Shown one piece after another: positions 1 to 64,000 of a stretch of DNA of 64,000 nt (the first letter of the stretch is position 1; every line of letters begins with the position of its first letter). The translations under genes and the position numbers were made by a program. The notes beneath the pieces were generated by a model. The model was given only the letters and a program-made list of their open reading frames with translations, had not been told where the DNA came from and ran no database searches. The stretch spans positions 124,001-188,000 of the forward strand of contig NZ_SOFY01000011.1 in NCBI RefSeq assembly GCF_004402595.1. The letters run 5' to 3'. This DNA is from Cryobacterium shii. GTDB taxonomy: Bacteria > Actinomycetota > Actinomycetes > Actinomycetales > Microbacteriaceae.

Positions 1-2
1 AA

Positions 3-71
3 CGCGCCTCCGCCCTGGCCACCGAGCTCGCCCTGGCATGGCCGGCCGACTACCCGGACACGACCCGCTGA
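3..71 (+). CDS. C-terminal end of an unidentified gene (cut by window edge)
   Basis: An open frame enters from the left edge and ends in RASALATELALAWPADYPDTTR before a TGA at 69-71 (the last residues only; no domain is visible). The TGA shares its final A with the ATG of moaD, so the two genes are translationally coupled. The coupling suggests another molybdenum-cofactor gene, but the visible residues do not identify it. Confidence 0.6.
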   Translation, partial: RASALATELALAWPADYPDTTR

Positions 72-310
72 TGGCCACGGTGCGCTTCTTCGCGGCCGCC
101 GCCGAGGCCGCCGCCACCGACGGCACCGCCCTCGACGCGGCCACGATCGGCGACCTGCGCGCCCGGCTCGTGGCCCGCTACGGGGCCGAGTTCGAACGCA
201 TCCTGAACCGGTGCTCGCTGCTGGTGAACGGCACCCGGGCCACGGATGACGCGGTGCCGCTCGCCGGCAGCGACGCCGTCGACGTGCTGCCGCCCTTCGC
301 CGGCGGCTGA
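71..310 (+). CDS. moaD: MoaD, molybdopterin synthase small subunit
   Basis: Encodes 79 residues, the usual length of MoaD, a ubiquitin-fold sulfur carrier. The C-terminus is PPFAGG; the terminal Gly-Gly is the residue pair that is adenylated and thiocarboxylated so that MoaD can give sulfur to precursor Z within molybdopterin synthase (family knowledge). An in-frame ATG at 38 exists, but the ATG at 71 overlaps the upstream stop and starts the typical MATVRFFAAAAE strand, so it is preferred. Its partner MoaE is encoded 17 kb away at 17190-17672. The cofactor is needed by the nitrate reductase NarG in this window. Confidence 0.9.
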   Translation: MATVRFFAAAAEAAATDGTALDAATIGDLRARLVARYGAEFERILNRCSLLVNGTRATDDAVPLAGSDAVDVLPPFAGG

Positions 311-474
311 CCCGGCCCGCCACCGTTCGGCTACCGCCGGGACGAGGTTCGAGCCGGACCGGATCGGAATCATTTTTCACGGTGTTCGCGCGTTGTCGCA
401 TCCCGGCCGGCCGGTCAAGGTGGTAGCTATGCGGGCCTTTGGCGCCCGGCAGCGCACTCGGACGAAGGAAGAAC

Positions 475-1800
475 ATGTCTGTCGCACCGCCCACGCAGTA
501 CGCCGCGAACCTCCAACCGGACCTGTCGAACTGGGACCCGGAACACGACGAGACCTGGGATCCGAAGCTCGCCTGGCGCACCCTCTGGATCACCACCTTC
601 AGCCTGACGCTCAGTTTCGCCACCTGGTACCTCGTCAGCGCGATCGCCCCGCGCCTGAACGACATCGGCTACTCGCTGACTCCCGGCCAGCTGTACTGGC
701 TGGTGGCCCTGCCCGGACTCGCCGGCGGCCTGCTGCGCCTGGTCTTCATGTTCCTGCCGCCGATGATGGGCACCCGGGCCCTCGTGGCCATGTCCTCGGC
801 CCTGCTCGTACTGCCCATGATCGGCTGGACCCTCGCCGCCCGCGACACCTCCACCCCGTACTGGGTGCTGCTCGCGCTGTCCTTCTCGGCCGGAATCGGC
901 GGCGGCACGTTCTCCGGCTTCATGGCATCCACCAGCTATTTCTTTCCCAAACGCCTCGCCGGCACCGCGCTCGGCCTGCAGGCCGGCCTCGGCAACTTCG
1001 GCATCGGCCTGATGCAGCTGCTGCTGCCCTGGGTCGTGGGCTTCGGCCTCCTCGGCACGGCGGCCCTCACCCCGCAGAGCAGCGCCGCGGGCGACCTGGT
1101 CTGGCTGCACAACGGCGGCCTGGTGCTCATCCCCTGGGCGCTGCTCGCCGTCGTGCTCTCGGTCGTGTACCTGCGGCGGGTGCCGGTCACGGCCAACTTC
1201 CGCCAGCAGATGGACATCTTCGGGGTCAAGCACACCTGGATCATGACGGCCATCTACCTGATGAGCTTCGGCGCCTACAGCGGCCTGGCCGCCCAGATGG
1301 GCCTGATCATCCTCAACGTCTACGGCGACTTCCCGGATGCCCCGAACCCGCTCGCGTTCGCGTTCATCGGCCCCGTCGTGGGCGCCCTGGTGCGCGCGGC
1401 CAGCGGGCCGTTCTGCGACCGGTGGGGCGGCGCGATCTTCACCTTCGTCGGCGGCCTCGGCATGGTGGCGGGAACCGCGTTCACGTCCTTCTTCCTCACC
1501 CCGACCAGCGTGGACGAGTTCTGGGGCTTCCTCGCCGGCATGATCGTGATCTTCTTCTTCGCGGGACTGGCCAACGCCGGCACGTTCAAGCAGATGCCGA
1601 TGATCTTCCCTAAGCGACAGGCCGGCGGCGCCATCGCCTGGACCTCCGCGATCGCGGCCTTCGGCCCGTTCATCGTCGGCATCTCGCTCACGGCCATCAG
1701 CCCGACCGCGTTCTTCATCGGCTGCACCGTGTTCTGCGTCTTCTGCACCTGGCTCGTTTGGTTCTACTACGCCCGCAAGGGCGCTCCCTTCCCCAGCTGA
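475..1800 (+). CDS. narK: NarK-type nitrate/nitrite transporter (MFS, NNP family)
   Basis: A 441-residue, roughly 12-helix major facilitator of the nitrate/nitrite porter family. The first helix contains SFATWYLVSAIAPRL and a glycine-rich nitrate-signature stretch follows near residues 145-155 (SAGIGGGTFSGFMAST). The ATG at 475 is preceded by GAAGGAAG, so the in-frame ATG at 439 is rejected. It probably brings nitrate to cytoplasmic NarGHI and exports nitrite, which the predicted extracytoplasmic NirK could reduce. It is separated from narGHJI, which lies on the other strand starting 10 kb away. An 85-bp palindromic element begins 20 bases after the stop. Confidence 0.92.
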   Translation: MSVAPPTQYAANLQPDLSNWDPEHDETWDPKLAWRTLWITTFSLTLSFATWYLVSAIAPRLNDIGYSLTPGQLYWLVALPGLAGGLLRLVFMFLPPMMGTRALVAMSSALLVLPMIGWTLAARDTSTPYWVLLALSFSAGIGGGTFSGFMASTSYFFPKRLAGTALGLQAGLGNFGIGLMQLLLPWVVGFGLLGTAALTPQSSAAGDLVWLHNGGLVLIPWALLAVVLSVVYLRRVPVTANFRQQMDIFGVKHTWIMTAIYLMSFGAYSGLAAQMGLIILNVYGDFPDAPNPLAFAFIGPVVGALVRAASGPFCDRWGGAIFTFVGGLGMVAGTAFTSFFLTPTSVDEFWGFLAGMIVIFFFAGLANAGTFKQMPMIFPKRQAGGAIAWTSAIAAFGPFIVGISLTAISPTAFFIGCTVFCVFCTWLVWFYYARKGAPFPS

Positions 1801-1819
1801 CCGCGCCGCGCCGCGCCCT

Positions 1820-1904
1820 AACGAATTCGACGGAGATTCTGCCCGAATCGGCCCCAGATACCCCGAAGACGCGCTTTTACAGCAAAATCTCCGTCGAATT
1901 GGTT
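1820..1904. repeat. 85-bp palindromic intergenic element, copy 1
   Basis: Left arm 1820-1842 and right arm 1882-1904 are inverted copies with 21 of 23 bases paired; 39 bases of non-conserved spacer lie between. The arms carry the core AATTCGACGGAGATT and its complement. It sits 20 bases after the narK stop and upstream of the flavodoxin promoter. By its conserved half (GCCGATTCGGGC next to the arm) this copy points to the minus strand. Three more copies of identical length occur in the window. Confidence 0.93.
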
Positions 1905-1995
1905 CCGCGCCGGGGGCGGCGGCCGGGGGCGGCCGGCTGCCGCGGTTCCCTCGGCGGCACCATCGACGTATTCTGGGCAAAAAACGGAGGACGTC

Positions 1996-2508
1996 ATGCG
2001 AGCACTCGTGGTCTACGAATCCCAATGGGGCAACACCGAGCAGGTCGCGCGTGCGATCGCCGCCGAACTCGGCACCACCATGGAGGTGGAGGTCGTCGAC
2101 ACCGACAGCGCTCCAGCGTCGGCCGACGGCTACGACCTCCTGCTGGTCGGCGGCCCGACGCACGCCTTCTCGATGAGCCGGCCGAACACCCGGCAGGATG
2201 CCGTGAACCAGCATGAGGCGCCCCGGTTGCCGACTCGAGGCATCCGGGAATGGCTGGACGGCCTCGCCCCGGTGACGGGTGTCAAGGCCGCGACCTTCGA
2301 CACCCGCGCGAACGCGCCGCGCCTGCCGGGCTCAGCGGCCCGGGCGGCGAAGCAGGAGTTGAAGAGCCTCGGCTTCGAGATCGTGGTCAAGCAGATGAGC
2401 TTCCACGTGCACGGCTACGCCGGCCCGCTCGTGGACGGCGAGCTCGAGCGGGCCGTCGAGTGGGCGCACGAAGTCTCCAGCGGCCTCACCTCCGCGGACA
2501 CCCAGTAA
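1996..2508 (+). CDS. Flavodoxin domain protein
   Basis: A 170-residue flavodoxin fold. The N-terminal strand and phosphate loop ALVVYESQWGNTEQVA carries the FMN-phosphate T/S-rich turn, and LLVGGPTHAFSMSRPNT is the second FMN loop. It probably carries electrons between reductases, or acts as a stand-alone redox sensor protein; the partner is not evident. AACGGAGG lies seven bases before the ATG, and TATTCT at 1969-1974 is a likely -10 box. It stands alone between the palindromic element and a hairpin terminator, so it is probably monocistronic. Confidence 0.87.
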   Translation: MRALVVYESQWGNTEQVARAIAAELGTTMEVEVVDTDSAPASADGYDLLLVGGPTHAFSMSRPNTRQDAVNQHEAPRLPTRGIREWLDGLAPVTGVKAATFDTRANAPRLPGSAARAAKQELKSLGFEIVVKQMSFHVHGYAGPLVDGELERAVEWAHEVSSGLTSADTQ

Positions 2509-2546
2509 GTCTCAGAGCACATGGGTGTCTGAGTACCTGGAAAGAA

Positions 2547-2587
2547 GCCTCCAGCGGCGAACGGATGACCCGGTCGCCGCTGGAGGC
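2547..2587. terminator. Hairpin terminator between convergent genes
   Basis: Perfect 14-bp inverted repeat (2547-2560 with 2574-2587, arm GCCTCCAGCGGCGA) around a 13-base loop. It lies between the convergent flavodoxin and DUF2231 genes, so it can end transcripts from both sides. There is no long T run. Confidence 0.75.
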
Positions 2588-2626
2588 TGGGGAACGTCTG
2601 ACGGCCGCGGAACGGCCAGTGCCGGC

Positions 2627-3142
2627 TCAGTCCTTGTTGCCGGCGGGCGCCGGTGTGCCCATGTCATCGGACCAGACGGCGGTCGCGCCGCTGTGGCCGA
2701 TGCGGATGGCCTGCACGGTGGTGCCGGTGGAGGCGAGCAGGGCGGCCGCGGCCAGGACGATGGCGACCCACCTCGGGGCGCGGCGCGTGGAGCCCCGGCC
2801 GAAGATCTCCCGGTAGTTCCACCAGAGCAGCACGCCGGCGACCACGGCCAGACCGATCACCCACGGCAGCAGGCCCTCGGCCAGGTCGGCGTGCGTCTCG
2901 ATCAGGGCGCTCTCGGAGACCCGCTCCTCGAGTGCTTCGCCGGACTGGGTCGACAACGGCACGAGAACGACGGCGGCCAGGGCCAGCAGCAGCGGAAGGA
3001 ATCTGGCCCACTTGCGGAAGCGGGGCCACAGGGCGGCAACGACGATGACAAGGGCTGCAGTGGGAACGACGACCTCGGTGGCGTGCACGATGAGGGGGTG
3101 AACGGGCAGACCGGCGATGGTGTCGAGCAGCGCTTCGAACAT
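2627..3142 (-). CDS. DUF2231-like membrane protein
   Basis: Encodes 171 residues with about four hydrophobic helices. The N-terminus FEALLDTIAGLPVHPLIVHA contains the PVHPLIVH signature typical of DUF2231 (predicted inner-membrane, possibly haem-associated family of unknown function). The start is the ATG at 3140-3142, with AAGGAGAACC directly upstream; an upstream in-frame start giving MLSIARV is less likely. The C-terminus is hydrophilic and Asp-rich. No partner is evident; it stands alone. Confidence 0.75.
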   Translation of the reverse strand: MFEALLDTIAGLPVHPLIVHATEVVVPTAALVIVVAALWPRFRKWARFLPLLLALAAVVLVPLSTQSGEALEERVSESALIETHADLAEGLLPWVIGLAVVAGVLLWWNYREIFGRGSTRRAPRWVAIVLAAAALLASTGTTVQAIRIGHSGATAVWSDDMGTPAPAGNKD

Positions 3143-3300
3143 GGTTCTCCTTGTGGGCGTCACCGGGCAGGCACGTGTGTGAGCCCGTACTCTCGCAATG
3201 CTAAGCACGGGGAGCCGTACCTCGCCACGACGTGCAGCCTTCCCTCAGTAGCCCGCGCGGCGGGTCGCTGCACAACGGGTCGAAACGAAGGGACAGCATC

Positions 3301-3539
3301 TTGGCCAGACTCGTCTACACCGGGATCACGTCGCTCGACGGCTACGTGGGGGGCCCGACCTGGCCGCACGGATGATCCGGGCCGGCCTGGTGGACGAGTT
3401 CCGGCTGCTCGTCTCGCCGATCATGCTCGGCGGCGGCCACTCCCACTTCCCGAACGGAGTGCGCGTGCCGCTGCAGCTGCTCGCCGACCGCCGTTTCGGC
3501 AACGGCGTCGTCTTCGTCCGCTATCGCGCCGAACCGTGA
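3301..3539 (+). pseudogene. Remnant of a RibD/dihydrofolate-reductase-like protein (internal deletion)
   Basis: From a TTG at 3301 the frame reads LARLVYTGITSLDGYV, the conserved N-terminus of RibD-C/DHFR-like proteins, then stops at 3373-3375. In another frame, from about 3348, GGPDLAARMIRAGLVDEF through LGGGHSHFPNGVRV to NGVVFVRYRAEP is the conserved C-terminus of the same family. The middle, roughly 100-110 residues by family length, is missing, and the fusion is out of frame at a run of G residues. The gene cannot make a working enzyme. The original reaction was probably NADPH-dependent reduction of an unknown substrate. Confidence 0.82.
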
Positions 3540-3594
3540 GTCTCGCCCCTATTTTTTCGATTTACCGGGTCTTTTCTCACGGTTCGGCGAAGAA

Positions 3595-5044
3595 CTAGAC
3601 GCCTTCGATTGCCTGCAGGCGGCCGGAACCGACCGCCCCGGCGAACAGGGCGTAGTCCCGGTCGTTCTGGTCGGCGTAGCGCTCGGAGAAATCGGTGACC
3701 GATTTATCGAACTTGTCGCTCTTGCCGAGGTAGGCCGCGATCGCGATCGGGTCGCCCGAGCGGGCGTACGCCCGAGCGGGCGTACGCCCGGGCGAGCGTC
3801 CAGCCGCAGGCGTGGGCGTACAGCGACAGGCCGGCCGGTTTCAGCGATTCGACCTCGGCAGACCCCTTCATGTCGCGCAGCTGCCGCCAGTACATGAAGC
3901 GGTTCTCCTGCACGCCCTTCGTCCAGCCCAGGTAGATGTCACTGGCGGCCTGCATCAGCCGTTGGCCCTGCACGACCCGCTCCCCCGGTTGCTTGTAACG
4001 ACTCTTCGGCAGGTGGTCTTCCAGAACGGATGCCGTGGCCTCCTTGATCTGCAGGAAGAGCGGGTCCTGTTCATCTCGCCCCTGGAGCAGGGCGATGAAG
4101 GAGCGGGTGCCGACACTGCCGACACCCACCACCTTGCGGGCCACGTCGACCAGCTGGAACTGCTCGAGCAGATGACGGCGGTCGTCCGGAAGGGTGACCC
4201 GGTAGGCGCGCAACTGGTCGAGGATAGCGCGCCGGGTCTCCTCGGCTGACATCCCGAACGCGTCGAGGAGCCCTCGGGCGGGGATGACGATCGGCGGCTG
4301 ACTCACGATCCGGTACTGCCCGTTGTCGAACTCGGCGAGTTTGGAGAGAGCCTGCAGGCTATCCCTGGTGCGGGCCTTCGCCGAGTTGCGCTGCATTGTC
4401 TTCTCGATGGTCCGGTTCAGTTTCCGCTGCTTGCCTGTCCCGGCGCCCACGGACTGTTGGAGGACCTTCGTCAGGTCCTCCTGTGACAACCGGGCGTACC
4501 AGATGTCCATGGTGCGCATCTGGGCGAACGAGGCCATGGCCTCTCGATACGCACGGACCGCCGCGAGGGTCACATCCCGGGCGCCGGACGCGCTGAAGCC
4601 GTTGTTTCGGGCTGCGATCGTGAAACTGGCGGTCATCCGCAGCACGTCGTACTCGAACGGACCGGGGAGCGTCTCATCGAAGTCGTTGAGGTCGAAGAGG
4701 AGCAGCCGCTCGGGTGACACGAACACGCCGAAATTGGAGAGGTGGGCGTCACCGCATTGCTGGGCGATCAGGCCCGCCCGGGGCGTGTCCGTGAGGTCGG
4801 TCGCCATGATCTTGGCCGCACCGCGGTAGAAGGTGAAGGGGGAAACCAGCATCCGGTCGTGCCGAACCGGCACCAGGTCCTGCTCCCTGGTGGTGTTCTG
4901 AGCCTCGAGCAGCGACGGCGGGTCCGGCCGGTCGGCGGCGGGAACCCAGCCCCGATGACTGGTGAGGGGCGTGCGCTCCCGCGCGCTCCTGCCGCGGGCT
5001 TTCCGCTCCTCGACGCTGAGGTGCTGCGCTTTGGGCGCGGTCAT
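3595..5044 (-). pseudogene. DUF2252 protein, frameshifted near the C-terminus
   Basis: From the ATG at 5042-5044 (AAAGG upstream) the frame encodes a DUF2252 protein, a family distantly like aminoglycoside/APH kinases: CGDAHLSNFGVF at the putative catalytic HxxN, then LLLFDLNDFDETLPGPF with the metal-binding Asp cluster. A 16-bp tandem duplication at 3753-3784 shifts the frame, so translation ends at 3704 after a false tail (VRPLGRPDRDRG). Removing one 16-bp unit restores ARSGDPIAIAAYLGKSD and then DRDYALFAGAVGSGRL, ending at the TAG at 3595-3597 (477 residues). The catalytic core is intact; only about 60 residues are lost, so partial function or phase variation is possible. Confidence 0.88.
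3753..3784. repeat. 16-bp perfect tandem duplication causing a frameshift
   Basis: Two adjacent copies of CGCCCGAGCGGGCGTA (3753-3768 and 3769-3784), followed by a degenerate third start. The unit length is not a multiple of three. It lies inside the DUF2252 gene and explains its shifted C-terminus. Confidence 0.95.
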
Positions 5045-5140
5045 GATCGGAGACCTTTCGGCTGCACTGCAATCGGCGGGTGAGAACATCTCCACGATTG
5101 CCCGGCCGCGCGCCGGCGTCAATGTCTCCGGGCCGGGCGG

Positions 5141-5914
5141 CTAACGGCGACTGCCCTCCCGATGGCGGGTGCCGCGTGGCAGCTCGCTCTTCTCCCAGCC
5201 GCGGCGGGCCTTCACTGCACCCGCGCCGCGGTGGCCGTCCCGCGAACGGTAGACGATGTAGGGCCGCACGAAGTAGCCGAGCGGCGCCGAGAAGACGTGC
5301 ACCAGGCGACTGAACGGCCACAGCAGGAACAGGGCCGTCGCCGAGAGCACGTGCAGCTGGAAGAAGAACGGCACGCCGCTCATCAGCGACGGGTCCGGCT
5401 GGAAACCGTAGAGGCTGCGGAGCCAGGGCGAGATCGACCCGCGGTAGTCGTAGCCGGCGCCGAGCACCTGGTAGAGCACCGTGGCCGTGGTGCCGAAGGC
5501 GATGGTGCCGGCGAGGAAGAGGTACATCACCTTGTCCATCGCGGTCGTGACCAGTTTGACCCGGGCGACCAGGCGCCGACGAACCAGCAGGATGACCAGG
5601 CCCGCGATGGTCAGCACCGCCGCGATGCTGCCCAGCCAGGTGGCCCCCAGGTGGTACAAATGCTCGGTGACGCCGAATAACTCGAGCCAGGGCTTGGGGA
5701 TGAACAGGCCCACGAGGTGGCCGCCGAAGACCATCAGGATGCCGTAGTGGAACATCGGCGAGCCCCAGCGCAGCCACTTGTTCTCGTAGGTCTGGCTCGA
5801 CCGGGACGTCCAGCCGAACTGGTCGAACCGGTAGCGCAGCAGGTGGCCGACGATGAAGACGACGGCCGCGGCGTAGGGGAACGCCACCCAGAGCAGAATG
5901 TCGAGCGGGGTCAT
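5141..5914 (-). CDS. narI: NarI, respiratory nitrate reductase gamma subunit
   Basis: A 257-residue cytochrome b subunit with five predicted membrane helices. Histidines in IVGHLLRYRFDQFGW, FHYGILMVFGGHLVG, GVTEHLYHLG and FFQLHVLSATALF fit the two haem-b ligand pairs of the family. It takes electrons from menaquinol at the outer face and passes them to the Fe-S clusters of NarH. Its ATG overlaps the narJ stop by four bases (ATGA). The C-terminal 40 residues are basic and disordered. It is the last gene of narGHJI. Confidence 0.95.
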   Translation of the reverse strand: MTPLDILLWVAFPYAAAVVFIVGHLLRYRFDQFGWTSRSSQTYENKWLRWGSPMFHYGILMVFGGHLVGLFIPKPWLELFGVTEHLYHLGATWLGSIAAVLTIAGLVILLVRRRLVARVKLVTTAMDKVMYLFLAGTIAFGTTATVLYQVLGAGYDYRGSISPWLRSLYGFQPDPSLMSGVPFFFQLHVLSATALFLLWPFSRLVHVFSAPLGYFVRPYIVYRSRDGHRGAGAVKARRGWEKSELPRGTRHREGSRR

Positions 5915-6603
5915 ACCCGTACGTCCTCACTGTTCGCGGCGGACGGCGAGAACGGTTTGAGATTGCCGAGAAAGGTCATGCCGACCGTCTCGGTGGGCGG
6001 TCCCTCGTTGACGAGGTCCAGGTAGCGCTGACGGGTTTCCTCGTCGATCTTCGGCAGCGACAGGGACACCACCTCCACGACGTGCGCGTAGGGGCTCGGC
6101 ACCGCCTCGAGGGCCGTGCGGAGCACCTCGATGCCGTCGCGGTGGGCGGCGAGCAACTCCTGGGCGATCGGCGACTCGCTGAGGGCCGAGAATTCCAGCA
6201 CCATCGGCAGGTAGTCGGGCAGTTCGTCCGCCGCCACCTCCCAGCCGGCCGCGCGGTAGGCCTCGACGAAGCGCACCAGCGCCATTCCGCGCCGGCGAGT
6301 GTCCCCCGCCGCGTAGTAGCTCAGGTACGGACAGCACTTGCGCTTGAGGTCGAACGTGGCCGTGAAGTGGATCTCCAGCTCCTGCTGGCTCATCGCATCC
6401 GCCGCCGTCAGGAACGCCTCGAAGGCGTGGCGGAGCGGATCCGGCAGCAGCGTCACCGACGCGGCCACGGCCGAAAAGCGCGCCCGGCGCTCCTCGCTGG
6501 GGTAGTCCAGCAGGATCGACGCCGCCATGTGCGCCATCCGGCCGTCCTCCGCGGACAACGGCAGGGCTGTCACCTTGCGGACCGGCAGCTTCGGCAGCCT
6601 CAT
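5911..6603 (-). CDS. narJ: NarJ, nitrate reductase assembly chaperone
   Basis: A 230-residue all-helical TorD/NarJ-type chaperone that binds apo-NarG and controls molybdenum-cofactor insertion before NarGH docks on NarI (family knowledge). LELEIHFTATFDLKRKCCPYLSYY-like sequence around residues 80-100 contains the conserved FDLxRxxxxYLxxY signature, and LPDYLPMVLEF follows near 125. Four-base overlaps with both narH (stop) and narI (start) show tight coupling in one operon. Confidence 0.93.
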   Translation of the reverse strand: MRLPKLPVRKVTALPLSAEDGRMAHMAASILLDYPSEERRARFSAVAASVTLLPDPLRHAFEAFLTAADAMSQQELEIHFTATFDLKRKCCPYLSYYAAGDTRRRGMALVRFVEAYRAAGWEVAADELPDYLPMVLEFSALSESPIAQELLAAHRDGIEVLRTALEAVPSPYAHVVEVVSLSLPKIDEETRQRYLDLVNEGPPTETVGMTFLGNLKPFSPSAANSEDVRV

Positions 6604-8279
6604 GCGGGGCTCCCGGGGGCGCCGTCGGCGGTTCTGGGCGGGAACATGCCCTTCGGCACGCCTCCGCCGGTCCAGTTGAGCAGGTTGACCCGGCCCGGCG
6701 TGGTGGGCCGGGTGCGTTCCCCGCCCTTGCCGACCATCTCGTTGTAGTTGTCGACGGTCGCGTTCAAAGGCATGCCCGGGGTCTTCCCGTAGGGGCCCGC
6801 CGCCGTGGCCGCGGTGGGCCCGCCCATGCCGGGGCCGCCGTCGGTGTCGAGCGAGCAGGCGAGTTCCTCCAGCTCGCGCGCCGTCTCGACGTGCGCCTTC
6901 GGGATGACGTAGCGGTCCTCGTACTTGGCGATCGCCAGCAGGCGGTACATCGCCTCGATCTCGGTGCCGGTCATGCCGACCGCGGCCGGGATCGACTCGT
7001 CGCGGGGGCGCCCCAGGTTGATGTCGCGCATGTAGGACCGCATCGCGGCGAGCTTGCGCAGGGAGGACTCGACCGGAACGACGTCCCCGGCCGAGAACAG
7101 GCCGGCCAGGTACTCCACCGGGATGCGGAGCTTGTCGATGGCGGCGAACAGGGTGCGGGCATCCTCGCCGTCGTTGTTGGTGGTCGAGATGACGTCGACC
7201 ACCGGGGACAGCGGCGGGATGTACCAGACCATGGGCATGGTGCGGTACTCCGGGTGCAGCGGCAGGGCCACCTTGTACTCGGAGATGAGCTTGTAGATGG
7301 GGCTGTTCTGGGCGGCGAGGATCCAGTCGTCCTCCATGCCCTCCGCCTTCGCCGCGGCGATCACCTCCGGGTCAAACGGGTCGAGGAAGCAGGCGCGCTG
7401 GGCATCCAGCAGGTCGTGCTCGTTCTCGACCGAGGCCTGCGCGAGGACCGCGTCGGCGTCGTAGAGCATCAGGCCCAGGTAGCGCAGCCGGCCGACGCAG
7501 GTCTCGGAGCAGATGGTGGGCTTGCCCTGCTCGATCAACGGGTAGCAGAGAGTGCACTTCTCCGCTTTGCCGGTCTTGTGGTTGAAGTAGACCTTCTTGT
7601 AGGGGCAGGCGGAGACGCACATGCGCCAGCCGCGGCATCCGTCTTCATCGACGAGCACGATGCCGTCTTCTTCGCGCTTGTACATCGCGCCCGAGGGGCA
7701 GGCGGCGACGCAGGCGGGGTTCAGACAGTGCTCGCAGATGCGCGGCAGGTAGAACATGAAGGTGTTCTCGAACTCCATCTTCACGTGCTCGCTCATGGTG
7801 GCGAGGATGGGGTCGTCGGCCGCGGTCTCCTGCGAGCCGCCGAGGTTGTCGTCCCAGTTGCCGGACCACTTGATGTCCATGTTCTGGCCGGTCAGCAGGG
7901 ATTTGGGCCGGGCCACCGGGCTCTGGGTGCTCAGCGGGGCCTTGGTGAGCATGTCGTAGTCGTAGGTCCACGGCTCGTAGTAGTCGTCGATGACGGGCAG
8001 GTCCGGGTTGTTGAAGATGGTGGCCAGGCGCTTGATCCGGCCGCCGGAGCGCAGCTTCAGGCGTCCGCGCTTGTTGCGCGTCCAGCCGCCCTTCCACTTC
8101 TCCTGGTCCTCGTAGCGGCGCGGGTAGCCCACGCCGGGCTTGGTCTCCACGTTGTTGAACCAGACGTACTCGACGCCGGTGCGGTTGGTCCAGACCTGCT
8201 TGCAGGTGACCGAGCAGGTGTGGCAGCCGATGCACTTGTCGAGATTCATGATCATCGACATTTGAGCCATTACGCGCAT
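6600..8279 (-). CDS. narH: NarH, nitrate reductase iron-sulfur subunit
   Basis: A 559-residue electron-transfer subunit with four cysteine groups: CIGCHTCSVTC near the N-terminus; CEHCLNPACVAACP, CRGWRMCVSACP and CTLCYP plus CSETC in the middle. The Trp in CRGWRMC replaces a cysteine and marks the [3Fe-4S] cluster of this family; the others bind [4Fe-4S]. It passes electrons from NarI haem to NarG. The ATG at 8277-8279 directly follows the narG stop and has AGGAGG eleven bases upstream, inside the narG end. An ATG three codons further in (MAQMSMIMN) is the alternative. Confidence 0.96.
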   Translation of the reverse strand: MRVMAQMSMIMNLDKCIGCHTCSVTCKQVWTNRTGVEYVWFNNVETKPGVGYPRRYEDQEKWKGGWTRNKRGRLKLRSGGRIKRLATIFNNPDLPVIDDYYEPWTYDYDMLTKAPLSTQSPVARPKSLLTGQNMDIKWSGNWDDNLGGSQETAADDPILATMSEHVKMEFENTFMFYLPRICEHCLNPACVAACPSGAMYKREEDGIVLVDEDGCRGWRMCVSACPYKKVYFNHKTGKAEKCTLCYPLIEQGKPTICSETCVGRLRYLGLMLYDADAVLAQASVENEHDLLDAQRACFLDPFDPEVIAAAKAEGMEDDWILAAQNSPIYKLISEYKVALPLHPEYRTMPMVWYIPPLSPVVDVISTTNNDGEDARTLFAAIDKLRIPVEYLAGLFSAGDVVPVESSLRKLAAMRSYMRDINLGRPRDESIPAAVGMTGTEIEAMYRLLAIAKYEDRYVIPKAHVETARELEELACSLDTDGGPGMGGPTAATAAGPYGKTPGMPLNATVDNYNEMVGKGGERTRPTTPGRVNLLNWTGGGVPKGMFPPRTADGAPGSPA

Positions 8280-11200
8280 TTAGTACTCAACCTCCTGGCT
8301 GCGTCGACGGATCACGGTGACCTCGTCGCGTTGGTTCCCGGTCGGGCCGAGGTAGTTGAAAGCGAAGGACAGCTGGGCGTAGCCGCCAATCAGGTGGCTG
8401 GGTTTGAGCAGGATGCGGGTGAGGGAGTTGTTGGTGCCACCGCGCATGCCGCTGGTCTCGGCGATCGGCACGTTGATGGTGCGGTCCTTCGCGTGGTACA
8501 TGTACACGGTGCCCTCCGGCATCCGGTGCGACACGATGGCGCGGGCCACGACGACGCCGTTGCGGTTGTAGGACTCGATCCACTCGTTGTCGCGCACGCC
8601 GATCTTGTCGGCGTCGAGCGGAGACATCCAGATGGTCGGGCCGCCGCGGGACAGCGAGAGCATCATCAGGTTGTCCTGGTACTCGGAGTGGATCGACCAC
8701 TTCGAGTGCGGCGTCAGGTAGCGCACCGCCACCTCGGCCCGGCCCTTCGAGCCGGTCGCCCCGGTCGCGGCGGTCGAGCCCACGATCGAGTCGTCGAACA
8801 GGCGGTGCATGTCCAGCGGCGGCCGGAAGATCGGCAGCTGCTCCCCCAGTTCGATCATCCAGTCATGGTCGAGGTAGAAGTGCTGCCGCCCGGTCAGGGT
8901 GTGCCACGGCTTGAGGTGCTCCACGTTGATCGTGAACGCGCTGTAGCGTCGGCCGCCGTGCTCGCTGCCGGACCATTCCGGGGAGGTGAGCACCGGGACC
9001 GGCGCGCCCTGGACATCCGGGTAGGAGAAGCGGCGGCCCTCGTTGTCGCTGGCCAGGTGCGCCAGCTTCATTCCGGTGCGCTCCTCCATCTGGCGGAAGC
9101 CCTGCGTGCCGAGGCGGCCGTTAGTGGTGCCGGAGAGGGCCAGCACCATTTCACAGGCCTGGATGGCGGTCTTCAGCTGCGGCCGTCCCGCGGTGGGGCC
9201 GCTCTGGACCAGGCCGTTCTTCTGGCCGAGGTAGGCGACCTCGACGTCCGGGTTGAACTTGACGCCCTTGGTGACCATCCCGAGCTTCTCGGTCAGCGGC
9301 CCGAGGGCCCCGAGCCGGGCCGCGAAGGCCGGGTAGTCGCGTTCGACCACGACCAGCTTGGGCATGGTCACGCCGGGCACCAGCACCTGGTCGTACTCGA
9401 CGATGCCGTGGGGGGCGCTCATCGCATCCGGGGTGTCGTGCAGCAGCGGCACGGCGACGAGGTCCTTCCGAACTCCGAGGTGCTCGACCGACATTTCGGA
9501 GATCTTCTCCGCCAGGAGGTGGAAGATGTCGAAGTCGGTCTTGGCCTGCCAGGGCGGGGCGATCGCGGGGTTGAAGGAGTGGATGAACGGGTGCATGTCC
9601 GTCGTGGACAGGTCGTTCTTCTCATACCAGGTGGCCGGGGGCAGCACCACGTCGCTGAAGATGGTGGTGCTCGTCATGCGGAAGTCGCTGGTCACCATCA
9701 GGTCGAGCTTGCCCTCGGGCGCGGTCTCGTGCCATTTCATGGTCTTCGGCCGCTTCTCCGGCGGCGACTCGGGCGCCCGCACCGCGGACTTCGTGCCGAG
9801 CAGATGCTTGAGGAAGTACTCGTTGCCCTTGCCGGAGGAGCCGATCACGTTGGCCCGCCAGATGTCCAGGATGCGCGGGAAGTTCTCCGGCGCATCCGGG
9901 TCTTCGACCGCGTATTCGAGCGTGCCGTCGCCGAGGGACTCGACCACGTACTGGGCCGGGTCCACACCCGCGGCGACCGCGTCGTCGACCAGGTCGAGCG
10001 AATTGCGGTTGAAGGTGGGGTAGCCGGGCATCCAGCCGCGCTTGGTCGACTCGACCAGGCAGTCGGCCGTGGTGCGGTCCTTGAACGTGCCGGCCCCGAG
10101 CGGGCTGGACAGGGTGTCGGCGGACAGTCCGTCGTAGCGCCACTGGTCGGTGGCGAGGTAGAAGAAGCCGGTGCCGATCATCTGGCGGGGCGGCCGCACC
10201 CAGTCCAGGCCAAACGCGTACTGGCCGTAGCCGGTGAGCGGGCGTACCTTCTCCTGGCCGACGTAGTGCGCCCAGCCGCCGCCGTTCACGCCCTGGCAGC
10301 CGGTCATGGTGGTCAGGGCGAGGAAGGCCCGGTAGATGGTGTCGGAGTGGAACCAGTGGTTGGTGCCGGCGCCCATCAGGATCATCGAGCGCCCACCGGA
10401 GTCCTCGGCGTTCTGCGCGAACTCCCGCCCGATCCGCTCGGCGGCCTGCATCGGCACCGACGTGATGCCCTCCTGCCAGGCCGGGGTGCCCGGCGAGGAC
10501 GCGTCGTCGTAGCCGGTGGGCCAGACGCCCGGCAGGCCGGGCCGGCCGACGCCGTACTGGGCGAGCAGCAGGTCGAACACGGTGGTGACCAGCTGGCCGG
10601 CCACCATCCGCACGGGCACGCCGCGACGGATGATGCCCGCGCCTCCCGCGTGCTGCTCGCCGACCTCGTCGGTCTCCGGTGCCACGTCGAACCGCGGCAT
10701 GTCGATGGCCACGGATGCCTGGTCGTAGTCGGGTGCGTCCGCGATCGACAGCAGCGGGTCGACGCCCTCCAGGTCGAGGTTCCACTTGCCCACGTCGGTC
10801 TCGGAGAACCGGTGCCCGATCGAACCGTTGGGCACGACAACCTGGCCGTCCTGGCCCAGAAGCACCGGCTTGAACGCGGCGCTGGCGACGGTCGGTGCCA
10901 GGCCGGGCAGGGCATCCGCGGTCATGAACTTGCCGGGAACGTACGCGTCGCCGCGCTTGGTGAGACCGATCAGGTAGGCGGAGTCGCTGTAGCGCTTCAT
11001 GTAGTCGACGAAGCGGGGGGTGCGGCGGTCGACCAGGAATTCCCTGAGCACGACGTGGCCCATGGCCAGCGCGAGGGCGCCGTCGGTGCCGGGGTGCACC
11101 GCCAGCCACTCGTCGGCGAACTTGGAGTTGTCGGCGTAGTCGGGCGAGACGGTGATGACCTTCTGGCCCTTGTAGCGGGCTTCGACCATGAAGTGCGCGT

Positions 11201-12062
11201 CGGGGGTGCGGGTGACCGGCACGTTGGAGCCCCACATGATCAGGTAGGACGAGTTCCACCAGTCGGCCGACTCCGGCACGTCGGTCTGGTCGCCGAACAC
11301 CTGCGGGGAGGCGACGGGCAGGTCGGCGTACCAGTCGTAGAAGGAGAGCATGGTGCCGCCGAGCATGGAGATGAACCGGTTGCCCACCCCCTGCGAGACG
11401 ATCGACATGGCGGGGATCGGCGAGAAGCCGGCGATGCGATCCGGGCCGTACTTCTTGATGGTGTGCACGTGGGCGGCGGCGACGATCTCGGATGCCTCGT
11501 CCCAGCTGGTGCGCACCAGGCCGCCCTGGCCGCGGGCGCTCTTATAGGCGCGGGCGGACTCGGGGTTGCCGGTGACGTCGGCCCAGGCGAGCACCGGGTC
11601 GCCGGTGCGGGCCTTCGCCTGGCGGTAGAGGTCGAGCAGCACGCCGCGCACGTAGGGGTATTTCACCCGGGTCGGCGAGTAGGTGTACCAGCTGAAGGCG
11701 GCGCCGCGGGGGCAGCCGCGGGGCTCGTATTCGGGCGAGTCGGGGCCGACGGAGGGGTAGTCGGTCTGCTGGGTCTCCCAGGTGATGATGCCGTCCTTGA
11801 CGTACACCTTCCAGGAGCAGGAGCCGGTGCAGTTCACGCCGTGGGTGGACCGCACCTCCTTGTCGTGGGTCCAGCGGTCGCGGTAGAACGAGTCGGCGTC
11901 GCGGCCGCCCTCGAGGAACACCGAGCGGAGGTCGGGCGAGGCCTTGCCGCGGCGCAGGAAGCGCCCGAGTTTCAGGATCGTGTCGTCGATCGGGCCGTCG
12001 ATGCCGGGCTTCGCGGGTGTGGCGGCCGGCTTCGAAAAGGCGGAATTCTTGAGCGATTTCAC
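8280..12062 (-). CDS. narG: NarG, respiratory nitrate reductase catalytic subunit
   Basis: A 1260-residue molybdopterin oxidoreductase that reduces nitrate to nitrite in the cytoplasm. THGVNCTGSCSWKVY with the later PRGCPRGA supplies the His/Cys ligands of the FS0 cluster, and SFYDWYADLPVASPQ contains the region of the Mo-ligating Asp. The GTG at 12060-12062 has AAGGGG six bases upstream and gives MKSLKNSAF; an in-frame GTG at 12107 is possible. It lies 79 bases after the Fe-S-type regulator gene on the same strand, so read-through is possible. No FNR-like TTGAT-N4-ATCAA site was seen in the gap. Confidence 0.96.
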   Translation of the reverse strand: MKSLKNSAFSKPAATPAKPGIDGPIDDTILKLGRFLRRGKASPDLRSVFLEGGRDADSFYRDRWTHDKEVRSTHGVNCTGSCSWKVYVKDGIITWETQQTDYPSVGPDSPEYEPRGCPRGAAFSWYTYSPTRVKYPYVRGVLLDLYRQAKARTGDPVLAWADVTGNPESARAYKSARGQGGLVRTSWDEASEIVAAAHVHTIKKYGPDRIAGFSPIPAMSIVSQGVGNRFISMLGGTMLSFYDWYADLPVASPQVFGDQTDVPESADWWNSSYLIMWGSNVPVTRTPDAHFMVEARYKGQKVITVSPDYADNSKFADEWLAVHPGTDGALALAMGHVVLREFLVDRRTPRFVDYMKRYSDSAYLIGLTKRGDAYVPGKFMTADALPGLAPTVASAAFKPVLLGQDGQVVVPNGSIGHRFSETDVGKWNLDLEGVDPLLSIADAPDYDQASVAIDMPRFDVAPETDEVGEQHAGGAGIIRRGVPVRMVAGQLVTTVFDLLLAQYGVGRPGLPGVWPTGYDDASSPGTPAWQEGITSVPMQAAERIGREFAQNAEDSGGRSMILMGAGTNHWFHSDTIYRAFLALTTMTGCQGVNGGGWAHYVGQEKVRPLTGYGQYAFGLDWVRPPRQMIGTGFFYLATDQWRYDGLSADTLSSPLGAGTFKDRTTADCLVESTKRGWMPGYPTFNRNSLDLVDDAVAAGVDPAQYVVESLGDGTLEYAVEDPDAPENFPRILDIWRANVIGSSGKGNEYFLKHLLGTKSAVRAPESPPEKRPKTMKWHETAPEGKLDLMVTSDFRMTSTTIFSDVVLPPATWYEKNDLSTTDMHPFIHSFNPAIAPPWQAKTDFDIFHLLAEKISEMSVEHLGVRKDLVAVPLLHDTPDAMSAPHGIVEYDQVLVPGVTMPKLVVVERDYPAFAARLGALGPLTEKLGMVTKGVKFNPDVEVAYLGQKNGLVQSGPTAGRPQLKTAIQACEMVLALSGTTNGRLGTQGFRQMEERTGMKLAHLASDNEGRRFSYPDVQGAPVPVLTSPEWSGSEHGGRRYSAFTINVEHLKPWHTLTGRQHFYLDHDWMIELGEQLPIFRPPLDMHRLFDDSIVGSTAATGATGSKGRAEVAVRYLTPHSKWSIHSEYQDNLMMLSLSRGGPTIWMSPLDADKIGVRDNEWIESYNRNGVVVARAIVSHRMPEGTVYMYHAKDRTINVPIAETSGMRGGTNNSLTRILLKPSHLIGGYAQLSFAFNYLGPTGNQRDEVTVIRRRSQEVEY

Positions 12063-12141
12063 ACTGTACCCCTTGCACTGCCCGGGGTCACTGCGGTCAG
12101 CGACCACCCTCGCAGCCCAGTCTCACCGGCGGGAAAAGGCG

Positions 12142-12843
12142 CTACAAGTCAGAAACGCCGTGATAAATGATTGCGGGCCGGTGCTGCTCCTGGGGCTGTG
12201 CGTCTTCGGCGGGTTCAGTGTCGGACCGGTGTAGGTCGAGAATGCAGGTGTTCGGTTCGACCAGCGGGTGCAGCGCGTCGGCGCTTAGCGGGCCCTCGGT
12301 CATCTCCAGCAGTGTCTTCAGCAGCCCGAAGTGCACCCGACAGACCTCGGGGTGTGCCTTGACCATGTCCCTGTACGGGCACTCGTGCAGGTGAACGTGG
12401 TCACCGTCGGCGTCGTCGATCGCGAGCCGCGCGTCGAAGCCGGTGCCGTCGAGGTGGTCGTCGAGGGCGTCCAGTTGCCGTTGCAGCGGCGAGTGGATGA
12501 CGGCCTCGACCCGCAGCATCCGTCGCACCTGATCGCCGTGGCGCTCGGCTGCCTGGGCCTTGGCCGCCCGGATCGAACCCTCGGCGCGGTCCGGGCCGGC
12601 GGCGGCGCTGTACAGCATCCGCGGACGGCCCTTTGAGTCCTTGCTTTCCGGCTGGCAGGTGACGAAACCATCGCCGATCAGGCGCTGCAGGTGCTCGCGG
12701 GCCGTGTTGTGGTGCAGTCCGGTGGCTTCGGCCAGGTCGCCCACCGTCATGGTTCCGCGTTGCTGCAGAAAGTGCAGCAGTTTGATCCTGCTGAACGAAG
12801 CGAGCGTGCGGTAGCTCGACGTGCGTTTCGACGACGGCGTCAT
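12142..12843 (-). CDS. ArsR/SufR-like transcriptional regulator with predicted Fe-S or metal site
   Basis: A 233-residue regulator (COG2345-like). A winged helix occupies about residues 15-85 (SFSRIKLLHFLQQRG, DLAEATGLHHNTAREHL). The C-terminal half has HLHECPYRDMVKAHPEVC followed by RVHFGLLKTLLE, the cysteine/histidine pattern that in SufR-like proteins holds an Fe-S cluster; CQPESK and CILDL supply further cysteines. Start at the ATG 12841-12843, with AGGAGA upstream. It sits between nirK and narG on the same strand, so it is a good candidate for an O2, NO or Fe-S-status switch of both (inference). Confidence 0.82.
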   Translation of the reverse strand: MTPSSKRTSSYRTLASFSRIKLLHFLQQRGTMTVGDLAEATGLHHNTAREHLQRLIGDGFVTCQPESKDSKGRPRMLYSAAAGPDRAEGSIRAAKAQAAERHGDQVRRMLRVEAVIHSPLQRQLDALDDHLDGTGFDARLAIDDADGDHVHLHECPYRDMVKAHPEVCRVHFGLLKTLLEMTEGPLSADALHPLVEPNTCILDLHRSDTEPAEDAQPQEQHRPAIIYHGVSDL

Positions 12844-12916
12844 CGGCCCAGTCTCCTGTCCACCCGGCAAAACCGATACCCCTGGGCGCAAACTCGGTGC
12901 CCGCGGGTCGCCCCTG

Positions 12917-13001
12917 AACCAATTCGACGGAGATTTTGCCGATTTGGGCCCGAAACCGCCCGCTTTGCGCTTGTGGGACCAAAATCTCCGTCGAATTCGT
13001 T
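12917..13001. repeat. 85-bp palindromic intergenic element, copy 2
   Basis: Arms 12917-12939 and 12979-13001 pair over nearly their whole 23 bases, with a 39-base spacer. The right end touches the nirK stop codon (13001-13003), so it forms the immediate 3' flank of nirK; the regulator gene starts 74 bases further on. The conserved half (TTTCGGGCCC beside the arm) points to the minus strand. Confidence 0.93.
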
Positions 13002-15655
13002 CACGGCGTGACCTGGAAGACGCCACGAGCGCCCTTTTCGGCGTCGGACATGACGTGGCTGACGAAGGGATAGCTGCCGGCCTCGGGGAAGGTCAGCTCG
13101 ACGAAGCCACCCTGGGCGGCGGCCAGGTCGAGCACCTGCGAACCGCCGGTTCCGGTGCTGCCGCCGTCGCGCAGCAGGTAGTCCCCCTCCTTGAACACGG
13201 TGTCGAACTGGCCGCCGACGACGTGGAAGGAGCTGCCCACGTTCGGGCCGGCGTCGAGCACCCAGACGCGCACCCGCTCCCCGACTTTCGCGGTCAGCGG
13301 CCGGGCACCGTACTGGTTGGCGATGCCGTTGAAGACCACCAGATCGGGGAACTGGGCCGCCACCTTGTCGGCGTCGGCCTCGCCGCCCTGCGCGCCGAGG
13401 TAGAGCTCGGACTGCACCAGGACGTATTCCCGGTCGACCGGGGTCAGTCCGGCCGGGTCGATGACGACGGCACCGAACATGCCGTTCGCGATGTGCACCG
13501 ACATGGGCATGGTGGAGCAGTGGTAGAGCCAGATTCCCGAGCTGGTGGCGGTGAACCGGTAGCTCAGGCTCTGCCCCGGTGCGATGCTGCGCATTGCCTT
13601 GTCGGGCGCCAGAGCGCCGGCGTGGAAGTCGATCGAGTGCTCGATCGAGCCGTCGTTGACGAACGTGATGTCGAAGACGTCGCCGACCCGGCCGTGCAGG
13701 GTCGGTCCGGGGGCCGTGCCGTTGAACGTCCAGAGTGATTGGGTGACGCCGGGCGACACCTCGGTGGTGACGTTCTTCACCCGCATGGTCAGTGTGTGCA
13801 CGGTCGGCGTGGACCCGTTCGGCGTGGACCCGGTCTGCACGGATACCGGCGGCAGCACGGCGTCGCGTGCCGTGAAGTCGGCCGCGGGCTTCTTCATCAG
13901 GTCGAGGTCGTCCGCCGCCGACGATTCCCCGCCGGCGGAGGCGTGGCCCGCCGGCATGGCCGCGTCCCCGGCAGGGTCCGCGCCGACGGCCACGACGGTG
14001 AGGGTCATGCCGAGCAGCTTGTGCCCGGCGATCGAGCACCAGCCGTCGATATCCGTTCCGACGACGCCGATGGTGACATCCTTGCTCGTTCCCGGAGCGA
14101 CGGAACCGGAGACCACGCCGGTGGCGAGCACGAGGTTGTGCACCATGTCGTCGGCGTTGGTCAGGGTGATCACCAGGGTGTCGCCGGCCGGAATCTCGAT
14201 CCGGTCCGGGCTGAAACGGGTGTCTTTCATCCTGACGTCCACTCGGGTCGTGTGCCCGGTCGCGTGGCCGCTGGCCGAGACCCCGGCGGATGCCGCCCCG
14301 CTCGCCATCCCCGCGGCGGCCGGGTCCATCGCGACGCCGAGGGTGACGACGAGGAGCAGGGCGCCGACGGCCGTGACGGTCGCGCCGGTCCGGCGCGGCT
14401 GCTCCGCGCCGGTCGCGGCGGGGCCGCCGGCCGGTCGGATCGGCGAGGCCGAGGCATCCGTGGCTCGGCGCACGCGCCGGTTCACCCGCATCGCCCGGGT
14501 CATCAAGACCAGGAAGGATGCGAGGGTGCCGACGACGAGCAGGGAGAGGGTGACCCTGACCAGGCTGGGCACCGGCAGCAGGTAGAGCACCAGGCCGCCG
14601 TTGACGACGATCACCCGGAACAGCGCGCCACGGTCGAGCTCCCGGGCCGTGGGGCGGGATACCCGGGGGCCGCCGCCGAGCACCACCGGCAGCAGGTAGC
14701 TCAGCGCACCGAGCAGGATCTGCGCGGCGAAACCGACCGCGAACACGGGGACGAGCTGCTCGAGCCGGTCCGCCGCGGCGACCCAGCTGGGAGCGAACGC
14801 CACGAGCAGTCCGAACCCGGCCACGCAGAGGAAGAACCAGGCCAGGGCGGCACCGATGCTCCAGCTTGCGAAGGTGGTCGGCGGGGACGTGCGGCCCAGG
14901 CGCACGGCCTCGACCAGGACCAGCCCGAGGCCGACCAGGTAGAGCAGGGCGCCGAGGGCGGTGACCAGACGTTGATCGGCCAGCGCGCCGAGGCCGAGCA
15001 CCGCGAGCCCGGCGAGGAGCAGCGGCAGTGTGCCGCGGGCCGATGCCCGCGTGGTCTGCACCCGGGCGTGCAGCACGGTCGGCCAGAGCAGGGCGACCGT
15101 GCCGATGACGGTCAGGCCGACCCAGCCGAGCAGGTTGAGACCGATGTGGGCGACGAAGAGGCGCTCGAAGGGCTCCCCCTCGTCGGTGCGCGCCATCAGC
15201 ACGCCCAGGGTCACCCCGATCGACAGGGCGACGCCGGCCGCCAGGTAGTAGCGCACGAGCGGCGCGAAGCGGGCCGGCAACGACCCGCGCGACTGGGCGA
15301 ACAGGATGCCCGCATGCAGCAGGGCGTTGGCCCCGACCAGGCTGCCGCCGACCAGTACGAGCGGCCACCAGCCGCCGACCATGCCGGCCACGACGAGCGC
15401 CGCGCCCACGGTGTGGGTCAGGAGCCGGACGCCCATCGAGGCCCGGCCGCCCGGGGCGCTCCGCCGCAGCAGGGTGTCGGCGAAGTGCTGGCTCCAGGTG
15501 AGGATGGCGGTGCTGACCGCGCCCAGCAGCAACAGGTGCACCATCAGCCAGGGCGCGACCGGCAGGAAGCGGTGGAACAGCACCGCCACGACGGTGAGGA
15601 CCAGCCAGGCCGGCACCAGCAGCCCGGTGAGAAGGTGCCACAATCGACGGCTCAT
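13001..15655 (-). CDS. nirK: Copper nitrite reductase (NirK) fused to a multi-helix membrane domain and an extra cupredoxin
   Basis: An 884-residue protein from the ATG at 15653-15655. Residues 1 to about 410 form roughly ten or more hydrophobic helices. A separate cupredoxin follows (about 460-560) with MVHNLVL, WCSIAGHKLLGM as His, Cys, His, Met copper ligands. The C-terminal 350 residues are a two-domain NirK: HSIDFH gives the catalytic Asp and type-2 His; LYHCSTMPMSVHIANGM gives type-2 His and type-1 Cys-His-Met; SSFHVVGG gives the second catalytic His region. Known NirK reduces nitrite to NO. Here the enzyme would be tethered outside the membrane with a built-in electron donor. The start overlaps the NnrS-like stop (ATGA). 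Confidence 0.9.
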   Translation of the reverse strand: MSRRLWHLLTGLLVPAWLVLTVVAVLFHRFLPVAPWLMVHLLLLGAVSTAILTWSQHFADTLLRRSAPGGRASMGVRLLTHTVGAALVVAGMVGGWWPLVLVGGSLVGANALLHAGILFAQSRGSLPARFAPLVRYYLAAGVALSIGVTLGVLMARTDEGEPFERLFVAHIGLNLLGWVGLTVIGTVALLWPTVLHARVQTTRASARGTLPLLLAGLAVLGLGALADQRLVTALGALLYLVGLGLVLVEAVRLGRTSPPTTFASWSIGAALAWFFLCVAGFGLLVAFAPSWVAAADRLEQLVPVFAVGFAAQILLGALSYLLPVVLGGGPRVSRPTARELDRGALFRVIVVNGGLVLYLLPVPSLVRVTLSLLVVGTLASFLVLMTRAMRVNRRVRRATDASASPIRPAGGPAATGAEQPRRTGATVTAVGALLLVVTLGVAMDPAAAGMASGAASAGVSASGHATGHTTRVDVRMKDTRFSPDRIEIPAGDTLVITLTNADDMVHNLVLATGVVSGSVAPGTSKDVTIGVVGTDIDGWCSIAGHKLLGMTLTVVAVGADPAGDAAMPAGHASAGGESSAADDLDLMKKPAADFTARDAVLPPVSVQTGSTPNGSTPTVHTLTMRVKNVTTEVSPGVTQSLWTFNGTAPGPTLHGRVGDVFDITFVNDGSIEHSIDFHAGALAPDKAMRSIAPGQSLSYRFTATSSGIWLYHCSTMPMSVHIANGMFGAVVIDPAGLTPVDREYVLVQSELYLGAQGGEADADKVAAQFPDLVVFNGIANQYGARPLTAKVGERVRVWVLDAGPNVGSSFHVVGGQFDTVFKEGDYLLRDGGSTGTGGSQVLDLAAAQGGFVELTFPEAGSYPFVSHVMSDAEKGARGVFQVTP

Positions 15656-16770
15656 CTGATCACTTTCGTTGTTGTCTTTCGGGCGGGCACGCCGAGCAGC
15701 ACCGACACCACGGCCAGCACCACGAACAGCAGCACCGCCGCGATGTTGGCCACGCCGCCCCACTGCACCAGTTCAGGCAGGCCGCGCGCGTCGCCGAGCA
15801 GGATGCGCACCACCAGCGAGGCGTGCAGCAACAGTGCCGGCGCGTACAGCACCGGCCGGTACGGCAGCGGCCGGCGCAGCACCGCGGGCAGGATCGTGGG
15901 CGCGTGCGCCATGATCATCGACATCACGAAGCCCAGGAAGACGGCATGCAGCACGGCGTCGTAGGCCGGGCCGGAATAGGCCGGCCCGGCGAGAACCCAG
16001 ACGGCGCCGACCACGAACAGCCAGGCGTAGCCGGCCAGGAGGCACACGGCAATGTAGCGCGGCAGGCCCACGCCGCGCACGAGCCGGGTCGCCACATCGT
16101 GCCGGAACAGCCAGGCCACGACCGCCAGCATCCCGAGCCCGAGGATCGGATAGCCGATCCCGGGCCAGACCAGCGCCACGAGAACGCCCCCGGTCAGGAC
16201 GAGTGCGGAGGCCAGCAGCCAGGATTCGGCCCGCTCGTCGACGGAGGGCGAGATGCGAGCGAGTTCGAGGCGTTCGCCCGCGATTGTGAGCACCAGGAAC
16301 AGCGTCATGGCCGGCACCAGGTGCGGGACCGGGGCACCCCCCACCAGCCAGAGCACGGTGGCGCTCACGCCCAGCAGCGCCCCGAGCGACTGCACCGCCG
16401 TGGCGGTCGATGCCTGACGCCGCCAGATCTCCCGGTAGATCGGCAGCAGCATGGCCGACCCGGCCAGGAAGGCGAGCTGCCCGATCACGACGGGCAGCGG
16501 CGACAGGAGGGCCAGCCCGCCGAGGCCCAGGAAGGCCGGGGACAGGAAGGCCCAGGCGCGCCGGATCGCGACGGCCCGCTCGAGCACGACCACGCTTCCC
16601 ACGAAGCCGAAGACCATCAGGGGTCCGTGCACATCGGCCAGCCGCGCGGTGACGACCGGAGCCGGCAGGCCCAGCAGCAGCAGCGCCCCGTCAAGCCCCG
16701 CCAAAAGGGCGATGCCGCCCAGCAGGAGAAGGGCCATCCGCCAGCCGGCGCGGCGCGGGTGTCGATTCAC
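15652..16770 (-). CDS. NnrS-like haem/copper membrane protein
   Basis: A 372-residue protein with 10-12 hydrophobic helices and no soluble domain. HGPLMVFGFVGSVVVLERAV near residue 50 and HAVFLGFVMSMIMAHAPTIL near 285 contain spaced histidines like those of NnrS, a haem- and copper-containing membrane protein linked to nitric oxide tolerance. The GTG at 16770 is the annotated start; an ATG twelve codons further in is possible. It lies between a DUF2249 gene and nirK, with a four-base overlap with nirK, so protection against NO made by NirK is the natural role (inference). Confidence 0.8.
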   Translation of the reverse strand: MNRHPRRAGWRMALLLLGGIALLAGLDGALLLLGLPAPVVTARLADVHGPLMVFGFVGSVVVLERAVAIRRAWAFLSPAFLGLGGLALLSPLPVVIGQLAFLAGSAMLLPIYREIWRRQASTATAVQSLGALLGVSATVLWLVGGAPVPHLVPAMTLFLVLTIAGERLELARISPSVDERAESWLLASALVLTGGVLVALVWPGIGYPILGLGMLAVVAWLFRHDVATRLVRGVGLPRYIAVCLLAGYAWLFVVGAVWVLAGPAYSGPAYDAVLHAVFLGFVMSMIMAHAPTILPAVLRRPLPYRPVLYAPALLLHASLVVRILLGDARGLPELVQWGGVANIAAVLLFVVLAVVSVLLGVPARKTTTKVIR

Positions 16771-16812
16771 GACGGGTATCGGGTGCTCGGTCTGACGTAG
16801 GGTACGCGGCGG

Positions 16813-17106
16813 TCAGGCGACGCGGGTGAAACGGATGCGCCAGGCCTCCGGACCGCGTTCCAGGTACGACACCGAGAACGCGCCGGGACGGGTATTCTCC
16901 AACTGAGCCAGCAGGGGCAGCGGGTCGTGCGGGGCGATCAGGTCGAGTGCGAAACCGATCTGGATCGCGTCCAGCGCACCGAAGATCGCCGCGTGGCGCA
17001 CCGCATGCGGGATGGTGCGGCCGTCGAGCACGATGGCCTCGGCGGCGTCATCGTGGTTGCAGGTGCAGGTGTGCGCGGAGCTCAGGGCAATGGGTTCGGC
17101 AGTCAT
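16813..17106 (-). CDS. DUF2249 domain protein
   Basis: A 97-residue protein of the small SirA-like alpha-beta fold found in DUF2249. VLDGRTIPHAVRHAAIFG and LIAPHDPLPLLAQLENTRPG match the family core (the usual DxR and HDPxPL motifs). An N-terminal TCTCNHDD stretch adds two cysteines and a histidine that could bind metal. Start at the ATG 17104-17106, with GAGGA upstream. It heads the DUF2249-nnrS-like-nirK transcript. DUF2249 proteins commonly accompany denitrification and NO genes, but their activity is unknown. Confidence 0.85.
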   Translation of the reverse strand: MTAEPIALSSAHTCTCNHDDAAEAIVLDGRTIPHAVRHAAIFGALDAIQIGFALDLIAPHDPLPLLAQLENTRPGAFSVSYLERGPEAWRIRFTRVA

Positions 17107-17145
17107 GGGAAGCATCCTCCTCGGTGGCACGACCACGCCGCGCTC

Positions 17146-17177
17146 TAATAAAGAGGATACACGTCCGTTTTAATAAA
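17146..17177 (-). promoter_or_regulatory. AT-rich promoter/operator region of the DUF2249-nirK operon
   Basis: In an otherwise GC-rich setting the 83-base gap upstream of the DUF2249 gene has two direct copies of TAATAAA (17146-17152 and 17171-17177) 25 bases apart. This spacing would put them near -10 and -35 or make them paired regulator sites. No FNR or NsrR consensus is evident, so the regulator is unknown. Confidence 0.4.
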
Positions 17178-17189
17178 TCGAACGCGGAA

Positions 17190-17672
17190 TCAGGCCAGGC
17201 CGACCCAGCCGGTCGACCCGTCGGCCTCGTACTGCTTCTTCCAGATCGGCACCTCGGCCTTGACGCACTCGACCAGCCGCTCGCACGCCGTGAAGGCGTC
17301 GCCGCGATGGGCGCTCGCCGCGGCCGCGACCAGGGCCAGGTCGCCCACATCGAGGTGACCGATCCGGTGGCTGAGCGCCAGGTTCACCTGCGGGTATTCG
17401 GCGCGGAACCGGGCGACGATCTCGGACAGGATGCGGCCGGCATCCGGATGCGCGCTGTAATCGAGCCCGGTCACCTGCCCGGCCGCGTCGGGGTCGTGGT
17501 CGCGCACCTGGCCGATGAAAGTGACGACGGCCCCGCACGAGCCGGTCGAGACGACCCGCACGTGTTCAGCCACGTCGAGGGGGGCCTCGGTGACCCGGGC
17601 GAACCCGTTCTCGGCGGGGGTCGCGGCGGCGGGCGGAGTTGCGGGGGCGTCGTTCGTGCGTCCTGAATTCAC
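17190..17672 (-). CDS. moaE: MoaE, molybdopterin synthase catalytic subunit
   Basis: A 160-residue protein that converts precursor Z to molybdopterin with MoaD. AVVTFIGQVRDHDPD is the conserved N-terminal strand and Arg loop, RIGHLDVGD follows, and CVKAEVPIWKKQYEADG carries the active-site lysines. The start is the GTG at 17670-17672: a TACTCT box lies six bases upstream (17679-17684), the layout of a leaderless actinobacterial transcript. About 25 residues before the fold are Ala/Pro-rich and disordered. Confidence 0.9.
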   Translation of the reverse strand: MNSGRTNDAPATPPAAATPAENGFARVTEAPLDVAEHVRVVSTGSCGAVVTFIGQVRDHDPDAAGQVTGLDYSAHPDAGRILSEIVARFRAEYPQVNLALSHRIGHLDVGDLALVAAAASAHRGDAFTACERLVECVKAEVPIWKKQYEADGSTGWVGLA

Positions 17673-17799
17673 AGGTCCAGAGTAGCCCGGGGCCGGGACC
17701 CGGTCGGCGGCCGCCGTGCCCTGGCATCCGTTCACGAAGCATCGAGGATGTTCGTGAGGCCGTCGGCTGCACGGCGAACCGACCGAGGAGCTCGCGCAC

Positions 17800-18818
17800 G
17801 TGATCGCACAATCAGGCCCCCAGGATGCCGATCCGATCCCTTCAGGCCAGACCCGGGGGCTGCCCGTCGGCCGCGCCCCGCTGTCGAGCCTCGGCATCCC
17901 CTTCGGCCTGTCCGGCCTCGCCGGCACCTGGACGATGGCCGGGGACACCCTGGGCACTCCGGCCCTGATCGGCGACGTGCTCTGGTTCGTGGCGCTGGCC
18001 GCCTGGACCGGTGTGATCGGCAACTACCTGCTGCGGAGCCGGAACCGGGGCGGCGGCATCCGGGCCGACCTCGACCACCCGGTTCAGGGCGCGTTCGCGA
18101 CCCTCGCGCCGTCAGTGGGATGCTGATCGGGACACATTTCGCGGCATCCACGCCTCTCGCCGGTCATATTCTCGTTGTGGCATGCATGGGGCTCGCGGTG
18201 GTTCTGGGCGCGCGCTTCGTGGCCGGGCTGGCCGCGGGGAACCGCAACATCGACGCGGTGCACGCCGGGTACCTGCTGCCCACCGTCGCCGTCTTCCTGA
18301 TCCTCGGCCAGTCCGCCGCAGGCGCGGGCTGGACCGGGCTCTCCGTGGCCGGCATCGGCGTCGGGGTGCTCTTCTGGCTTCTCCTCGGCACGATCGTGCC
18401 GGCCCGGATGGTGTTCCGGCCGGCGTTGCCCGCGGCCCTGGTGCCGACGTTCGCGATCTTCTCCGCTCCCCCGGCGGTGGCCGGCAACGCGTGGTTCGCG
18501 TTCACCGGTGGCCGGCTCGACACGATTCAGTACCTGCTGCTGGGCACCTTCGTGCTGCTGATCGCGGTGCAGGCGGCCCTGATCGGCACCTACTGGCGGC
18601 TGCCGTTCACACTCGGTTTCTGGGCCTTCACGTTCACGGTCGCGTCCAGCGGCACCTACGCGCTGCACTGGCTGAAGCTGGCCGGGGGCCCCGCCCAACC
18701 GTTCTGGGGATACCTGTCGCTGACCCTGGTGACCGTGATCATCGGCAGCATCGCCGGGCGCTCGGTGAACCTGCTGGTGCGGTCCCGCAGCTCGGTCTCC
18801 GCTCTTGCCCGGGCATAA
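17800..18818 (+). pseudogene. TDT-family (TehA/SLAC1-like) anion transporter with single-base frameshift
   Basis: From the GTG at 17800 (GAGGAG nine bases upstream) the frame encodes a TDT-type membrane protein and stops at 18126 after HPVQGAFATLAPSVGC. In the next frame the protein continues as MLIGTHFAAS through LPTVAVFLILGQSAAG, FWLLLGTIVPARMVF, YLLLGTFVLL and SGTYALHWLKLAGGP to 18818. One extra G in the GGG at about 18117-18119 would join them as APSVGMLIGTHF (339 residues, ten helices). TDT proteins carry tellurite, dicarboxylates or small anions; the substrate here is unknown. It may be a true mutation or a homopolymer error. The TAA stop lies inside a palindromic element arm. Confidence 0.88.
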
Positions 18819-18905
18819 CTCCTGCAAATCGTGATGCCGCTCGGGGACATCCGCGCAATGACTGGCCGGACTGGGCCCTGGGCGACCAGATTGCAGGAGT
18901 TATGC
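18813..18905. repeat. Palindromic element A (93 bp)
   Basis: Perfect 15-bp inverted ends (GCATAACTCCTGCAA at 18813-18827 and its complement at 18891-18905) enclose 63 bases. The stop codon of the upstream transporter gene lies in the left arm. Its design (77-93 bp, TAAC at the outer ends) resembles the 85-bp family, but the arm sequence differs. Confidence 0.88.
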
Positions 18906-18930
18906 AGAGGGTGCGCGTTGCTCTGTGTGG

Positions 18931-19019
18931 CTAACTCAGGAGAAACGGATGCCGCGAGCCGCCTCCGCCAGGCACGCAGCGGGTGCAGCGGGTGGTCCCG
19001 CCGGATCTTCCTGAGTTAC
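18931..19019. repeat. Palindromic element B (about 89 bp)
   Basis: Inverted ends TAACTCAGGA (18932-18941) and TCCTGAGTTA (19009-19018) pair perfectly over 10 bases and imperfectly beyond (GAAACGGA against TCCGGATC). It begins 25 bases after element A. Confidence 0.72.
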
Positions 19020-19076
19020 CCCCCCCGGGGTAGGGCGCGGCCCCCAGCCGGAGCCCCGGGCCGGAGGAGCCCCGAG

Positions 19077-19153
19077 CATAACTTCTGCAGATTCCGCGAA
19101 ACGGCCCGAAATCAGGGTGCGGTGCGGCCGACTGGGTTCTGCAGGAGTCATGT
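19077..19153. repeat. Palindromic element C (77 bp)
   Basis: Ends CATAACTTCTGCAGA (19077-19091) and TCTGCAGGAGTCATG (19139-19153) pair in 13 of 15 bases. The arm is a variant of that of element A. The interior contains CGAAACGGCCCGAAAT, whose complement is like the GGCCCGTTTCGG interior of the 85-bp family, linking the two groups. The stretch 19020-19076 between B and C is very GC-rich with no other feature seen. Confidence 0.8.
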
Positions 19154-19185
19154 GCGACGCCCACCCCGACCACCGGGGAGTCGGG

Positions 19186-19202
19186 TCTAAGAGCATTCTC
19201 AC
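19186..19202. promoter_or_regulatory. Operator-like motif TCTAAGAG-N3-TCTCAC, site 1
   Basis: TCTAAGAGCATTCTCAC lies 86 bases before the 19288 gene. TAGGAT at 19225-19230 is a plausible -10 box, about 22 bases downstream, so the motif covers the -35 position, as expected for an activator of the OmpR type. The same motif recurs at 19788. Confidence 0.6.
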
Positions 19203-19287
19203 CCGGGTCCGGGGCCCGGCCTCGTAGGATCAAGACACAGCCGATGGCACAGCCTCAGCACAACCGTCGCACAGCCGTGGAGGCACG

Positions 19288-19776
19288 ATGACAACGCATG
19301 CCCGGACACCGCGGCGCTCACGGTTCCTGCTCTTCGGCGGCGTCGGACTGGCCGTTCTCGTCGCCGCCGCTGCCTCGGCGTCGATGGTCAGCGCCCTGGT
19401 CCTGCCCGACCTGCCGGGTACCCCGCTCGGGGTTCCGCCCGTCACGGTCGAGGTGAGCACGGTCGAGGTGAGCACGGTCGAGGTGAGCACGGTCGAGGTC
19501 GGCGCGGTCCCGGGCAATGCTGACCTGGGCACCGACCCCGCCGCGCCACCGGTTGCCGCCCCCGGAACGACGCCGGGCCCGAGCGACGTCCCCGAGTCGA
19601 CCGACCTCGGCGCCGGCGCCGGCGCCGGCAGCGCCAGCGCCAGCGCCAGCGACACCGGCAGCGGCACTGACACCGACTCCGACACGGATGCCGCGGAGCC
19701 TGAACTCGTGCCTGCCCCCGCCCCGGTGGTCGTGTCCGAGGACGGCGACGATGACGGTTCCTCCCCCGAGGACTGA
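19288..19776 (+). CDS. Anchored or secreted low-complexity protein
   Basis: A 162-residue protein of unknown function. Residues 1-12 are basic and 13-40 form one hydrophobic segment (LLFGGVGLAVLVAAAAS), so it is exported or N-terminally anchored. The rest is disordered: a TVEVS pentapeptide repeat, Pro/Ala stretches, then alternating GAGAGSASAS and TDTDSDTD, ending very acidic (SEDGDDDGSSPED). GGAGG lies six bases before the ATG. It shares an upstream motif with the next gene and stands beside a two-component system that could sense or control it. Confidence 0.75.
   Translation: MTTHARTPRRSRFLLFGGVGLAVLVAAAASASMVSALVLPDLPGTPLGVPPVTVEVSTVEVSTVEVSTVEVGAVPGNADLGTDPAAPPVAAPGTTPGPSDVPESTDLGAGAGAGSASASASDTGSGTDTDSDTDAAEPELVPAPAPVVVSEDGDDDGSSPED
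19444..19499. repeat. 15-bp tandem repeat, about 3.7 units
   Basis: Unit ACGGTCGAGGTGAGC at 19444, 19459 and 19474, with a partial fourth at 19489. It codes for the TVEVS repeat of the overlapping gene and keeps frame, so copy number can vary without breaking the protein. Confidence 0.93.
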
Positions 19777-19787
19777 CGACCCCCGAA

Positions 19788-19804
19788 TCTAAGAGAGCTC
19801 TCAC
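19788..19804. promoter_or_regulatory. Operator-like motif TCTAAGAG-N3-TCTCAC, site 2
   Basis: TCTAAGAGAGCTCTCAC lies 107 bases before the 19911 gene and matches site 1 in 14 of 17 positions, differing only in the three central bases. It begins nine bases after the stop of the 19288 gene. No clear -10 box follows. Confidence 0.6.
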
Positions 19805-19910
19805 AGCCCTCTCGTGCCCGCCTCATCCCGGCACCCCACAGTGAAGGGGTGGAGACGCACCCCGCCACGCACCGAACGTCGGTTTACCGACGCAAACGAA
19901 AGGTCAGCGC

Positions 19911-20417
19911 ATGCCGCAGATGACGAAGAAGAAGTCCATCATTCTGGCAACCCTCGGACTCGCCGGGCTCATGTCCATCGGCATCGTTGCCGCCCAGGCC
20001 GACCCGGGAGCCGGCAGCGACCCCGTACCGACCTCGAGCGTCTCGGACGACACCTCGGTCGTCGAGACCATTGATCTCCTCGACGACAACTCCATCGGCG
20101 AACTCGGCGCTGACGCGAGCGACGCCGTAATCGGCGACTCGGGCGACGATACGAACGAGGAAACGACCGAGGTCGGAGAGACCGAGAACGAGTCCGCGAC
20201 GGATGACGACGGCGACGCCGCGGTCGGCACCGACGACGAGTCCGAAAACGAGTCCGATGACAGCGACACCACCGAAGACACGACCGACGACGCGACCGAC
20301 GAAGCCGGTCACAGCGACGACTCCGACGACTCCGCACACGACAGTGCAGACGACAGTGCAGACCACGGTTCAGACGAGGGCGACGACTCGGGCCACAGCA
20401 GCGACACCGACGACTAG
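19911..20417 (+). CDS. Secreted, extremely acidic low-complexity protein
   Basis: A 168-residue protein of unknown function. It has a Lys-rich start (TKKKS), a hydrophobic core (IILATLGLAGLMSIGIVA) and AQA-D as a probable signal peptidase site near residue 30. The mature part is disordered and dominated by Asp, Glu, Ser and Thr, with SDDSAHDSADDSADH-type repeats at the end. Such chains can bind cations or act as linkers. GAAAGG lies upstream of the ATG. It shares a promoter motif with the 19288 gene; both precede the convergent two-component system. Confidence 0.78.
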   Translation: MPQMTKKKSIILATLGLAGLMSIGIVAAQADPGAGSDPVPTSSVSDDTSVVETIDLLDDNSIGELGADASDAVIGDSGDDTNEETTEVGETENESATDDDGDAAVGTDDESENESDDSDTTEDTTDDATDEAGHSDDSDDSAHDSADDSADHGSDEGDDSGHSSDTDD

Positions 20418-20454
20418 CCAGGCACCCCGGTTGGGCTATCGGCCCGCGCTTCTC

Positions 20455-21111
20455 TCAGCGCAGCCGGTAGCCCATTCCTCTGACCGTTTCGATCCTCCCG
20501 GCGCCGAACTTGGCCCGGAGGTACCCGACGTACACGTCCACGATGTTCGACCCGGGGTCGAAGTCGTAGCCCCACACCCGGCTGAGCACCTGGTCGTGAT
20601 TGCGCAGGAATTCCTCGGCCAGAGCGAACTCCCTCGCCGACAGGTCGACCTGCCGATCGCCGACGGCCGCGCGTCGCGTGCGCAGATCGAGCCGGAGTCC
20701 CGTGACCTCCAGTGCCGCCTCGACCACCGGCACGGCACCGGTCGCCCGCACGGCATCCGTCATGCGCAGCCGCACCCGGGCGAGCAACTCGTCGAACCGG
20801 AACGGCTTGGCCATGTAGTCGTTCGCTCCACCACCCAGGCTCGCGAGTACGTCCTCCCCCGAGTCCCGGGCCGTGAGCACGATCACCGGCAGGGTGCACT
20901 CCTCGGCCCGCAGGCGCCGCAGCACCTCGTAGCCGTCGATTCCTGGCAGCCCGATATCCAGCAGCAGCAGGTCGAAGTCGCCGGTCAGGGCGAAATCGAG
21001 GGCGTCGGTGCCGCACCTGACCGTCACGGTGGCCAGGCCGGCCGCGGCGAGGCCCTTCTCGATGAAGGATGAGATCCGGAGTTCGTCTTCGGCGATCAGG
21101 ATGCGGCTCAC
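20455..21111 (-). CDS. OmpR-family response regulator
   Basis: A 218-residue regulator with a receiver domain (about 1-115) and a winged-helix DNA-binding domain (about 125-218). Phosphorylation Asp is in LLLLDIGLPGIDGYEV; the acidic pocket is AEDE; the Thr and Lys switch residues are in VIVLTARD and MAKPF. The C-terminal VYVGYLRAKFG and VRGMGYRLR are the recognition-helix and wing signatures. It overlaps the kinase gene by four bases. Likely target: the TCTAAGAG-N3-TCTCAC sites about 0.7-1.9 kb away (inference). Confidence 0.93.
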   Translation of the reverse strand: MSRILIAEDELRISSFIEKGLAAAGLATVTVRCGTDALDFALTGDFDLLLLDIGLPGIDGYEVLRRLRAEECTLPVIVLTARDSGEDVLASLGGGANDYMAKPFRFDELLARVRLRMTDAVRATGAVPVVEAALEVTGLRLDLRTRRAAVGDRQVDLSAREFALAEEFLRNHDQVLSRVWGYDFDPGSNIVDVYVGYLRAKFGAGRIETVRGMGYRLR

Positions 21112-22637
21112 GGGCTGGTCTCCGTCGGTGCGTGGCCGGCTTCGGCCGGCGGGATGGGCAGGTCGATCGTGAAAGTGGCTCCGTGCCCGGGCCGGGAGGC
21201 CACGGTGGCGGTCCCGCCGTGGGCCTCGGCGATGGCCAGCACGATGGCGAGACCCAGTCCCGAGCCGGCCTCACCGCGCCCGGCGCTGCCGCGGCGGAAG
21301 CGCTCGAAGATCTGCTCCTGCGCCTCGGCCTCGATCCCCGGCCCGCCGCCCCGCACCCACAGACGGAGGCGGGACTCGCCCCCGGTGCCCCGGCCGACGG
21401 CGCTGCCGATCTCGATGGTGCCGTCGACGGCGCCGTGGCTGACGGCGTTGGCCGCCAGCTGCAGGAGCGCCTGGGTGAGCTTGCCGGCGTCGACCGACGC
21501 GACGACGTGCGCCGCCTCAGGGGTCGCCCAGCGATGGCCGGAGAGCGCGGAGGCCTTGGTGCGCACCTGCTCGGTGAGGGCGGCGATGTCGACGGGCGCG
21601 CGGGTCAGGCCGGCCGGCCGCTGCACCTCAGCCAGGACCGAGATGTCCCGCACCAGGACGTTCATCCGGTCGAGCTCGTCGATGGCCAGCACCCGGGTGC
21701 CGATCACGTCGGCCGTGTCTGCCGGGTCCATCAGCTCCAGGTGGCCGCGCACGATCGTGATCGGGGTCTTGAGTTCGTGGCCCACGTCCTCGAGCAAACG
21801 GCGCTGCGCGACCAGGGCCCCCTCCAGGCGGTCGAGCATGCCGTTGACGGTGCGGGTCAGGTCGGACACGTCGTCGTGGCCGTTCACGGGGATCCGTTCG
21901 CTCACGTCGGAGGCCGTGATCCTCGCCGCGGCCTCGCGCAGGGAACGGATCGGCCGGAGCAGCCTCCCCGACACCAGCCAGCCGACGAGGCCCAGCACGA
22001 CGAAGGCGGCAAGACCCACGCGGACGTAAGTGCCCAGGGCATCCGTCACCGGCTCGAGTTCTGCATCGACGTCGAAGGCGGCCACGAAGATCCCCCGGGC
22101 GGCGTCCCCCGCCACGGTCACGGGGGCGGCCACGTAGCGCACGGTCTGGCCCGGCAGAACCAGCGTGCCACGAACGACCTGTCCGGACGAGGTCTCGGCC
22201 GTCACCCGGTCGACGAAGGCCCGGTCGTCCTCCAGCCGGAAGTCGACGTCTCCGCCCGGGGCGAGCGCCGCGGCGCCGTCGATGATCGCGAGGGTGGTTT
22301 CGTTCGTGCCGGGGCGCACCTGCTGCACGACGGCCGCCAGCACCGCGTCCAGGGAGGTGGAGCCGGACTCGGTGGCGATGAACCGGGCCTCGCCGACTTC
22401 GGCGGTCAGCGCGCTGTCGACGGAGTCGAGGGTGCGTTCGCGCTGCACGAGCGACGCGGCCGCACCCGAGGCGAACAGGCCGGCCGCCGCGACGAGCAGG
22501 ATCGCAGCGAGGATGCGCACCCGCACGGACAGCATCGGCCGCCGCGGCCCGGGGCGGCGGCCGGCGCGGTGCGGTCGCCGGCCGGGGGCGCCGGGGGCAC
22601 CCTCGGTCGTTCCGGCCCGCGCTGGCTTCCCGCTCAC
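21108..22637 (-). CDS. Membrane sensor histidine kinase
   Basis: A 509-residue kinase. Helix one lies around residues 40-60, an extracytoplasmic sensor domain spans about 65-210 and helix two about 215-235. HAMP follows (SGRLLRPIRSLREAAARI), then the H box DVGHELKTPITIVRGHL, the N box LLQLAANAVSHG, and G boxes (GGGPGIEAEAQ, SGLGLAIV). The GTG at 22635-22637 has TAGCGT seven bases upstream, consistent with a leaderless start; a Met just before helix one is the alternative. It is divergent from the YqhA-like gene, with a shared 58-base promoter gap. Confidence 0.92.
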   Translation of the reverse strand: MSGKPARAGTTEGAPGAPGRRPHRAGRRPGPRRPMLSVRVRILAAILLVAAAGLFASGAAASLVQRERTLDSVDSALTAEVGEARFIATESGSTSLDAVLAAVVQQVRPGTNETTLAIIDGAAALAPGGDVDFRLEDDRAFVDRVTAETSSGQVVRGTLVLPGQTVRYVAAPVTVAGDAARGIFVAAFDVDAELEPVTDALGTYVRVGLAAFVVLGLVGWLVSGRLLRPIRSLREAAARITASDVSERIPVNGHDDVSDLTRTVNGMLDRLEGALVAQRRLLEDVGHELKTPITIVRGHLELMDPADTADVIGTRVLAIDELDRMNVLVRDISVLAEVQRPAGLTRAPVDIAALTEQVRTKASALSGHRWATPEAAHVVASVDAGKLTQALLQLAANAVSHGAVDGTIEIGSAVGRGTGGESRLRLWVRGGGPGIEAEAQEQIFERFRRGSAGRGEAGSGLGLAIVLAIAEAHGGTATVASRPGHGATFTIDLPIPPAEAGHAPTETSP

Positions 22638-22695
22638 CCGACCAACGCTACTGGATACAGGGATCTCCCATCCGGCCTCCCCCTACGATGGTTCG

Positions 22696-23553
22696 GTGAC
22701 TGAAACCTCCAGCCAGCTCCCTTTCCGCCAGCAATCCCAGTGGGTGAAGAGCGTCGGCCTGATGATCTTCTTCAGCCGCTGGCTCCAGGCCCCGCTCTAC
22801 ATCGGCCTGATCGTTGCCCAGATCATCTACGTGATCGTCTTCATGGTCGAACTCATCCACCTCGGTGAGGGCGTCATCCACGCATTCACACACCCGGGAC
22901 CGGACGGCATCGTGATCGAAGAGGCAACGATCATGCTCGGCGTGCTGGGCCTGATCGACGTGGTCATGATCGCCAACCTCCTGATCATGGTCATCATCGG
23001 CGGCTACGAGACGTTCGTCTCGCGCATCGCCATCGACGGCCACCCCGACCAGCCCGAGTGGCTTTCCCACGTCAACGCGAACGTGCTCAAGGTCAAGCTC
23101 GCGATGGCCATCGTGGGCATCTCGTCCATCCACCTGCTGAAGACCTTCATTGAGGTCGGCGACCTCGCCGCCCGCGGTTCGACGTCCACCGACGGCCAGG
23201 AGAGCATCACCGGCGACGTCTACACCTGGGACGGCGTGCTCTGGCAGGTCGTCATCCACATGGTCTTCATCGTCTCGGCCATCGCCCTGGCCTGGATCGA
23301 CCGGATGTCCCAGGGCACCCCGCACGGCCCTGCCCCGGTACCGGCCGGCGCAGCGCTCACCCCCGCCCCGCTGGTACCCGGTCCCGCGCCGCTCGCGCTC
23401 GACGCCGCCCCGCGGTCGGTGACGGATGCCCGCGTCCTCGCCTCCGGCGCGGCCGCCGGCCACCTCCTCCAGCTGGGGCAGCTCCGGGACGCCGGGGTCG
23501 TCACCGACGCCGAGTTCGAAACCAAGAAAATGGAGCTGCTCGCCAGATTCTAG
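22696..23553 (+). CDS. YqhA-family (UPF0114) membrane protein with C-terminal SHOCT domain
   Basis: A 285-residue protein. Residues 1-200 have four helices and match UPF0114/YqhA ([49 protein letters not shown]). A Pro/Ala-rich linker follows, then about 30 residues of SHOCT type ([19 protein letters not shown]), an oligomerisation module. Bare YqhA is about 165 residues, so this is an extended form. The GTG at 22696 has TACGAT six bases upstream (22684-22689), a leaderless start. Function unknown. The stop is one base from the convergent etfA stop. Confidence 0.85.
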
Positions 23554-23554
23554 G

Positions 23555-24583
23555 TCACCCTGCGGCGGCCCGGTGGGCCACGACGGCCTCGATCAGCTGC
23601 GGCACGACGGTGAAGACGTCCCCGACGACCCCGAAATCCGCTACCGCGAAGATCGGCGCGTCCGCGTCCTTGTTGACGGCGATGATCGTGCCCGCCCCCT
23701 GCATGCCGGCACGGTGCTGGATGGCCCCGGAGATGCCCAGGGCGATGTAGAGCTCCGGGGTCACGGTCGCGCCGGTCTGGCCGACCTGCAGGCCGGGCTC
23801 GCAGAGCCCGGCCTCCACGGCGGCCCGCGATGCCCCGACGGCGCCGCCGAAGAGGTCAGCCAGGTCGCCGGCCAGGCCGAAGCCCTCGTCCGAGCCCAGG
23901 CCGCGCCCGCCGGAGACCACGACACTCGCCTCGGTCAGGCCGGGCCGGATGCCGGAGGCCGGACGCGGATGCACGGCGACGATTTCCGCTCCGCGCCCGC
24001 GTTCCAGTTCGGCGTCGATCTCAAGCCGGATCGGGGCTGTCACTGTGCCACCCGGAACATCACGGTCGGGAACGCTGCCGGGAATGCCGTCGGCGACAAT
24101 GCTGTGGGGACGGACCGTCACGACCGCCAGCCCCTTGGCCACGGCCTCCACGGTGTACGCGCCGCCGAGCACCGGCACGGTGGCCACGATCACACCGTCC
24201 CGCAGCCGGGCGTCGACCGCGTCGCTGATCAGACCGGCGGTCAGCCGCACGCACAGCCGTGCCGCGACCTCCCGCCCGTCGATGGTCCCGGCGATCAGCA
24301 CCCCGGAGACCTCGGCGCCGGCGGCCCGGGCCAGGCGCACCGCCGCCTCGAGCGCCGCGACGGCGGGAGTGGTCAGCCGGGTGCCGGCGTACGTGCTCTC
24401 GGCGAGGTAGACATCCGTGACACCCCACCCTGCCAGCTGGCCGGCCAGCGCCGGGCCGGCTCCCGGCCCGGTCAGCAGCACGACGGCCGGTTCACCGAGC
24501 CGGGCCGCGGCGGCGAGCAGTTCGCGGGTCACCGTGTCCAGCGTGCCCGTGTTGTGCTCGGCGAGCACCAGAATTCGTCCCAT
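23555..24583 (-). CDS. etfA: Electron transfer flavoprotein alpha subunit
   Basis: A 342-residue FAD-binding subunit. The C-terminal FAD domain shows [35 protein letters not shown] and [17 protein letters not shown]. It accepts electrons from acyl-CoA and other flavin dehydrogenases and passes them to ETF-quinone oxidoreductase. There is no N-terminal ferredoxin domain, unlike the alpha subunit of some bifurcating lactate-dehydrogenase complexes. It is the last gene of glcD-etfB-etfA; 29 bases separate it from etfB. Confidence 0.94.
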
Positions 24584-24612
24584 CGGCGTGTCTTCCGTCC
24601 GTGTCAGATCAG

Positions 24613-25416
24613 TCAGATCAGGTTGGCCGCGGCCAGGAAGGCGGCGATGCGGCTGCCGCCGGTGCCGTCATCGCTGATGACGGTGCCGCCCGCGCGGGCC
24701 GGCCGGGCGGTCACCGTGCAGACGAGCGACCAGGAGTTCGCACCGCCGGCCTCGGCCTCGACCAGGCCGTGGTCGGCGAGGTCGGCGAGGGTGAGGGTCG
24801 TCAGCGGCTTGGACCTGGCGCTCATGATGCCCTTGAAATTGGGGAAGCGCGGCTGGGCGCTGCCCTCCGTCACCGAGATCACCGCGGGCAGAGCCGCGCA
24901 CAGTTCCGTCGTGCCCTCCGGCGTGATGCGGAGGCCGGTGACGATTCCCGCGTCGACGGCCACCGAGCCGAGGAAGGTCAGCTGCGGCAGGCCCAACCGT
25001 TCGGCGAGCATGGCGGGCACCGCGGCGGTGCGCCCGTCGGTCGATTCATTGCCGGCGACGACCAGGTCGAACGTGGCGGCGCCAGGGGCGGCTGTGGCCC
25101 GCACGGCCGCGGCCAGCACGGCGGCGGTCTGCAGCGCATCCGAGCCGGCCAGGGCCTCGTCGCAGACGTGCACGGCCCGGTCGGCACCCATCGCGAGGGC
25201 TTTCCGCAGCGCCACGACGGCTTCCGGCGGTCCCATCGTGAGCACGGTCACCTCACCCCCGGCGGTTTCCCGCAGTCGCAGGGCAACCTCGAGGGCGCGC
25301 TCATCGATCTCATCCAGGGCCGGGGTGCCCCTCTCGCGGTCGATCCGGCCGTCCTCCCGCAGCGTCCGCTCCCCGTAGGTGTCCGGGACCTGCTTGACCA
25401 GCACGACGATATTCAT
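24613..25416 (-). CDS. etfB: Electron transfer flavoprotein beta subunit
   Basis: A 267-residue partner of EtfA. NIVVLVKQVPDTYGERTL begins the fold; ALDEIDERALEVALRL, ALAMGADRAVHV and LPQLTFLGSV follow the AMP/FAD-binding core, with the GNESTDGRTAAVP loop where ETFs bind AMP or a second flavin. Its ATG overlaps the stop of the glcD-like gene by four bases, so the dehydrogenase and the beta subunit are translated together. Confidence 0.94.
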   Translation of the reverse strand: MNIVVLVKQVPDTYGERTLREDGRIDRERGTPALDEIDERALEVALRLRETAGGEVTVLTMGPPEAVVALRKALAMGADRAVHVCDEALAGSDALQTAAVLAAAVRATAAPGAATFDLVVAGNESTDGRTAAVPAMLAERLGLPQLTFLGSVAVDAGIVTGLRITPEGTTELCAALPAVISVTEGSAQPRFPNFKGIMSARSKPLTTLTLADLADHGLVEAEAGGANSWSLVCTVTARPARAGGTVISDDGTGGSRIAAFLAAANLI

Positions 25417-26855
25417 GACGTTCTCCGCTCTTCCGGGCCGAAACTGAACATCGACCCGGGGTTGAAGGTGCCGCCGGGGTCGAGGGCGGCCTTGATCGCC
25501 CGGTGCACCTCGAGGCCCACCTCGCCGAGGGCATCCGCCAGGTACTCGGTCTTCATCCGGCCGATGCCGTGTTCGCCGGTGACCGGGCCGCCGAGGTCGA
25601 GGGCGGCCTGGAGGATGAGCCGGTACGCCTGCCCGGCCCGCTCGCTCGCGCTCTCGGCGTCGGGCCGGTAGACGATCATCGGGTGCACGGTGCCGTCCTG
25701 GGCATGGCCGTGCACGCCCACGAAGACGCCGGTCTCCGCGGCGATGTCCGCGGCGGAGAGGATCAGCGCCGCCAGCCGGTCCCGGGGCACGGTCACCTCG
25801 TGCAGGATCCAGGTGCCCAGGGGTTCCAGCGCCGCCTCGAGCCCGCGCCAGTAGCCCATGATCATCTCACCCTCCGCGGGGTCGTCGGTCTGGAACGAGA
25901 GGATGGCGCCGTTGGCGCGGGCCGCGTCTTCGAAGGCGGCGAGTTCGGCCCTGGTGCCGCTGTCGCTCTGGGCGAAGAGCACGGCGGCCGGGGTACCGCC
26001 CTCGTCCAGGAGCCGGCTGCCCAGGTGCGTCTCGACGGCGGCGAAGCAGGACTGGTCCATGATTTCCAGCAGGGCCAGGGATTGGCCGGTGGCGATGAAG
26101 TCGGTGACTGCCCGGCCGGCCTCCTCGACGCTCGCGAACGCCGCCACGGCGGTGGTCAGCGCGGGGCGGCGGCGGGTCAGCCGCAGGGTGGCCTGCGTGA
26201 TGAAGCCCAGGGTCCCCTCGGAGCCCACGAAGAGCCGGTTGAGGTCGTAGCCGGTGACGCCCTTGAGGGTGTGGCGGCCGGTGGCGAGCACCCGCCCGGA
26301 GGCGAGCACGACCTCGAGGGCGAGCACGGCATCCGCCGTCACCCCGTATTTGGAGCCGTGTGGACCGCCGGACCCGTTGGCGAGATTGCCGCCGATGGTG
26401 CACCAGTCGCTGGAGGTGGGGTCGGGCGCGTAGAACATGCCCGCCGCCTCGGCCGCCCGGATCAGGTCGAGGGTGATCACGCCGGGCTGCACCACGGCGT
26501 ACCCGGCCGCGGCGTCGATGGTCAGGATCGCGGTCATCCGCGAGGTCAGGATGGTGACGGCGCCGTCCTGCGCGTTCGCGGCACCGGTCATCCCGGAACC
26601 GGCGCCGCGCGGCACGACGGGCACCCCGTGGCGGGTGCAGGCGGCGATCACCGCGGCCACCTCGCTGGTGCAGGCCGGCCGCACCACGGCCAGGGGACGC
26701 CCGGCTCCCACCAGCGGCTGCATGTCCCGGCGGTACTGCTCGGTCACGTCCGGGTCGGTCAGCACATGGGCGGCTCCGACGGCCTGCACCAGGAGGGCGA
26801 GGAGCTCTCGCCGCCCCGTGTCCTGCGCCGTGTTCCGGATCGAATCGGTGGTCAT
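25413..26855 (-). CDS. GlcD-like FAD-linked 2-hydroxyacid dehydrogenase
   Basis: A 480-residue oxidase of the PCMH/VAO fold (D-lactate dehydrogenase, glycolate oxidase GlcD). FAD-binding PRGAGSGMTGAANAQDG lies near residue 80 and GGNLANGSGGPHGSKYG near 160; VGVHGHAQDGTVHP and TGEHGIGRMKTEYL are the C-terminal substrate-domain signatures. Coupling to etfBA suggests ETF is its electron acceptor. The ATG at 26853-26855 has TATGTT six bases upstream, consistent with a leaderless start, and the double palindrome at 26867-26902 abuts that box. Exact substrate unknown. Confidence 0.87.
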   Translation of the reverse strand: MTTDSIRNTAQDTGRRELLALLVQAVGAAHVLTDPDVTEQYRRDMQPLVGAGRPLAVVRPACTSEVAAVIAACTRHGVPVVPRGAGSGMTGAANAQDGAVTILTSRMTAILTIDAAAGYAVVQPGVITLDLIRAAEAAGMFYAPDPTSSDWCTIGGNLANGSGGPHGSKYGVTADAVLALEVVLASGRVLATGRHTLKGVTGYDLNRLFVGSEGTLGFITQATLRLTRRRPALTTAVAAFASVEEAGRAVTDFIATGQSLALLEIMDQSCFAAVETHLGSRLLDEGGTPAAVLFAQSDSGTRAELAAFEDAARANGAILSFQTDDPAEGEMIMGYWRGLEAALEPLGTWILHEVTVPRDRLAALILSAADIAAETGVFVGVHGHAQDGTVHPMIVYRPDAESASERAGQAYRLILQAALDLGGPVTGEHGIGRMKTEYLADALGEVGLEVHRAIKAALDPGGTFNPGSMFSFGPEERRTS

Positions 26856-26866
26856 CGCCCCAACAT

Positions 26867-26902
26867 ACTAGGAAGCCCTAGTAAATGCTAGGACTTCCTA
26901 GT
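26867..26902. promoter_or_regulatory. Double palindromic operator between glcD-etfBA and the valine operon
   Basis: ACTAGGAAGCCCTAG (26867-26881) and CTAGGACTTCCTAGT (26888-26902) are inverted copies in 14 of 15 positions; each half is itself a CTAGG/CCTAG palindrome. The site touches the TATGTT -10 box of the leftward glcD-like gene and lies 47 bases before mmsA, so one dimeric regulator pair could repress both directions. Confidence 0.75.
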
Positions 26903-26949
26903 ACCTTGGTGACGGCAGCACGATCCGTCGCAGGGAGAGCAGGTTTTTC

Positions 26950-28518
26950 ATGGTTCGCGAATTGACGCATTTCATCGGTGGCCGGCATGTTCGCGGCACC
27001 TCGGGGCTCTTCTCCGACGTGTTCGACCCGAACACCGGGCAGGTGCAGGCGCGGGTTCCGCTCGCGAACCGGGCCGAGACCGAGGCCGCGATCGCCGTCG
27101 CGGAGGAGGCGCAGCTCGAGTGGGGTTCCTGGACTCCGCAGCGCCGGGCCCGGGTGCTGCTGCGCTTCCTCGAACTGATCGACAAGGAGATGGACTCGCT
27201 GGCGCGAGTGCTCTCCTCCGAACACGGCAAGACGGTGGCGGATGCCCTCGGCGACATCCAGCGCGGACTGGAGGTGATCGAGTTCGCGGCCGGCGGCCCG
27301 CACCTGCTCAAGGGCGAGTACAGCGTCGGCGCCGGAACCGGCATCGACGTGTACTCGATGCGCCAGCCCCTCGGCGTGGTCGCCGGCATCACCCCGTTCA
27401 ACTTCCCGGCGATGATCCCGCTCTGGAAGGCGGGACCCGCCCTGGCCAGCGGCAACGCGTTCATCCTGAAGCCGTCGGAGCGCGACCCCTCCGTGCCGCT
27501 CCGGCTCGCCGAGCTGTTCCTGGCGGCGGGGCTGCCGGCGGGCGTCTTCAATGTCGTCAACGGCGGCAAGGAGAGCGTCGACACGCTCCTGGAAGACCCC
27601 CGAGTCAAGGCCCTGGGCTTCGTCGGCTCGACCCCGATCGCCCAGCACATCTACACCCAGGCCGCGGCCAACGGCAAGCGCGCCCAGTGCTTCGGCGGCG
27701 CCAAGAACCACATGATCATCATGCCGGACGCCGATCTGGACCTGGTCGCAGACGCCCTGATCGGGGCGGGCTACGGCGCGGCCGGCGAACGCTGCATGGC
27801 CATCTCCGTGGCCGTGCCGGTCGGCCGGGACACCGCCGACGCCCTGGTGGCGAAGCTCACGGAGCGGATCGGGGCGCTGAAGGTCGGGCATAGCCTCGAC
27901 GCTACGAGCGACTACGGCCCCCTCGTCAACGGCCCGGCGCTCGACCGGGTCGAGGAGTACGTGCGGATCGGGGTCGAGGAGGGCGCCGAACTGCTCGTGG
28001 ACGGCCGCGGCTTCCGCCCGGACGGCTTCCCGAACGGCTTCTTCATGGGCCCGACCCTCTTCGACCGGGTGACCCCGAAGATGCGCATCTACCGGGAGGA
28101 GATCTTCGGGCCGGTGCTGATCGTGACCCGGGCGGACACGTACGAGGAGGCCCTGCGGCTGCCGAGCGAGCACGAGTACGGCAACGGCGTGTCCATCTAC
28201 ACCGCCGACGGCGACGTCGCCCGGAATTTCACCACCCGGGTGAACACCGGCATGGTGGGCGTGAACGTGCCCATCCCCGTGCCCATCGCGTACCACACGT
28301 TCGGCGGCTGGAAGAGGTCGGTGTTCGGCGACCTGAACCAGCACGGCCCGGATTCGTTCCGCTTCTACACGAAGACCAAGACCGTCACCTCCCGCTGGCC
28401 CGCGGGGGCCCTGCGCTCCGGCGCAGCGGGCCCCGGCACAGCAACCCCCGGGGACCCCGGGAGCCGGACCGCCGAGACGGGGGCCGGCGCCAGCTTCGTC
28501 ATCCCCCAGATGGGTTGA
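26950..28518 (+). CDS. mmsA: Methylmalonate-semialdehyde dehydrogenase, CoA-acylating
   Basis: A 522-residue aldehyde dehydrogenase. PLGVVAGITPFNFPAMIPLW is the MmsA-type NAD-binding opening, FILKPSERDPSVP follows, and AAGERCMAISVAV holds the catalytic cysteine. It converts methylmalonate semialdehyde to propionyl-CoA, the last step of valine breakdown. The last 40 residues are a Gly/Pro-rich extension beyond the usual end. AGGGAGAG lies upstream of the ATG at 26950. It is first in the five-gene valine operon; the acyl-CoA dehydrogenase starts two bases after its stop. Confidence 0.94.
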   Translation: MVRELTHFIGGRHVRGTSGLFSDVFDPNTGQVQARVPLANRAETEAAIAVAEEAQLEWGSWTPQRRARVLLRFLELIDKEMDSLARVLSSEHGKTVADALGDIQRGLEVIEFAAGGPHLLKGEYSVGAGTGIDVYSMRQPLGVVAGITPFNFPAMIPLWKAGPALASGNAFILKPSERDPSVPLRLAELFLAAGLPAGVFNVVNGGKESVDTLLEDPRVKALGFVGSTPIAQHIYTQAAANGKRAQCFGGAKNHMIIMPDADLDLVADALIGAGYGAAGERCMAISVAVPVGRDTADALVAKLTERIGALKVGHSLDATSDYGPLVNGPALDRVEEYVRIGVEEGAELLVDGRGFRPDGFPNGFFMGPTLFDRVTPKMRIYREEIFGPVLIVTRADTYEEALRLPSEHEYGNGVSIYTADGDVARNFTTRVNTGMVGVNVPIPVPIAYHTFGGWKRSVFGDLNQHGPDSFRFYTKTKTVTSRWPAGALRSGAAGPGTATPGDPGSRTAETGAGASFVIPQMG

Positions 28519-28520
28519 AC

Positions 28521-29699
28521 ATGTTCGAGCTGACGGATGAACAGCATGCCATCGTGGACATGGTGCGGTCCTTCGCCGCGGAGTCGCTGGCGCCGCAGGC
28601 CGTGACCCGGGACGAGACCAAGCACTTCCCGCTCGACGTGTTCGCGGCGGCCGGCGCCCTGGGCATGGGCGGCATCTACGTGCGGGAGGATGTCGGCGGC
28701 TCCGGGCTCTCCCGCCGGGACGCCGTCCTGATCTTCGAGGAGCTCGCCCACGGCGACCCCTCGATCGCCGCCTATATGTCCATCCACAACATGGTCGCCT
28801 GGATGATCGACACCTTCGGCACCGACGACCAGCGCCGCCGGTGGGTGCCCGGCCTGGCGTCGATGGAGTCGCTGGGCAGCTACTGCCTGACCGAGCCGGA
28901 CGCCGGATCCGACGCCGCCGCCCTGCGCACCCGCGCCGACCGGGACGGCGACGAGTACGTGCTGAACGGGGTGAAGCAATTCGTGTCGGGCGCGGGCGCA
29001 TCCAGCGTCTACATCGTGATGGCGCGCACCGGCGACCCCGGCAGCGGCGGGATCTCGGCGATCGTGGTGCCGGCCGGCACCCCGGGGCTGTCTTTCGGCG
29101 CCAACGAGAAGAAGATGGGCTGGAACGCGCAGCCCACCCGGCAGGTCATCCTCGACAACGTGCGGGTGCCGGTGGGCAATCGGCTCGGCGCCGAGGGCGA
29201 TGGCTTCGGAATCGCCATGAAGGGCCTCAACGGCGGCCGCATCAATATGGGCGCCTGCTCACTCGGCGGCGCCCAGTGGGCCCTGAACCAGGCCGTGCGC
29301 TATCTCACCGAGCGCTCGGCCTTCGGCGCGCCGCTGATCGAGCGGCAGGCCCTCCTGTTCGAGCTCGCGGACATGGACACCGAGCTGGAGACCGCCCGCA
29401 CCCTTCTCTGGCGGGCCGCCGACGCCCTCGACCGGGGCGCGCCCGACCGGGTGCGGCTCTGCGCCATGGCCAAGCGCGTCGCCACGGATGCCGGTTTCTC
29501 GGTGGCGAACCGCGCCCTCCAGCTGCACGGCGGCTACGGTTATCTCGCCGACTACGGCATTGAAAAGGTTGTCCGCGACCTGCGCGTGCACCAGATCCTC
29601 GAAGGCAGCAATGAAATCATGCGTCTGATCATCGGCCGGGCCCTCACAGAACAGCCGGCCGCGCCGAAGCCCGCGCCACAGCAGGCGGGCCGGTCGTGA
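28521..29699 (+). CDS. Acyl-CoA dehydrogenase, probably isobutyryl-CoA dehydrogenase
   Basis: A 392-residue flavoprotein. CLTEPDAGSDAAALRTRA is the FAD/substrate signature; LQLHGGYGYLADYGIEKVVRD and RVHQILEGSNEIMRLII is the C-terminal active-site region, with the catalytic Glu in LEGSNEIM. In this operon, beside hydroxyisobutyryl-CoA genes, the likely reaction is isobutyryl-CoA to methacrylyl-CoA (inference from context). ATG at 28521; a TTG two codons upstream is possible. Electrons would go to the divergent EtfAB. Confidence 0.9.
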   Translation: MFELTDEQHAIVDMVRSFAAESLAPQAVTRDETKHFPLDVFAAAGALGMGGIYVREDVGGSGLSRRDAVLIFEELAHGDPSIAAYMSIHNMVAWMIDTFGTDDQRRRWVPGLASMESLGSYCLTEPDAGSDAAALRTRADRDGDEYVLNGVKQFVSGAGASSVYIVMARTGDPGSGGISAIVVPAGTPGLSFGANEKKMGWNAQPTRQVILDNVRVPVGNRLGAEGDGFGIAMKGLNGGRINMGACSLGGAQWALNQAVRYLTERSAFGAPLIERQALLFELADMDTELETARTLLWRAADALDRGAPDRVRLCAMAKRVATDAGFSVANRALQLHGGYGYLADYGIEKVVRDLRVHQILEGSNEIMRLIIGRALTEQPAAPKPAPQQAGRS

Positions 29700-30868
29700 G
29701 CGGGCCGGTCCTGAGCGAGCCGGAGGTGAGTGAGCCGGAGATCCTGCTGCGCCGCTCCGGGCGGGTCGGGCAGATCATCCTGAACCGCCCGGCCGCGATG
29801 AACGCCCTCACGCACGCGATGATCACCCGGATCTCGGCCGTGCTCACCGGCTGGACCGACGACGACGAGGTTCAGACGGTGCTGCTGACCGGCAGCGGCG
29901 AGCGGGGTCTCTGCGCCGGGGGTGACATCGTGTCGATCTACCGCGGCGCCCAGGGCAGCGGCGCCGACGCCGCCCGGTTCTTCGCCGACGAGTACCGGAT
30001 GAACGCGCAGATCCACCGCTATCCGAAGCCGTACCTGGCGGTGATGGACGGAATCGTGCTGGGCGGCGGGGTCGGCGTCTCCGGCCACGGCGGCATCCGT
30101 GTCGTCACCGAGCGCACCAGGCTCGGGATGCCGGAGACCGGCATCGGTTTCGTGCCCGACGTCGGCGGAACGTACCTGCTCTCCCGCGCGCCCGGTGAGC
30201 TCGGCACCCACCTGGCCCTGACCGCCGCCTTCGCCACCGGCGCCGATGCCATCATGCTGGGGCTGGCGGACCATTTCGTGCCGAGCGACCGGCTGCCGGA
30301 GCTGATCCGCTCGCTGTCCGGCCGGGGAGCCGCCGAGGCGGTTGCCGCGGTCGCCGACACTCCCCCGCCCGCGCCGCTGCTCGCCGAGCGGGACTGGATC
30401 GACGAGTGCTACGCCTTCGACGACGTCCGGCAGATCCTGGCCGCGCTGCAGCGCTCCCCCGTGGAAGCGGCGCAGGCGGCCGCCGCGCTCATCCGCACCA
30501 AGTCGCCGACCGCGCTCGCCGTCACCCTGGTGTCGCTGCGCCGGGCGCGCGCTCTCCCCAGCCTCGAGGCGGTGCTGGAGCAGGAATACCGGGTCTCCCT
30601 GCGCTTCCTCGAGGGCACCGAGATGCAGGAGGGCATCCGGGCCCAGGTGATCGACAAGGACCGCCGCCCCCGATGGTCGCCGGCCACGCTGGACGAGGTC
30701 AGCACGGATGCCGTCGCCGCCTGCTTCGCCCCCCTCACCGCCCACGAAGATCACCTGGCCGGGCTGCACCTGTCCGCCCGGGGCCGGCCGCACCCGCACG
30801 ACACACCCCGCACCCGAACCAGCACCAGCACCCGCACCACCGACAGCACCAGGAGAAGCGCCTCATGA
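29696..30868 (+). CDS. 3-hydroxyisobutyryl-CoA hydrolase
   Basis: A 390-residue crotonase-fold protein. LCAGGDIVSIYRGA and GIVLGGGVGVSGHGGIRV are oxyanion-hole regions; MPETGIGFVPDVGGTYLLSR and the long C-terminal part distinguish the hydrolase (HIBCH) from hydratases. It releases free 3-hydroxyisobutyrate from its CoA ester. The C-terminal 35 residues are a Thr/Arg/Ser-rich low-complexity tail. The GTG at 29696 overlaps the stop of the dehydrogenase (GTGA). Confidence 0.9.
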   Translation: MSGPVLSEPEVSEPEILLRRSGRVGQIILNRPAAMNALTHAMITRISAVLTGWTDDDEVQTVLLTGSGERGLCAGGDIVSIYRGAQGSGADAARFFADEYRMNAQIHRYPKPYLAVMDGIVLGGGVGVSGHGGIRVVTERTRLGMPETGIGFVPDVGGTYLLSRAPGELGTHLALTAAFATGADAIMLGLADHFVPSDRLPELIRSLSGRGAAEAVAAVADTPPPAPLLAERDWIDECYAFDDVRQILAALQRSPVEAAQAAAALIRTKSPTALAVTLVSLRRARALPSLEAVLEQEYRVSLRFLEGTEMQEGIRAQVIDKDRRPRWSPATLDEVSTDAVAACFAPLTAHEDHLAGLHLSARGRPHPHDTPRTRTSTSTRTTDSTRRSAS

Positions 30869-31815
30869 GCACACGCATCGCCTTCATCGGGCTCGGCCAC
30901 ATGGGCGGTCCCATGGCCGCCAACCTCGTCGGGGCCGGCTACACCGTCACCGGGTTCGACCTGGTGCCCGAGGCCCTCGCCCAGGCCAGGGCGAAGGGAA
31001 TCCGGGTCGCCGACTCGGCCGCCGACGCGGCCCGGGGCGCCCGCATCGTGATCACCATGCTGCCCGACGGGCGGCACCTGCTCGGCGCCTACGAGGATGA
31101 GAACGAGGGTCAGGGCGACGGTGCCGGTTCGGCTGCGGGCGGCGGCCTGCTCGCCGCGTCGGACGCCGGCACGCTCTTCATCGACTGTTCCACGGTCGAC
31201 GTCGCGGATGCCCGCGCGGCCCACGACCTCGTCGTCAGCGCCGGCCGACGGGGCCTCGACGCCCCGGTCTCCGGCGGAGTCGCCGGGGCCGAGGCGGGAA
31301 CCCTGACCTTCATGGTGGGCGCCGAGGACGCGGACTTCGCCGCGGCGACATCCGTGCTGGAGGTGATGGGCGCCCGGATCGTTCACTGCGGCGGACCGGG
31401 CAGCGGGCAGGCGGCCAAGATCTGCAACAACCTGATCCTCGGCATCTCGATGATCGCCGTGAGCGAGGCCTTCGTGCTCGGCGAGAAGCTCGGGCTGACC
31501 CACCAGGCGCTCTTCAACGTGGCCTCCGCCGCGTCCGGCCAGTGCTGGGCCCTCACCACGAACTGCCCGGTTCCCGGGCCCGTACCGACCAGCCCCGCCA
31601 ACCGCGACTACCAGCCGGGCTTCGCCGGCGCCCTGATGGCCAAGGACCTCGGCCTGGCCCTGAACGCCCTCGACGCCACCGGCGTGGCGGCCGAGCTCGG
31701 CCCGGTCGCGGCGGGCGTGTACCGCCGCTTCGCCGACGAGGGCGGCGCCGGCCTGGACTTCTCGGCGATCATCAACGACATCAGGGCGAAATCCGACCGG
31801 ACGGCCGGCGCATGA
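30865..31815 (+). CDS. mmsB: 3-hydroxyisobutyrate dehydrogenase
   Basis: A 316-residue NAD-dependent beta-hydroxyacid dehydrogenase. [15 protein letters not shown] is the Rossmann loop, [16 protein letters not shown] the substrate loop, and [15 protein letters not shown] holds the catalytic lysine. It oxidises 3-hydroxyisobutyrate to methylmalonate semialdehyde for MmsA. An acidic, Gly-rich insertion ([16 protein letters not shown]) near residue 80 is unusual. AGGAGA precedes the ATG, which overlaps the previous stop by four bases. Confidence 0.93.
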
Positions 31816-32612
31816 GCGGCACCGACGGCATCCGCGAGACCGGGTACGAGCACATCATCCTGGAGCGCCGGGGCCGGGTGGGCCTGATCACCCTCAACCG
31901 GCCGAAGGCCCTCAACGCCCTGAACGACGCCCTGATGCACGAGGTCGTCGACGCGGCAACGGGGCTCGACCGGGACCCGGAGATCGGCGCGATCGTGCTC
32001 ACCGGGTCCGAGCGCGCGTTCGCCGCCGGGGCCGACATCCGTGAAATGGCCCCGCAGACCTACCAGGACATGTACGCGGCCGACTGGTTCGCCGGCTGGA
32101 ATGCGCTCACCCGCCTCCGCACCCCCCTGATCGCCGCCGTTGCCGGCCACGCGCTCGGCGGCGGCTGCGAGCTCGCGATGATGTGCGACTTCATCCTCGC
32201 CGCCGACACGGCCGTCTTCGGCCAGCCGGAAATCAGGCTCGGCGTCATCCCCGGCATCGGCGGTTCGCAACGCCTGACCCGGGCCATCGGCAAGGCCAAG
32301 GCGATGGAGATGGTGCTGACCGGGCGAACGATGGATGCCGCGGAGGCCGAGCGCTGCGGCCTCGTCGCCCGGGTCGTCCCCGCCACGCGGCTGCTCGACG
32401 AGGCCCTCGCCACGGCGGCGACGATCGCGGGCATGTCCGCCCCGGTGGCGATGCTGGCCAAGGAGGCGGTCAACGCCGCCTTCGAGACCACCCTCGCCGA
32501 GGGCGTGCACGTCGAGCGCCGGCTTTTCCACTCCACCTTCGCCCTGGCCGACCAGAAGGAGGGAATGGCGGCCTTCCTGGAGAAGCGCGCCCCCCGCTTC
32601 GAGAACCGCTGA
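31812..32612 (+). CDS. Enoyl-CoA hydratase (methacrylyl-CoA hydration)
   Basis: A 266-residue crotonase. [13 protein letters not shown] and [18 protein letters not shown] form the oxyanion hole, and [19 protein letters not shown] includes the catalytic Glu region. In this operon it probably hydrates methacrylyl-CoA to 3-hydroxyisobutyryl-CoA. The ATG overlaps the mmsB stop by four bases. It is last in the operon and is followed after 33 bases by palindromic element copy 3. Confidence 0.91.
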
Positions 32613-32645
32613 CCGCCCGCGCGCCCCTAACCTGTGTCGGCGGCG

Positions 32646-32730
32646 AACCAATTCGACGGAGATTCTGCCGTAAATGTGCTTTTCAGGCCGTTTCCGGCCC
32701 GTTTCGGCCAAAATCTCCGTCGAATTCGTT
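32646..32730. repeat. 85-bp palindromic intergenic element, copy 3
   Basis: Arms 32646-32668 and 32708-32730 with a 39-base spacer. The conserved half (GGCCCGTTTCGG beside the arm) points to the plus strand. It lies between the convergent echA-type gene and the marR-type gene, where it could stop transcription from both sides. The rest of the gap to 32811 holds nothing recognisable. Confidence 0.94.
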
Positions 32731-32811
32731 CAGCGTGGGGCGGCTGAACGGCGGCGCGACCGAACGGCGAAACGGCGCAGGGACAGAACGACTCAGGCGG
32801 GCCCGTCGTGC

Positions 32812-33336
32812 CTAGCGGGAGCCGGGGTCGGCGAAGTCGCCGGCATCGTGGCGGAACCCGCTGAGCACGCGGATCAGGCTGTGGATGTCGTCCTGGCTCA
32901 GGCCGGGGCGGGCGAACACCTCATCGTTCAGTCGGGCAGTCGCATCCCGCACGATCGTCTGTCCGGTCGCCGTGATCTCGACCAGGGTGGTGCGCCGGTC
33001 GGTCGGATGGGCGAGGCGGCGCACGTAGCCGGCCGCCTCGAGGCGGTCCACGGCATTCGTCACGCTGGTCGGATGCACCTGGAGCCGGACGCTCGCGTTC
33101 TTCATCGGCAGGGCCCCGCTGCGGGTGAAGCTGAGCAGGGTCAGCAGTTCGTAGCGGGCGAAGGTCACGCCGAACGGTTTCAGCACGGCCTCGATCCGCG
33201 CGAGCATGATCTGCTGCGCGCGCATGATCGAGGTCACCGCAGCCATGCCGTCGGCCGCTTCCGGCCAGCCGTGCTCGACCCACTGGCGGTGCGCCTCCGC
33301 GATCGGGTCCCCCGGCAGGGGTAAGGGTGTTGACAC
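32812..33336 (-). CDS. MarR-family transcriptional regulator
   Basis: A 174-residue winged-helix regulator. FARYELLTLLSF, NASVRLQVHPTSVTNAVDRL is the recognition helix, and RLAHPTDRRTTLVEIT the beta wing with the conserved DxR. The GTG at 33334-33336 has AGGAGAAG upstream. It lies 22 bases after a TetR gene on the same strand, so the two are probably cotranscribed. Possible targets are the valine operon or the acyl-CoA dehydrogenase at 34023 (inference). Confidence 0.9.
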   Translation of the reverse strand: MSTPLPLPGDPIAEAHRQWVEHGWPEAADGMAAVTSIMRAQQIMLARIEAVLKPFGVTFARYELLTLLSFTRSGALPMKNASVRLQVHPTSVTNAVDRLEAAGYVRRLAHPTDRRTTLVEITATGQTIVRDATARLNDEVFARPGLSQDDIHSLIRVLSGFRHDAGDFADPGSR

Positions 33337-33358
33337 CGTTCTTCTCCTCTGCCGCCGG

Positions 33359-33958
33359 CTATTGCGCCCGGATGCCGTTGACGATGAGCGCGGCGAGTTC
33401 GTCGTACGCCTGCGCGTCGGACAGGCCCGTGCCCGCGGACATCCGTCGTTTCTGAATGCTCACCATCACCGAAGATACCGCCTCGGCGATGAAGGCGGCG
33501 GGAACCTCGCGGAACGCACCGCTCTTCACCCCCTCCGAGATGAGCTCGCGCACCCGGGCGGCGGCGATCTCGGTGTTGCGTTCGTAGATCTCGTTGGCCG
33601 GCGGGAACGCTGCGACGTCGTCGATGAACGCGACGGATGCCGGCCGCAGTTCGTCCCCGACCGCGCGCAGGTAGGCGGCGATCCGGTCGGTCGGGTCGTC
33701 GATCTCGGCGAGCTTGTGCTCCACCCGTTCCGCCGCCTCACGGAAGAAGTGGACGACGGCCGTGCGCACGAGTTGTTCACGGCTGCTGGCCAGGGAATAG
33801 ATGGTGGACTTCGAGCAGCGCAGTCGGGATGCGGCGTCGTCGAGGGTGACGAAGGCGAACCCCTCCCGGAGGAAGAGCGCCACCAGTTGGCCGAAGAGCT
33901 CGTCCTGGCGTGCCGTCCACCGCCGTCGCGGGACCGTCGGGGGCAGGGAAGCCGACAT
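33359..33958 (-). CDS. TetR-family transcriptional regulator
   Basis: A 199-residue regulator. The N-terminal helix-turn-helix is FVTLDDAASRLRCSKSTIYSLASSREQL (about residues 35-65); the C-terminal helical ligand domain is variable. ATG at 33956-33958 with GAAAGG upstream. It diverges from an acyl-CoA dehydrogenase gene, the common arrangement for TetR proteins that respond to an acyl-CoA or fatty acid (inference). Confidence 0.9.
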   Translation of the reverse strand: MSASLPPTVPRRRWTARQDELFGQLVALFLREGFAFVTLDDAASRLRCSKSTIYSLASSREQLVRTAVVHFFREAAERVEHKLAEIDDPTDRIAAYLRAVGDELRPASVAFIDDVAAFPPANEIYERNTEIAAARVRELISEGVKSGAFREVPAAFIAEAVSSVMVSIQKRRMSAGTGLSDAQAYDELAALIVNGIRAQ

Positions 33959-33976
33959 GAAATGCCCTTTCTACTG

Positions 33977-34002
33977 TACGCTCGTACTCAAAATCGTACT
34001 CT
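33977..34002. promoter_or_regulatory. Candidate TetR operator
   Basis: GTACGCTCGTAC (33977-33988) is a near-perfect palindrome, overlapping a direct repeat of CGTACTC at 33984-33990 and 33996-34002. It lies between the divergent TetR gene and acyl-CoA dehydrogenase gene, 19 bases from the former and 21 from the latter. Confidence 0.55.
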
Positions 34003-34022
34003 CTCAACTTCGGAACGCACCA

Positions 34023-35213
34023 ATGACGGGCGGCGGAATGACACACCTCGATTGCACGCCCTACCCCGATGCCGACCTGATCTTCGTCACGGACTTGCTG
34101 ACCCCGGACGAGCAGGGCCGCCTCGCATCCGCTCGCGCGTTCTTCCAGGCCGAGGTGCGCCCCCTCGCGGTGGAGTACTGGAACCGGGCGGAGTTCCCCT
34201 TCGAGCTGCTGCCCCGCCTGGCGGCACAGAACCTCGGCGGGGTCGGCCCGGCGGCCACCGGACACCTGCTGACCGGACTGCTGCAGATGGAACTGACCCG
34301 GGCCGACACCTCCATCTCCACGTTCTACGGCGTGCACCACGAACTGTTCGCCACGGCCGTCGACACGCTCGGCTCCCCCGAACAGCGGGAACGCCTGCTG
34401 CCGGGACTCCTGTCACTGCAGAAGATCGGCGCCTTCGCCCTGACCGAGCCGGGCCACGGCTCCGACATCTCCCGGGAGATGGAGACGACCGCCACCCGCA
34501 GCGGGGACGAGTGGGTGCTGAACGGCCGGAAGCGCTGGATCGGCAACGGCGCCATGGCGGACTACGTGCTGGTCTGGGCCCGGGACACCGCCGACCGGGA
34601 GATCAAGGGCTTCATCGTGGAGAAGGAGCGTGCCGGCTTCAGCGCCACCACGATCGAGAACAAGATTGCCGTGCGGATCGTGCAGAACGCCGATATCACC
34701 CTCCGGGACGTGCGGATCCCGGCCGGGAACTGGCTGCCCGGCAGCCGGAGCTTCGAGGACACGAACGTGCTCCTGCGCAACTCGCGGGTCTGGGTAGCCT
34801 GGCAGGCGGTCGGCCAGCAGTTCGCCGCTTTCGACGTGGCCCGCGCCTACGCCCTGGAGCGTCGCCAGTTCGGCCAGCCGATCGCATCCTTCCAGCTGGT
34901 GCAGGAGCAGCTCTCCCGGATGATCGGCAACGCGACCCTGTCGCTGTCGCTGATGGTCCAGCTGGCGCGGCTGCAGGAGAGCGGGCGCCTCACGATGGAC
35001 CAGGCGGCCCTCGCCAAGGCGACCTGCACCACCCGGATGCGCGAAACCGTGGCCCTGGGTCGGGGCCTGCTCGGCGGCAACGGCATCGACACCCGGTTCG
35101 AGATGGCGAAGATTTTCGCGGACGCGGAGGCGATCTACTCCTACGAGGGCAGCTACGAGATCAATTCGCTACTGGTCGGGCGGGCCGTGACCGGCGTATC
35201 CGCCTTCACCTAG
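34023..35213 (+). CDS. Acyl-CoA dehydrogenase, glutaryl-CoA dehydrogenase-like
   Basis: A 396-residue flavoprotein. FALTEPGHGSDISREMETTA is the FAD signature with the extended loop of the glutaryl-CoA group; NGRKRWIGNGAMADYVLVWA and the end IYSYEGSYEINSLLVGRAVTG carry the catalytic Glu of that subfamily. The substrate is not settled: no lysine-degradation genes lie nearby. Start at the ATG 34023; an ATG at 34038 is possible. Probably controlled by the divergent TetR. Element copy 4 starts 15 bases after the stop. Confidence 0.88.
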   Translation: MTGGGMTHLDCTPYPDADLIFVTDLLTPDEQGRLASARAFFQAEVRPLAVEYWNRAEFPFELLPRLAAQNLGGVGPAATGHLLTGLLQMELTRADTSISTFYGVHHELFATAVDTLGSPEQRERLLPGLLSLQKIGAFALTEPGHGSDISREMETTATRSGDEWVLNGRKRWIGNGAMADYVLVWARDTADREIKGFIVEKERAGFSATTIENKIAVRIVQNADITLRDVRIPAGNWLPGSRSFEDTNVLLRNSRVWVAWQAVGQQFAAFDVARAYALERRQFGQPIASFQLVQEQLSRMIGNATLSLSLMVQLARLQESGRLTMDQAALAKATCTTRMRETVALGRGLLGGNGIDTRFEMAKIFADAEAIYSYEGSYEINSLLVGRAVTGVSAFT

Positions 35214-35227
35214 ACGCGCGGGACCCT

Positions 35228-35312
35228 AACCAATTCGACGGAGATTTTGCTCTAAAAACCCGATTCCGGACTGTTTTGGCCCGTTTCGGGCAAAATCTCC
35301 GTCGAATTCGTT
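35228..35312. repeat. 85-bp palindromic intergenic element, copy 4
   Basis: Arms 35228-35250 and 35290-35312 pair over 22 of 23 bases, with a 39-base spacer. The right half of the spacer (GGCCCGTTTCGGG) is nearly identical to copy 3, so both share plus orientation. It lies between convergent stops, 15 bases from the dehydrogenase and 34 from the AI-2E gene. Confidence 0.94.
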
Positions 35313-35345
35313 CAGAGCGAGGCGCGGGTGAGGTGCGGGCTGCGC

Positions 35346-36518
35346 CTAGACCGCCGCCGGCAGGGCCGCACCGGTCGGCTGGGCCAGGCCGGTCGGCTCG
35401 GCCAGGCCGGTCGGCTCGGCCAGGCCGGTCGGCTCGGCCAGGCCGTCCGCGGCCGCGGGAAGCGGCGGGGTCGGCTCCAGCGGCGCGTTCCAGGCTTTGA
35501 TCACGGCCCAGCCGACCGCGGCGATGGGCACGGAGATGATCGCTCCGACGATTCCGCCGAGGATCGTTCCCGCCGTGAGGGCGAGGAGGATCACCAGGCC
35601 GTGCAGCTGCAGCGATTTGCCGAGCACCACCGGCGAGAGGAAGTTGCCCTCAAGCTGGTTGACCGCGATCACGATGGCGACGACGATCACGGCGGTGGTC
35701 AGGTCGTTGGTGACCAGGGCCACCAGCGCCGCGAGGATGCCGGCGGCCGTCGCGCCCACGATCGGGATGAAGGCGCCGAGGAAGACGATGACTGCCAGCG
35801 GCAGCGCCAGCGGCACCTGCAGCACCCAGAGGCCGATCCCGATGAACAGCGCGTCCACGAACGCAACGATCGCCGTGCCGCGGACATAGCTGCCGAAGAC
35901 GCCGACGCTACTCGCTCCGATGCGAACGGCCCGCTCGTGCCGTCTGCCGGAGAGCGGCTGGATCAGGAAGGTCCAGATCCGGGGGCCGTCCTTCAGGAAG
36001 TAGAACAGCACGACCAGCCCGAGCACCAGTCCGGCCACGATCTCGGCGGCCACGGATACCCCCGCGAGGGCGCCGGTGCCGAACTGGCTGCTCGTGGCGA
36101 AGGAAATGACCGACTCGCGCACGGAGTCGAACTGGGCGGGATCGATCGGCAGTGCCCCGCTGCTGAGCAGTTCCTGCAGGTGGTCCAGTCCCTCGCTCGC
36201 CGAGCTGAAGAGGCTGGCCCACTCCCCCCGGATGCCGAAGACGACGAGGGTGACGATGCCGCCGAAGACGCCCACGCCGCAGATCAGGGCGATCGTCGCG
36301 GCCACCGTGTCGTTCGCGCCCCGGGCCAGGAGCAGCCGAACGAACGGCCGCAGGGCCGACGCGATGATGAGGGCGAGCAGCATCGGGATGAAGACCAGCT
36401 TGAGCTGCGTCATGCCGAAGATGGCCACCACGGTCAGTGCGAGCACCAGCAGGGCCTGGCCCGAACGGATGGCGGACCGGCCGAGGTAGTCCGTCCAGGA
36501 CGAAGTTGAGGGTTTCAT
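35346..36518 (-). CDS. AI-2E family transporter (PerM-like)
   Basis: A 390-residue membrane protein with about eight helices. LKLVFIPMLLALIIASALRPFV at the N-terminus, LVLGLVVLFYFLKDGPRIW in the centre and LGAFIPIVGATAAGILAALVAL near 280 are typical of the family. Family members export autoinducer-2 or act as Na+/H+ antiporters; the substrate here is unknown. The C-terminal tail has four copies of GLAEPT-like hexapeptides. Start at the ATG 36516-36518; a longer upstream frame adds an unlikely N-terminus that would cross the SOS box. Confidence 0.85.
   Translation of the reverse strand: MKPSTSSWTDYLGRSAIRSGQALLVLALTVVAIFGMTQLKLVFIPMLLALIIASALRPFVRLLLARGANDTVAATIALICGVGVFGGIVTLVVFGIRGEWASLFSSASEGLDHLQELLSSGALPIDPAQFDSVRESVISFATSSQFGTGALAGVSVAAEIVAGLVLGLVVLFYFLKDGPRIWTFLIQPLSGRRHERAVRIGASSVGVFGSYVRGTAIVAFVDALFIGIGLWVLQVPLALPLAVIVFLGAFIPIVGATAAGILAALVALVTNDLTTAVIVVAIVIAVNQLEGNFLSPVVLGKSLQLHGLVILLALTAGTILGGIVGAIISVPIAAVGWAVIKAWNAPLEPTPPLPAAADGLAEPTGLAEPTGLAEPTGLAQPTGAALPAAV
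35373..35444. repeat. 18-bp tandem repeat, four units
   Basis: Four adjacent units of GGTCGGCTCGGCCAGGCC (35373, 35391, 35409, 35427), the first with one change. They code in frame for GLAEPT repeats in the cytoplasmic tail of the AI-2E protein. Confidence 0.95.
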
Positions 36519-36606
36519 CGACCTAGCTAACCAGACGACGGCGAGTTCGACGGTCAGTACGGGCACCCGTTGCCGAGTGTCGGCCCCGTGACGTACACTC
36601 CTGATA

Positions 36607-36622
36607 TCGAACATCTGTTCTA
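36607..36622. promoter_or_regulatory. LexA (SOS) box
   Basis: TCGAACATCTGTTCTA matches the Gram-positive/actinobacterial LexA consensus TCGAAC-N4-GTTCGA in 11 of 12 fixed positions. It lies 37 bases before the DUF6504-dnaE2 pair, a known kind of SOS-induced target, and 88 bases from the divergent AI-2E gene. Confidence 0.85.
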
Positions 36623-36658
36623 AGTATCGCACTTGATCCAACGATCGAAGGAGAACAC

Positions 36659-36931
36659 ATGCCCCAGATCATCGACACCCCCGTCGACGTCGAGCTCTCG
36701 GCCGACGGCGACCCGCGCGCGTTCATCTGGAACCGCTTCGAGCACACGATCATCGGGCAGCCGCAGGCGGTCTTCACCCGCACCAGCTGGTGGGAAAACG
36801 CCCGAACCCCCGCGCGCATCGACACCGAGCTGTGGCGGGTGGACGCGTCCCGCGGGGACGAGGAACAGCACCGCTACGACCTGCGACGCGACGTCGACGG
36901 GTCGTGGGTACTCGCCCTCGACTGGGGGTGA
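36659..36931 (+). CDS. DUF6504 family protein
   Basis: A 90-residue protein. GQPQAVFTRTSWWENAR and IDTELWRVDAS with YDLRRDVDGSWVLALDW match small proteins that in actinobacteria sit between imuB and dnaE2. Its role in mutagenic repair is unknown. GAAGGAG precedes the ATG. It starts 36 bases after a LexA box and ends three bases before dnaE2, so both are probably SOS-induced together. No imuA or imuB is next to it here. Confidence 0.8.
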   Translation: MPQIIDTPVDVELSADGDPRAFIWNRFEHTIIGQPQAVFTRTSWWENARTPARIDTELWRVDASRGDEEQHRYDLRRDVDGSWVLALDWG

Positions 36932-36934
36932 CGG

Positions 36935-39900
36935 ATGAGTTTCCCCCACCTTCACGTCGCCAGCGCCTACTCGACCCACTACGGCGTCACCCTGCCCGAG
37001 GCGCTGGCCGAGCAGACGGCCGCCCAGCAGAGCGCGGCCCAGGCCGCGGCGCCGAGCAGCTCCTTCCTCGCCGTCACCGACCGGGACGGCCTCTACGGCG
37101 CGGTCAAGCACGTGCGCGCCTGCGCCCAGGCCGGAATCCGGCCGGGGCTCGGCGCCGACCTCGCCGTGCACGATGACGATCTCTACCCGCTCGGGCGGGT
37201 GGTGGTGCTCGCGCACGGCCACACGGATGGACGAGGCTACGCCGCACTCTGCCGCGCCGTCAGTTCCGCTCACGCCGGTTCCGTTCACGCCGGTTCCGCT
37301 CACGGCAGCGCCGCCTTCCCCAGCATCGCCCGCTCCCGGCTGGCCGAGCTGGCGGGGCTCGACTCCCTCACCGTGCTGATCGGGCCGGCCAGCGATGTGG
37401 GGCTGGCGATCGGCCTCCGCGACAATGACGGCGCCAGAACGCGACTGGCGGCCTGGCAGCGCGCCATGCCGCCCCAGTCCGTGGCCTGCGAGGTCGTCTG
37501 CCACCTGTCGGAACCGGGCACGCCGGGCAGTGTGACGCCCGCCACCCGCATGCTCGCCCTCGCCGAGTACGCCGCGCTGCCGGCCGTGCTCACGAACGCC
37601 GTGCGCTACGGCACCCCCGAGGAGGCCGTCACCGCCGACCTGGCCGACGCCGCCCGCACCCTGACCCCGCTGGCCCGGCTGGACCAGCCGCAGACCAACG
37701 GGCAGGCCTGGCTGAAACCCGAAAGCGGCATGCGGCAGGTGGCCCGCATGGTCGTCGACGCCGGGCTCCACGACGATGACGCCCTCGAGCGACTCTTCCG
37801 CGACACCTGGCGCCTGGCCGACCAGTGCAGCCTCGACCCGGATTCCGACATCGGTCTCGGCCGTCCGCGCATGCCGGAAGCGCGCATCATCGGCATCAGC
37901 GGCGACCCCTTCGCCGAACTCTGGAAGCGGGCCCGTGCCGGCGTCGACGACCGCTACGCCGGCACCGCTCTGGGAGAGGCGGCGCACGCCCGGCTCGCCC
38001 ACGAGATGAAGACGGTGGAGCACCTCGGCTTCGCCGGCTACTTCCTCACGGTGGCGCGGGTGGCCGACATCGTGCGCGAGATGGGGGTACGCATCCAGGC
38101 GCGCGGGTCGGGCGTGGGCTCGGTGCTCAACTACGCGCTGCACACCTCCTCCGTCGAACCCATCGCCAACGGTCTGCTCTGGGAGCGGTTCCTCTCCCCC
38201 GAACGGCAGACCCTGCCCGACATCGACCTCGACGTGGAGTCCGCCCGCCGACACGACATCTACCGCACCCTGTTCGACACCTTCGGCAGCGACCGGGTCT
38301 CCCTGATGTCGATGACGAATGCCTACCGCGGCCGCGGCGCCGTGCGCGACGCCGGCCTGGCCCTCGGCATGGACCGAGACCAGGTGGCCGCAGTAGCCAA
38401 GCAGATCTGGCGGTTCAACGCCCGCGACCTGCGCCGGGCGCTGGAGGAGAAGCCCGAGCTGGGGCCGCTCGCGGCCGAGGTGCGCGGGTCGGCCCAGCTC
38501 GATCTGCTGGTCGACCTGACCGCCAAACTCGACCGGCTCCCCCGCCACATCTCCGTGCACCCCTGCGGAGTGATCCTCTCCGATCTGTCCCTGCTGGACC
38601 GCACCCCGGTGCAGACGTCCGGCATGGGCCTGCCCATGTCGCAGTTCGACAAGCACGACATGGACCCGATGGGCCTGATCAAGCTCGATATCCTCGGCGT
38701 TCGGATGCAGTCGGCGATGGCCCACGCGGTCGAGGAGCACCGCCGCCTCTCGGGCGAGAGCATCGACCTGGACCGCATCCCCCTCGACGACCCGGCCACG
38801 TTCGAGCTGATCCGCTCCACCCGCACCCTCGGCATCTTCCAGATCGAGTCCCCCGGCCAGATGGAACTGGTCGGCAAGCTGCAACCCGAGGTCTTCAACG
38901 ACCTGACCGTCGAAATCTCACTGTTCCGGCCCGGGCCGATGCAGAACAACATGCCCCTGAAGTACCTCCAGGCCCGGCACGGGGAGGTGATGCCCGACTA
39001 CATCCATCCGCGCTTCGAACCGATCCTGCGCGAAACGCGGGGCGTCGTCATCTTCCACGAGCAGGTGATGCGTCTCTTCGACGAGCTGACCGGGTGCGGC
39101 CTGGGCAAAGCGGATGTCTTCCGCCGCCACCTGGGCAAGCCGGACCAACTCCCCCGGATCGAGGCCTACCTGCGGGAGGCCGCGCTCGAACGCGGTTTCG
39201 ACACCCCGACCATCGACCGCATCTGGCAGGTCCTCGCCGGCTTCGGCAGCTTCGGGTTCGCGAAGGCGCACGGGGCAGCGTTCGCCCTGCCCACGTACCA
39301 GTCCGCCTGGCTGAAGACGCATCATCCGGCGGTCTTCCTGGCCGGACTGTTGACGCACGCCCCCGGCATGTGGCCGAAAGACCTGATCGTGGCCGAGGCC
39401 CGACTGCTCGGCGTGCCGGTCCTCGGCCTGGACGTGCAGCGAAGCACCCTGATCTACCGGGTGGAAGACCTCGAGCACGAACGCCGCGGCATCCGCCTGC
39501 CCCTGCCGGAGCTCTCCGGCTCGACCGCCGCCGAGCGAGGCCGCATCGTGCGGCACCAGCCGTTCACTTCTCTGCAGGACTTCCGCGACCGCGTGCGCCC
39601 GCGCCGCAGCACGTTCGAGGCGCTCGCCCGGGTCGGGGCGCTCGACAGCTTCATCGGCTACGACCGCACCCGCCGGCATGAACTGCTCGCCCACATCCAG
39701 TCGCTGCGCGGCACGGCCGTGAGCATCGCCGACGACCAGCTCGCCTTCGAGGTCGAGCTGCCGGTGCTCGAATACGCGGGCGCCCGCTTCGACGCGGTGA
39801 CGTCCCTCGAGCTACGCGGTCGCAGCCAGACCGACCTGGAGCTCCGAGACCTGGCCCTGGCCGTGTCCGGGCACCAGATGGCCCGCTTCTACCCCCTCTT

Positions 39901-40342
39901 CAGCGAGTTGGGCGTCACCCCGGCCTCCGAACTGATCAACCTCCCCGGCGGCACCGAGGTTCTGCTGGCCGGGGTGCGCCGGGCGACGAACACCCCGCCG
40001 ATGCGGGGCGGGCGCCGGGTGGTGTTCGTCAGCCTCGACGACGGCACCGGACCGGTGTCGAACGTCGTGTTCTTCCACGACGCGCAGGAGCGGATCGGCG
40101 GCCCGGTCTTCCACGCCGGCCTGATGCTCGTGCGCGGCCGCACCCGTCGTTCGGGAACGAAGGGAGTCTCGGTCACCGGGGAGAACCTGTGGGATTTGAC
40201 GGAGGTGGCCCGCACGGTGCGCACCCGCCACGCCGCCGAGGCGGCCGCACAGCGCGTCGATCGGGCGAGCGAACTGGCCGCCGAGCTGGCGGCCCTGTCC
40301 GCCACGAATGTGCACCACCTGTGGCCTCGCCTGAGGGCCTAG
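36935..40342 (+). CDS. dnaE2: Error-prone DNA polymerase DnaE2 (ImuC)
   Basis: A 1135-residue family C polymerase. The N-terminal PHP domain (LHVASAYSTHYGV) is followed by the palm: RGSGVGSVLNY, LPDIDLDVESARR and MGLIKLDILGVRMQ hold the catalytic Asp residues. FGSFGFAKAHGAAFALPTY is the (HhH)2 region, and a C-terminal OB fold ends with TKGVSVTGENLWDL. DnaE2 extends past lesions with ImuB during SOS mutagenesis (known in mycobacteria). Length and order fit the family. ImuB must be encoded elsewhere. Confidence 0.95.
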   Translation: MSFPHLHVASAYSTHYGVTLPEALAEQTAAQQSAAQAAAPSSSFLAVTDRDGLYGAVKHVRACAQAGIRPGLGADLAVHDDDLYPLGRVVVLAHGHTDGRGYAALCRAVSSAHAGSVHAGSAHGSAAFPSIARSRLAELAGLDSLTVLIGPASDVGLAIGLRDNDGARTRLAAWQRAMPPQSVACEVVCHLSEPGTPGSVTPATRMLALAEYAALPAVLTNAVRYGTPEEAVTADLADAARTLTPLARLDQPQTNGQAWLKPESGMRQVARMVVDAGLHDDDALERLFRDTWRLADQCSLDPDSDIGLGRPRMPEARIIGISGDPFAELWKRARAGVDDRYAGTALGEAAHARLAHEMKTVEHLGFAGYFLTVARVADIVREMGVRIQARGSGVGSVLNYALHTSSVEPIANGLLWERFLSPERQTLPDIDLDVESARRHDIYRTLFDTFGSDRVSLMSMTNAYRGRGAVRDAGLALGMDRDQVAAVAKQIWRFNARDLRRALEEKPELGPLAAEVRGSAQLDLLVDLTAKLDRLPRHISVHPCGVILSDLSLLDRTPVQTSGMGLPMSQFDKHDMDPMGLIKLDILGVRMQSAMAHAVEEHRRLSGESIDLDRIPLDDPATFELIRSTRTLGIFQIESPGQMELVGKLQPEVFNDLTVEISLFRPGPMQNNMPLKYLQARHGEVMPDYIHPRFEPILRETRGVVIFHEQVMRLFDELTGCGLGKADVFRRHLGKPDQLPRIEAYLREAALERGFDTPTIDRIWQVLAGFGSFGFAKAHGAAFALPTYQSAWLKTHHPAVFLAGLLTHAPGMWPKDLIVAEARLLGVPVLGLDVQRSTLIYRVEDLEHERRGIRLPLPELSGSTAAERGRIVRHQPFTSLQDFRDRVRPRRSTFEALARVGALDSFIGYDRTRRHELLAHIQSLRGTAVSIADDQLAFEVELPVLEYAGARFDAVTSLELRGRSQTDLELRDLALAVSGHQMARFYPLFSELGVTPASELINLPGGTEVLLAGVRRATNTPPMRGGRRVVFVSLDDGTGPVSNVVFFHDAQERIGGPVFHAGLMLVRGRTRRSGTKGVSVTGENLWDLTEVARTVRTRHAAEAAAQRVDRASELAAELAALSATNVHHLWPRLRA

Positions 40343-40374
40343 GACACTCCGGAAACCCGTGCCTACACTGGCGT

Positions 40375-40417
40375 ATGACAGGGAACGGCTTATGACAGAG
40401 AACGGCTCATGACAGAG
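40375..40417 (+). repeat. 17-bp tandem repeat creating three staggered start codons
   Basis: ATGACAGGGAACGGCTT (40375-40391) is followed by ATGACAGAGAACGGCTC (40392-40408) and the beginning of a third copy at the SOUL-protein ATG (40409). The first two ATGs open six-codon frames (MTGNGL, MTENGS), each ending in a TGA that overlaps the next ATG. TACACT at 40364-40369 is a -10 box five bases before the first ATG. Confidence 0.88.
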
Positions 40418-40972
40418 CACCAGCCCTACGAGGTGCTCCGCCGATTCCCGGACTTCGAGCTCCGCCGTTATCCCGAGTACGTGCTGGTCCAGATGGAGAT
40501 CGAGGGCGATTTCGCGCGGGCCGGTAATCGCGGGTTCGGCCCGTTGTTCCAGTACATCAGCGGCAACAACCAGACCGCGACCCGCATCGCGATGACCGCG
40601 CCGGTGCTCCAGGAGGCGACGTCCCCGGTCAGCCACACGGTCAGCTTCGTTCTGCCCGACGGGATGGATCCGGCCGCCGTCCCCGTGCCCCGCGACGGCC
40701 GGGTCAGCACCAAACAGGTTCCCGCACACCGGGCCGCCGCGCTCCGTTTCAGCGGCGGCTGGAGCGAGGCCCGGTTTGGGAACAACGGCGGCGCCCTTCT
40801 CGCCGCCGTGCGCCGGGAGGGCCTGACTCCGGTCGGCCGCCCCCATTTCGCCCGCTTCGATCCGCCGTGGAAGCCGGGCTTTCTCAAGCACAATGAGGCG
40901 CTCGTCGCCGTCGCCGACACCGGCACAGGCACAGGAACAGGCACAGACACAGACACAGACTCGGAAGGCTAG
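40409..40972 (+). CDS. SOUL-family haem-binding protein
   Basis: A 187-residue protein of the SOUL/HEBP fold. FELRRYPEYVLVQMEIEGDF is the family N-terminus; ISGNNQTATRIAMTAPVLQE contains the highly conserved IxMTAPV motif. Family members bind haem or tetrapyrroles. A C-terminal GTGTGTDTDTDSE tail is low complexity. Its start codon is the third of three tandem ATGs. The TAG stop interlocks with the stop of the convergent penicillin-binding protein (CTAG, four-base overlap). Confidence 0.88.
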   Translation: MTEHQPYEVLRRFPDFELRRYPEYVLVQMEIEGDFARAGNRGFGPLFQYISGNNQTATRIAMTAPVLQEATSPVSHTVSFVLPDGMDPAAVPVPRDGRVSTKQVPAHRAAALRFSGGWSEARFGNNGGALLAAVRREGLTPVGRPHFARFDPPWKPGFLKHNEALVAVADTGTGTGTGTDTDTDSEG

Positions 40973-43134
40973 CGGGCGGGCGGCGGCGGGGCCGGGGCCG
41001 GACCGGATTCGGGCATGTCCACCCCGCCGTACTTCGCGTTGGCGACCGACATGACGGCCGGCCACATCCGGTGCCGGGCGGTGGCCGCCGAGCCGCTGTC
41101 GAAGGTGATGCCGCGCTGGTTCGCGTCCCCGGTCACACTGACCACGGCCGCAACGGTCGCGACCCGGGAACTGGCGCCCGCCATCCAGGTGTCCTTGGCG
41201 CCGTCCGTGGTTCCCGTCTTGCCGATCATCGAGACCTTCGGCACGGTGGTGCCGTACGACGCGGTGGCGGTGCCGCCCGTCATCACCCGCTTCATGGCGA
41301 AGACCATGCCCGCGGCCACGGCCGGGGTCACGGATTCGGTGCACCGCGACGCCGGCACGGGCAATTCTTTGCCGTAGGAGTCGACGATCCGGTCGATCGC
41401 AATCGGCGAACACGTCGTGCCGCGGTTCGCGATGCCCGCGAAAGCGACGGCCATGGTCAACGGCGCCAGTTCGTTCGTGCCGATGACGGATGCCGCGGTC
41501 TGTTCCAGGGGGCCACCGTCGGCGCCGTGCACGTCGAAGGCTTCGGCCCGCTGCCGGATGTTGCACAGGTCGAGCTGCTTCGCCATCCCGATGAAGCCCG
41601 TGTTGATGGAGCCGAGCGTGGCTTCGAGTGCGCTGTAGTTGGCGCCGCTCTCCCCCTCGTCGTTCCTCGGGTTCCAGCCCTGGGAATCGTAGTTCTGTGG
41701 GCCGCGGCAGTGGTCGGCGAAGGTGCCCCAGTTCGACCTCGGCGCCGAAGCGACGCGGTTCTCCAGCCGGTGTCCGGTGGCCAGCCACTCCGCCAGCGTG
41801 AAGACCTTGTAGGTGGATCCGGGCTGGAAACCGCTCGACCCACCCTCGTTGTAGTCGGTGTTGTAGTTGATGCCGCTGTAGGTGGCGCTGGTCTCGGTCA
41901 CGGCGGGATCCTGGCTGTACTGCTTGTTCTGAGTCATGGCCAGCACCCGCCCGGTGCCGACCTCCACACTGGTGATGACGGCGCCGAGGTCCCAGCCCGG
42001 GTAGGTCATCGGCACATTGGCCTTCAGAGTCGTCTCGGCCGCGTTCTGCAGGTCCAGGTCGAGGGTGGTGTAGATGTTGAAGCCGCCACGGCGGAAGTTG
42101 AGCAGGCGCGCGTCCTCATCCTCCCCGAACGTCGGGTCGTTCCTGAGCAGGTGCGTCACGTAGTCGCAGAAATAGGCGCTGCCGCCGGCGGTCTGGCAGC
42201 CGGTGCTCGGCTCAGTGATCACCGGCTCAATCGGAGCGGCGATCGCGGCCTGGTATTCGGCCGGCGTGATCTTCTTGTACTTCTGCATCTCCCGCAGGAT
42301 GTAGTCGCGGCGTTCCTTGTTGGCGGCGTACCCGTTGGCCACGCCGTTCGTCGCGCTCGCCGGCAGGTCGAGCTGGAACTTGACCGGGTTGTTCACGATG
42401 GCCACGAGGCTGGCCGCCTGCGGCAGGGTCAGCGCGGCCGCGCTCGTGTTGTAGTAGTACTCCGCGGCCGCCTCGATCCCGTACACGGTGCCGCCGAACC
42501 CGATGATGTTGAGGTACTGGCGCAGGATGTCGTTCTTGGCGTACTTCTTCTCCACCCCGATGGCCAGGCGCATCTCCTTGATCTTACGGTCCGGACTGGT
42601 CTCGGTGACCGCGTCGTAACACCGCTGACGGATCCTCTGGTCGGTCATCACCTCGCACTTCTGCACCCGCACGTTCTTGACGAATTGCTGGGTGATCGAC
42701 GACCCGCCCTGTGTCTCACCGCCGAGGAAGGTCTTGACGGCCGCCCGGGCGGTGCCCTGCGCGTCGACACCGCCGTGGTCGTAGAAGCGCGGGTCCTCGC
42801 TGGCGATGGTGGCGTCTTTGACGTACGGGCTGATGTTCTCCCAGGCGACCTCGATCCGGTTCTGCTCGTAGAAGGAGGCGAGCAGCACCGGTGAGCCGTC
42901 GCTGTGCGTGGCGTAGATGTTGCTCTTCTGGGACAGCCGGTCGATGGCGAGGTAATTCGGCAGATTCTCGAACACGTTGATGGTGTCGCTGGTGGCGATG
43001 CCGGTGAGGGCCACGACGGGCGTGACGGCGGCGCCGACGAGCAGACCCCCCGATACGCTGATGGCCACGAGGCCGAGGATGCCCCCGATGATTCCGCCTG
43101 CCGTCCGCCGCTCCGCGAAGCCGGACTTACCCAT
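40969..43134 (-). CDS. Bifunctional penicillin-binding protein (transglycosylase/transpeptidase)
   Basis: A 721-residue class A PBP from the ATG at 43132-43134. One N-terminal membrane helix (about residues 14-45) is followed by a GT51 domain: ATIASEDPRFYDHGGVD with the catalytic Glu and GGSSITQQFVKN. The transpeptidase domain has GSTYKVF (SxxK), SINTGF (SxN) and IGKTGTTDG (KTG). It polymerises and cross-links peptidoglycan outside the membrane. The C-terminus is Pro-rich. In-frame upstream starts exist, so the exact N-terminus is uncertain. Confidence 0.92.
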   Translation of the reverse strand: MGKSGFAERRTAGGIIGGILGLVAISVSGGLLVGAAVTPVVALTGIATSDTINVFENLPNYLAIDRLSQKSNIYATHSDGSPVLLASFYEQNRIEVAWENISPYVKDATIASEDPRFYDHGGVDAQGTARAAVKTFLGGETQGGSSITQQFVKNVRVQKCEVMTDQRIRQRCYDAVTETSPDRKIKEMRLAIGVEKKYAKNDILRQYLNIIGFGGTVYGIEAAAEYYYNTSAAALTLPQAASLVAIVNNPVKFQLDLPASATNGVANGYAANKERRDYILREMQKYKKITPAEYQAAIAAPIEPVITEPSTGCQTAGGSAYFCDYVTHLLRNDPTFGEDEDARLLNFRRGGFNIYTTLDLDLQNAAETTLKANVPMTYPGWDLGAVITSVEVGTGRVLAMTQNKQYSQDPAVTETSATYSGINYNTDYNEGGSSGFQPGSTYKVFTLAEWLATGHRLENRVASAPRSNWGTFADHCRGPQNYDSQGWNPRNDEGESGANYSALEATLGSINTGFIGMAKQLDLCNIRQRAEAFDVHGADGGPLEQTAASVIGTNELAPLTMAVAFAGIANRGTTCSPIAIDRIVDSYGKELPVPASRCTESVTPAVAAGMVFAMKRVMTGGTATASYGTTVPKVSMIGKTGTTDGAKDTWMAGASSRVATVAAVVSVTGDANQRGITFDSGSAATARHRMWPAVMSVANAKYGGVDMPESGPAPAPPPPAR

Positions 43135-43234
43135 TCCACCACCCCAGTTCCACGCGTGCACGAATCTCCGATCATGGAACCGCGGGAGCCGGAGGGGCGC
43201 TAGGGGGTTGCAGGCGCCCTCCATCGGTGGCAGA

Positions 43235-43270
43235 CGAAAGGCCCGGCAGCGAATGCTGCCAGGCCTTTCG
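43235..43270 (-). terminator. Hairpin terminator
   Basis: CGAAAGGCCCGGCAGC (43235-43250) pairs with GCTGCCAGGCCTTTCG (43255-43270) with one mismatch and a four-base loop. It begins 18 bases downstream of the stop of the 43288-43761 minus-strand gene, which it probably terminates before the PBP gene. Confidence 0.8.
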
Positions 43271-43287
43271 AGACGGATGGACGCTGA

Positions 43288-43761
43288 CTAGACCGTGGTG
43301 GTCTTCGACCGGGCCGGGACCAGGGTCAGGATGGACCAGCCGAACAGGCCGACCAGGACGCCGATGGCCGTTGCGAAGACGGAGACGCCGAACGCGAGGA
43401 TGGAGGTGAAGAGCGAAGCGCGCAGGAGCGAGGCGGTCATGACCGTGGGGCGGGTCGGATCGTCCTGCTCGAGCTGGGCGTAGGTCTTGCCGCCGCTGGC
43501 CTTCATGGCGCGGTGGTTGATGATGTCGGCCTGCGCGAACGCGGAGAAGGGCCCGACGACGGGAGCGCCGGCCAGGAAGGATGCGTCTTCGGCGACTGTA
43601 ATGTTCTCTTCGCCGAGTTGGCTGCTGACCGTGCCGTAACCGAGTCCGCCGACGACGAGGAGAAGGATGCCGCCGATGATGCCGAGCACGCCGACCAGCC
43701 GGACCATTCCCGCCTTCCCGGTGCTCAGGCCGAATGTTGCCGGGATCGTTGACGTTGTCAT
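43288..43761 (-). CDS. Small membrane protein, unknown function (LigA-like annotation group)
   Basis: A 157-residue protein with one hydrophobic segment at about 22-43 (VLGIIGGILLLVVGGLGYG) and one or two more at about 115-150. The loop between is polar (DIINHRAMKASGGKTYAQLE). Similar actinobacterial proteins are often annotated as aromatic ring-opening dioxygenase LigA, which is misleading: no dioxygenase motif is present. GAGAGG lies upstream of the ATG. It stands alone between two hairpin terminators, so it has its own transcript. Confidence 0.7.
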   Translation of the reverse strand: MTTSTIPATFGLSTGKAGMVRLVGVLGIIGGILLLVVGGLGYGTVSSQLGEENITVAEDASFLAGAPVVGPFSAFAQADIINHRAMKASGGKTYAQLEQDDPTRPTVMTASLLRASLFTSILAFGVSVFATAIGVLVGLFGWSILTLVPARSKTTTV

Positions 43762-43869
43762 CGTTTTGCCTCTCGTCGTGGCACGAAAGCCGTGTCACTG
43801 TTCCGATCTCAGTTTAGAAATCCTGCAAGCGTTTTCATCGATACGCATGCACTTTGCCCCCTGACTGGG

Positions 43870-43918
43870 GACACAGAAAAGGCGCAGCATCTGTAAGATT
43901 CCGCGCCTTTTCTGTGTC
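43870..43918 (-). terminator. Strong hairpin terminator after pflA
   Basis: Perfect 16-bp inverted repeat, GACACAGAAAAGGCGC (43870-43885) with its complement at 43903-43918, around a 17-base loop. It begins 26 bases beyond the pflA stop on the minus strand. Confidence 0.88.
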
Positions 43919-43943
43919 GTTCAGGTTGGACGACCCCTTCGGG

Positions 43944-44801
43944 TCAGAAGACCGTCAGGCCCCGGGCCTCGAACTGGCCCCGCACTCGTTCCAGCAGGTC
44001 CTCATCCGGCGGATGGGCCCCGTGCAGCGGATACGGGATTTTCAGCCGGTCCCACTTGTCTTCCCCCATCTGGTGGAAGGGCAGGACCTCGACTCGCTCG
44101 ACATTCGGCCAGCGCGACACGATCTCGGCGACGGCGTCGACATTGTCGACGGCATCCGTCAGCCCCGGCACGAGCACGAAACGAACCCAGACGGGAATAT
44201 TGCGTTCTGCCAGCCGGTCACCGAAAGCGATCGTCGGTGCGAGCTCGCGCCCGGTCACCTCTTTATAGGTCTCCGGGATGCCCGACTTGACGTCGAGCAA
44301 CACGAGGTCGAGGTTGTCCAACAGCTTGTCGGACGCGCTCTTGCCCAGGAACCCGGAGGTGTCCAAGGTGGTGTGCACGCCCAGCTTGTGGCACTCCTCG
44401 AACATCCGCGTCACGAACGCCGGCTGCATCAACGGTTCACCACCGGAGATGGTCAGACCGCCGCCGGTCGCGTCGAAGACGCCTTTGTAGCGCTCGACCC
44501 GCGTGACGAGGTCGTCGAGGGTAGTGAGCAACCCGTCCTTCATTTTCCAGGTGTCCGGGTTGTGGCAGTACTGGCAACGCAACAGGCACCCCGACAGGAA
44601 GAGTGTCATGCGCGTGCCAGGACCGTCAACGGCCGTGACCAGTTCCCACGAGTGGACACTGGCAACGGAACCGTTGTGGATCGCTTCCATCTCGAGGTGG
44701 TGGAGTTCAGCCAGTTCGGCCTGCTCACTGCTGACGGATGAACCGTCCACCAGGTCGATCGCCGGGCCGGCGCCGGGTAGGCCGAGGTTTACTGCTGCCA
44801 T
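43944..44801 (-). CDS. pflA: Pyruvate formate-lyase activating enzyme
   Basis: A 285-residue radical SAM enzyme. CLLRCQYCHNPDTW is the CxxxCxxC cluster motif with the typical PFL-activase HNPDTW; GGGLTISGGEPLMQP is the SAM-binding GGE motif and LDTSGFLG follows. It uses SAM to abstract hydrogen from the glycine of PflB. About 40 extra residues precede the usual VHSWELVTAVDGPG start; the annotated ATG has AGGACG upstream. It follows pflB by 46 bases. Confidence 0.95.
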   Translation of the reverse strand: MAAVNLGLPGAGPAIDLVDGSSVSSEQAELAELHHLEMEAIHNGSVASVHSWELVTAVDGPGTRMTLFLSGCLLRCQYCHNPDTWKMKDGLLTTLDDLVTRVERYKGVFDATGGGLTISGGEPLMQPAFVTRMFEECHKLGVHTTLDTSGFLGKSASDKLLDNLDLVLLDVKSGIPETYKEVTGRELAPTIAFGDRLAERNIPVWVRFVLVPGLTDAVDNVDAVAEIVSRWPNVERVEVLPFHQMGEDKWDRLKIPYPLHGAHPPDEDLLERVRGQFEARGLTVF

Positions 44802-44847
44802 TGTCTCGTCCTACTCAGCGTCGCCGCGGGTGTGTGATCGGTGGAAA

Positions 44848-47112
44848 TTAGTGCGAGTGGAACGTGCGGCTGATGACATCCATCTGCTGCTCGCGGGTCA
44901 GTCGAACGAAGTTCACCGCGTAGCCGGAGACGCGAATCGTCAGCTGCGGGTAGTTCTCCGGGTGTGCCATGGCGTCTTCAAGCGTGTCGCGGTTGAGCAC
45001 ATTCACGTTGATGTGGTAGCCGGTTGCCGACGTGAACGCGTCGATGAGGCCGACCAGGCTGGTGATCTGCTCTTCCTTGGTGTGGCCGAGACCACTGGGA
45101 ATGACCGTGTTGGTCAGCGAGATGCCGTCCTGCGCTTCACTGTAGGGAAGCTTGGCGACGCTGAGCGCCGACGCGAGCATTCCGTGGGTGTCGCGGCCGT
45201 TCATCGGGTTGGCACCCGGAGCGAACGACTCGCCCGCACGGCGGCCGTCCGGCGTGTTGCCGGTGGCCTTGCCGTAGACCACGTTAGACGTGATCGTCAG
45301 GATCGACTGGGTGTGGATGGCGCCACGGTAGGTCGGGTGCTTGCGGATCATCTTCATGAACCGCTCCATCACGTCGACGGCGATGGTGTCGACACGGTCG
45401 TCGTCGTTACCGAACTGGGGGAATTCGCCCTCGATCGTGTAGTCGACAACCAGGCCGGTCTCGTCGCGCACCGGGCGGACCTTGGCGTACTTGATGGCCG
45501 ACAGGGAGTCGGCGACCACGCTCAGGCCGGCGATGCCGCAGGCCAGCGTGCGAATGATCTCCTTGTCGTGCAGCGCCATTTCGAGACGCTCGTAGGCGTA
45601 CTTGTCGTGCATGTAGTGAATGCAGTTCAAGGCCGTGACGTAGGTCTCGGCGAGCCATTCGAGCGTTTCCAGGTAGGCCGGGAAGACGGTGTCGTAGGAC
45701 AGGATCTCTTCGTCGTTCGGCGTGGTGGCCGGGGCGATCTGCTTACCGGACACCTCGTCTTTTCCGCCGTTGATCGAGTACAGCAGCGCCTTGACGGCGT
45801 TGACGCGGGCACCGAAGAACTGCATCTGCTTGCCGACGCGCATCGGCGAGACACAGCAGGCGATCGCGGCGTCGTCACCCATCTCGGCGCGGATGATCTC
45901 GTCGGACTCGAACTGGATGGCCGAGGTGTCGATCGACACCTGGGCGCAGAAACGCTTGAAGCCGTCGGGCAGGGCGTCGCTCCAGAGAACGGTGAGGTTC
46001 GGCTCGGGTGCGGCGCCGATGTTGTACAGCGTCTGCAGGAACCGGAAGGTCGTCTTGGTGACGAGCGGGCGCCCGTCTTCACCGATGCCGGCGAGGGACT
46101 CGGTCACCCAGGTCGGGTCGCCGGCGAAGATCTCGTCATATTCCGGGGTGCGCAGGAAGCGCACGATCCGGAGCTTGATCACGAGGTCGTCGATGAGCTC
46201 CTGGGCCGTTTCCTCGGTCAGGGTGCCGGCGGCGAGGTCGCGCTCGATGTAGGCGTCGAGGAAGGCCGCGTTGCGACCGAACGACATGGCTGCACCGTTC
46301 TGCTCCTTGACGGCACCGAGGTAGGCGAAGTAGAGCCACTGCACAGCTTCGCGCGCGGTGGCGGCGGGCTTGGAGATGTCGGAGCCGTAGGTGGCCGCCA
46401 TCTGCACGAGTTCCTTGAGGGCCCGGATCTGCTCCGAGTTCTCCTCGCGGGCGCGGATGACGTCTTCGGTCGAGGGCTCCATGTCGATCTCGGCGCGGTC
46501 GTTCTTCTTGCCGGCGATCAGGGCGTCGACACCGTAGAGGGCAACGCGGCGGTAGTCGCCGATGATCCGGCCACGGCCGTACGCGTCGGGCAGACCCGTG
46601 ATCAGGTGGCTGCTGCGCGCACGGCGGACCGCGGGAGTGTAGGCGTCGAAGACGGCGGTGTTGTGCGTCTTGCGGTAGTCGGTGAAGATCTTCTCGAGTT
46701 CGGGAGACACGGGATAGCCGTAGGTCTCGAGCGAGGTGGCGACCATGCGCCAGCCGCCGAAGGGCATGATCGCGCGCTTGAGCGGCGCATCCGTCTGCAG
46801 GCCCACGATGACCTCGTTTGCCTGGTCGATGTATCCCGGGGCGTGAGCGGTAATGGAGGACGGCGTGGTCGCGTCTACGTCGTAGACGCCCTTACGGCGT
46901 TCCTCGGGGAACATCTCGGACAGCTTGGCCCAGATCCCCGTCGTACGGGCGGTTGCTCCGGCAAGGAAGCTCGCGTCGCCCGTGTAGGGCGTGTAATTGC
47001 GCTGAATGAAATCGCGCAGGTCGATCGAGTCCTGCCAGGGACCGGAGACGAAAGCCGGCAGGCCGGTCTCCGTCGTTCCCTTGTCGCTGCGAACACCGTC
47101 AGTAATCGTCAT
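44848..47112 (-). CDS. pflB: Pyruvate formate-lyase
   Basis: A 754-residue glycyl-radical enzyme that cleaves pyruvate with CoA into acetyl-CoA and formate under anoxia. [13 protein letters not shown] carries the adjacent catalytic cysteines; [13 protein letters not shown] near the C-terminus holds the radical glycine. GAGGAG lies twelve bases before the ATG. It forms a unit with pflA and is divergent from a GntR-type regulator. Together with narGHJI it points to a facultative anaerobic life style. Confidence 0.97.
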
Positions 47113-47433
47113 CTAGATTGCTCTCCTCGTGGGATCGAGACACGCCCTCCGCGGAAGTGTCTCTCCCGCGGTCGGGCGCAGAGAGCAGGATCACGAGGCT
47201 CCGGCTAATGCGACGATGCACCGTGACTTGCCCTCTGTCTCAACCCTACTCCCGTCGAGGTGCCCGGCAGCGTATTCCTCGCGTTCTGGCTCTTCCGCGC
47301 TTTTTCGCGTGCCACGCACGCGCGCGGTTAAAAGGATGGCCACTCCCGATCCGGGTCCCGATAAGTGCCCGAAACAACTCGAAACTGCGTAAAACTTTGC
47401 ATCTATTGATGTATTTATGACTAGAATCGAGTT
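47113..47433. promoter_or_regulatory. Intergenic regulatory region between pflB and the GntR gene
   Basis: About 320 bases without a gene. It holds an inverted repeat GAGACAC/GTGTCTC (47137-47143 and 47157-47163) near the pflB side. On the other side is an AT-rich stretch with the CATC-N4-GATG palindrome (about 47401-47412) just before the TAGAAT -10 box of the GntR gene, a possible autoregulatory operator. No FNR-type site was seen. Confidence 0.5.
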
Positions 47434-48135
47434 ATGAGTTTCCTCCTGGAGTCCCGCGCGCCCGGCGCCGGTTCGGCGACGGCCGGCTCCTCCACCGCGG
47501 GTGCCTCCGCCGTGGGCCGCGTCTACGCGAAGGTGGCCGAGGGGATCATCTCGGGGGCACTGCCGGCGAGCTCCTTCATCACCGAAGGCGAGGTCGCCGA
47601 GGCGCTCTCCGTCAGCCGCACCCCCGTGCGAGAGGCCTTCCTCACCCTCCAGGCGCACGGTCTGCTCACGCTCTTCCCCAAGAAGGGCGCGGTCGTCACC
47701 GCGGTGGACGACGCAGAGACGGCCGAGCTGCTTCAGGTGCGCGTGATGCTCGAGACCGCCGCTGTCCCCCGCCTGGCCGAGCGGCCGCAGGACATCCCGG
47801 CCGTGGACGCCGAGCTGCAGGACCTGATCGGGGTGCAGCTGGATGCCGCCGCCGCCGGCGACCTGCTCACGTTCGCCCGCGCAGACCACCGATTCCACAC
47901 CCGCATCGTCGACGAGACCCGCAACCGGGTCATCGACGACATGTACACGCGGCTGGGGCCGCGGCTCGAGCGCCTCATCCACCGGGCCGCCAGCCGGGAT
48001 CCCCGCAACCTCGACCGACTCGTCGCCGAGCACAGGGTGCTGGCCGGGCACCTGCGCGCCGGTGACACCCCGTCCTACGAGATCGCCCTCCGCCAGCACG
48101 TGGAGGACGGTCATCACGCGCACCTCGCGCCCTGA
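47434..48135 (+). CDS. GntR-family regulator with FCD domain
   Basis: A 233-residue regulator. The winged helix (about 30-95) reads VYAKVAEGIISGALP, SVSRTPVREAFLTLQAHGLL; the C-terminal FCD helical domain follows with RADHRFHTRIVDETRN, whose Asp/His residues bind metal and ligand in the family. A TAGAAT box lies six bases before the ATG, so the transcript is probably leaderless. It precedes an MFS transporter, which it may control; the ligand is unknown. Confidence 0.9.
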   Translation: MSFLLESRAPGAGSATAGSSTAGASAVGRVYAKVAEGIISGALPASSFITEGEVAEALSVSRTPVREAFLTLQAHGLLTLFPKKGAVVTAVDDAETAELLQVRVMLETAAVPRLAERPQDIPAVDAELQDLIGVQLDAAAAGDLLTFARADHRFHTRIVDETRNRVIDDMYTRLGPRLERLIHRAASRDPRNLDRLVAEHRVLAGHLRAGDTPSYEIALRQHVEDGHHAHLAP

Positions 48136-48198
48136 TCCTCCGCGCCGTCCATCCGCATCTTCCTCCGCATCCCCGCAGCACACGTTCCAGAAAGATTC

Positions 48199-49404
48199 AT
48201 GACTTCCCGCCGTACCGTTCCACCTTGGCAACTCGCCGCACCCGCCCTCTTCGTCATGGCCTGGGGCGGGAACCATTTCACCCCCCTTCTGCACATGTAC
48301 GAGTCGCTCGGCCACTACTCCGCCGTGATGGCCGATCTCTTCCTCGGTTTCTACGTGGTCGGCCTGATCCCCGGACTACTGCTGGCGGGGGCGCTGTCGG
48401 ACCGGTACGGCCGCAAACCGCTGTCGGTTGCCGGCGTGCTGATCGGAATCGCGGCCAGCATCCTTCTCGGCCTCGGCTTCACGAGCGGCATCATGCTCTC
48501 GCTGGGACGGTTGCTGGCCGGCCTGAGCGTGGGCGTCGCCATGAGCGTGGGAACCGCCTGGCTCAAGGAGCTCTCCGGCCCGCCGTTCGACCGCCGAGCC
48601 GGCCGCACCGCCGGCGCCCGGCGGCCCGCACTCACTCTCACGCTCGGCTTCGGGCTCGGCGCGGGGGTGGCCGGCGGTCTGGCCCAGTGGGGGCCGCTGC
48701 CGACGCTGACCCCGTACCTGGTGCACATCGTTCTAAGCCTGCTGGTTCTCCCCTGGCTCGCCCGGGCCCCCGAAACCGTTCCTCACCACCGGGCACACCG
48801 CCCGTTCTGGCAGGACCTCGCTGTTCCGCTCGCCGGTCACCGCCGGTTCCTGCGGCTGATCGCGCCCTCCGCGCCCTGGGTCTTCGGTGCCGCCGGAATC
48901 GCCTATGCGATCATGCCCAAGCTCGTGGAAGACCGGCTGGGCGACTTCAACCTGGCCTATGCGACGCTCCTCACCGTAGTCACCCTCGGCACCGGCGCCC
49001 TCGTGCAGCCGCAGGTGGCCCGCATCAACCGGGTCACCGGCGGGCAGGCACTCGTGGCCGGCATGTCGGTGATGCTGCTGGGCGTGCTGTTCTCGGTGAT
49101 CACGGCCATCGTGCGCTCTCCCGTTCTCGCCCTTCTCACGGCCGTGGTGCTCGGCGCCGCCTACGGGATCAGCATCGTCGCCGGCCTGGTCGAAATCCAA
49201 CGGATCTCGACCCCCGCCAACCTCGCCGGACTGACCGGGGTGTACTACAGCCTGACCTACATCGGATTCCTGCTGCCGGTCGTGTTCGCCTGGCTCAACT
49301 CGGTTGCCGATTACACCACTCTGATGTCCATCCTGATGGTCGTCTGCCTGCTCTGCCTCATCCTGGTGACGCACGAAAGCCGCCGCGGCTCCGCACCCCG
49401 GTGA
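48199..49404 (+). CDS. MFS transporter
   Basis: A 401-residue, twelve-helix transporter. GALSDRYGRKPLSVAG is motif A between helices two and three; the motif-A-like loop in the second half is weak. The central cytoplasmic loop is short. It starts 63 bases after the GntR gene on the same strand. The substrate cannot be told from sequence; efflux of a small metabolite sensed by the GntR protein is the simplest guess. Confidence 0.85.
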   Translation: MTSRRTVPPWQLAAPALFVMAWGGNHFTPLLHMYESLGHYSAVMADLFLGFYVVGLIPGLLLAGALSDRYGRKPLSVAGVLIGIAASILLGLGFTSGIMLSLGRLLAGLSVGVAMSVGTAWLKELSGPPFDRRAGRTAGARRPALTLTLGFGLGAGVAGGLAQWGPLPTLTPYLVHIVLSLLVLPWLARAPETVPHHRAHRPFWQDLAVPLAGHRRFLRLIAPSAPWVFGAAGIAYAIMPKLVEDRLGDFNLAYATLLTVVTLGTGALVQPQVARINRVTGGQALVAGMSVMLLGVLFSVITAIVRSPVLALLTAVVLGAAYGISIVAGLVEIQRISTPANLAGLTGVYYSLTYIGFLLPVVFAWLNSVADYTTLMSILMVVCLLCLILVTHESRRGSAPR

Positions 49405-49450
49405 ACCGGCCACGCGGTGCGGCCCGTCCCCATTCGGTATCCTCCTGTCT

Positions 49451-49981
49451 ATGCGCTATTCCCTCCGGCCCCTCCGTGCCGACGACTCCGACTCGCTGCT
49501 CGCGCTCAACAACACCGCCGTTCCGGCCGTCAACCCCCACGATGAGAGCAGTCTGGCCGCGCTCCTGGCGGCGAGCAGCCTGGCGATCGCGGTGGTGGAG
49601 GACAGCCGGCCGGACGAGATTCTCGGCTTCGCGGTGGTCTTCGCCGTGGCCGCCGACTATGCCAGCGAGAACTATCGCTGGTTCTCGGCCCAATCCGATG
49701 ATTTCCTCTACGTCGACCGCATCGTGGTCTCGTCCGACGCCCGGAACCGGGGCCTCGGCCGGGTGCTGTACGCGGCCATCTTCGAGGCCGCCCGCGCCGC
49801 CGAAGTCTCCCGGGTGTTCTGCGAGGTCAACGTCGCGCCGCCCAACCCCCGGTCCCTGGCTTTCCACGCCCGCCTCGGCTTCGGCGAAATCGGCCGTCAG
49901 TCGACCAAGAACGACACGGTGGTCGTGTCCCTGCTCTCGGCGTCCGCGGAGGTCCGCCCGGAGCTCCCGGTCCCGGCCTGA
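49451..49981 (+). CDS. GNAT-family N-acetyltransferase
   Basis: A 176-residue acetyltransferase. YVDRIVVSSDARNRGLGRVLY is the acetyl-CoA-binding motif A region (R-N-R-G-L-G), and VNVAPPNPRSLAFHARLGF is motif B. The substrate is unknown. TATCCT at 49438-49443 lies seven bases before the ATG, with no ribosome-binding site, so it is a likely leaderless gene. Confidence 0.88.
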   Translation: MRYSLRPLRADDSDSLLALNNTAVPAVNPHDESSLAALLAASSLAIAVVEDSRPDEILGFAVVFAVAADYASENYRWFSAQSDDFLYVDRIVVSSDARNRGLGRVLYAAIFEAARAAEVSRVFCEVNVAPPNPRSLAFHARLGFGEIGRQSTKNDTVVVSLLSASAEVRPELPVPA

Positions 49982-50057
49982 GCCACCGGCGCGGTGATCG
50001 TACCGGTCCCGGCCGGGAGCTGTCACGGCGCACCCCCCGCAGGCGTACGCTGGCGCT

Positions 50058-51470
50058 ATGACTGAAGATGGTCGCGGAATTGCACTTCCGGACTCCCTCG
50101 ACCACTGGGCCGCGGCCCAGCGCTGGTTCGGCGGCACGGGCCGCATTCCGGCCCTCGTCGGAATCGGCAGGTGGACTCTCCCCACGGATGAGTCCGGCGT
50201 GCTCATCCGCACCGAACTGGTCGTGGATTCCACGGCCGTGCCCCCCACGCTCTACCAGGTGCCCCTGACCGAACGGGTGAACCCCCTGCCCGGCGGCGAG
50301 CACGCGCTGATCGGGATGCTCGGCGATGCCTACGTCTACGACGGCCCCGTCGACGCCGCGTATTCCCGGGCTCTGTTGCGCTTCATCCTGGAGGAGAAAT
50401 CCTCCCCGGGTGCCCGGGGAGAACTCCTGTTCGAGGGCGAGTCTGCTCTTCGGCCGCCGACGATGGCGTCCAGCCGCGTTCTCAGCGGTGAACAGTCGAA
50501 CACCTCGATCATCTACGACTGCATCGGCGACGACGGCCGGCCGGCGCGACCCATCATCTGCAAGGTCTTCCGCGCGGTGCACGACGGTGAGAATCCGGAC
50601 ATCTCGGTGCAGTCCGCCCTGGCCAGGGCCGGTTCCCGCTATGTGCCCGAACCGGTCGGCTGCGTCGTCGGCCACTGGCAGGACCCGGCCGCACCCGGCA
50701 CGGTCCTGACGGGGCACCTCGCCTTCGCCCAGGAATTCCTGCCCGGGGTCGAGGATGCCTGGCGCTCGGCACTGCGGGAAGCCGCGGCCGGAACGGATTT
50801 CACCGTTCAGGCTCGAGAGCTGGGCGAGGCGACCGCCGCCGTGCACGCGGACCTGGCCAGTGTCATGCCCACCCGCGACGCCACCCCGGCGGTCATCGCG
50901 GCCGAACTCGACAGCATGCGCGAGCGGTTTCTCAGCGCCGCCACCGAAGTGCCGGCCCTGGCCGGATTCCGCACCGCGATCGAGGCCGTGCTCGAGCGGG
51001 CCCGACTCGTGCCGTGGCCGAGGCTGCAGCGCATCCACGGCGACTACCACCTCGGCCAGGTGCTCGAGGTGCCCGGTCGCGGCTGGGTTCTGGTCGACTT
51101 CGAAGGCGAACCCCTGCGCCCGCTGGCGGACCGCACTCAGCCGGATGTCCCGCTCAAGGACGTCGCCGGCATGCTGCGCTCATTCTCGTACGTGGCCGGC
51201 ACGGCCCGGCAGTCCTACCCCGCGCACCGGGCCGAGGAGGCCGATGACTGGGCCTCCGCCTGCCGGCAGGCGTTCCTCGAGGGCTACGCCGTCCGGTCTG
51301 GGACGGACCTGCAGGAACAGAAGGCGCTCCTGGACGCTTTCGAACTGGACAAGGCCCTCTACGAGGCGGTCTACGAGACCCGTAACCGGCCGTCCTGGCT
51401 TCCCATCCCGCTGGCGGCGATCAGGGCGCTGGCTGCGGAGGTCACCGCGCGGAGCATCGAAGCCCGTTAG
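50058..51470 (+). CDS. mak: Maltokinase-like kinase
   Basis: A 470-residue kinase of the APH-like fold found in the GlgE pathway. RWFGGTGR near the N-terminus is the trehalose-synthase-linked cap region; GEQSNTSIIYD the P-loop-like strand; RIHGDYHLGQVL the catalytic loop with Asp and VLVDFEGEPLRPL the metal-binding Asp. It phosphorylates maltose at C1 to feed GlgE. TACGCT lies six bases before the ATG (50046-50051). Usual partners treS and glgE are absent from the window; malQ is 6 kb away. Confidence 0.85.
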   Translation: MTEDGRGIALPDSLDHWAAAQRWFGGTGRIPALVGIGRWTLPTDESGVLIRTELVVDSTAVPPTLYQVPLTERVNPLPGGEHALIGMLGDAYVYDGPVDAAYSRALLRFILEEKSSPGARGELLFEGESALRPPTMASSRVLSGEQSNTSIIYDCIGDDGRPARPIICKVFRAVHDGENPDISVQSALARAGSRYVPEPVGCVVGHWQDPAAPGTVLTGHLAFAQEFLPGVEDAWRSALREAAAGTDFTVQARELGEATAAVHADLASVMPTRDATPAVIAAELDSMRERFLSAATEVPALAGFRTAIEAVLERARLVPWPRLQRIHGDYHLGQVLEVPGRGWVLVDFEGEPLRPLADRTQPDVPLKDVAGMLRSFSYVAGTARQSYPAHRAEEADDWASACRQAFLEGYAVRSGTDLQEQKALLDAFELDKALYEAVYETRNRPSWLPIPLAAIRALAAEVTARSIEAR

Positions 51471-51505
51471 CGGGATGCCGGCCTTCCGCGCCACCGTTTC
51501 AGCCG

Positions 51506-53209
51506 CTACCGTTTCAGCTCGGGGAACTGGTCGTCCCGCCACTCGCCCGGCAGACGCACCCCCTGTTCAGCGGCGGCGTCCTCACGCATCCGGAGTTCGA
51601 CCCGCCTGATCTTGCCGGAACTGGTCTTGGGCAGCTCGTAGAACTCGACCCGCCGCACCCGCATGTACGGCGGCAGGCCGGTGCGGGCATGGCGCAGCAC
51701 CGAGAGGGCCGTCTCCCCGTCGGCCTCCCAGCCGGCCGCCAGGGCGACGTAAGCCTTCGCGATGTTGAGCCGGGTGTCGTCCGGAGCCGGTACGACGGCC
51801 GCTTCGGCCACCGCCGGGTGCTCGAGCAGCACGCTCTCGACCTCGAACGGGGAGACCTTGTAGTCGGAGGACTTGAAGATGTCGTCGGTGCGTCCGATGA
51901 AGGTGATGTAGCCGTCGGAGTCCCGGCTGGCGACATCCCCGGTGTGGAAATACCCGTCGCGCACGGCTTCGGCGGTGCGTTCGGGGTCGCCGTGATAGCC
52001 GGCCATCAGGTTCACCGCGGCGCGGGACAGGTCCAGGCAGATCTCGCCCTCCTCGGTGACCTCCCCGGTGATCGGGTCGAGCAGGGTGACGGCCACCCCG
52101 GGCAGGGGCAGCCCCATCGAGCCGGCCTTGAGGATCGACCCGGGTGCGTTCCCCACGATCGCCGTCGTCTCGGTCTGGCCGTAGCCGTCACGGATGGTGA
52201 GTCCCCACGCGCGCTGGATCTGGGTGATGACCTCCGGGTTCAGCGGCTCACCGGCGGCCAGGATCTCACGCAGGCCCAGGGGCTTGACGCCGAGGTCTGA
52301 CTGGATCAGCATCCGCCAGACGGTCGGCGGGGCGCAGAACGTCGTGACCTTCGCGCGGTGCAGCTGGTCGGCGAGGGCGAACGGGTCGAACCGGCCGTAG
52401 TTGTAGACGAAGACGGTCGCCTCGGCGATCCACGGGGAGAAGAAGCTGCTCCAGGCATGCTTGCCCCAGCCGGGCGAACTGATCGCCAGGTGCACGTCGC
52501 CGGGGCGGAGCCCGATCCAGTACATCGTGGTCAGGTGGCCCACCGGGTAGGAGGTCTGGGTGTGCACGACCATCTTCGGCTTGCTGGTGGTGCCGGACGT
52601 GAAGTAGATCAGGGACGGGTCATCGGATGCCACGACGACCGCGCACTTCTCCGCCACGACCAGATCGGCGTCCGCGTAGTCGGCCCAGCCCTCCGCGGGT
52701 TCGCCGACGCAGATGCGGGAGTAGTCGCCCGCGACCGTGTCGAACTTGGCCGCGTCGTGAGCGTTCGCGATGACGTGGCCGACTCCCCCGCGCGCCACCC
52801 GGTCGGCCAGGTCGTGGGCGGACAGCACGGTGGAGGTCGGCAGGATGACCGCGCCCACCTTCATGATGGCCAGCATCAGTTCCCACAGTTCGACCTGGTT
52901 GCCCAGCATCAGCATCACGTGGTCGCCGTGGCCGACGCCGTGCCGGGTGAGCCAGGTCGCGACCTGGTCAGACCGGGCCAGCATCTCGGCGAAACTGACC
53001 TTCAGCTCACGGCCGTCCTCCTCGACGATCCACAGGGCGGTCTTGTCGTTCCCCGCGGCCATCACGTCGAACCAGTCGGTCGCCCAGTTGAAGTGAGCAC
53101 CCACATCCGGCCACTCGAACTCGGCGGCGGCTTGCGCGTGGACGTCCCGAAGCTGAAGGAGTCGGTCGCGCGCGTCGCGGAAGCTGGTGGTGCTCTGGGG
53201 GTTGGTCAC
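51506..53209 (-). CDS. AMP-dependent acyl-CoA synthetase
   Basis: A 567-residue adenylate-forming enzyme. IYFTSGTTSKPKMVVHT is the P-loop, GYGQTETTAIVG motif A5, TGDVASRDSDGYITFIGR A7, and KTSSGKIRR holds the catalytic lysine near the C-terminus. It activates a short- or medium-chain fatty acid (ACSM-like) or related acid to its CoA ester; it could feed the acyl-CoA dehydrogenases of the window. The GTG at 53207-53209 has GGAAG eight bases upstream. Confidence 0.9.
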   Translation of the reverse strand: MTNPQSTTSFRDARDRLLQLRDVHAQAAAEFEWPDVGAHFNWATDWFDVMAAGNDKTALWIVEEDGRELKVSFAEMLARSDQVATWLTRHGVGHGDHVMLMLGNQVELWELMLAIMKVGAVILPTSTVLSAHDLADRVARGGVGHVIANAHDAAKFDTVAGDYSRICVGEPAEGWADYADADLVVAEKCAVVVASDDPSLIYFTSGTTSKPKMVVHTQTSYPVGHLTTMYWIGLRPGDVHLAISSPGWGKHAWSSFFSPWIAEATVFVYNYGRFDPFALADQLHRAKVTTFCAPPTVWRMLIQSDLGVKPLGLREILAAGEPLNPEVITQIQRAWGLTIRDGYGQTETTAIVGNAPGSILKAGSMGLPLPGVAVTLLDPITGEVTEEGEICLDLSRAAVNLMAGYHGDPERTAEAVRDGYFHTGDVASRDSDGYITFIGRTDDIFKSSDYKVSPFEVESVLLEHPAVAEAAVVPAPDDTRLNIAKAYVALAAGWEADGETALSVLRHARTGLPPYMRVRRVEFYELPKTSSGKIRRVELRMREDAAAEQGVRLPGEWRDDQFPELKR

Positions 53210-53257
53210 CCATCCATCTTCCTCGGTTCGAATACCCGGAACGGCATACGACACCCG

Positions 53258-54952
53258 TCAGCTGCGGCGGGGATCCCACCGGAAGAACCGTACGGCCAGC
53301 GCGCCGGCTCCGGCCGACCAGGCAGCCAGCACCGCGAGATTGCCCCACGCCACGACCGGTCCGGCCGGATCCCAGGCAGCCGTGAGCGCGTTCTGCAGGT
53401 TCCTCAGGGGGAAGACCGAGCCGACGGCACCCATCCATTCCGGCCCGGCGCCGACCAAAAAGATGTCGGAGAAGAAGGCCAGCACGAACAGGACCATCAG
53501 GCCCACCGCCCCGACGGCCAGGGAATTGGGCACCAGGGCCGCCAGCAGGAACCCGCAGGCCGCGATCGACGGGGTTCCCACGATGATCACCACGAGTTCC
53601 AGTGCGAGGCCGGCCGCGGGGATGCGGAGCCCGAAGAAGACAGCGCCGACGGACAGCACCAGCACGGCTACCAGGAGAGTCAGGCCCAGCACGGCTACCA
53701 GGAGAGTCAGGCCCAGCCCGGCCACGGTGCCGCCGGCCAGATAGTGGCGCGCCGGAAGCGGGGTGCCGCGCAGTCGTTTGAGCACGCCTCGGTCGCGGGC
53801 CCGCGCGAGGGCCTCAGGCATATTCATGAACACGGCCGTGCCGGTGCCCCAGGTGATCATGCTCGCCGCGTAGAAGATCGCGAACGGGATGCCGCCCATC
53901 GGCTGGACACTGCCCCCGAAGACCGTCAGGAACAGCCCGTAGAGCCCGACCGGCACGAGCACCAACAGCACCGAACCCGGGTCACGCCAGGTCGCGCGGT
54001 TCGCGGCGCGCGCCTGGTCGAACACCAGCCGCGCCGCCGAGGGACGCCCGACCGAGGTCGCCGCGGTAGTCGAGGTCGCTGAGGTCGCCGCGGTCGCCGC
54101 GTCCCCGGGGCGGCGGGCGGCACGCACCCGCGTGGCGCCCGGCCGATCCGCTCGCGGTTCCCAGCGAAAGGCCCGTGAAGCCACGACCGCACCGGCCAGT
54201 CCCCAGGCGAGCAGGATCCCGAGCGCCGGGAGGTCCCAGCCGGCACCGGTCGCATACGGGTCGAACTGGTCCGTGAGGGCGTCCGCGTAGGGTTTCAGCG
54301 GAAACACGGATGCGATCCGGGTCAGCCCGGCCGGGAGCTCGCCGCCCACAAAGAACAGGCCGGAGATGAACGCGAGCACGATGGCGCTGCCGATCGACAG
54401 GGCCTGGCCCAGTGCCGCGGTCGAGGACACCGCGGCAATGGCCAGGCCGAGTGCGGCGAAGGCGGCTATGCCCACCAACAGGGTCACCGTCAGGGCCGGC
54501 AGGACCTCGGCTCGGAGCTGCACGTCGTAACCCAGCACGGCGACGCCGAGCGTGAGCAGCAGGGATGCCGTCGAGTAGAGCACGGCCGCGGCGATCTGAC
54601 CGGCCAGATAGGTCCAGGCCGGGAGCGGGGTGCCGCGCAGGCGTTTCAGGATGCCGGCGTCCCTGGCCTCCTACAGTGTCGTTCCGAGGGTGGGATAGGT
54701 GCCGAAGAAGGTTCCCATCGCGACGGCGACGGGGGTGGCGAACTGCATCACGCGCACGCCGGACCCCGGGCCGAGGTATTCGTTGCCTGCGACGATGCCG
54801 ATCACGACGAGCCAGACCAGGGACATGGCAAACGTGAAGATCAGCACGGTCGGCGACCGCCACAATGCCACGACGGCATAGCCGAGCTGTCCCAGGACCA
54901 GGCGGACCGTGCCCGGGCGGCCGATGTCGATCCGGGTCGCGGCGGAGGTCAT
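53258..54952 (-). pseudogene. ABC-2 exporter permease, duplicated-fused type, broken by an amber codon
   Basis: One frame of 565 codons from the ATG at 54950-54952 is interrupted by TAG at 54671-54673, after TYPTLGTTL and before EARDAGILKRLRGTPLP. The protein is two ABC-2 permease halves joined: ILKRLRGTPLPAWTYLAG in the first and VLKRLRGTPLPARHYLAGG in the second, each with about six helices, linked by an Ala/Thr-rich stretch. A C-to-T change from CAG would explain the stop. The part after the stop could restart at an internal ATG or GTG, but the first two helices would be lost. Its start overlaps the ATPase gene (ATGA). Confidence 0.87.
53661..53714. repeat. 27-bp tandem duplication
   Basis: Two perfect copies of a 27-base unit (53661-53687 and 53688-53714, beginning AGCACGGCTACCAGG). 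In frame it doubles GLTLLVAVL in a membrane helix of the second permease half, lengthening that helix by nine residues. Confidence 0.93.
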
Positions 54953-55890
54953 GGCCGGGGCTCCCCGGATGCCGCCTCCGCCGCGTCCGCCGCATCGGCA
55001 CCCCCGATCAGCGACAGGTACGCGTCCTCGAGCGAGGGGCGGCGCACGCTCAGCGCCGGCAGTTCGCTGCCCAGCCCCAGCGCCCAGCCGGTCAGGGCGT
55101 GCACCACCGCGGCGGGGTGGTCCGTGGCCACCTCCCAGTCGGCCCCGTGGGGCAACGGCCGGGACTCGAGGGCCGGCAGGTCCCGCGGCTCGGCGCCCTC
55201 CGGCAACCGGAAGGAGACGACGGCGGCGTGCTGCTCGGCGGCGAGAGCGGCCGGCGTGCCGAGTGCCACGAGCCGCCCGCGCACGATCACGGCCACCCGG
55301 TCCGCCAGGTGCTCGGCCTCGTCAAGGTAGTGCGTGGTGAGCAGAACCGTCTTACCCATTTCCCGCAGTCCCTCGACCAGGTCCCAGGCCCGCAGACGTG
55401 CGGACGGGTCGAACCCGGTCGTGGGTTCGTCGAGGAAGAGGACCTCGGGGTCACCCACCAGGCCCAGCGCGAGGTCCAGGCGCCGGCGCTGCCCGCCGGA
55501 CAGGGTCTTGACGCGCGCATTCCTCTTCTCGGCCAGCCCGACCTGCCCGATCACGGCGTCGGCATCGCGCCGACGCGGGTACAGTCCCCGGTAGAGGCGC
55601 ACCAGCTCGCCGACCGTGAAGTCCTCGTCGAAGCCTGCCTCCTGAAGCACGATCCCGATGCGTTCCCGAAACGCCCGCCCGCCGGTTTCGGGATCGAACC
55701 CGAGCACATCCACCGTTCCGCCGTCGCGGGTGCGGTGCCCCTCGAGGATCTCCACGGCCGTGGTCTTCCCGGCGCCGTTCGGGCCGAGGAGGGCGAAAAT
55801 CTCTCCCTGCTCGATGGAGAAAGACAGGTCGTCGACAACCGTCAGTCCGCCGTATTGTTTCCGAAGCCCGTTGACGTTGACCACACTCAC
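54949..55890 (-). CDS. ABC transporter ATP-binding protein
   Basis: A 313-residue ATPase of the drug/antibiotic exporter group. LLGPNGAGKTTAVEIL is Walker A; LSGGQRRRLDLALGLVGD the signature; VLFLDEPTTGFD Walker B; LLTTHYLDEAEHLADR the H loop. The GTG at 55888-55890 has GGGGAG eight bases upstream; a GTG at 55897 is less well placed. It overlaps the permease by four bases; its partner is probably non-functional because of the amber codon. Confidence 0.9.
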   Translation of the reverse strand: MSVVNVNGLRKQYGGLTVVDDLSFSIEQGEIFALLGPNGAGKTTAVEILEGHRTRDGGTVDVLGFDPETGGRAFRERIGIVLQEAGFDEDFTVGELVRLYRGLYPRRRDADAVIGQVGLAEKRNARVKTLSGGQRRRLDLALGLVGDPEVLFLDEPTTGFDPSARLRAWDLVEGLREMGKTVLLTTHYLDEAEHLADRVAVIVRGRLVALGTPAALAAEQHAAVVSFRLPEGAEPRDLPALESRPLPHGADWEVATDHPAAVVHALTGWALGLGSELPALSVRRPSLEDAYLSLIGGADAADAAEAASGEPRP

Positions 55891-55978
55891 GGCAATCACT
55901 CCCCTGCCTTCGGCATTTTCCCCGAGGATAAACCGGGCCCCGCGCCGTTGCTAGGCGCCTCTGCGCCCGATCGACCGT

Positions 55979-57001
55979 TCAGCCGGGCTTGCGAGCGCGA
56001 CTGGGCTGCACCCGGGGCGGCTCGCCGGGCATCTTCGGGAAGTCCGGGGGAAACGGCATTTCGCCGAGCCCGTCGGCGAGGTCACGGTCCCACCAGCCGA
56101 GGAGGGTGTCGATCGTGCCGGGGCGCGCCTGCAGATCCGCCCACGGGTCCCCGGTGCGCCGGAGCCGCTCGGGCACCGTGACGATGGTGAAGTCGCCGGG
56201 GGCGACGTGTGCGAGCTCGGACCAGGCGAGCGGGCAGGAGACCGGCGCCTGCGGGAGCGGCCGCGGGCTGTAGGCCCCCGCCATCGTGCGGTCACGGTTG
56301 GCCTGGTTGAAGTCGACGAACACCCGTTTCCCCCGTTCCTCCTTCCACCAGGACGTCGTGACGGTGCGCGGCAGGCGGCGCTCGAGCTCGCGGGCCGCCG
56401 CGATCACGGCGTGGCGCACGTGCAGGAACTCGTGGGTGGGCTCGATCGGAGCGAAGATGTGCAGCCCGCGGCTGCCGGAGGTCTTCACGAAAGCGGTCAG
56501 GCCGGCCTCCGCCAGCACCATGCGGAGTTCCCGGGCGACCGGAACGGCGTCGAAGAAGTCGGTTCCCGGCTGCGGGTCGAGGTCGATCCGCAGCTGGTCG
56601 GGGTTGTCGGGGTTGCCCGCGCGGGAGGCCCAGGGGTGGAAGACGAGGGTGTTCATCTGGACCGCCCAGACGGCCGCCGCCGGCTCGTCGATCACGAGTT
56701 GCGGATGCGAGCGGCCGCTGGGATACACCACGGTCACCGACCGCACGAAATCCGGCGCCCCCTGCGGCGGGTTCTTGGAGAAGTACTGCTCCCCGTCGAT
56801 GCCGCCGGGAAAGCGCTGAAGCGAGATCGGACGGTCCCCGTTGGCCAGGGTGAAGGCCTCACCCACGTCGACGAGATAGCGGGCGAGGTCGAGTTTGGTC
56901 AGGCCGAGGTCCGGCCAGAGGATTCTGTCCGGACTCGTGATGCGCACGTCACGGGTGCCGTGGGGTCCCGGCACGGGAAGGAGAACGGCGGGGCCGGCCA
57001 T
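55979..57001 (-). CDS. LigD-type polymerase domain (NHEJ primase-polymerase)
   Basis: A 340-residue stand-alone PolDom of the archaeo-eukaryotic primase fold. VDVGEAFTLANGDRPISLQRFPGGIDG, LRIDLDPQPGTDF with the catalytic Asp pair, and FVKTSGSRGLHIFAPI are family signatures. It fills gaps at double-strand breaks in non-homologous end joining, normally with Ku and a ligase, neither of which is in the window. The ATG at 56999-57001 has TACAGT six bases upstream (57008-57013), a leaderless start. Confidence 0.9.
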   Translation of the reverse strand: MAGPAVLLPVPGPHGTRDVRITSPDRILWPDLGLTKLDLARYLVDVGEAFTLANGDRPISLQRFPGGIDGEQYFSKNPPQGAPDFVRSVTVVYPSGRSHPQLVIDEPAAAVWAVQMNTLVFHPWASRAGNPDNPDQLRIDLDPQPGTDFFDAVPVARELRMVLAEAGLTAFVKTSGSRGLHIFAPIEPTHEFLHVRHAVIAAARELERRLPRTVTTSWWKEERGKRVFVDFNQANRDRTMAGAYSPRPLPQAPVSCPLAWSELAHVAPGDFTIVTVPERLRRTGDPWADLQARPGTIDTLLGWWDRDLADGLGEMPFPPDFPKMPGEPPRVQPSRARKPG

Positions 57002-57070
57002 GACCACACTGTAGTCACGGCTGGCCGGCTCCGCCACGGCCGGCCGGCCACCGGGTCAGCCGCCGCAGGG

Positions 57071-59212
57071 TCAGGGAGTGATCGCCCTGACCAGGGCTGC
57101 GAACCGCGGGTTCGCGGGCAGGTCTTCGATCAGCACGAGGTCCAGATCCGGCCCGGCCAGCGGAATCCGCCAGTTCGGGTACTCGTCCGTCGTCCCCGGC
57201 TGGTTCTGCGTGCGCCTCTCCCCGACCGCATCCACCAGGGCCACGCCCAGGAGCAACGACGGCGTCAGCGCGGTGTACGCGTACAGCGCCTCCACCGTCT
57301 GCTGCACCGGAAGGGCCGGGCCGTCCTCGGTCGTCGGCAGCAGTCCCCGCTCGCGCACAGCGGCGAACATGGTTGCCTGCTCGGCGCGGTCGGCTTCCCG
57401 TTCCTCGGCCACCGGGCGACCCAGCAGGCCGAGCGATTCGCGCAGGGTGACGTGGTCGCCGGCCAGGTAGCCGGCCGTCGGCGGCAAGTCGTGGGTGTTC
57501 ACACTGGTCAGGCACTGCTGGCGGTAGTGCTCCGGGGGCACGGGCACGCCGTTGTCCCGCTCGAACCACAGGATCGAGGTGCCGAAGATGCCGCGTTCGG
57601 CCAGGTAGTCCCGCACCCAGGGCTGGAAGACGCCCAGGTCCTCCCCGATCACGATCGCGTCGGCGCGCTGGGCTTCGAGGGCCAGGATGCCGATCAGCGC
57701 CTCGTGGTCGTAGTGCACGTAGGTGCCTTCGCCCGGGCCTCCGCCGGCCGGGATCCACCAGAGCCGGAACAGCCCGAGGATGTGGTCGATCCGCAGGCCG
57801 CCCGCGTGACGCAGGATGCTGCGGAGCATGTCCCGATAGGCGGCGTAGCCCGATTCGGCGAGCCGGCCCGGGTGCCACGGCGGCTGGGACCAGTTCTGGC
57901 CCTGCTGGTTGAACATGTCCGGCGGCGCGCCAACGGTCATGCCCTGGGCGAGCACGTCACGCAGGGTCCACGCATCGGACCCCGTGGTCTGCACGCCGAC
58001 GGCCAGGTCGTGCATGATGCCGATGGACATCCCGGCATCCGTCGCGGCCCGCTGTGCGGTCTCCAACTGCTGGTCGCAGAGCCACTGCAACCAGCTGTGG
58101 AACTCGACCCGTCCGGCCAGCCCGTCCCGGTGCGCGGCGGCGAACGGGCCCTGCGGGCCGCGCGGCTCGATGCTCCACTCCGCGGCGTCGACGGGGAAGC
58201 GTTCGGACAGGGCGCACCAGAGGGCGAAGTCCGAGAGTCCCTGCCCCTGCTCGGCGCGGAACGTGTCGAACTGCTGCGCGCGGGCCGGGCTGCGGGGCAC
58301 CTCGTGGATGGCTTCCAGGGCGGTCAGTTTGGCGGCGTAGGCGGAATCCCGGTCGAGCCGGTCCACGTTCAGGTTGGCCGGATGCTGCCGGGCGGCCAGG
58401 GCTTCCACGACCGAACGCGCCTCGGCGGGGAGGTAGGCGTATTCGGCCACGTCCTCCACCCGGATGTAGAGCGGGTGGAAGAATCGCCGGCTGGACGGCA
58501 GGTACGGGGAGGGCTCGACCGGCGGCGCGGGCTCGGAGGCGTGGAGGGGATTGACCAGAACGAAGCCGGCACCGTACTGGGAGCCGGAGATCGCGGCCAG
58601 GTCGCCCAGGTCGGCGAAGTCACCGATCCCCCAGGAGCGGGAGGAGCGCACCGAGTAGAGCTGTGCCATCAGGCCCCAGTCGCGGCGCCCGGCGGCGAGC
58701 CAGGGGGTCCGGAGCCGGGCCGGGGTGACGACGAGCACGGCCTCCCCGGTGCGGCCGTCGTCGTCGGCGTGCAGGGTGTGCCAGCCCAGGGGAAGTCCGG
58801 TCGGAATGGTGAAGGCGAGCCGGCTGACGGGCCGGCCGTCGACGTCGCGCGTCTCCCCCGCGTCGCCGTGCTGCGGCACCTCGAAGCGGGCGCCGTCCTC
58901 GGCGATGATCCAGACCGATGTGGCGGAGCCCTGGCGCGCGTGGACGGGCAGCTCGAATTCGCTGCCCTCGCGGATGACGACGCTCGGCGGCAGCAGCCGG
59001 CGCCACGGCGCCAGGCGCTGCTCGGCCAGGGACGACTCGATCTCGACGCCCGTTCCGGCTGCGACGCCCAGCGCGGTCAGCACGCCCCGGAGGGTGCGGC
59101 TCTCGATCGGACGTTCCACGCCGTCCCAGCCGCAAAATGAGGTGTCGACCCCGAGTAGCCGTGCCAACTCCACCAGCGCCGCCGGAGTGCCGTCGATCTG
59201 TTCGTGTTTCAT
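57071..59212 (-). CDS. malQ: 4-alpha-glucanotransferase (amylomaltase)
   Basis: A 713-residue GH77 enzyme that moves glucan segments between maltodextrins. GLRIDHILGLFRLWWIP carries the catalytic Asp nucleophile region, VIGEDLGVF the acid/base Glu, and SVNTHDLPPTAGYLAGD the third acidic residue. An N-terminal extension of about 150 residues with a beta-sandwich module is normal for actinobacterial MalQ. TAGAGT at 59219-59224 lies six bases before the ATG. It fits with the maltokinase gene upstream. Confidence 0.95.
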   Translation of the reverse strand: MKHEQIDGTPAALVELARLLGVDTSFCGWDGVERPIESRTLRGVLTALGVAAGTGVEIESSLAEQRLAPWRRLLPPSVVIREGSEFELPVHARQGSATSVWIIAEDGARFEVPQHGDAGETRDVDGRPVSRLAFTIPTGLPLGWHTLHADDDGRTGEAVLVVTPARLRTPWLAAGRRDWGLMAQLYSVRSSRSWGIGDFADLGDLAAISGSQYGAGFVLVNPLHASEPAPPVEPSPYLPSSRRFFHPLYIRVEDVAEYAYLPAEARSVVEALAARQHPANLNVDRLDRDSAYAAKLTALEAIHEVPRSPARAQQFDTFRAEQGQGLSDFALWCALSERFPVDAAEWSIEPRGPQGPFAAAHRDGLAGRVEFHSWLQWLCDQQLETAQRAATDAGMSIGIMHDLAVGVQTTGSDAWTLRDVLAQGMTVGAPPDMFNQQGQNWSQPPWHPGRLAESGYAAYRDMLRSILRHAGGLRIDHILGLFRLWWIPAGGGPGEGTYVHYDHEALIGILALEAQRADAIVIGEDLGVFQPWVRDYLAERGIFGTSILWFERDNGVPVPPEHYRQQCLTSVNTHDLPPTAGYLAGDHVTLRESLGLLGRPVAEEREADRAEQATMFAAVRERGLLPTTEDGPALPVQQTVEALYAYTALTPSLLLGVALVDAVGERRTQNQPGTTDEYPNWRIPLAGPDLDLVLIEDLPANPRFAALVRAITP

Positions 59213-59244
59213 GGTCCAACTCTACGGGCCGGCATCGCCCCGGA

Positions 59245-59766
59245 TTACTGCCCCGAACGGCCCTGAGCCAGCGGGAACAGCGGGCGGCAGGTCGTGCACA
59301 CTTCACCGTCTGCACCGGTGGTGGCGTCGTGCTCGCTCTGCAGCCTTTCGCGCAGGGCCCACACCAGCAGCACCACGGCCGCGACCGCCACCACGGGGCG
59401 CACGAATCCCTCGAGCAGCGGCACCGCCGTGCGCAGATCGGTCGAGAGCGACAGTGCGATCAGGCCGAGCACGGGCCAGCGCAGATCGCACATGGTGGCC
59501 TCCGCGCCGATTGGCGCGTCGACGTAGCCGGCGACGACCAGGCCGACCAGCCCCGAGCCGACCACGGTGAGCAGATACCCCCACCACGCACCGGGGAAGA
59601 CAATCGCGCCATCGATCACCGAGAGGGTACCCGACACGATGGTCAGCCCGACGAGCGCGGCGGCGGCCACGCCGGCGGCAATCAGCCGGCGTGGCACCGA
59701 CCAGGATCGGAGTTCTCCGAACAGGACCGTGATGCTTGTGATGCCGGTGATTCCGGTGACGCTCAT
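59245..59766 (-). CDS. Membrane protein with C-terminal CxxC, second gene of CsoR-box operon
   Basis: A 173-residue protein with four hydrophobic helices (about 25-45, 50-80, 95-112, 120-140) and a short C-terminal cytoplasmic or exposed tail ending EVCTTCRPLFPLAQG, whose CxxC could bind a soft metal or act as a thiol pair. No family was recognised. The ATG overlaps the stop of the CPVCNK gene by four bases, so the two products probably work together. Confidence 0.72.
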   Translation of the reverse strand: MSVTGITGITSITVLFGELRSWSVPRRLIAAGVAAAALVGLTIVSGTLSVIDGAIVFPGAWWGYLLTVVGSGLVGLVVAGYVDAPIGAEATMCDLRWPVLGLIALSLSTDLRTAVPLLEGFVRPVVAVAAVVLLVWALRERLQSEHDATTGADGEVCTTCRPLFPLAQGRSGQ

Positions 59767-60254
59767 ACTGTGGCTGACTCCTTGTCGGGTGCTGCGGCGG
59801 TGAGCCGGCAGGAATTTTCGCGGGTGAGGCGCGCCCGGAGCGCCCAGCCGAGCAGCGCGATGGACGCGGCGGCGAGGTAGGGCTGGACCGGTTCGAAGAA
59901 CTGCAGGGCGCCGGTGGTGCCGAGCGCGAGGAGAACGATCTTGTTGCACACCGGGCAGCCGACCGCGAAGAAGGTGATCAGCCATCCGGCCAGGCCGAGG
60001 CGCCCCTCCGCCTTTCCGGGCTCCGCACCGTCCGGATAGGCGACGTAGGTGGCGGTGACGAGGCCGGCCAGGATCGCGCTGAGCAGGAGCACTGGCCAGG
60101 ACCACATTGTCGGGGGGACCTCGCGGGCGAAAAAGGGCGTGTCGATCAGGTCGGTCGGGATCGCGATCACGAGGACCGTCACGATCGCGCTCAACAGGGC
60201 CACGCCCCAACGCCGAGCGGGCCAGCGTCGCAGGGCGTTCCATCCGATTCGCAT
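59763..60254 (-). CDS. Membrane protein with CPVCNK motif under a CsoR-like operator
   Basis: A 163-residue protein with four hydrophobic helices (about 17-33, 50-70, 88-100 and 125-140). The third is broken by GCPVCNKIVLLALG, a cysteine pair inside the membrane as in metal-transfer and thiol-oxidoreductase membrane proteins. It was not matched to a named family. The ATG at 60252-60254 has TAGGGT six bases upstream, inside a palindrome resembling the copper-sensor CsoR site, which suggests induction by Cu(I) or a related thiol stress. Expected role: metal or thiol handling at the membrane (inference). Confidence 0.75.
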   Translation of the reverse strand: MRIGWNALRRWPARRWGVALLSAIVTVLVIAIPTDLIDTPFFAREVPPTMWSWPVLLLSAILAGLVTATYVAYPDGAEPGKAEGRLGLAGWLITFFAVGCPVCNKIVLLALGTTGALQFFEPVQPYLAAASIALLGWALRARLTRENSCRLTAAAPDKESATV

Positions 60255-60258
60255 TTTT

Positions 60259-60274
60259 ATACCCTACGGGGTAT
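60259..60274. promoter_or_regulatory. CsoR-type operator
   Basis: ATACCCTACGGGGTAT is a palindrome (6-bp arms ATACCC/GGGTAT type) that matches the GTATACCC-N-GGGTATAC style of CsoR/RcnR-family sites. It covers the TAGGGT -10 box (60261-60266) of the leftward membrane operon and also the TAG stop (60264-60266) of the universal stress gene. Confidence 0.72.
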
Positions 60275-60953
60275 TTTCCCGAGTGCCAAGCCCCGTCGCA
60301 TCCGTCGTCGTCGCCGCCGCAAGCCGGGCCGGAGGAATGATCAAACCCGGGATCGGCGACCTCTCGGCCACCCGATTCGTCACGCTGCCGAGGGGTGACT
60401 GCCGGCGCCGATGCGAGCCCAGGACGATCAGGTCGTAGTGCCCGGACGCCGCGCTGAGAGCGATCTGCTCGGCCGCCCCGCCGCTCGCCCGGGCGCTGTG
60501 CGGACGCAGGCCCATCGCCGAGAGGGTGCGCACGGCAGCGGCCTGGGCATCTCCGATGATCCGGTCCACCCGGGCGGCGGATGCGCCGAACGCCGTGTCG
60601 TAGTCAAGGGTCGTCAGCAGCGTGACGGAGCTAAGCCGCGCCCCAAACATGGTCGCGGCGGCCACGACGGCATGGGTGGCGGCGTCGGAGCCGTCGATGC
60701 CGGCCAGCATCCGAATCCGATCGGTGAGGAGCTGATCGGTGCGAGGCTGATCGGTGATTTCCACCGTCTTGAGAACCGGGATCTGCCGCTCCAGGTAGGC
60801 CCCCAGTCCGGCCAGGGCGATCGCGAACGGGCCTGCGGCGACGCCGAGTACGAGCCAGATTACGACGTCGTGGCCCCGCCGGATCATCACCAGCGCCACG
60901 GAGAGACCGACCAGGATCCAGCCGACCAGCACAATCATGATGACCTGCCACAT
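60264..60953 (-). CDS. Membrane-anchored universal stress protein
   Basis: A 229-residue protein. Two N-terminal helices (about 5-22 and 30-50) anchor a cytoplasmic Usp domain (about 80-215). MLAGIDGSDAATHAVVAAA opens the fold and LIVLGSHRRRQSPLGSVTNRV is the ATP-binding GxxGxxxGxxS/T-like loop, slightly altered (GSH-RRRQSPLGS). Family members bind ATP and respond to stress. Its stop lies in the CsoR-type box of the next operon, so read-through into the CPVCNK operon is possible. Confidence 0.87.
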   Translation of the reverse strand: MWQVIMIVLVGWILVGLSVALVMIRRGHDVVIWLVLGVAAGPFAIALAGLGAYLERQIPVLKTVEITDQPRTDQLLTDRIRMLAGIDGSDAATHAVVAAATMFGARLSSVTLLTTLDYDTAFGASAARVDRIIGDAQAAAVRTLSAMGLRPHSARASGGAAEQIALSAASGHYDLIVLGSHRRRQSPLGSVTNRVAERSPIPGLIIPPARLAAATTTDATGLGTRENTP

Positions 60954-61023
60954 GCCGTCAGCATGGGCGGCCTGCGCCCAACCCGCAAGTGCCGGGTCGC
61001 ACGTGCCCGGCTGCAGGCGGAGA

Positions 61024-61761
61024 TCAGTCCTCGGTGGCGAACCGTTCGACGAAGGCCTTCATCAGGGTGGCCGGCTCGGTGACGACGGATGCGTCGATCG
61101 CCGCGATGACCTCGTCCATCCCGTTGGGGTCAAAGTAGCCGAACTCGCGGTAGATGCGGATGCGGGTCAGGATGCCCGCATTGGTCAGTTCCGGATGGAA
61201 CTGGGTGGCGTAGACGTTGCGTCCCACCCGGAAGGCCTGCACCGGGCAGTCCCGCCCGGTCGCGAGCAGCACGGCGCCGGCCGGCAGGACCGCGCACGCC
61301 TCCTTGTGGCCGACGAACGCCTCGAAGGTCGGGATCAGCCGGGCGAACAGTTGGTCGGTCGAACCCTCCTCGGTGAGGGATATCATGGTCGGCCCGGCCT
61401 CCTCCGCCCCCTCGCCGTTGAGCGTGCCCTCGAGGTGGCTCGTGAGCAGGCCGATGCCGTAGCAGGCGCCGAGGAACGGGAAGTCCTCGGCCAGGACCCG
61501 GTCGAGTAGCTCCCCGAGTTCGCCTTCGATCCGGCGCTGAAGCGCGCTCTTCGTCTCCGGCGGATCGCTCGCGTTGAACGGGCTGCCCCCGACGATGATG
61601 CCGGAGTAGTCCGACAGGACGATCGGCGGCATCGGGCCGGCTTCCAGGCGCACGCGCCGGAGCTGGTCAGGCGCCAGTCCCCCGGCCTCGAGAAAACCGG
61701 CGTACTCGTCGTCGGCAGCCTCATCTTCGGGACGCGTGGCCAGCAGCAGAAAGGGCTTCAC
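61024..61761 (-). CDS. Class I glutamine amidotransferase (GuaA-N-like)
   Basis: A 245-residue stand-alone amidotransferase domain. FLGACYGIGLLTSHLEG holds the catalytic cysteine (GACYG elbow), and YATQFHPELTNAG holds the catalytic His-Glu pair. It could release ammonia from glutamine or act as a gamma-glutamyl hydrolase; the acceptor is unknown. The GTG at 61759-61761 has TACGAT six bases upstream (61768-61773), a leaderless start. Confidence 0.88.
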   Translation of the reverse strand: MKPFLLLATRPEDEAADDEYAGFLEAGGLAPDQLRRVRLEAGPMPPIVLSDYSGIIVGGSPFNASDPPETKSALQRRIEGELGELLDRVLAEDFPFLGACYGIGLLTSHLEGTLNGEGAEEAGPTMISLTEEGSTDQLFARLIPTFEAFVGHKEACAVLPAGAVLLATGRDCPVQAFRVGRNVYATQFHPELTNAGILTRIRIYREFGYFDPNGMDEVIAAIDASVVTEPATLMKAFVERFATED

Positions 61762-61777
61762 AGCATCATCGTAGCGG

Positions 61778-63193
61778 TCACCGGCCCGGGCTCAGTGGCA
61801 GCCGGATCGTGATCGTGGCGCCCCGCCCCGGAGCGGACGTCGCCCCGATGGTGCCGCCGTGGCTGGTGACGATCTCGCGCACGAGGGCCAGCCCGATCCC
61901 GGAGCCCGCCACCTCTTCGGCGGCCCGCCCCCGCCAGAGCCGGTCGAAGATGAACGGCAGCTCATCCGCGGGGATTCCCGGGCCGCTGTCGGCGACCGTG
62001 AGCACCGCATGCCCACCGGATCCACTGGATCCACCGGCGCCTTCGACGGTGACCGCGAGGGTGACCTCGTCCCCCGGGCGGCAGTACCGGGCCGCGTTGG
62101 CCAGCAGGTTGCCGACCGCCTGGTGCACCCGGTCGGCGTCGGCTCGGACGGATACCGGCCCCGCCAGGTCGAGGATCACGCCCAGTCCCACCGCCCGCAA
62201 CTGCGGCTCGCGCAGCGAAGCCTCCTCCCGCACCAACCGGGCGAGGTCGACCGGGGCCAGGTGCAGGGACAGGCCCGCCGTCTCGACCGCGGACAGCTCG
62301 GCGAGGTCGGCCACCACCCGGCCCAGCCGGAGGGACTGGTCATGCAGACCGGCCAGGCCCTCCGGGGTCGGCTGCACCAGACCGTCACGGAGTTCCTCCA
62401 GTCCGGCCTGCAGCGCTGCCAGCGGAGTGCGCAGCTCGTGGGCCACATCGGCCGTCAGATTGCGCCGGTCCCGGTCGGAGCGCACGACCGCGTCGGCCAT
62501 CCCGTTGAACGCGACGGACAGCTCGCCCAGCTCCCCCGGCGCCGTCCCGGTCACGCGCGCCTGGCGGTCGCCGGCGGTGAACGACCGTGCGGCATCCGTC
62601 ATTCCGCGGATCGGTCGCACGAGCCGGCGGGTGACCAGCCAGCTCGTACCGATGGCCATGACCAGTGCGACGCCGGCCGCCACGGCGATCCACGCCCAGG
62701 CCACGTCGAGCACCCGGGTGCCCGCGGAACCCCCGAAGGCCACCCGGATCGTGCCGACCCGGGTGCCGTCGACCACGATCGGCGCCGTGACGACGACCTG
62801 GCCCATGCCCGAACCTGACCCGGACCCGTTGCCCTGGCCGGGCCCGCCGGGGTTCCCGCCGGAGCCGTGTGTGGCGCTCTGCAGCGTCGCTCCGTCCTGA
62901 TCGAGCACGGCCAGGCGGCCGGAGGCGGCCTCGCCGACGGCCAGTGCACGGCTCAGATCGGCCGTTTCCCAGCCGCCGGCCTGCTGATACGCGTCGGCGG
63001 CGGCGGCAGCGGCCGACTGCGCGACCTGTTGATGCTCGGCCGCCTGGGCGACCTGTTCGCCGCGGTCGACCCCGATCAGGGCGGCCGCGGTGAGAACGAG
63101 CACCGACGAGACGGCGACCAGGACGAAGGCGAGCAGAAGCCGGCGGCCGAGCGATCCCAGGCCTACACGCGGCCCGGATCCCACGGCGCTCAC
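61778..63193 (-). CDS. Membrane sensor histidine kinase
   Basis: A 471-residue kinase. Helix one lies about 18-42; the extracytoplasmic loop (45-165) includes a Gly/Ser-rich run GGPGQGNGSGSGSGMG; helix two spans about 165-190. HAMP follows (RRLVRPIRGMTDAARSF), then H box ADVAHELRTPLAALQAG, N box NLLANAARYCRPGD and G boxes (DSGPGIPADELPFIF, GSGIGLALV). The GTG at 63191-63193 overlaps the stop of the regulator gene. It is the partner of the regulator at 63190-63876. Confidence 0.93.
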   Translation of the reverse strand: MSAVGSGPRVGLGSLGRRLLLAFVLVAVSSVLVLTAAALIGVDRGEQVAQAAEHQQVAQSAAAAAADAYQQAGGWETADLSRALAVGEAASGRLAVLDQDGATLQSATHGSGGNPGGPGQGNGSGSGSGMGQVVVTAPIVVDGTRVGTIRVAFGGSAGTRVLDVAWAWIAVAAGVALVMAIGTSWLVTRRLVRPIRGMTDAARSFTAGDRQARVTGTAPGELGELSVAFNGMADAVVRSDRDRRNLTADVAHELRTPLAALQAGLEELRDGLVQPTPEGLAGLHDQSLRLGRVVADLAELSAVETAGLSLHLAPVDLARLVREEASLREPQLRAVGLGVILDLAGPVSVRADADRVHQAVGNLLANAARYCRPGDEVTLAVTVEGAGGSSGSGGHAVLTVADSGPGIPADELPFIFDRLWRGRAAEEVAGSGIGLALVREIVTSHGGTIGATSAPGRGATITIRLPLSPGR

Positions 63194-63876
63194 TGCGGAT
63201 CCTGGGCGAACCCGAGGCGGTAGCCGACGCCGAGCACGGTCTCCACGACATCTGCCCCGTCGACCCCGAGTTTGCGCCGGAGGTTCTTGATATGCGAGTC
63301 GATCGTGCGCTCGTAGCCGGCGTACTCGTAGCCGCGAACCCTGTTCACCAGTTCATAGCGCGAGTAGACCCGGCCCGGGGCGGCAACCACGGCCGCGAGG
63401 AGACCCCACTCGGTGGGGGTCAGGTCGAGCAGGGTGTCATCCAACCAGGCCCGGTGTGAGCCCTCATCGATCCGCAGCCTCCGGTTGCCGTAGGTGACCG
63501 GGCCGGCCTCCGCGGTCACTCCGCTGTAGCGGTGAAGGACGGCCTGCACCCGCAACACCACCTCATGGGGGCTGAAGGGCTTCGTCACGTAATCGTCCGC
63601 GCCCAGCTCGAGCCCGCGGATGCGATCCTCGGTGGTGCTGCGTGCGGTCAGCACGATGACGGGCAGATTGCCCAGGGCATGCACCTCCCGGAGCACGTCG
63701 GTCCCGTCGATGTCCGGAAGACCGAGGTCCAGCACAACCAGGTCGGCCGTGGAGAGCAACCGCAGCGCCTCCGCCCCGGACGCGGTCGTGAGCACGGAGA
63801 ATCCGGCCCGCTCCAGGTAGCGGCGCAGCACGTCTCGTATGTCGCGTTCGTCCTCAACGACCAGCACCGTGGGCAT
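63190..63876 (-). CDS. OmpR-family response regulator
   Basis: A 228-residue regulator with receiver (about 1-115) and winged-helix (about 130-225) domains. VVEDERDIRD is the acidic pocket, LVVLDLGLPDIDGTDV holds the phosphorylated Asp, VIVLTARS and VTKPFSP the switch Thr and Lys. DSHIKNLRRKLG and VLGVGYRLGF are the recognition helix and wing. The ATG at 63874-63876 has a TATGGT box five bases upstream. The gene precedes and overlaps its kinase. Confidence 0.94.
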   Translation of the reverse strand: MPTVLVVEDERDIRDVLRRYLERAGFSVLTTASGAEALRLLSTADLVVLDLGLPDIDGTDVLREVHALGNLPVIVLTARSTTEDRIRGLELGADDYVTKPFSPHEVVLRVQAVLHRYSGVTAEAGPVTYGNRRLRIDEGSHRAWLDDTLLDLTPTEWGLLAAVVAAPGRVYSRYELVNRVRGYEYAGYERTIDSHIKNLRRKLGVDGADVVETVLGVGYRLGFAQDPQ

Positions 63877-64000
63877 ACCTCACCATAACTCCCGGCCGCC
63901 CCCGAGCGCCGGATGCCGGCCGGGATCTCCACACCGTCTCCACACGCCTGCCAGAGTCTCTGCACGCCCCTGCGGGAGATTGATCACAGCAACAACAAAC
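63877..64000 (-). promoter_or_regulatory. Upstream region of the two-component operon
   Basis: No gene is seen to the window edge. TCTCCACAC occurs twice with 11-base spacing near 63928-63947 as a direct repeat, one DNA turn apart, the usual layout for OmpR-type self-regulation. The rest is GC-rich and without other features. Confidence 0.4.

Follow-up and report, generated by a model that had tools for sequence, protein, structure and literature searches.

The window analysed here is a 64,000 bp stretch of the Cryobacterium shii genome, and it contains two small genes, P0001 and P0002, that code for predicted membrane proteins and are preceded by a short palindrome. The features of the locus are as follows.

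60264..60953, minus strand: universal stress protein (USP) gene, upstream of P0001 on the same strand (Pfam Usp, E 3.1e-15)
60255..60289, minus strand: putative leaderless promoter, made up of TTGGCA (60284–60289), 17 nt, TAGGGT (60261–60266), 6 nt and ATG
60259..60274, minus strand: candidate operator of the CstR type, ATACCCTACGGGGTAT (TACC-N6-GGTA), so classed by its N6 spacing and by the company of such sites genome-wide
60254..59763, minus strand: P0001 gene, 163 aa, four-segment membrane protein with CPVCNK (residues 100–105) and C149
59766..59245, minus strand: P0002 gene, 173 aa, a diverged tandem paralogue of P0001 without CPVCNK

The initial annotation had described a two-gene operon with a palindrome, and the positions of both are confirmed. 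The genes overlap as ATGA, and their translation is therefore probably coupled. The palindrome has perfect 6 bp arms (ATACCC/GGGTAT) around an imperfect centre, TACG, and its spacer reads TACC-CTACGG-GGTA, i.e. N6; on the coding (minus) strand the operator region reads ATACCCCGTAGGGTATAAAAATG. It is the sole match in the window at up to three mismatches, where shuffled sequences average 0.03, and the stop codon of the USP gene falls inside it. No Shine-Dalgarno sequence is seen before the P0001 start, and the P0001 mRNA would be leaderless. With TAGGGT at 6 nt from the ATG and TTGGCA a further 17 nt upstream, the proposal that the palindrome overlaps the −10 box is a fair reading, from sequence only, for a putative leaderless promoter. 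Among the 16 operator-bearing relatives outside Cryobacterium, a TANNNT motif lies 6–7 nt before an in-frame start in 13 and touches the operator in 10, in a count that accepts offsets of 5–8 and has no chance control.

Hydropathy predicts about four membrane segments in P0001, and an AlphaFold2 model places helices at residues 13–31, 52–68, 81–98 and 101–148 (mean pLDDT 83). In P0002 hydropathy also gives about four segments, the third weak, with an additional weak N-terminal window, and the four helical segments of its model are weakly supported (pLDDT 64); the models thus support the four helices ascribed to both products for P0001, and for P0002 only weakly. The description of paired cysteines, one pair within the membrane, is borne out: the CPVC of P0001 (100–103) lies inside the third hydrophobic stretch, with C149 after the last segment, and P0002 has one cysteine between segments 2 and 3 and a CTTC in its C-terminal tail, so that P0001 alone of the two has its cysteine pair in the membrane. 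Fourteen aligned P0002 copies keep GAxATxCDxRWP, with its single cysteine, and the C-terminal CxTCxPLFP. The two proteins are related to each other (hhalign Prob 97.8, E 9.3e-13), and a search of the genome with P0001 matched P0002 at E 8.6e-4. Among the loci examined, P0002-like genes are limited to Cryobacterium. Neither protein reaches the cut-off of any Pfam or NCBIfam family, in agreement with the statement that they fit no named copper exporter.

Operator spacing and repressor class

We classed CsoR-family repressors by their ligand residues, C-nonH-C for the CstR type (persulfide) and C-H-C for copper CsoR. The genome has three such genes: a C-H-C gene adjoining copA (contig C89), a C-A-C gene of the CstR type (G000:C49:117-377) with an N6 site at C49:2058 before its operon, and a C-H-H gene. 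The csoR-copA region contains three N7 sites and zero N6 sites. The protein with C-H-H at its ligand positions is encoded at G000:C56:120880-121195, with an N7 site just upstream. Genome-wide, ATACCN6GGTAT occurs at 13 sites, against one for the reversed control, and seven of the 13 adjoin persulfide or thiol genes, of rhodanese, persulfide-dioxygenase-like, CoA-disulfide-reductase-like, TauE or thioredoxin type. The sites and their neighbours, with gene borders from a codon-scored gene finder made for this analysis, are listed here.

C42, one site: pyridine-nucleotide-disulfide reductase fused to rhodanese, TusA and DsrE domains
C49, one site: reductase-rhodanese gene with cstR
C52, two sites (189235 and 189502): rhodanese gene with a lipoprotein-like start
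C71, two sites: thioredoxin-MFS opposite MBL-rhodanese (persulfide-dioxygenase-like), NicO and rhodanese
C91, one site: TauE-rhodanese-thioredoxin
C48 and C71 (106952), one site each: before a small cysteine-rich protein gene
C81, one site: by a sub-threshold DCC1-like gene
C89, two sites: by SHOCT-like, multicopper-oxidase and DUF302-like genes (the DUF302 label reflects resemblance to annotated plasmid genes, not a search)
Window, the remaining site: operator before P0001

Several of these neighbours merit a separate description. The rhodanese lipoprotein-like gene (G000:C52:188846-189223; L103:4846-5223) lies 5 kb from the operon, just outside the window, and is immediately preceded by one N6 operator, with a second 267 bp beyond it. 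The two cysteine-rich proteins share the pattern MC..TC..C.K.TW.GCGQH and are encoded at L104:3752-3976 (C71) and L107:796-1026 (C48), each behind an N6 operator; the product of L104:3752-3976 matches no Pfam family. A gene of the NicO-type nickel-transport family (L104:7165-8229) also stands behind two N6 operators, with the persulfide-dioxygenase-like gene on one side and the rhodanese gene on the other.

The relation between spacing and repressor class was examined in two sets of loci. The first comprises 72 entries from the genomes behind the P0001 relatives, with one site-bearing gene represented by an edge-cut copy without its site. Here TACC-N6-GGTA is found near 30 of the 44 CstR-type entries (43 genes, as one site-less gene was entered twice) and 1 of the 28 C-H-C entries, and TACC-N7-GGTA near none of the 44 and 19 of the 28; other spacings occur in at most one entry and the reversed pattern in at most three. 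The second set comprises 58 other loci, the best 29 besides its own for each of two queries (the genome's CstR and CsoR), a choice by score that favours close relatives of the queries. N6 sites are near 21/29 CstR-type versus 0/29 C-H-C loci, and N7 sites near 0/29 CstR-type versus 23/29 C-H-C loci; no protein in this set is 98% or more identical to any in the first. When the sets are pooled, N6 is present at 51 of 73 CstR-type and 1 of 57 C-H-C entries (locus L207), and N7 at 42 of 57 C-H-C and none of 73 CstR-type entries. The stretch searched has no N6 site at 14 of 44 and 8 of 29 CstR-type entries. A difference of one base pair in the spacer would thus mark off persulfide from copper repressor genes in Actinomycetes, with one exception in 130 entries.

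Published operators give two cases of the same kind. In the excerpted reports, the copper CsoR of Streptomyces lividans binds ATATACCCCTNAGGGGTATAT, or TACX9GTA (PMC3902906), and the sulfane-sulfur sensor ScCsoR of S. coelicolor binds ATACCn6GGTAT, or TACX8GTA (PMC7533328). The S. lividans site has TAC/GTA half-sites with C and G tracts like those in the window, but one base further apart (PMC3902906, as excerpted). The excerpts of the S. coelicolor report also call the ScCsoR motif highly similar to the sites of the copper sensors Geobacillus CsoR and RicR, with which it was pooled in a motif search (PMC7533328). According to excerpts of two further accounts, a Thermus CstR-like protein binds a different site, TACNNTACNNNNGTANNGTA (PMC10318464), and the site of M. 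tuberculosis CsoR has a different layout (PMC3902906), so the rule is not universal. It is drawn from the two published cases together with our two locus sets; we found no published statement of it in the open-access literature searched, a scope that makes this weak evidence of absence.

The operator is conserved in the close relatives of P0001. The best 18 loci matching P0001 (73–83% identity) are all from Cryobacterium, and TACC-N6-GGTA is present within 220 nt upstream in all 18, compared with 32 of 574 background windows from these operator-rich loci. Outside Cryobacterium it occurs within the same distance in 16 of 61 near relatives (one of 62 was dropped because its upstream sequence is missing) and in 17 of 1674 background windows, and the reversed pattern is found in neither group. 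These counts, covering 80 loci, use tblastn positions rather than gene calls; the gene finder missed P0001 in 10 of the 80 (L032, L042, L044, L047, L050, L054, L056, L065, L068 and L072) and in one locus of the phylum census described below (L146). In that census no N6 operator lies upstream of the P0001-family genes (0/30), so it belongs to a subset of the family; the conservation before homologues by which the initial annotation was to be judged therefore holds for Cryobacterium and some other near relatives but does not extend to the census. An N7 site is not found within 300 nt upstream of any of 119 P0001-family genes.

The regulator itself is often close by. In 16 of the 18 Cryobacterium loci P0001 and a CstR-type gene point away from each other with one or more N6 sites between them, and most of these 16 have PDO, rhodanese and TauE genes behind that repressor gene. 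The gene after P0001 is P0002-like in 15 of the 18, and a rhodanese lipoprotein gene comes next in 11; in the genome of the window the rhodanese lipoprotein gene is separated from P0001-P0002 but retains its own operators. In six loci (L020, L024, L025 and L027–L029) a further N6 operator lies downstream of this lipoprotein gene, at around +1400 relative to the P0001 match, and in five of them (L020, L024 and L027–L029) it is followed by DsbA and CcdA genes. We also read the CsoR-family genes in 34 genomes, 16 with an N6 operator before P0001 and 18 without. A CstR-type repressor is encoded in each of the 16 genomes with the operator, and seven of these yielded no other CsoR-family protein. 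The 18 operator-less genomes include 13 with the CstR type, two with C-H-C only, two with none by search, and one (G428) with a second match that was left unread. The presence of CstR alone thus discriminates little, and it is the single-regulator genomes that do so, although the absence of a C-H-C CsoR is weak evidence there, as five of the seven are MAGs. The proposal of a CsoR-like operator was right at the level of the CsoR family, and spacing and gene context together indicate that the operon is very probably controlled by a persulfide-type CstR and not by a copper CsoR.

The P0001 family and its possible likeness to MerT

The family of P0001 has no name and no Pfam model above cut-off, and its members are mainly actinobacterial. 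In an alignment of 44 of them CPVCNK (100–105), C149 and a number of W, F, G and P positions do not vary, an invariance that is biased because the 44 are the best of 188 relatives gathered in part by the pattern GCPVCNKI. A phylum-wide HMM census found a family match at E <= 0.001 in 36 of 396 genomes, and CPxCNK is present in 29 of the 30 gene-called members (V in 19, T in six, I in three and L in one; one lacks the motif). Five half-length matches (L173–L177) could not be gene-called and were left out of this set. These cover the N-terminal half only (about positions 5–93) in frames of 230–236 aa, and are possibly another branch without CPVCNK. Weaker relatives of P0001 are carried by haloarchaeal plasmids. 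The term 'CPVCNK' does not appear in the open-access literature searched.

Structural comparisons gave little information. Foldseek found nothing in the PDB at E <= 0.001, VIA-align 2 gave Z scores of at most 5.8, only against unrelated helical chains and therefore uninformative, and a family-profile sequence search of the PDB returned nothing at E <= 1.

Comparison of profiles suggests that the second half of P0001 is distantly MerT-like. Residues 78–142 align with the mercuric transporter MerT (one sequence used) by hhalign with Prob 85.7 and E 5.5e-6, and the likeness covers the stretch of MerT (PF02411) that bears its membrane CC pair; against CcdA, TauE, an MFS protein and NicO the Prob values are 0.1–0.4. 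Membership of P0001 in CcdA/DsbD was rejected with a Prob of 0.4 against one CcdA sequence. P0001 is also not an outright MerT, as it scores 15.6 bits against a Pfam gathering cut-off of 32.9, and it is the distant likeness that we retain. There are differences of architecture too: MerT has a vicinal Cys-Cys in its first membrane segment, P0001 has CPVC in its third, and P0001 has two N-terminal segments more. Sub-threshold Pfam matches to MerT occur in 10 of the 44 relatives (best E 0.0018), but matches to the unrelated Acyl_transf_3 are about as frequent and as strong (9 of 44, best E 0.00065), and we therefore lean on the hhalign result alone. A MerT search over 197 genomes gave two matches, neither above cut-off, one of them a P0001-family gene, and annotated MerT genes were among the weakest matches of a plasmid search (36% identity, E 0.6). 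No mer genes are seen near P0001. TauE/SafE (PF01925) matches neither P0001 nor P0002 up to E 1, and one of the 44 relatives at E 0.064.

Gene neighbourhoods and competing explanations

The family is found in several genomic settings. Many relatives of P0001 are flanked by DsbA and/or CcdA genes, often with BlaI and M56 genes, and some have CopA, a heavy-metal P-type ATPase, a multicopper oxidase or a CsoR-like regulator encoded in their vicinity. A BlaI gene, in most cases accompanied by M56 and often by DsbA and CcdA, is seen at L065, L068, L070, L075–L078, L082–L085, L087, L088, L090, L091 and L094, and also near relatives on plasmids L267, L273 and L274; such neighbourhoods may represent a second, non-CstR mode of regulation for the family. 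Nine actinobacterial plasmid stretches were compared. Seven have a thioredoxin-fold gene at a distance of one or two genes from P0001, and the other two do not; rhodanese, TauE, DsrE, MBL or DUF302 genes are present within five, and copper or heavy-metal genes within four as well as on a haloarchaeal plasmid. On a Streptomyces plasmid the order is regulator-P0001-thioredoxin domain-CcdA, opposite rhodanese-TauE-rhodanese-rhodanese, and the regulator is of the CstR type there and in one other plasmid stretch. One stretch that has copper or heavy-metal genes and no thioredoxin-fold gene nearby has a C-H-C regulator with an N7 site beside it. The copper-gene and BlaI-M56 neighbours imply that the chemistry of the family need not be of sulfur alone; given these mixed contexts, the family may have a role in thiol chemistry more broadly, with the CstR link marking a sulfur-dedicated branch.

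The initial annotation had left a choice between a copper and a persulfide response, and these can now be weighed. If the operon were a copper module, CsoR would read the operator and P0001-P0002 would use their cysteine pairs to transport or buffer Cu(I). CxxC motifs are capable of binding Cu(I), the neighbours of some relatives include CopA, a multicopper oxidase or a CsoR-like regulator, and one N6 site is near a C-H-C gene (L207). The likening of the N6 motif to copper CsoR and RicR sites in the excerpts of PMC7533328 further means that N6 may not exclude copper sensors everywhere. Nevertheless, that site is the single one among 57 C-H-C entries in both sets, N6 is lacking from the genome's csoR-copA region, where three N7 sites lie, N7 is absent upstream of all 119 family genes, and no C-H-C CsoR was found in seven operator-bearing genomes (five of them MAGs, where absence is weak evidence), so that a copper module is very unlikely. 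We reject the copper reading of the window operator on its N6 spacing and the genome-wide company of sites. It is the persulfide half of the proposal that stands, favoured by the N6 spacing, the other 12 sites, the divergent CstR gene in 16 of 18 Cryobacterium loci and the seven genomes with CstR only. That the palindrome is an accident of the 3′ end of the upstream gene, whose stop codon it overlaps, and that the operon is constitutive, is harder still to credit, with 0.03 matches expected in the window, 13 sites versus one in the genome and an operator in all 18 Cryobacterium loci.

A different question is what a CstR-regulated P0001 would handle. It could be an electron relay that carries no sulfur, exchanging electrons or disulfides with CcdA on one side and a DsbA- or TlpA-like protein outside the cytoplasm on the other, and so keeping envelope thiols or persulfides reduced. 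The CPxC motif is of the thioredoxin-like redox type, many relatives have DsbA and/or CcdA genes on their flanks, and a thioredoxin-fold gene is one or two genes away in most of the plasmid stretches (7/9). SoxV and SoxW in thiosulfate oxidation offer a precedent for such a relay, going by the title of a reference in PMC10451225. However, no DsbA or CcdA gene adjoins the operon in the window, the CPVC half of P0001 is nearer to MerT, a carrier, than to CcdA, and P0002 is without a CPVC motif, and we consider a pure electron relay rather unlikely. Within the CstR regulon P0001 and P0002 likely handle sulfane sulfur or thiol electrons at the membrane; that P0001 carries sulfur as such is a possibility to which we give somewhat less than an even chance.

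The explanation that we favour as a whole, a CstR-operated operon with a MerT-like hand-over of sulfane sulfur or electrons by P0001-P0002, appears reasonably probable. CsoR-family sulfur-sensing repressors lose their affinity for DNA once their cysteines react or cross-link, according to excerpts of two reports (PMC7533328, PMC5480029). Rising persulfides or polysulfides would react with the two cysteines of CstR, which would then leave the −10 region and allow a leaderless P0001-P0002 transcript, with rhodaneses, persulfide dioxygenase, CoA-disulfide reductase, thioredoxins and TauE co-induced. The in-membrane CPVC of P0001 would, in the fashion of MerT, accept sulfane sulfur (or thiol electrons), which would pass across the membrane to C149 and the CTTC tail of P0002, although transfer could run in either direction, and cytosolic rhodanese and dioxygenase would complete the handling after P0002. 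On the extracytoplasmic side the rhodanese lipoprotein would serve as partner, a place that the DsbA and CcdA pair would take in other relatives.

Relation to known systems

Among the closest known systems is the ScCsoR circuit of S. coelicolor (PMC7533328). In the excerpts of that report it shares with the window genome the operator ATACCn6GGTAT, a sensing repressor with two cysteines, and PDO, rhodanese and TauE in the regulon; none of its four genes named there is of the P0001-P0002 type, and its sites are matched here by sites spread over several contigs. The S. aureus CstR is likewise a CsoR-family repressor that senses per- and polysulfides, and it acts over tauE, cstA, cstB and sqr, with no CPVCNK membrane protein among the cst operon genes named in the excerpts (PMC5480029). 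YedE1E2, a membrane importer in which conserved cysteines are reported as essential, moves zero-valent sulfur inward (PMC10812762, as excerpted). It is a functional analogue of P0001 at most, likened by description and not by sequence, and P0001 has no Pfam family above cut-off. The DsbA and CcdA (DsbD-type) thiol relay is a frequent neighbour of P0001 relatives, but P0001 itself is not CcdA-like.

The CstR regulon itself is thus of a known kind, and it is the P0001 membrane family that is unnamed. More tentatively still than for sulfur carriage by P0001, we suggest that the CPVCNK proteins are new and widespread MerT-like carriers or relays for sulfane sulfur, a sulfur counterpart of MerP-MerT-MerA, and that TACX8GTA and TACX9GTA separate the persulfide and copper branches in Actinomycetes. 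Persulfide regulons in the literature covered consist of enzymes together with a sulfite or thiosulfate exporter, with no membrane step for sulfane sulfur or for reducing electrons, and the unnamed family of P0001, placed under an operator of the CstR type, directly offers a candidate for that step. The spacing rule, for its part, would let sequence alone distinguish copper from persulfide regulons in Actinomycetes.
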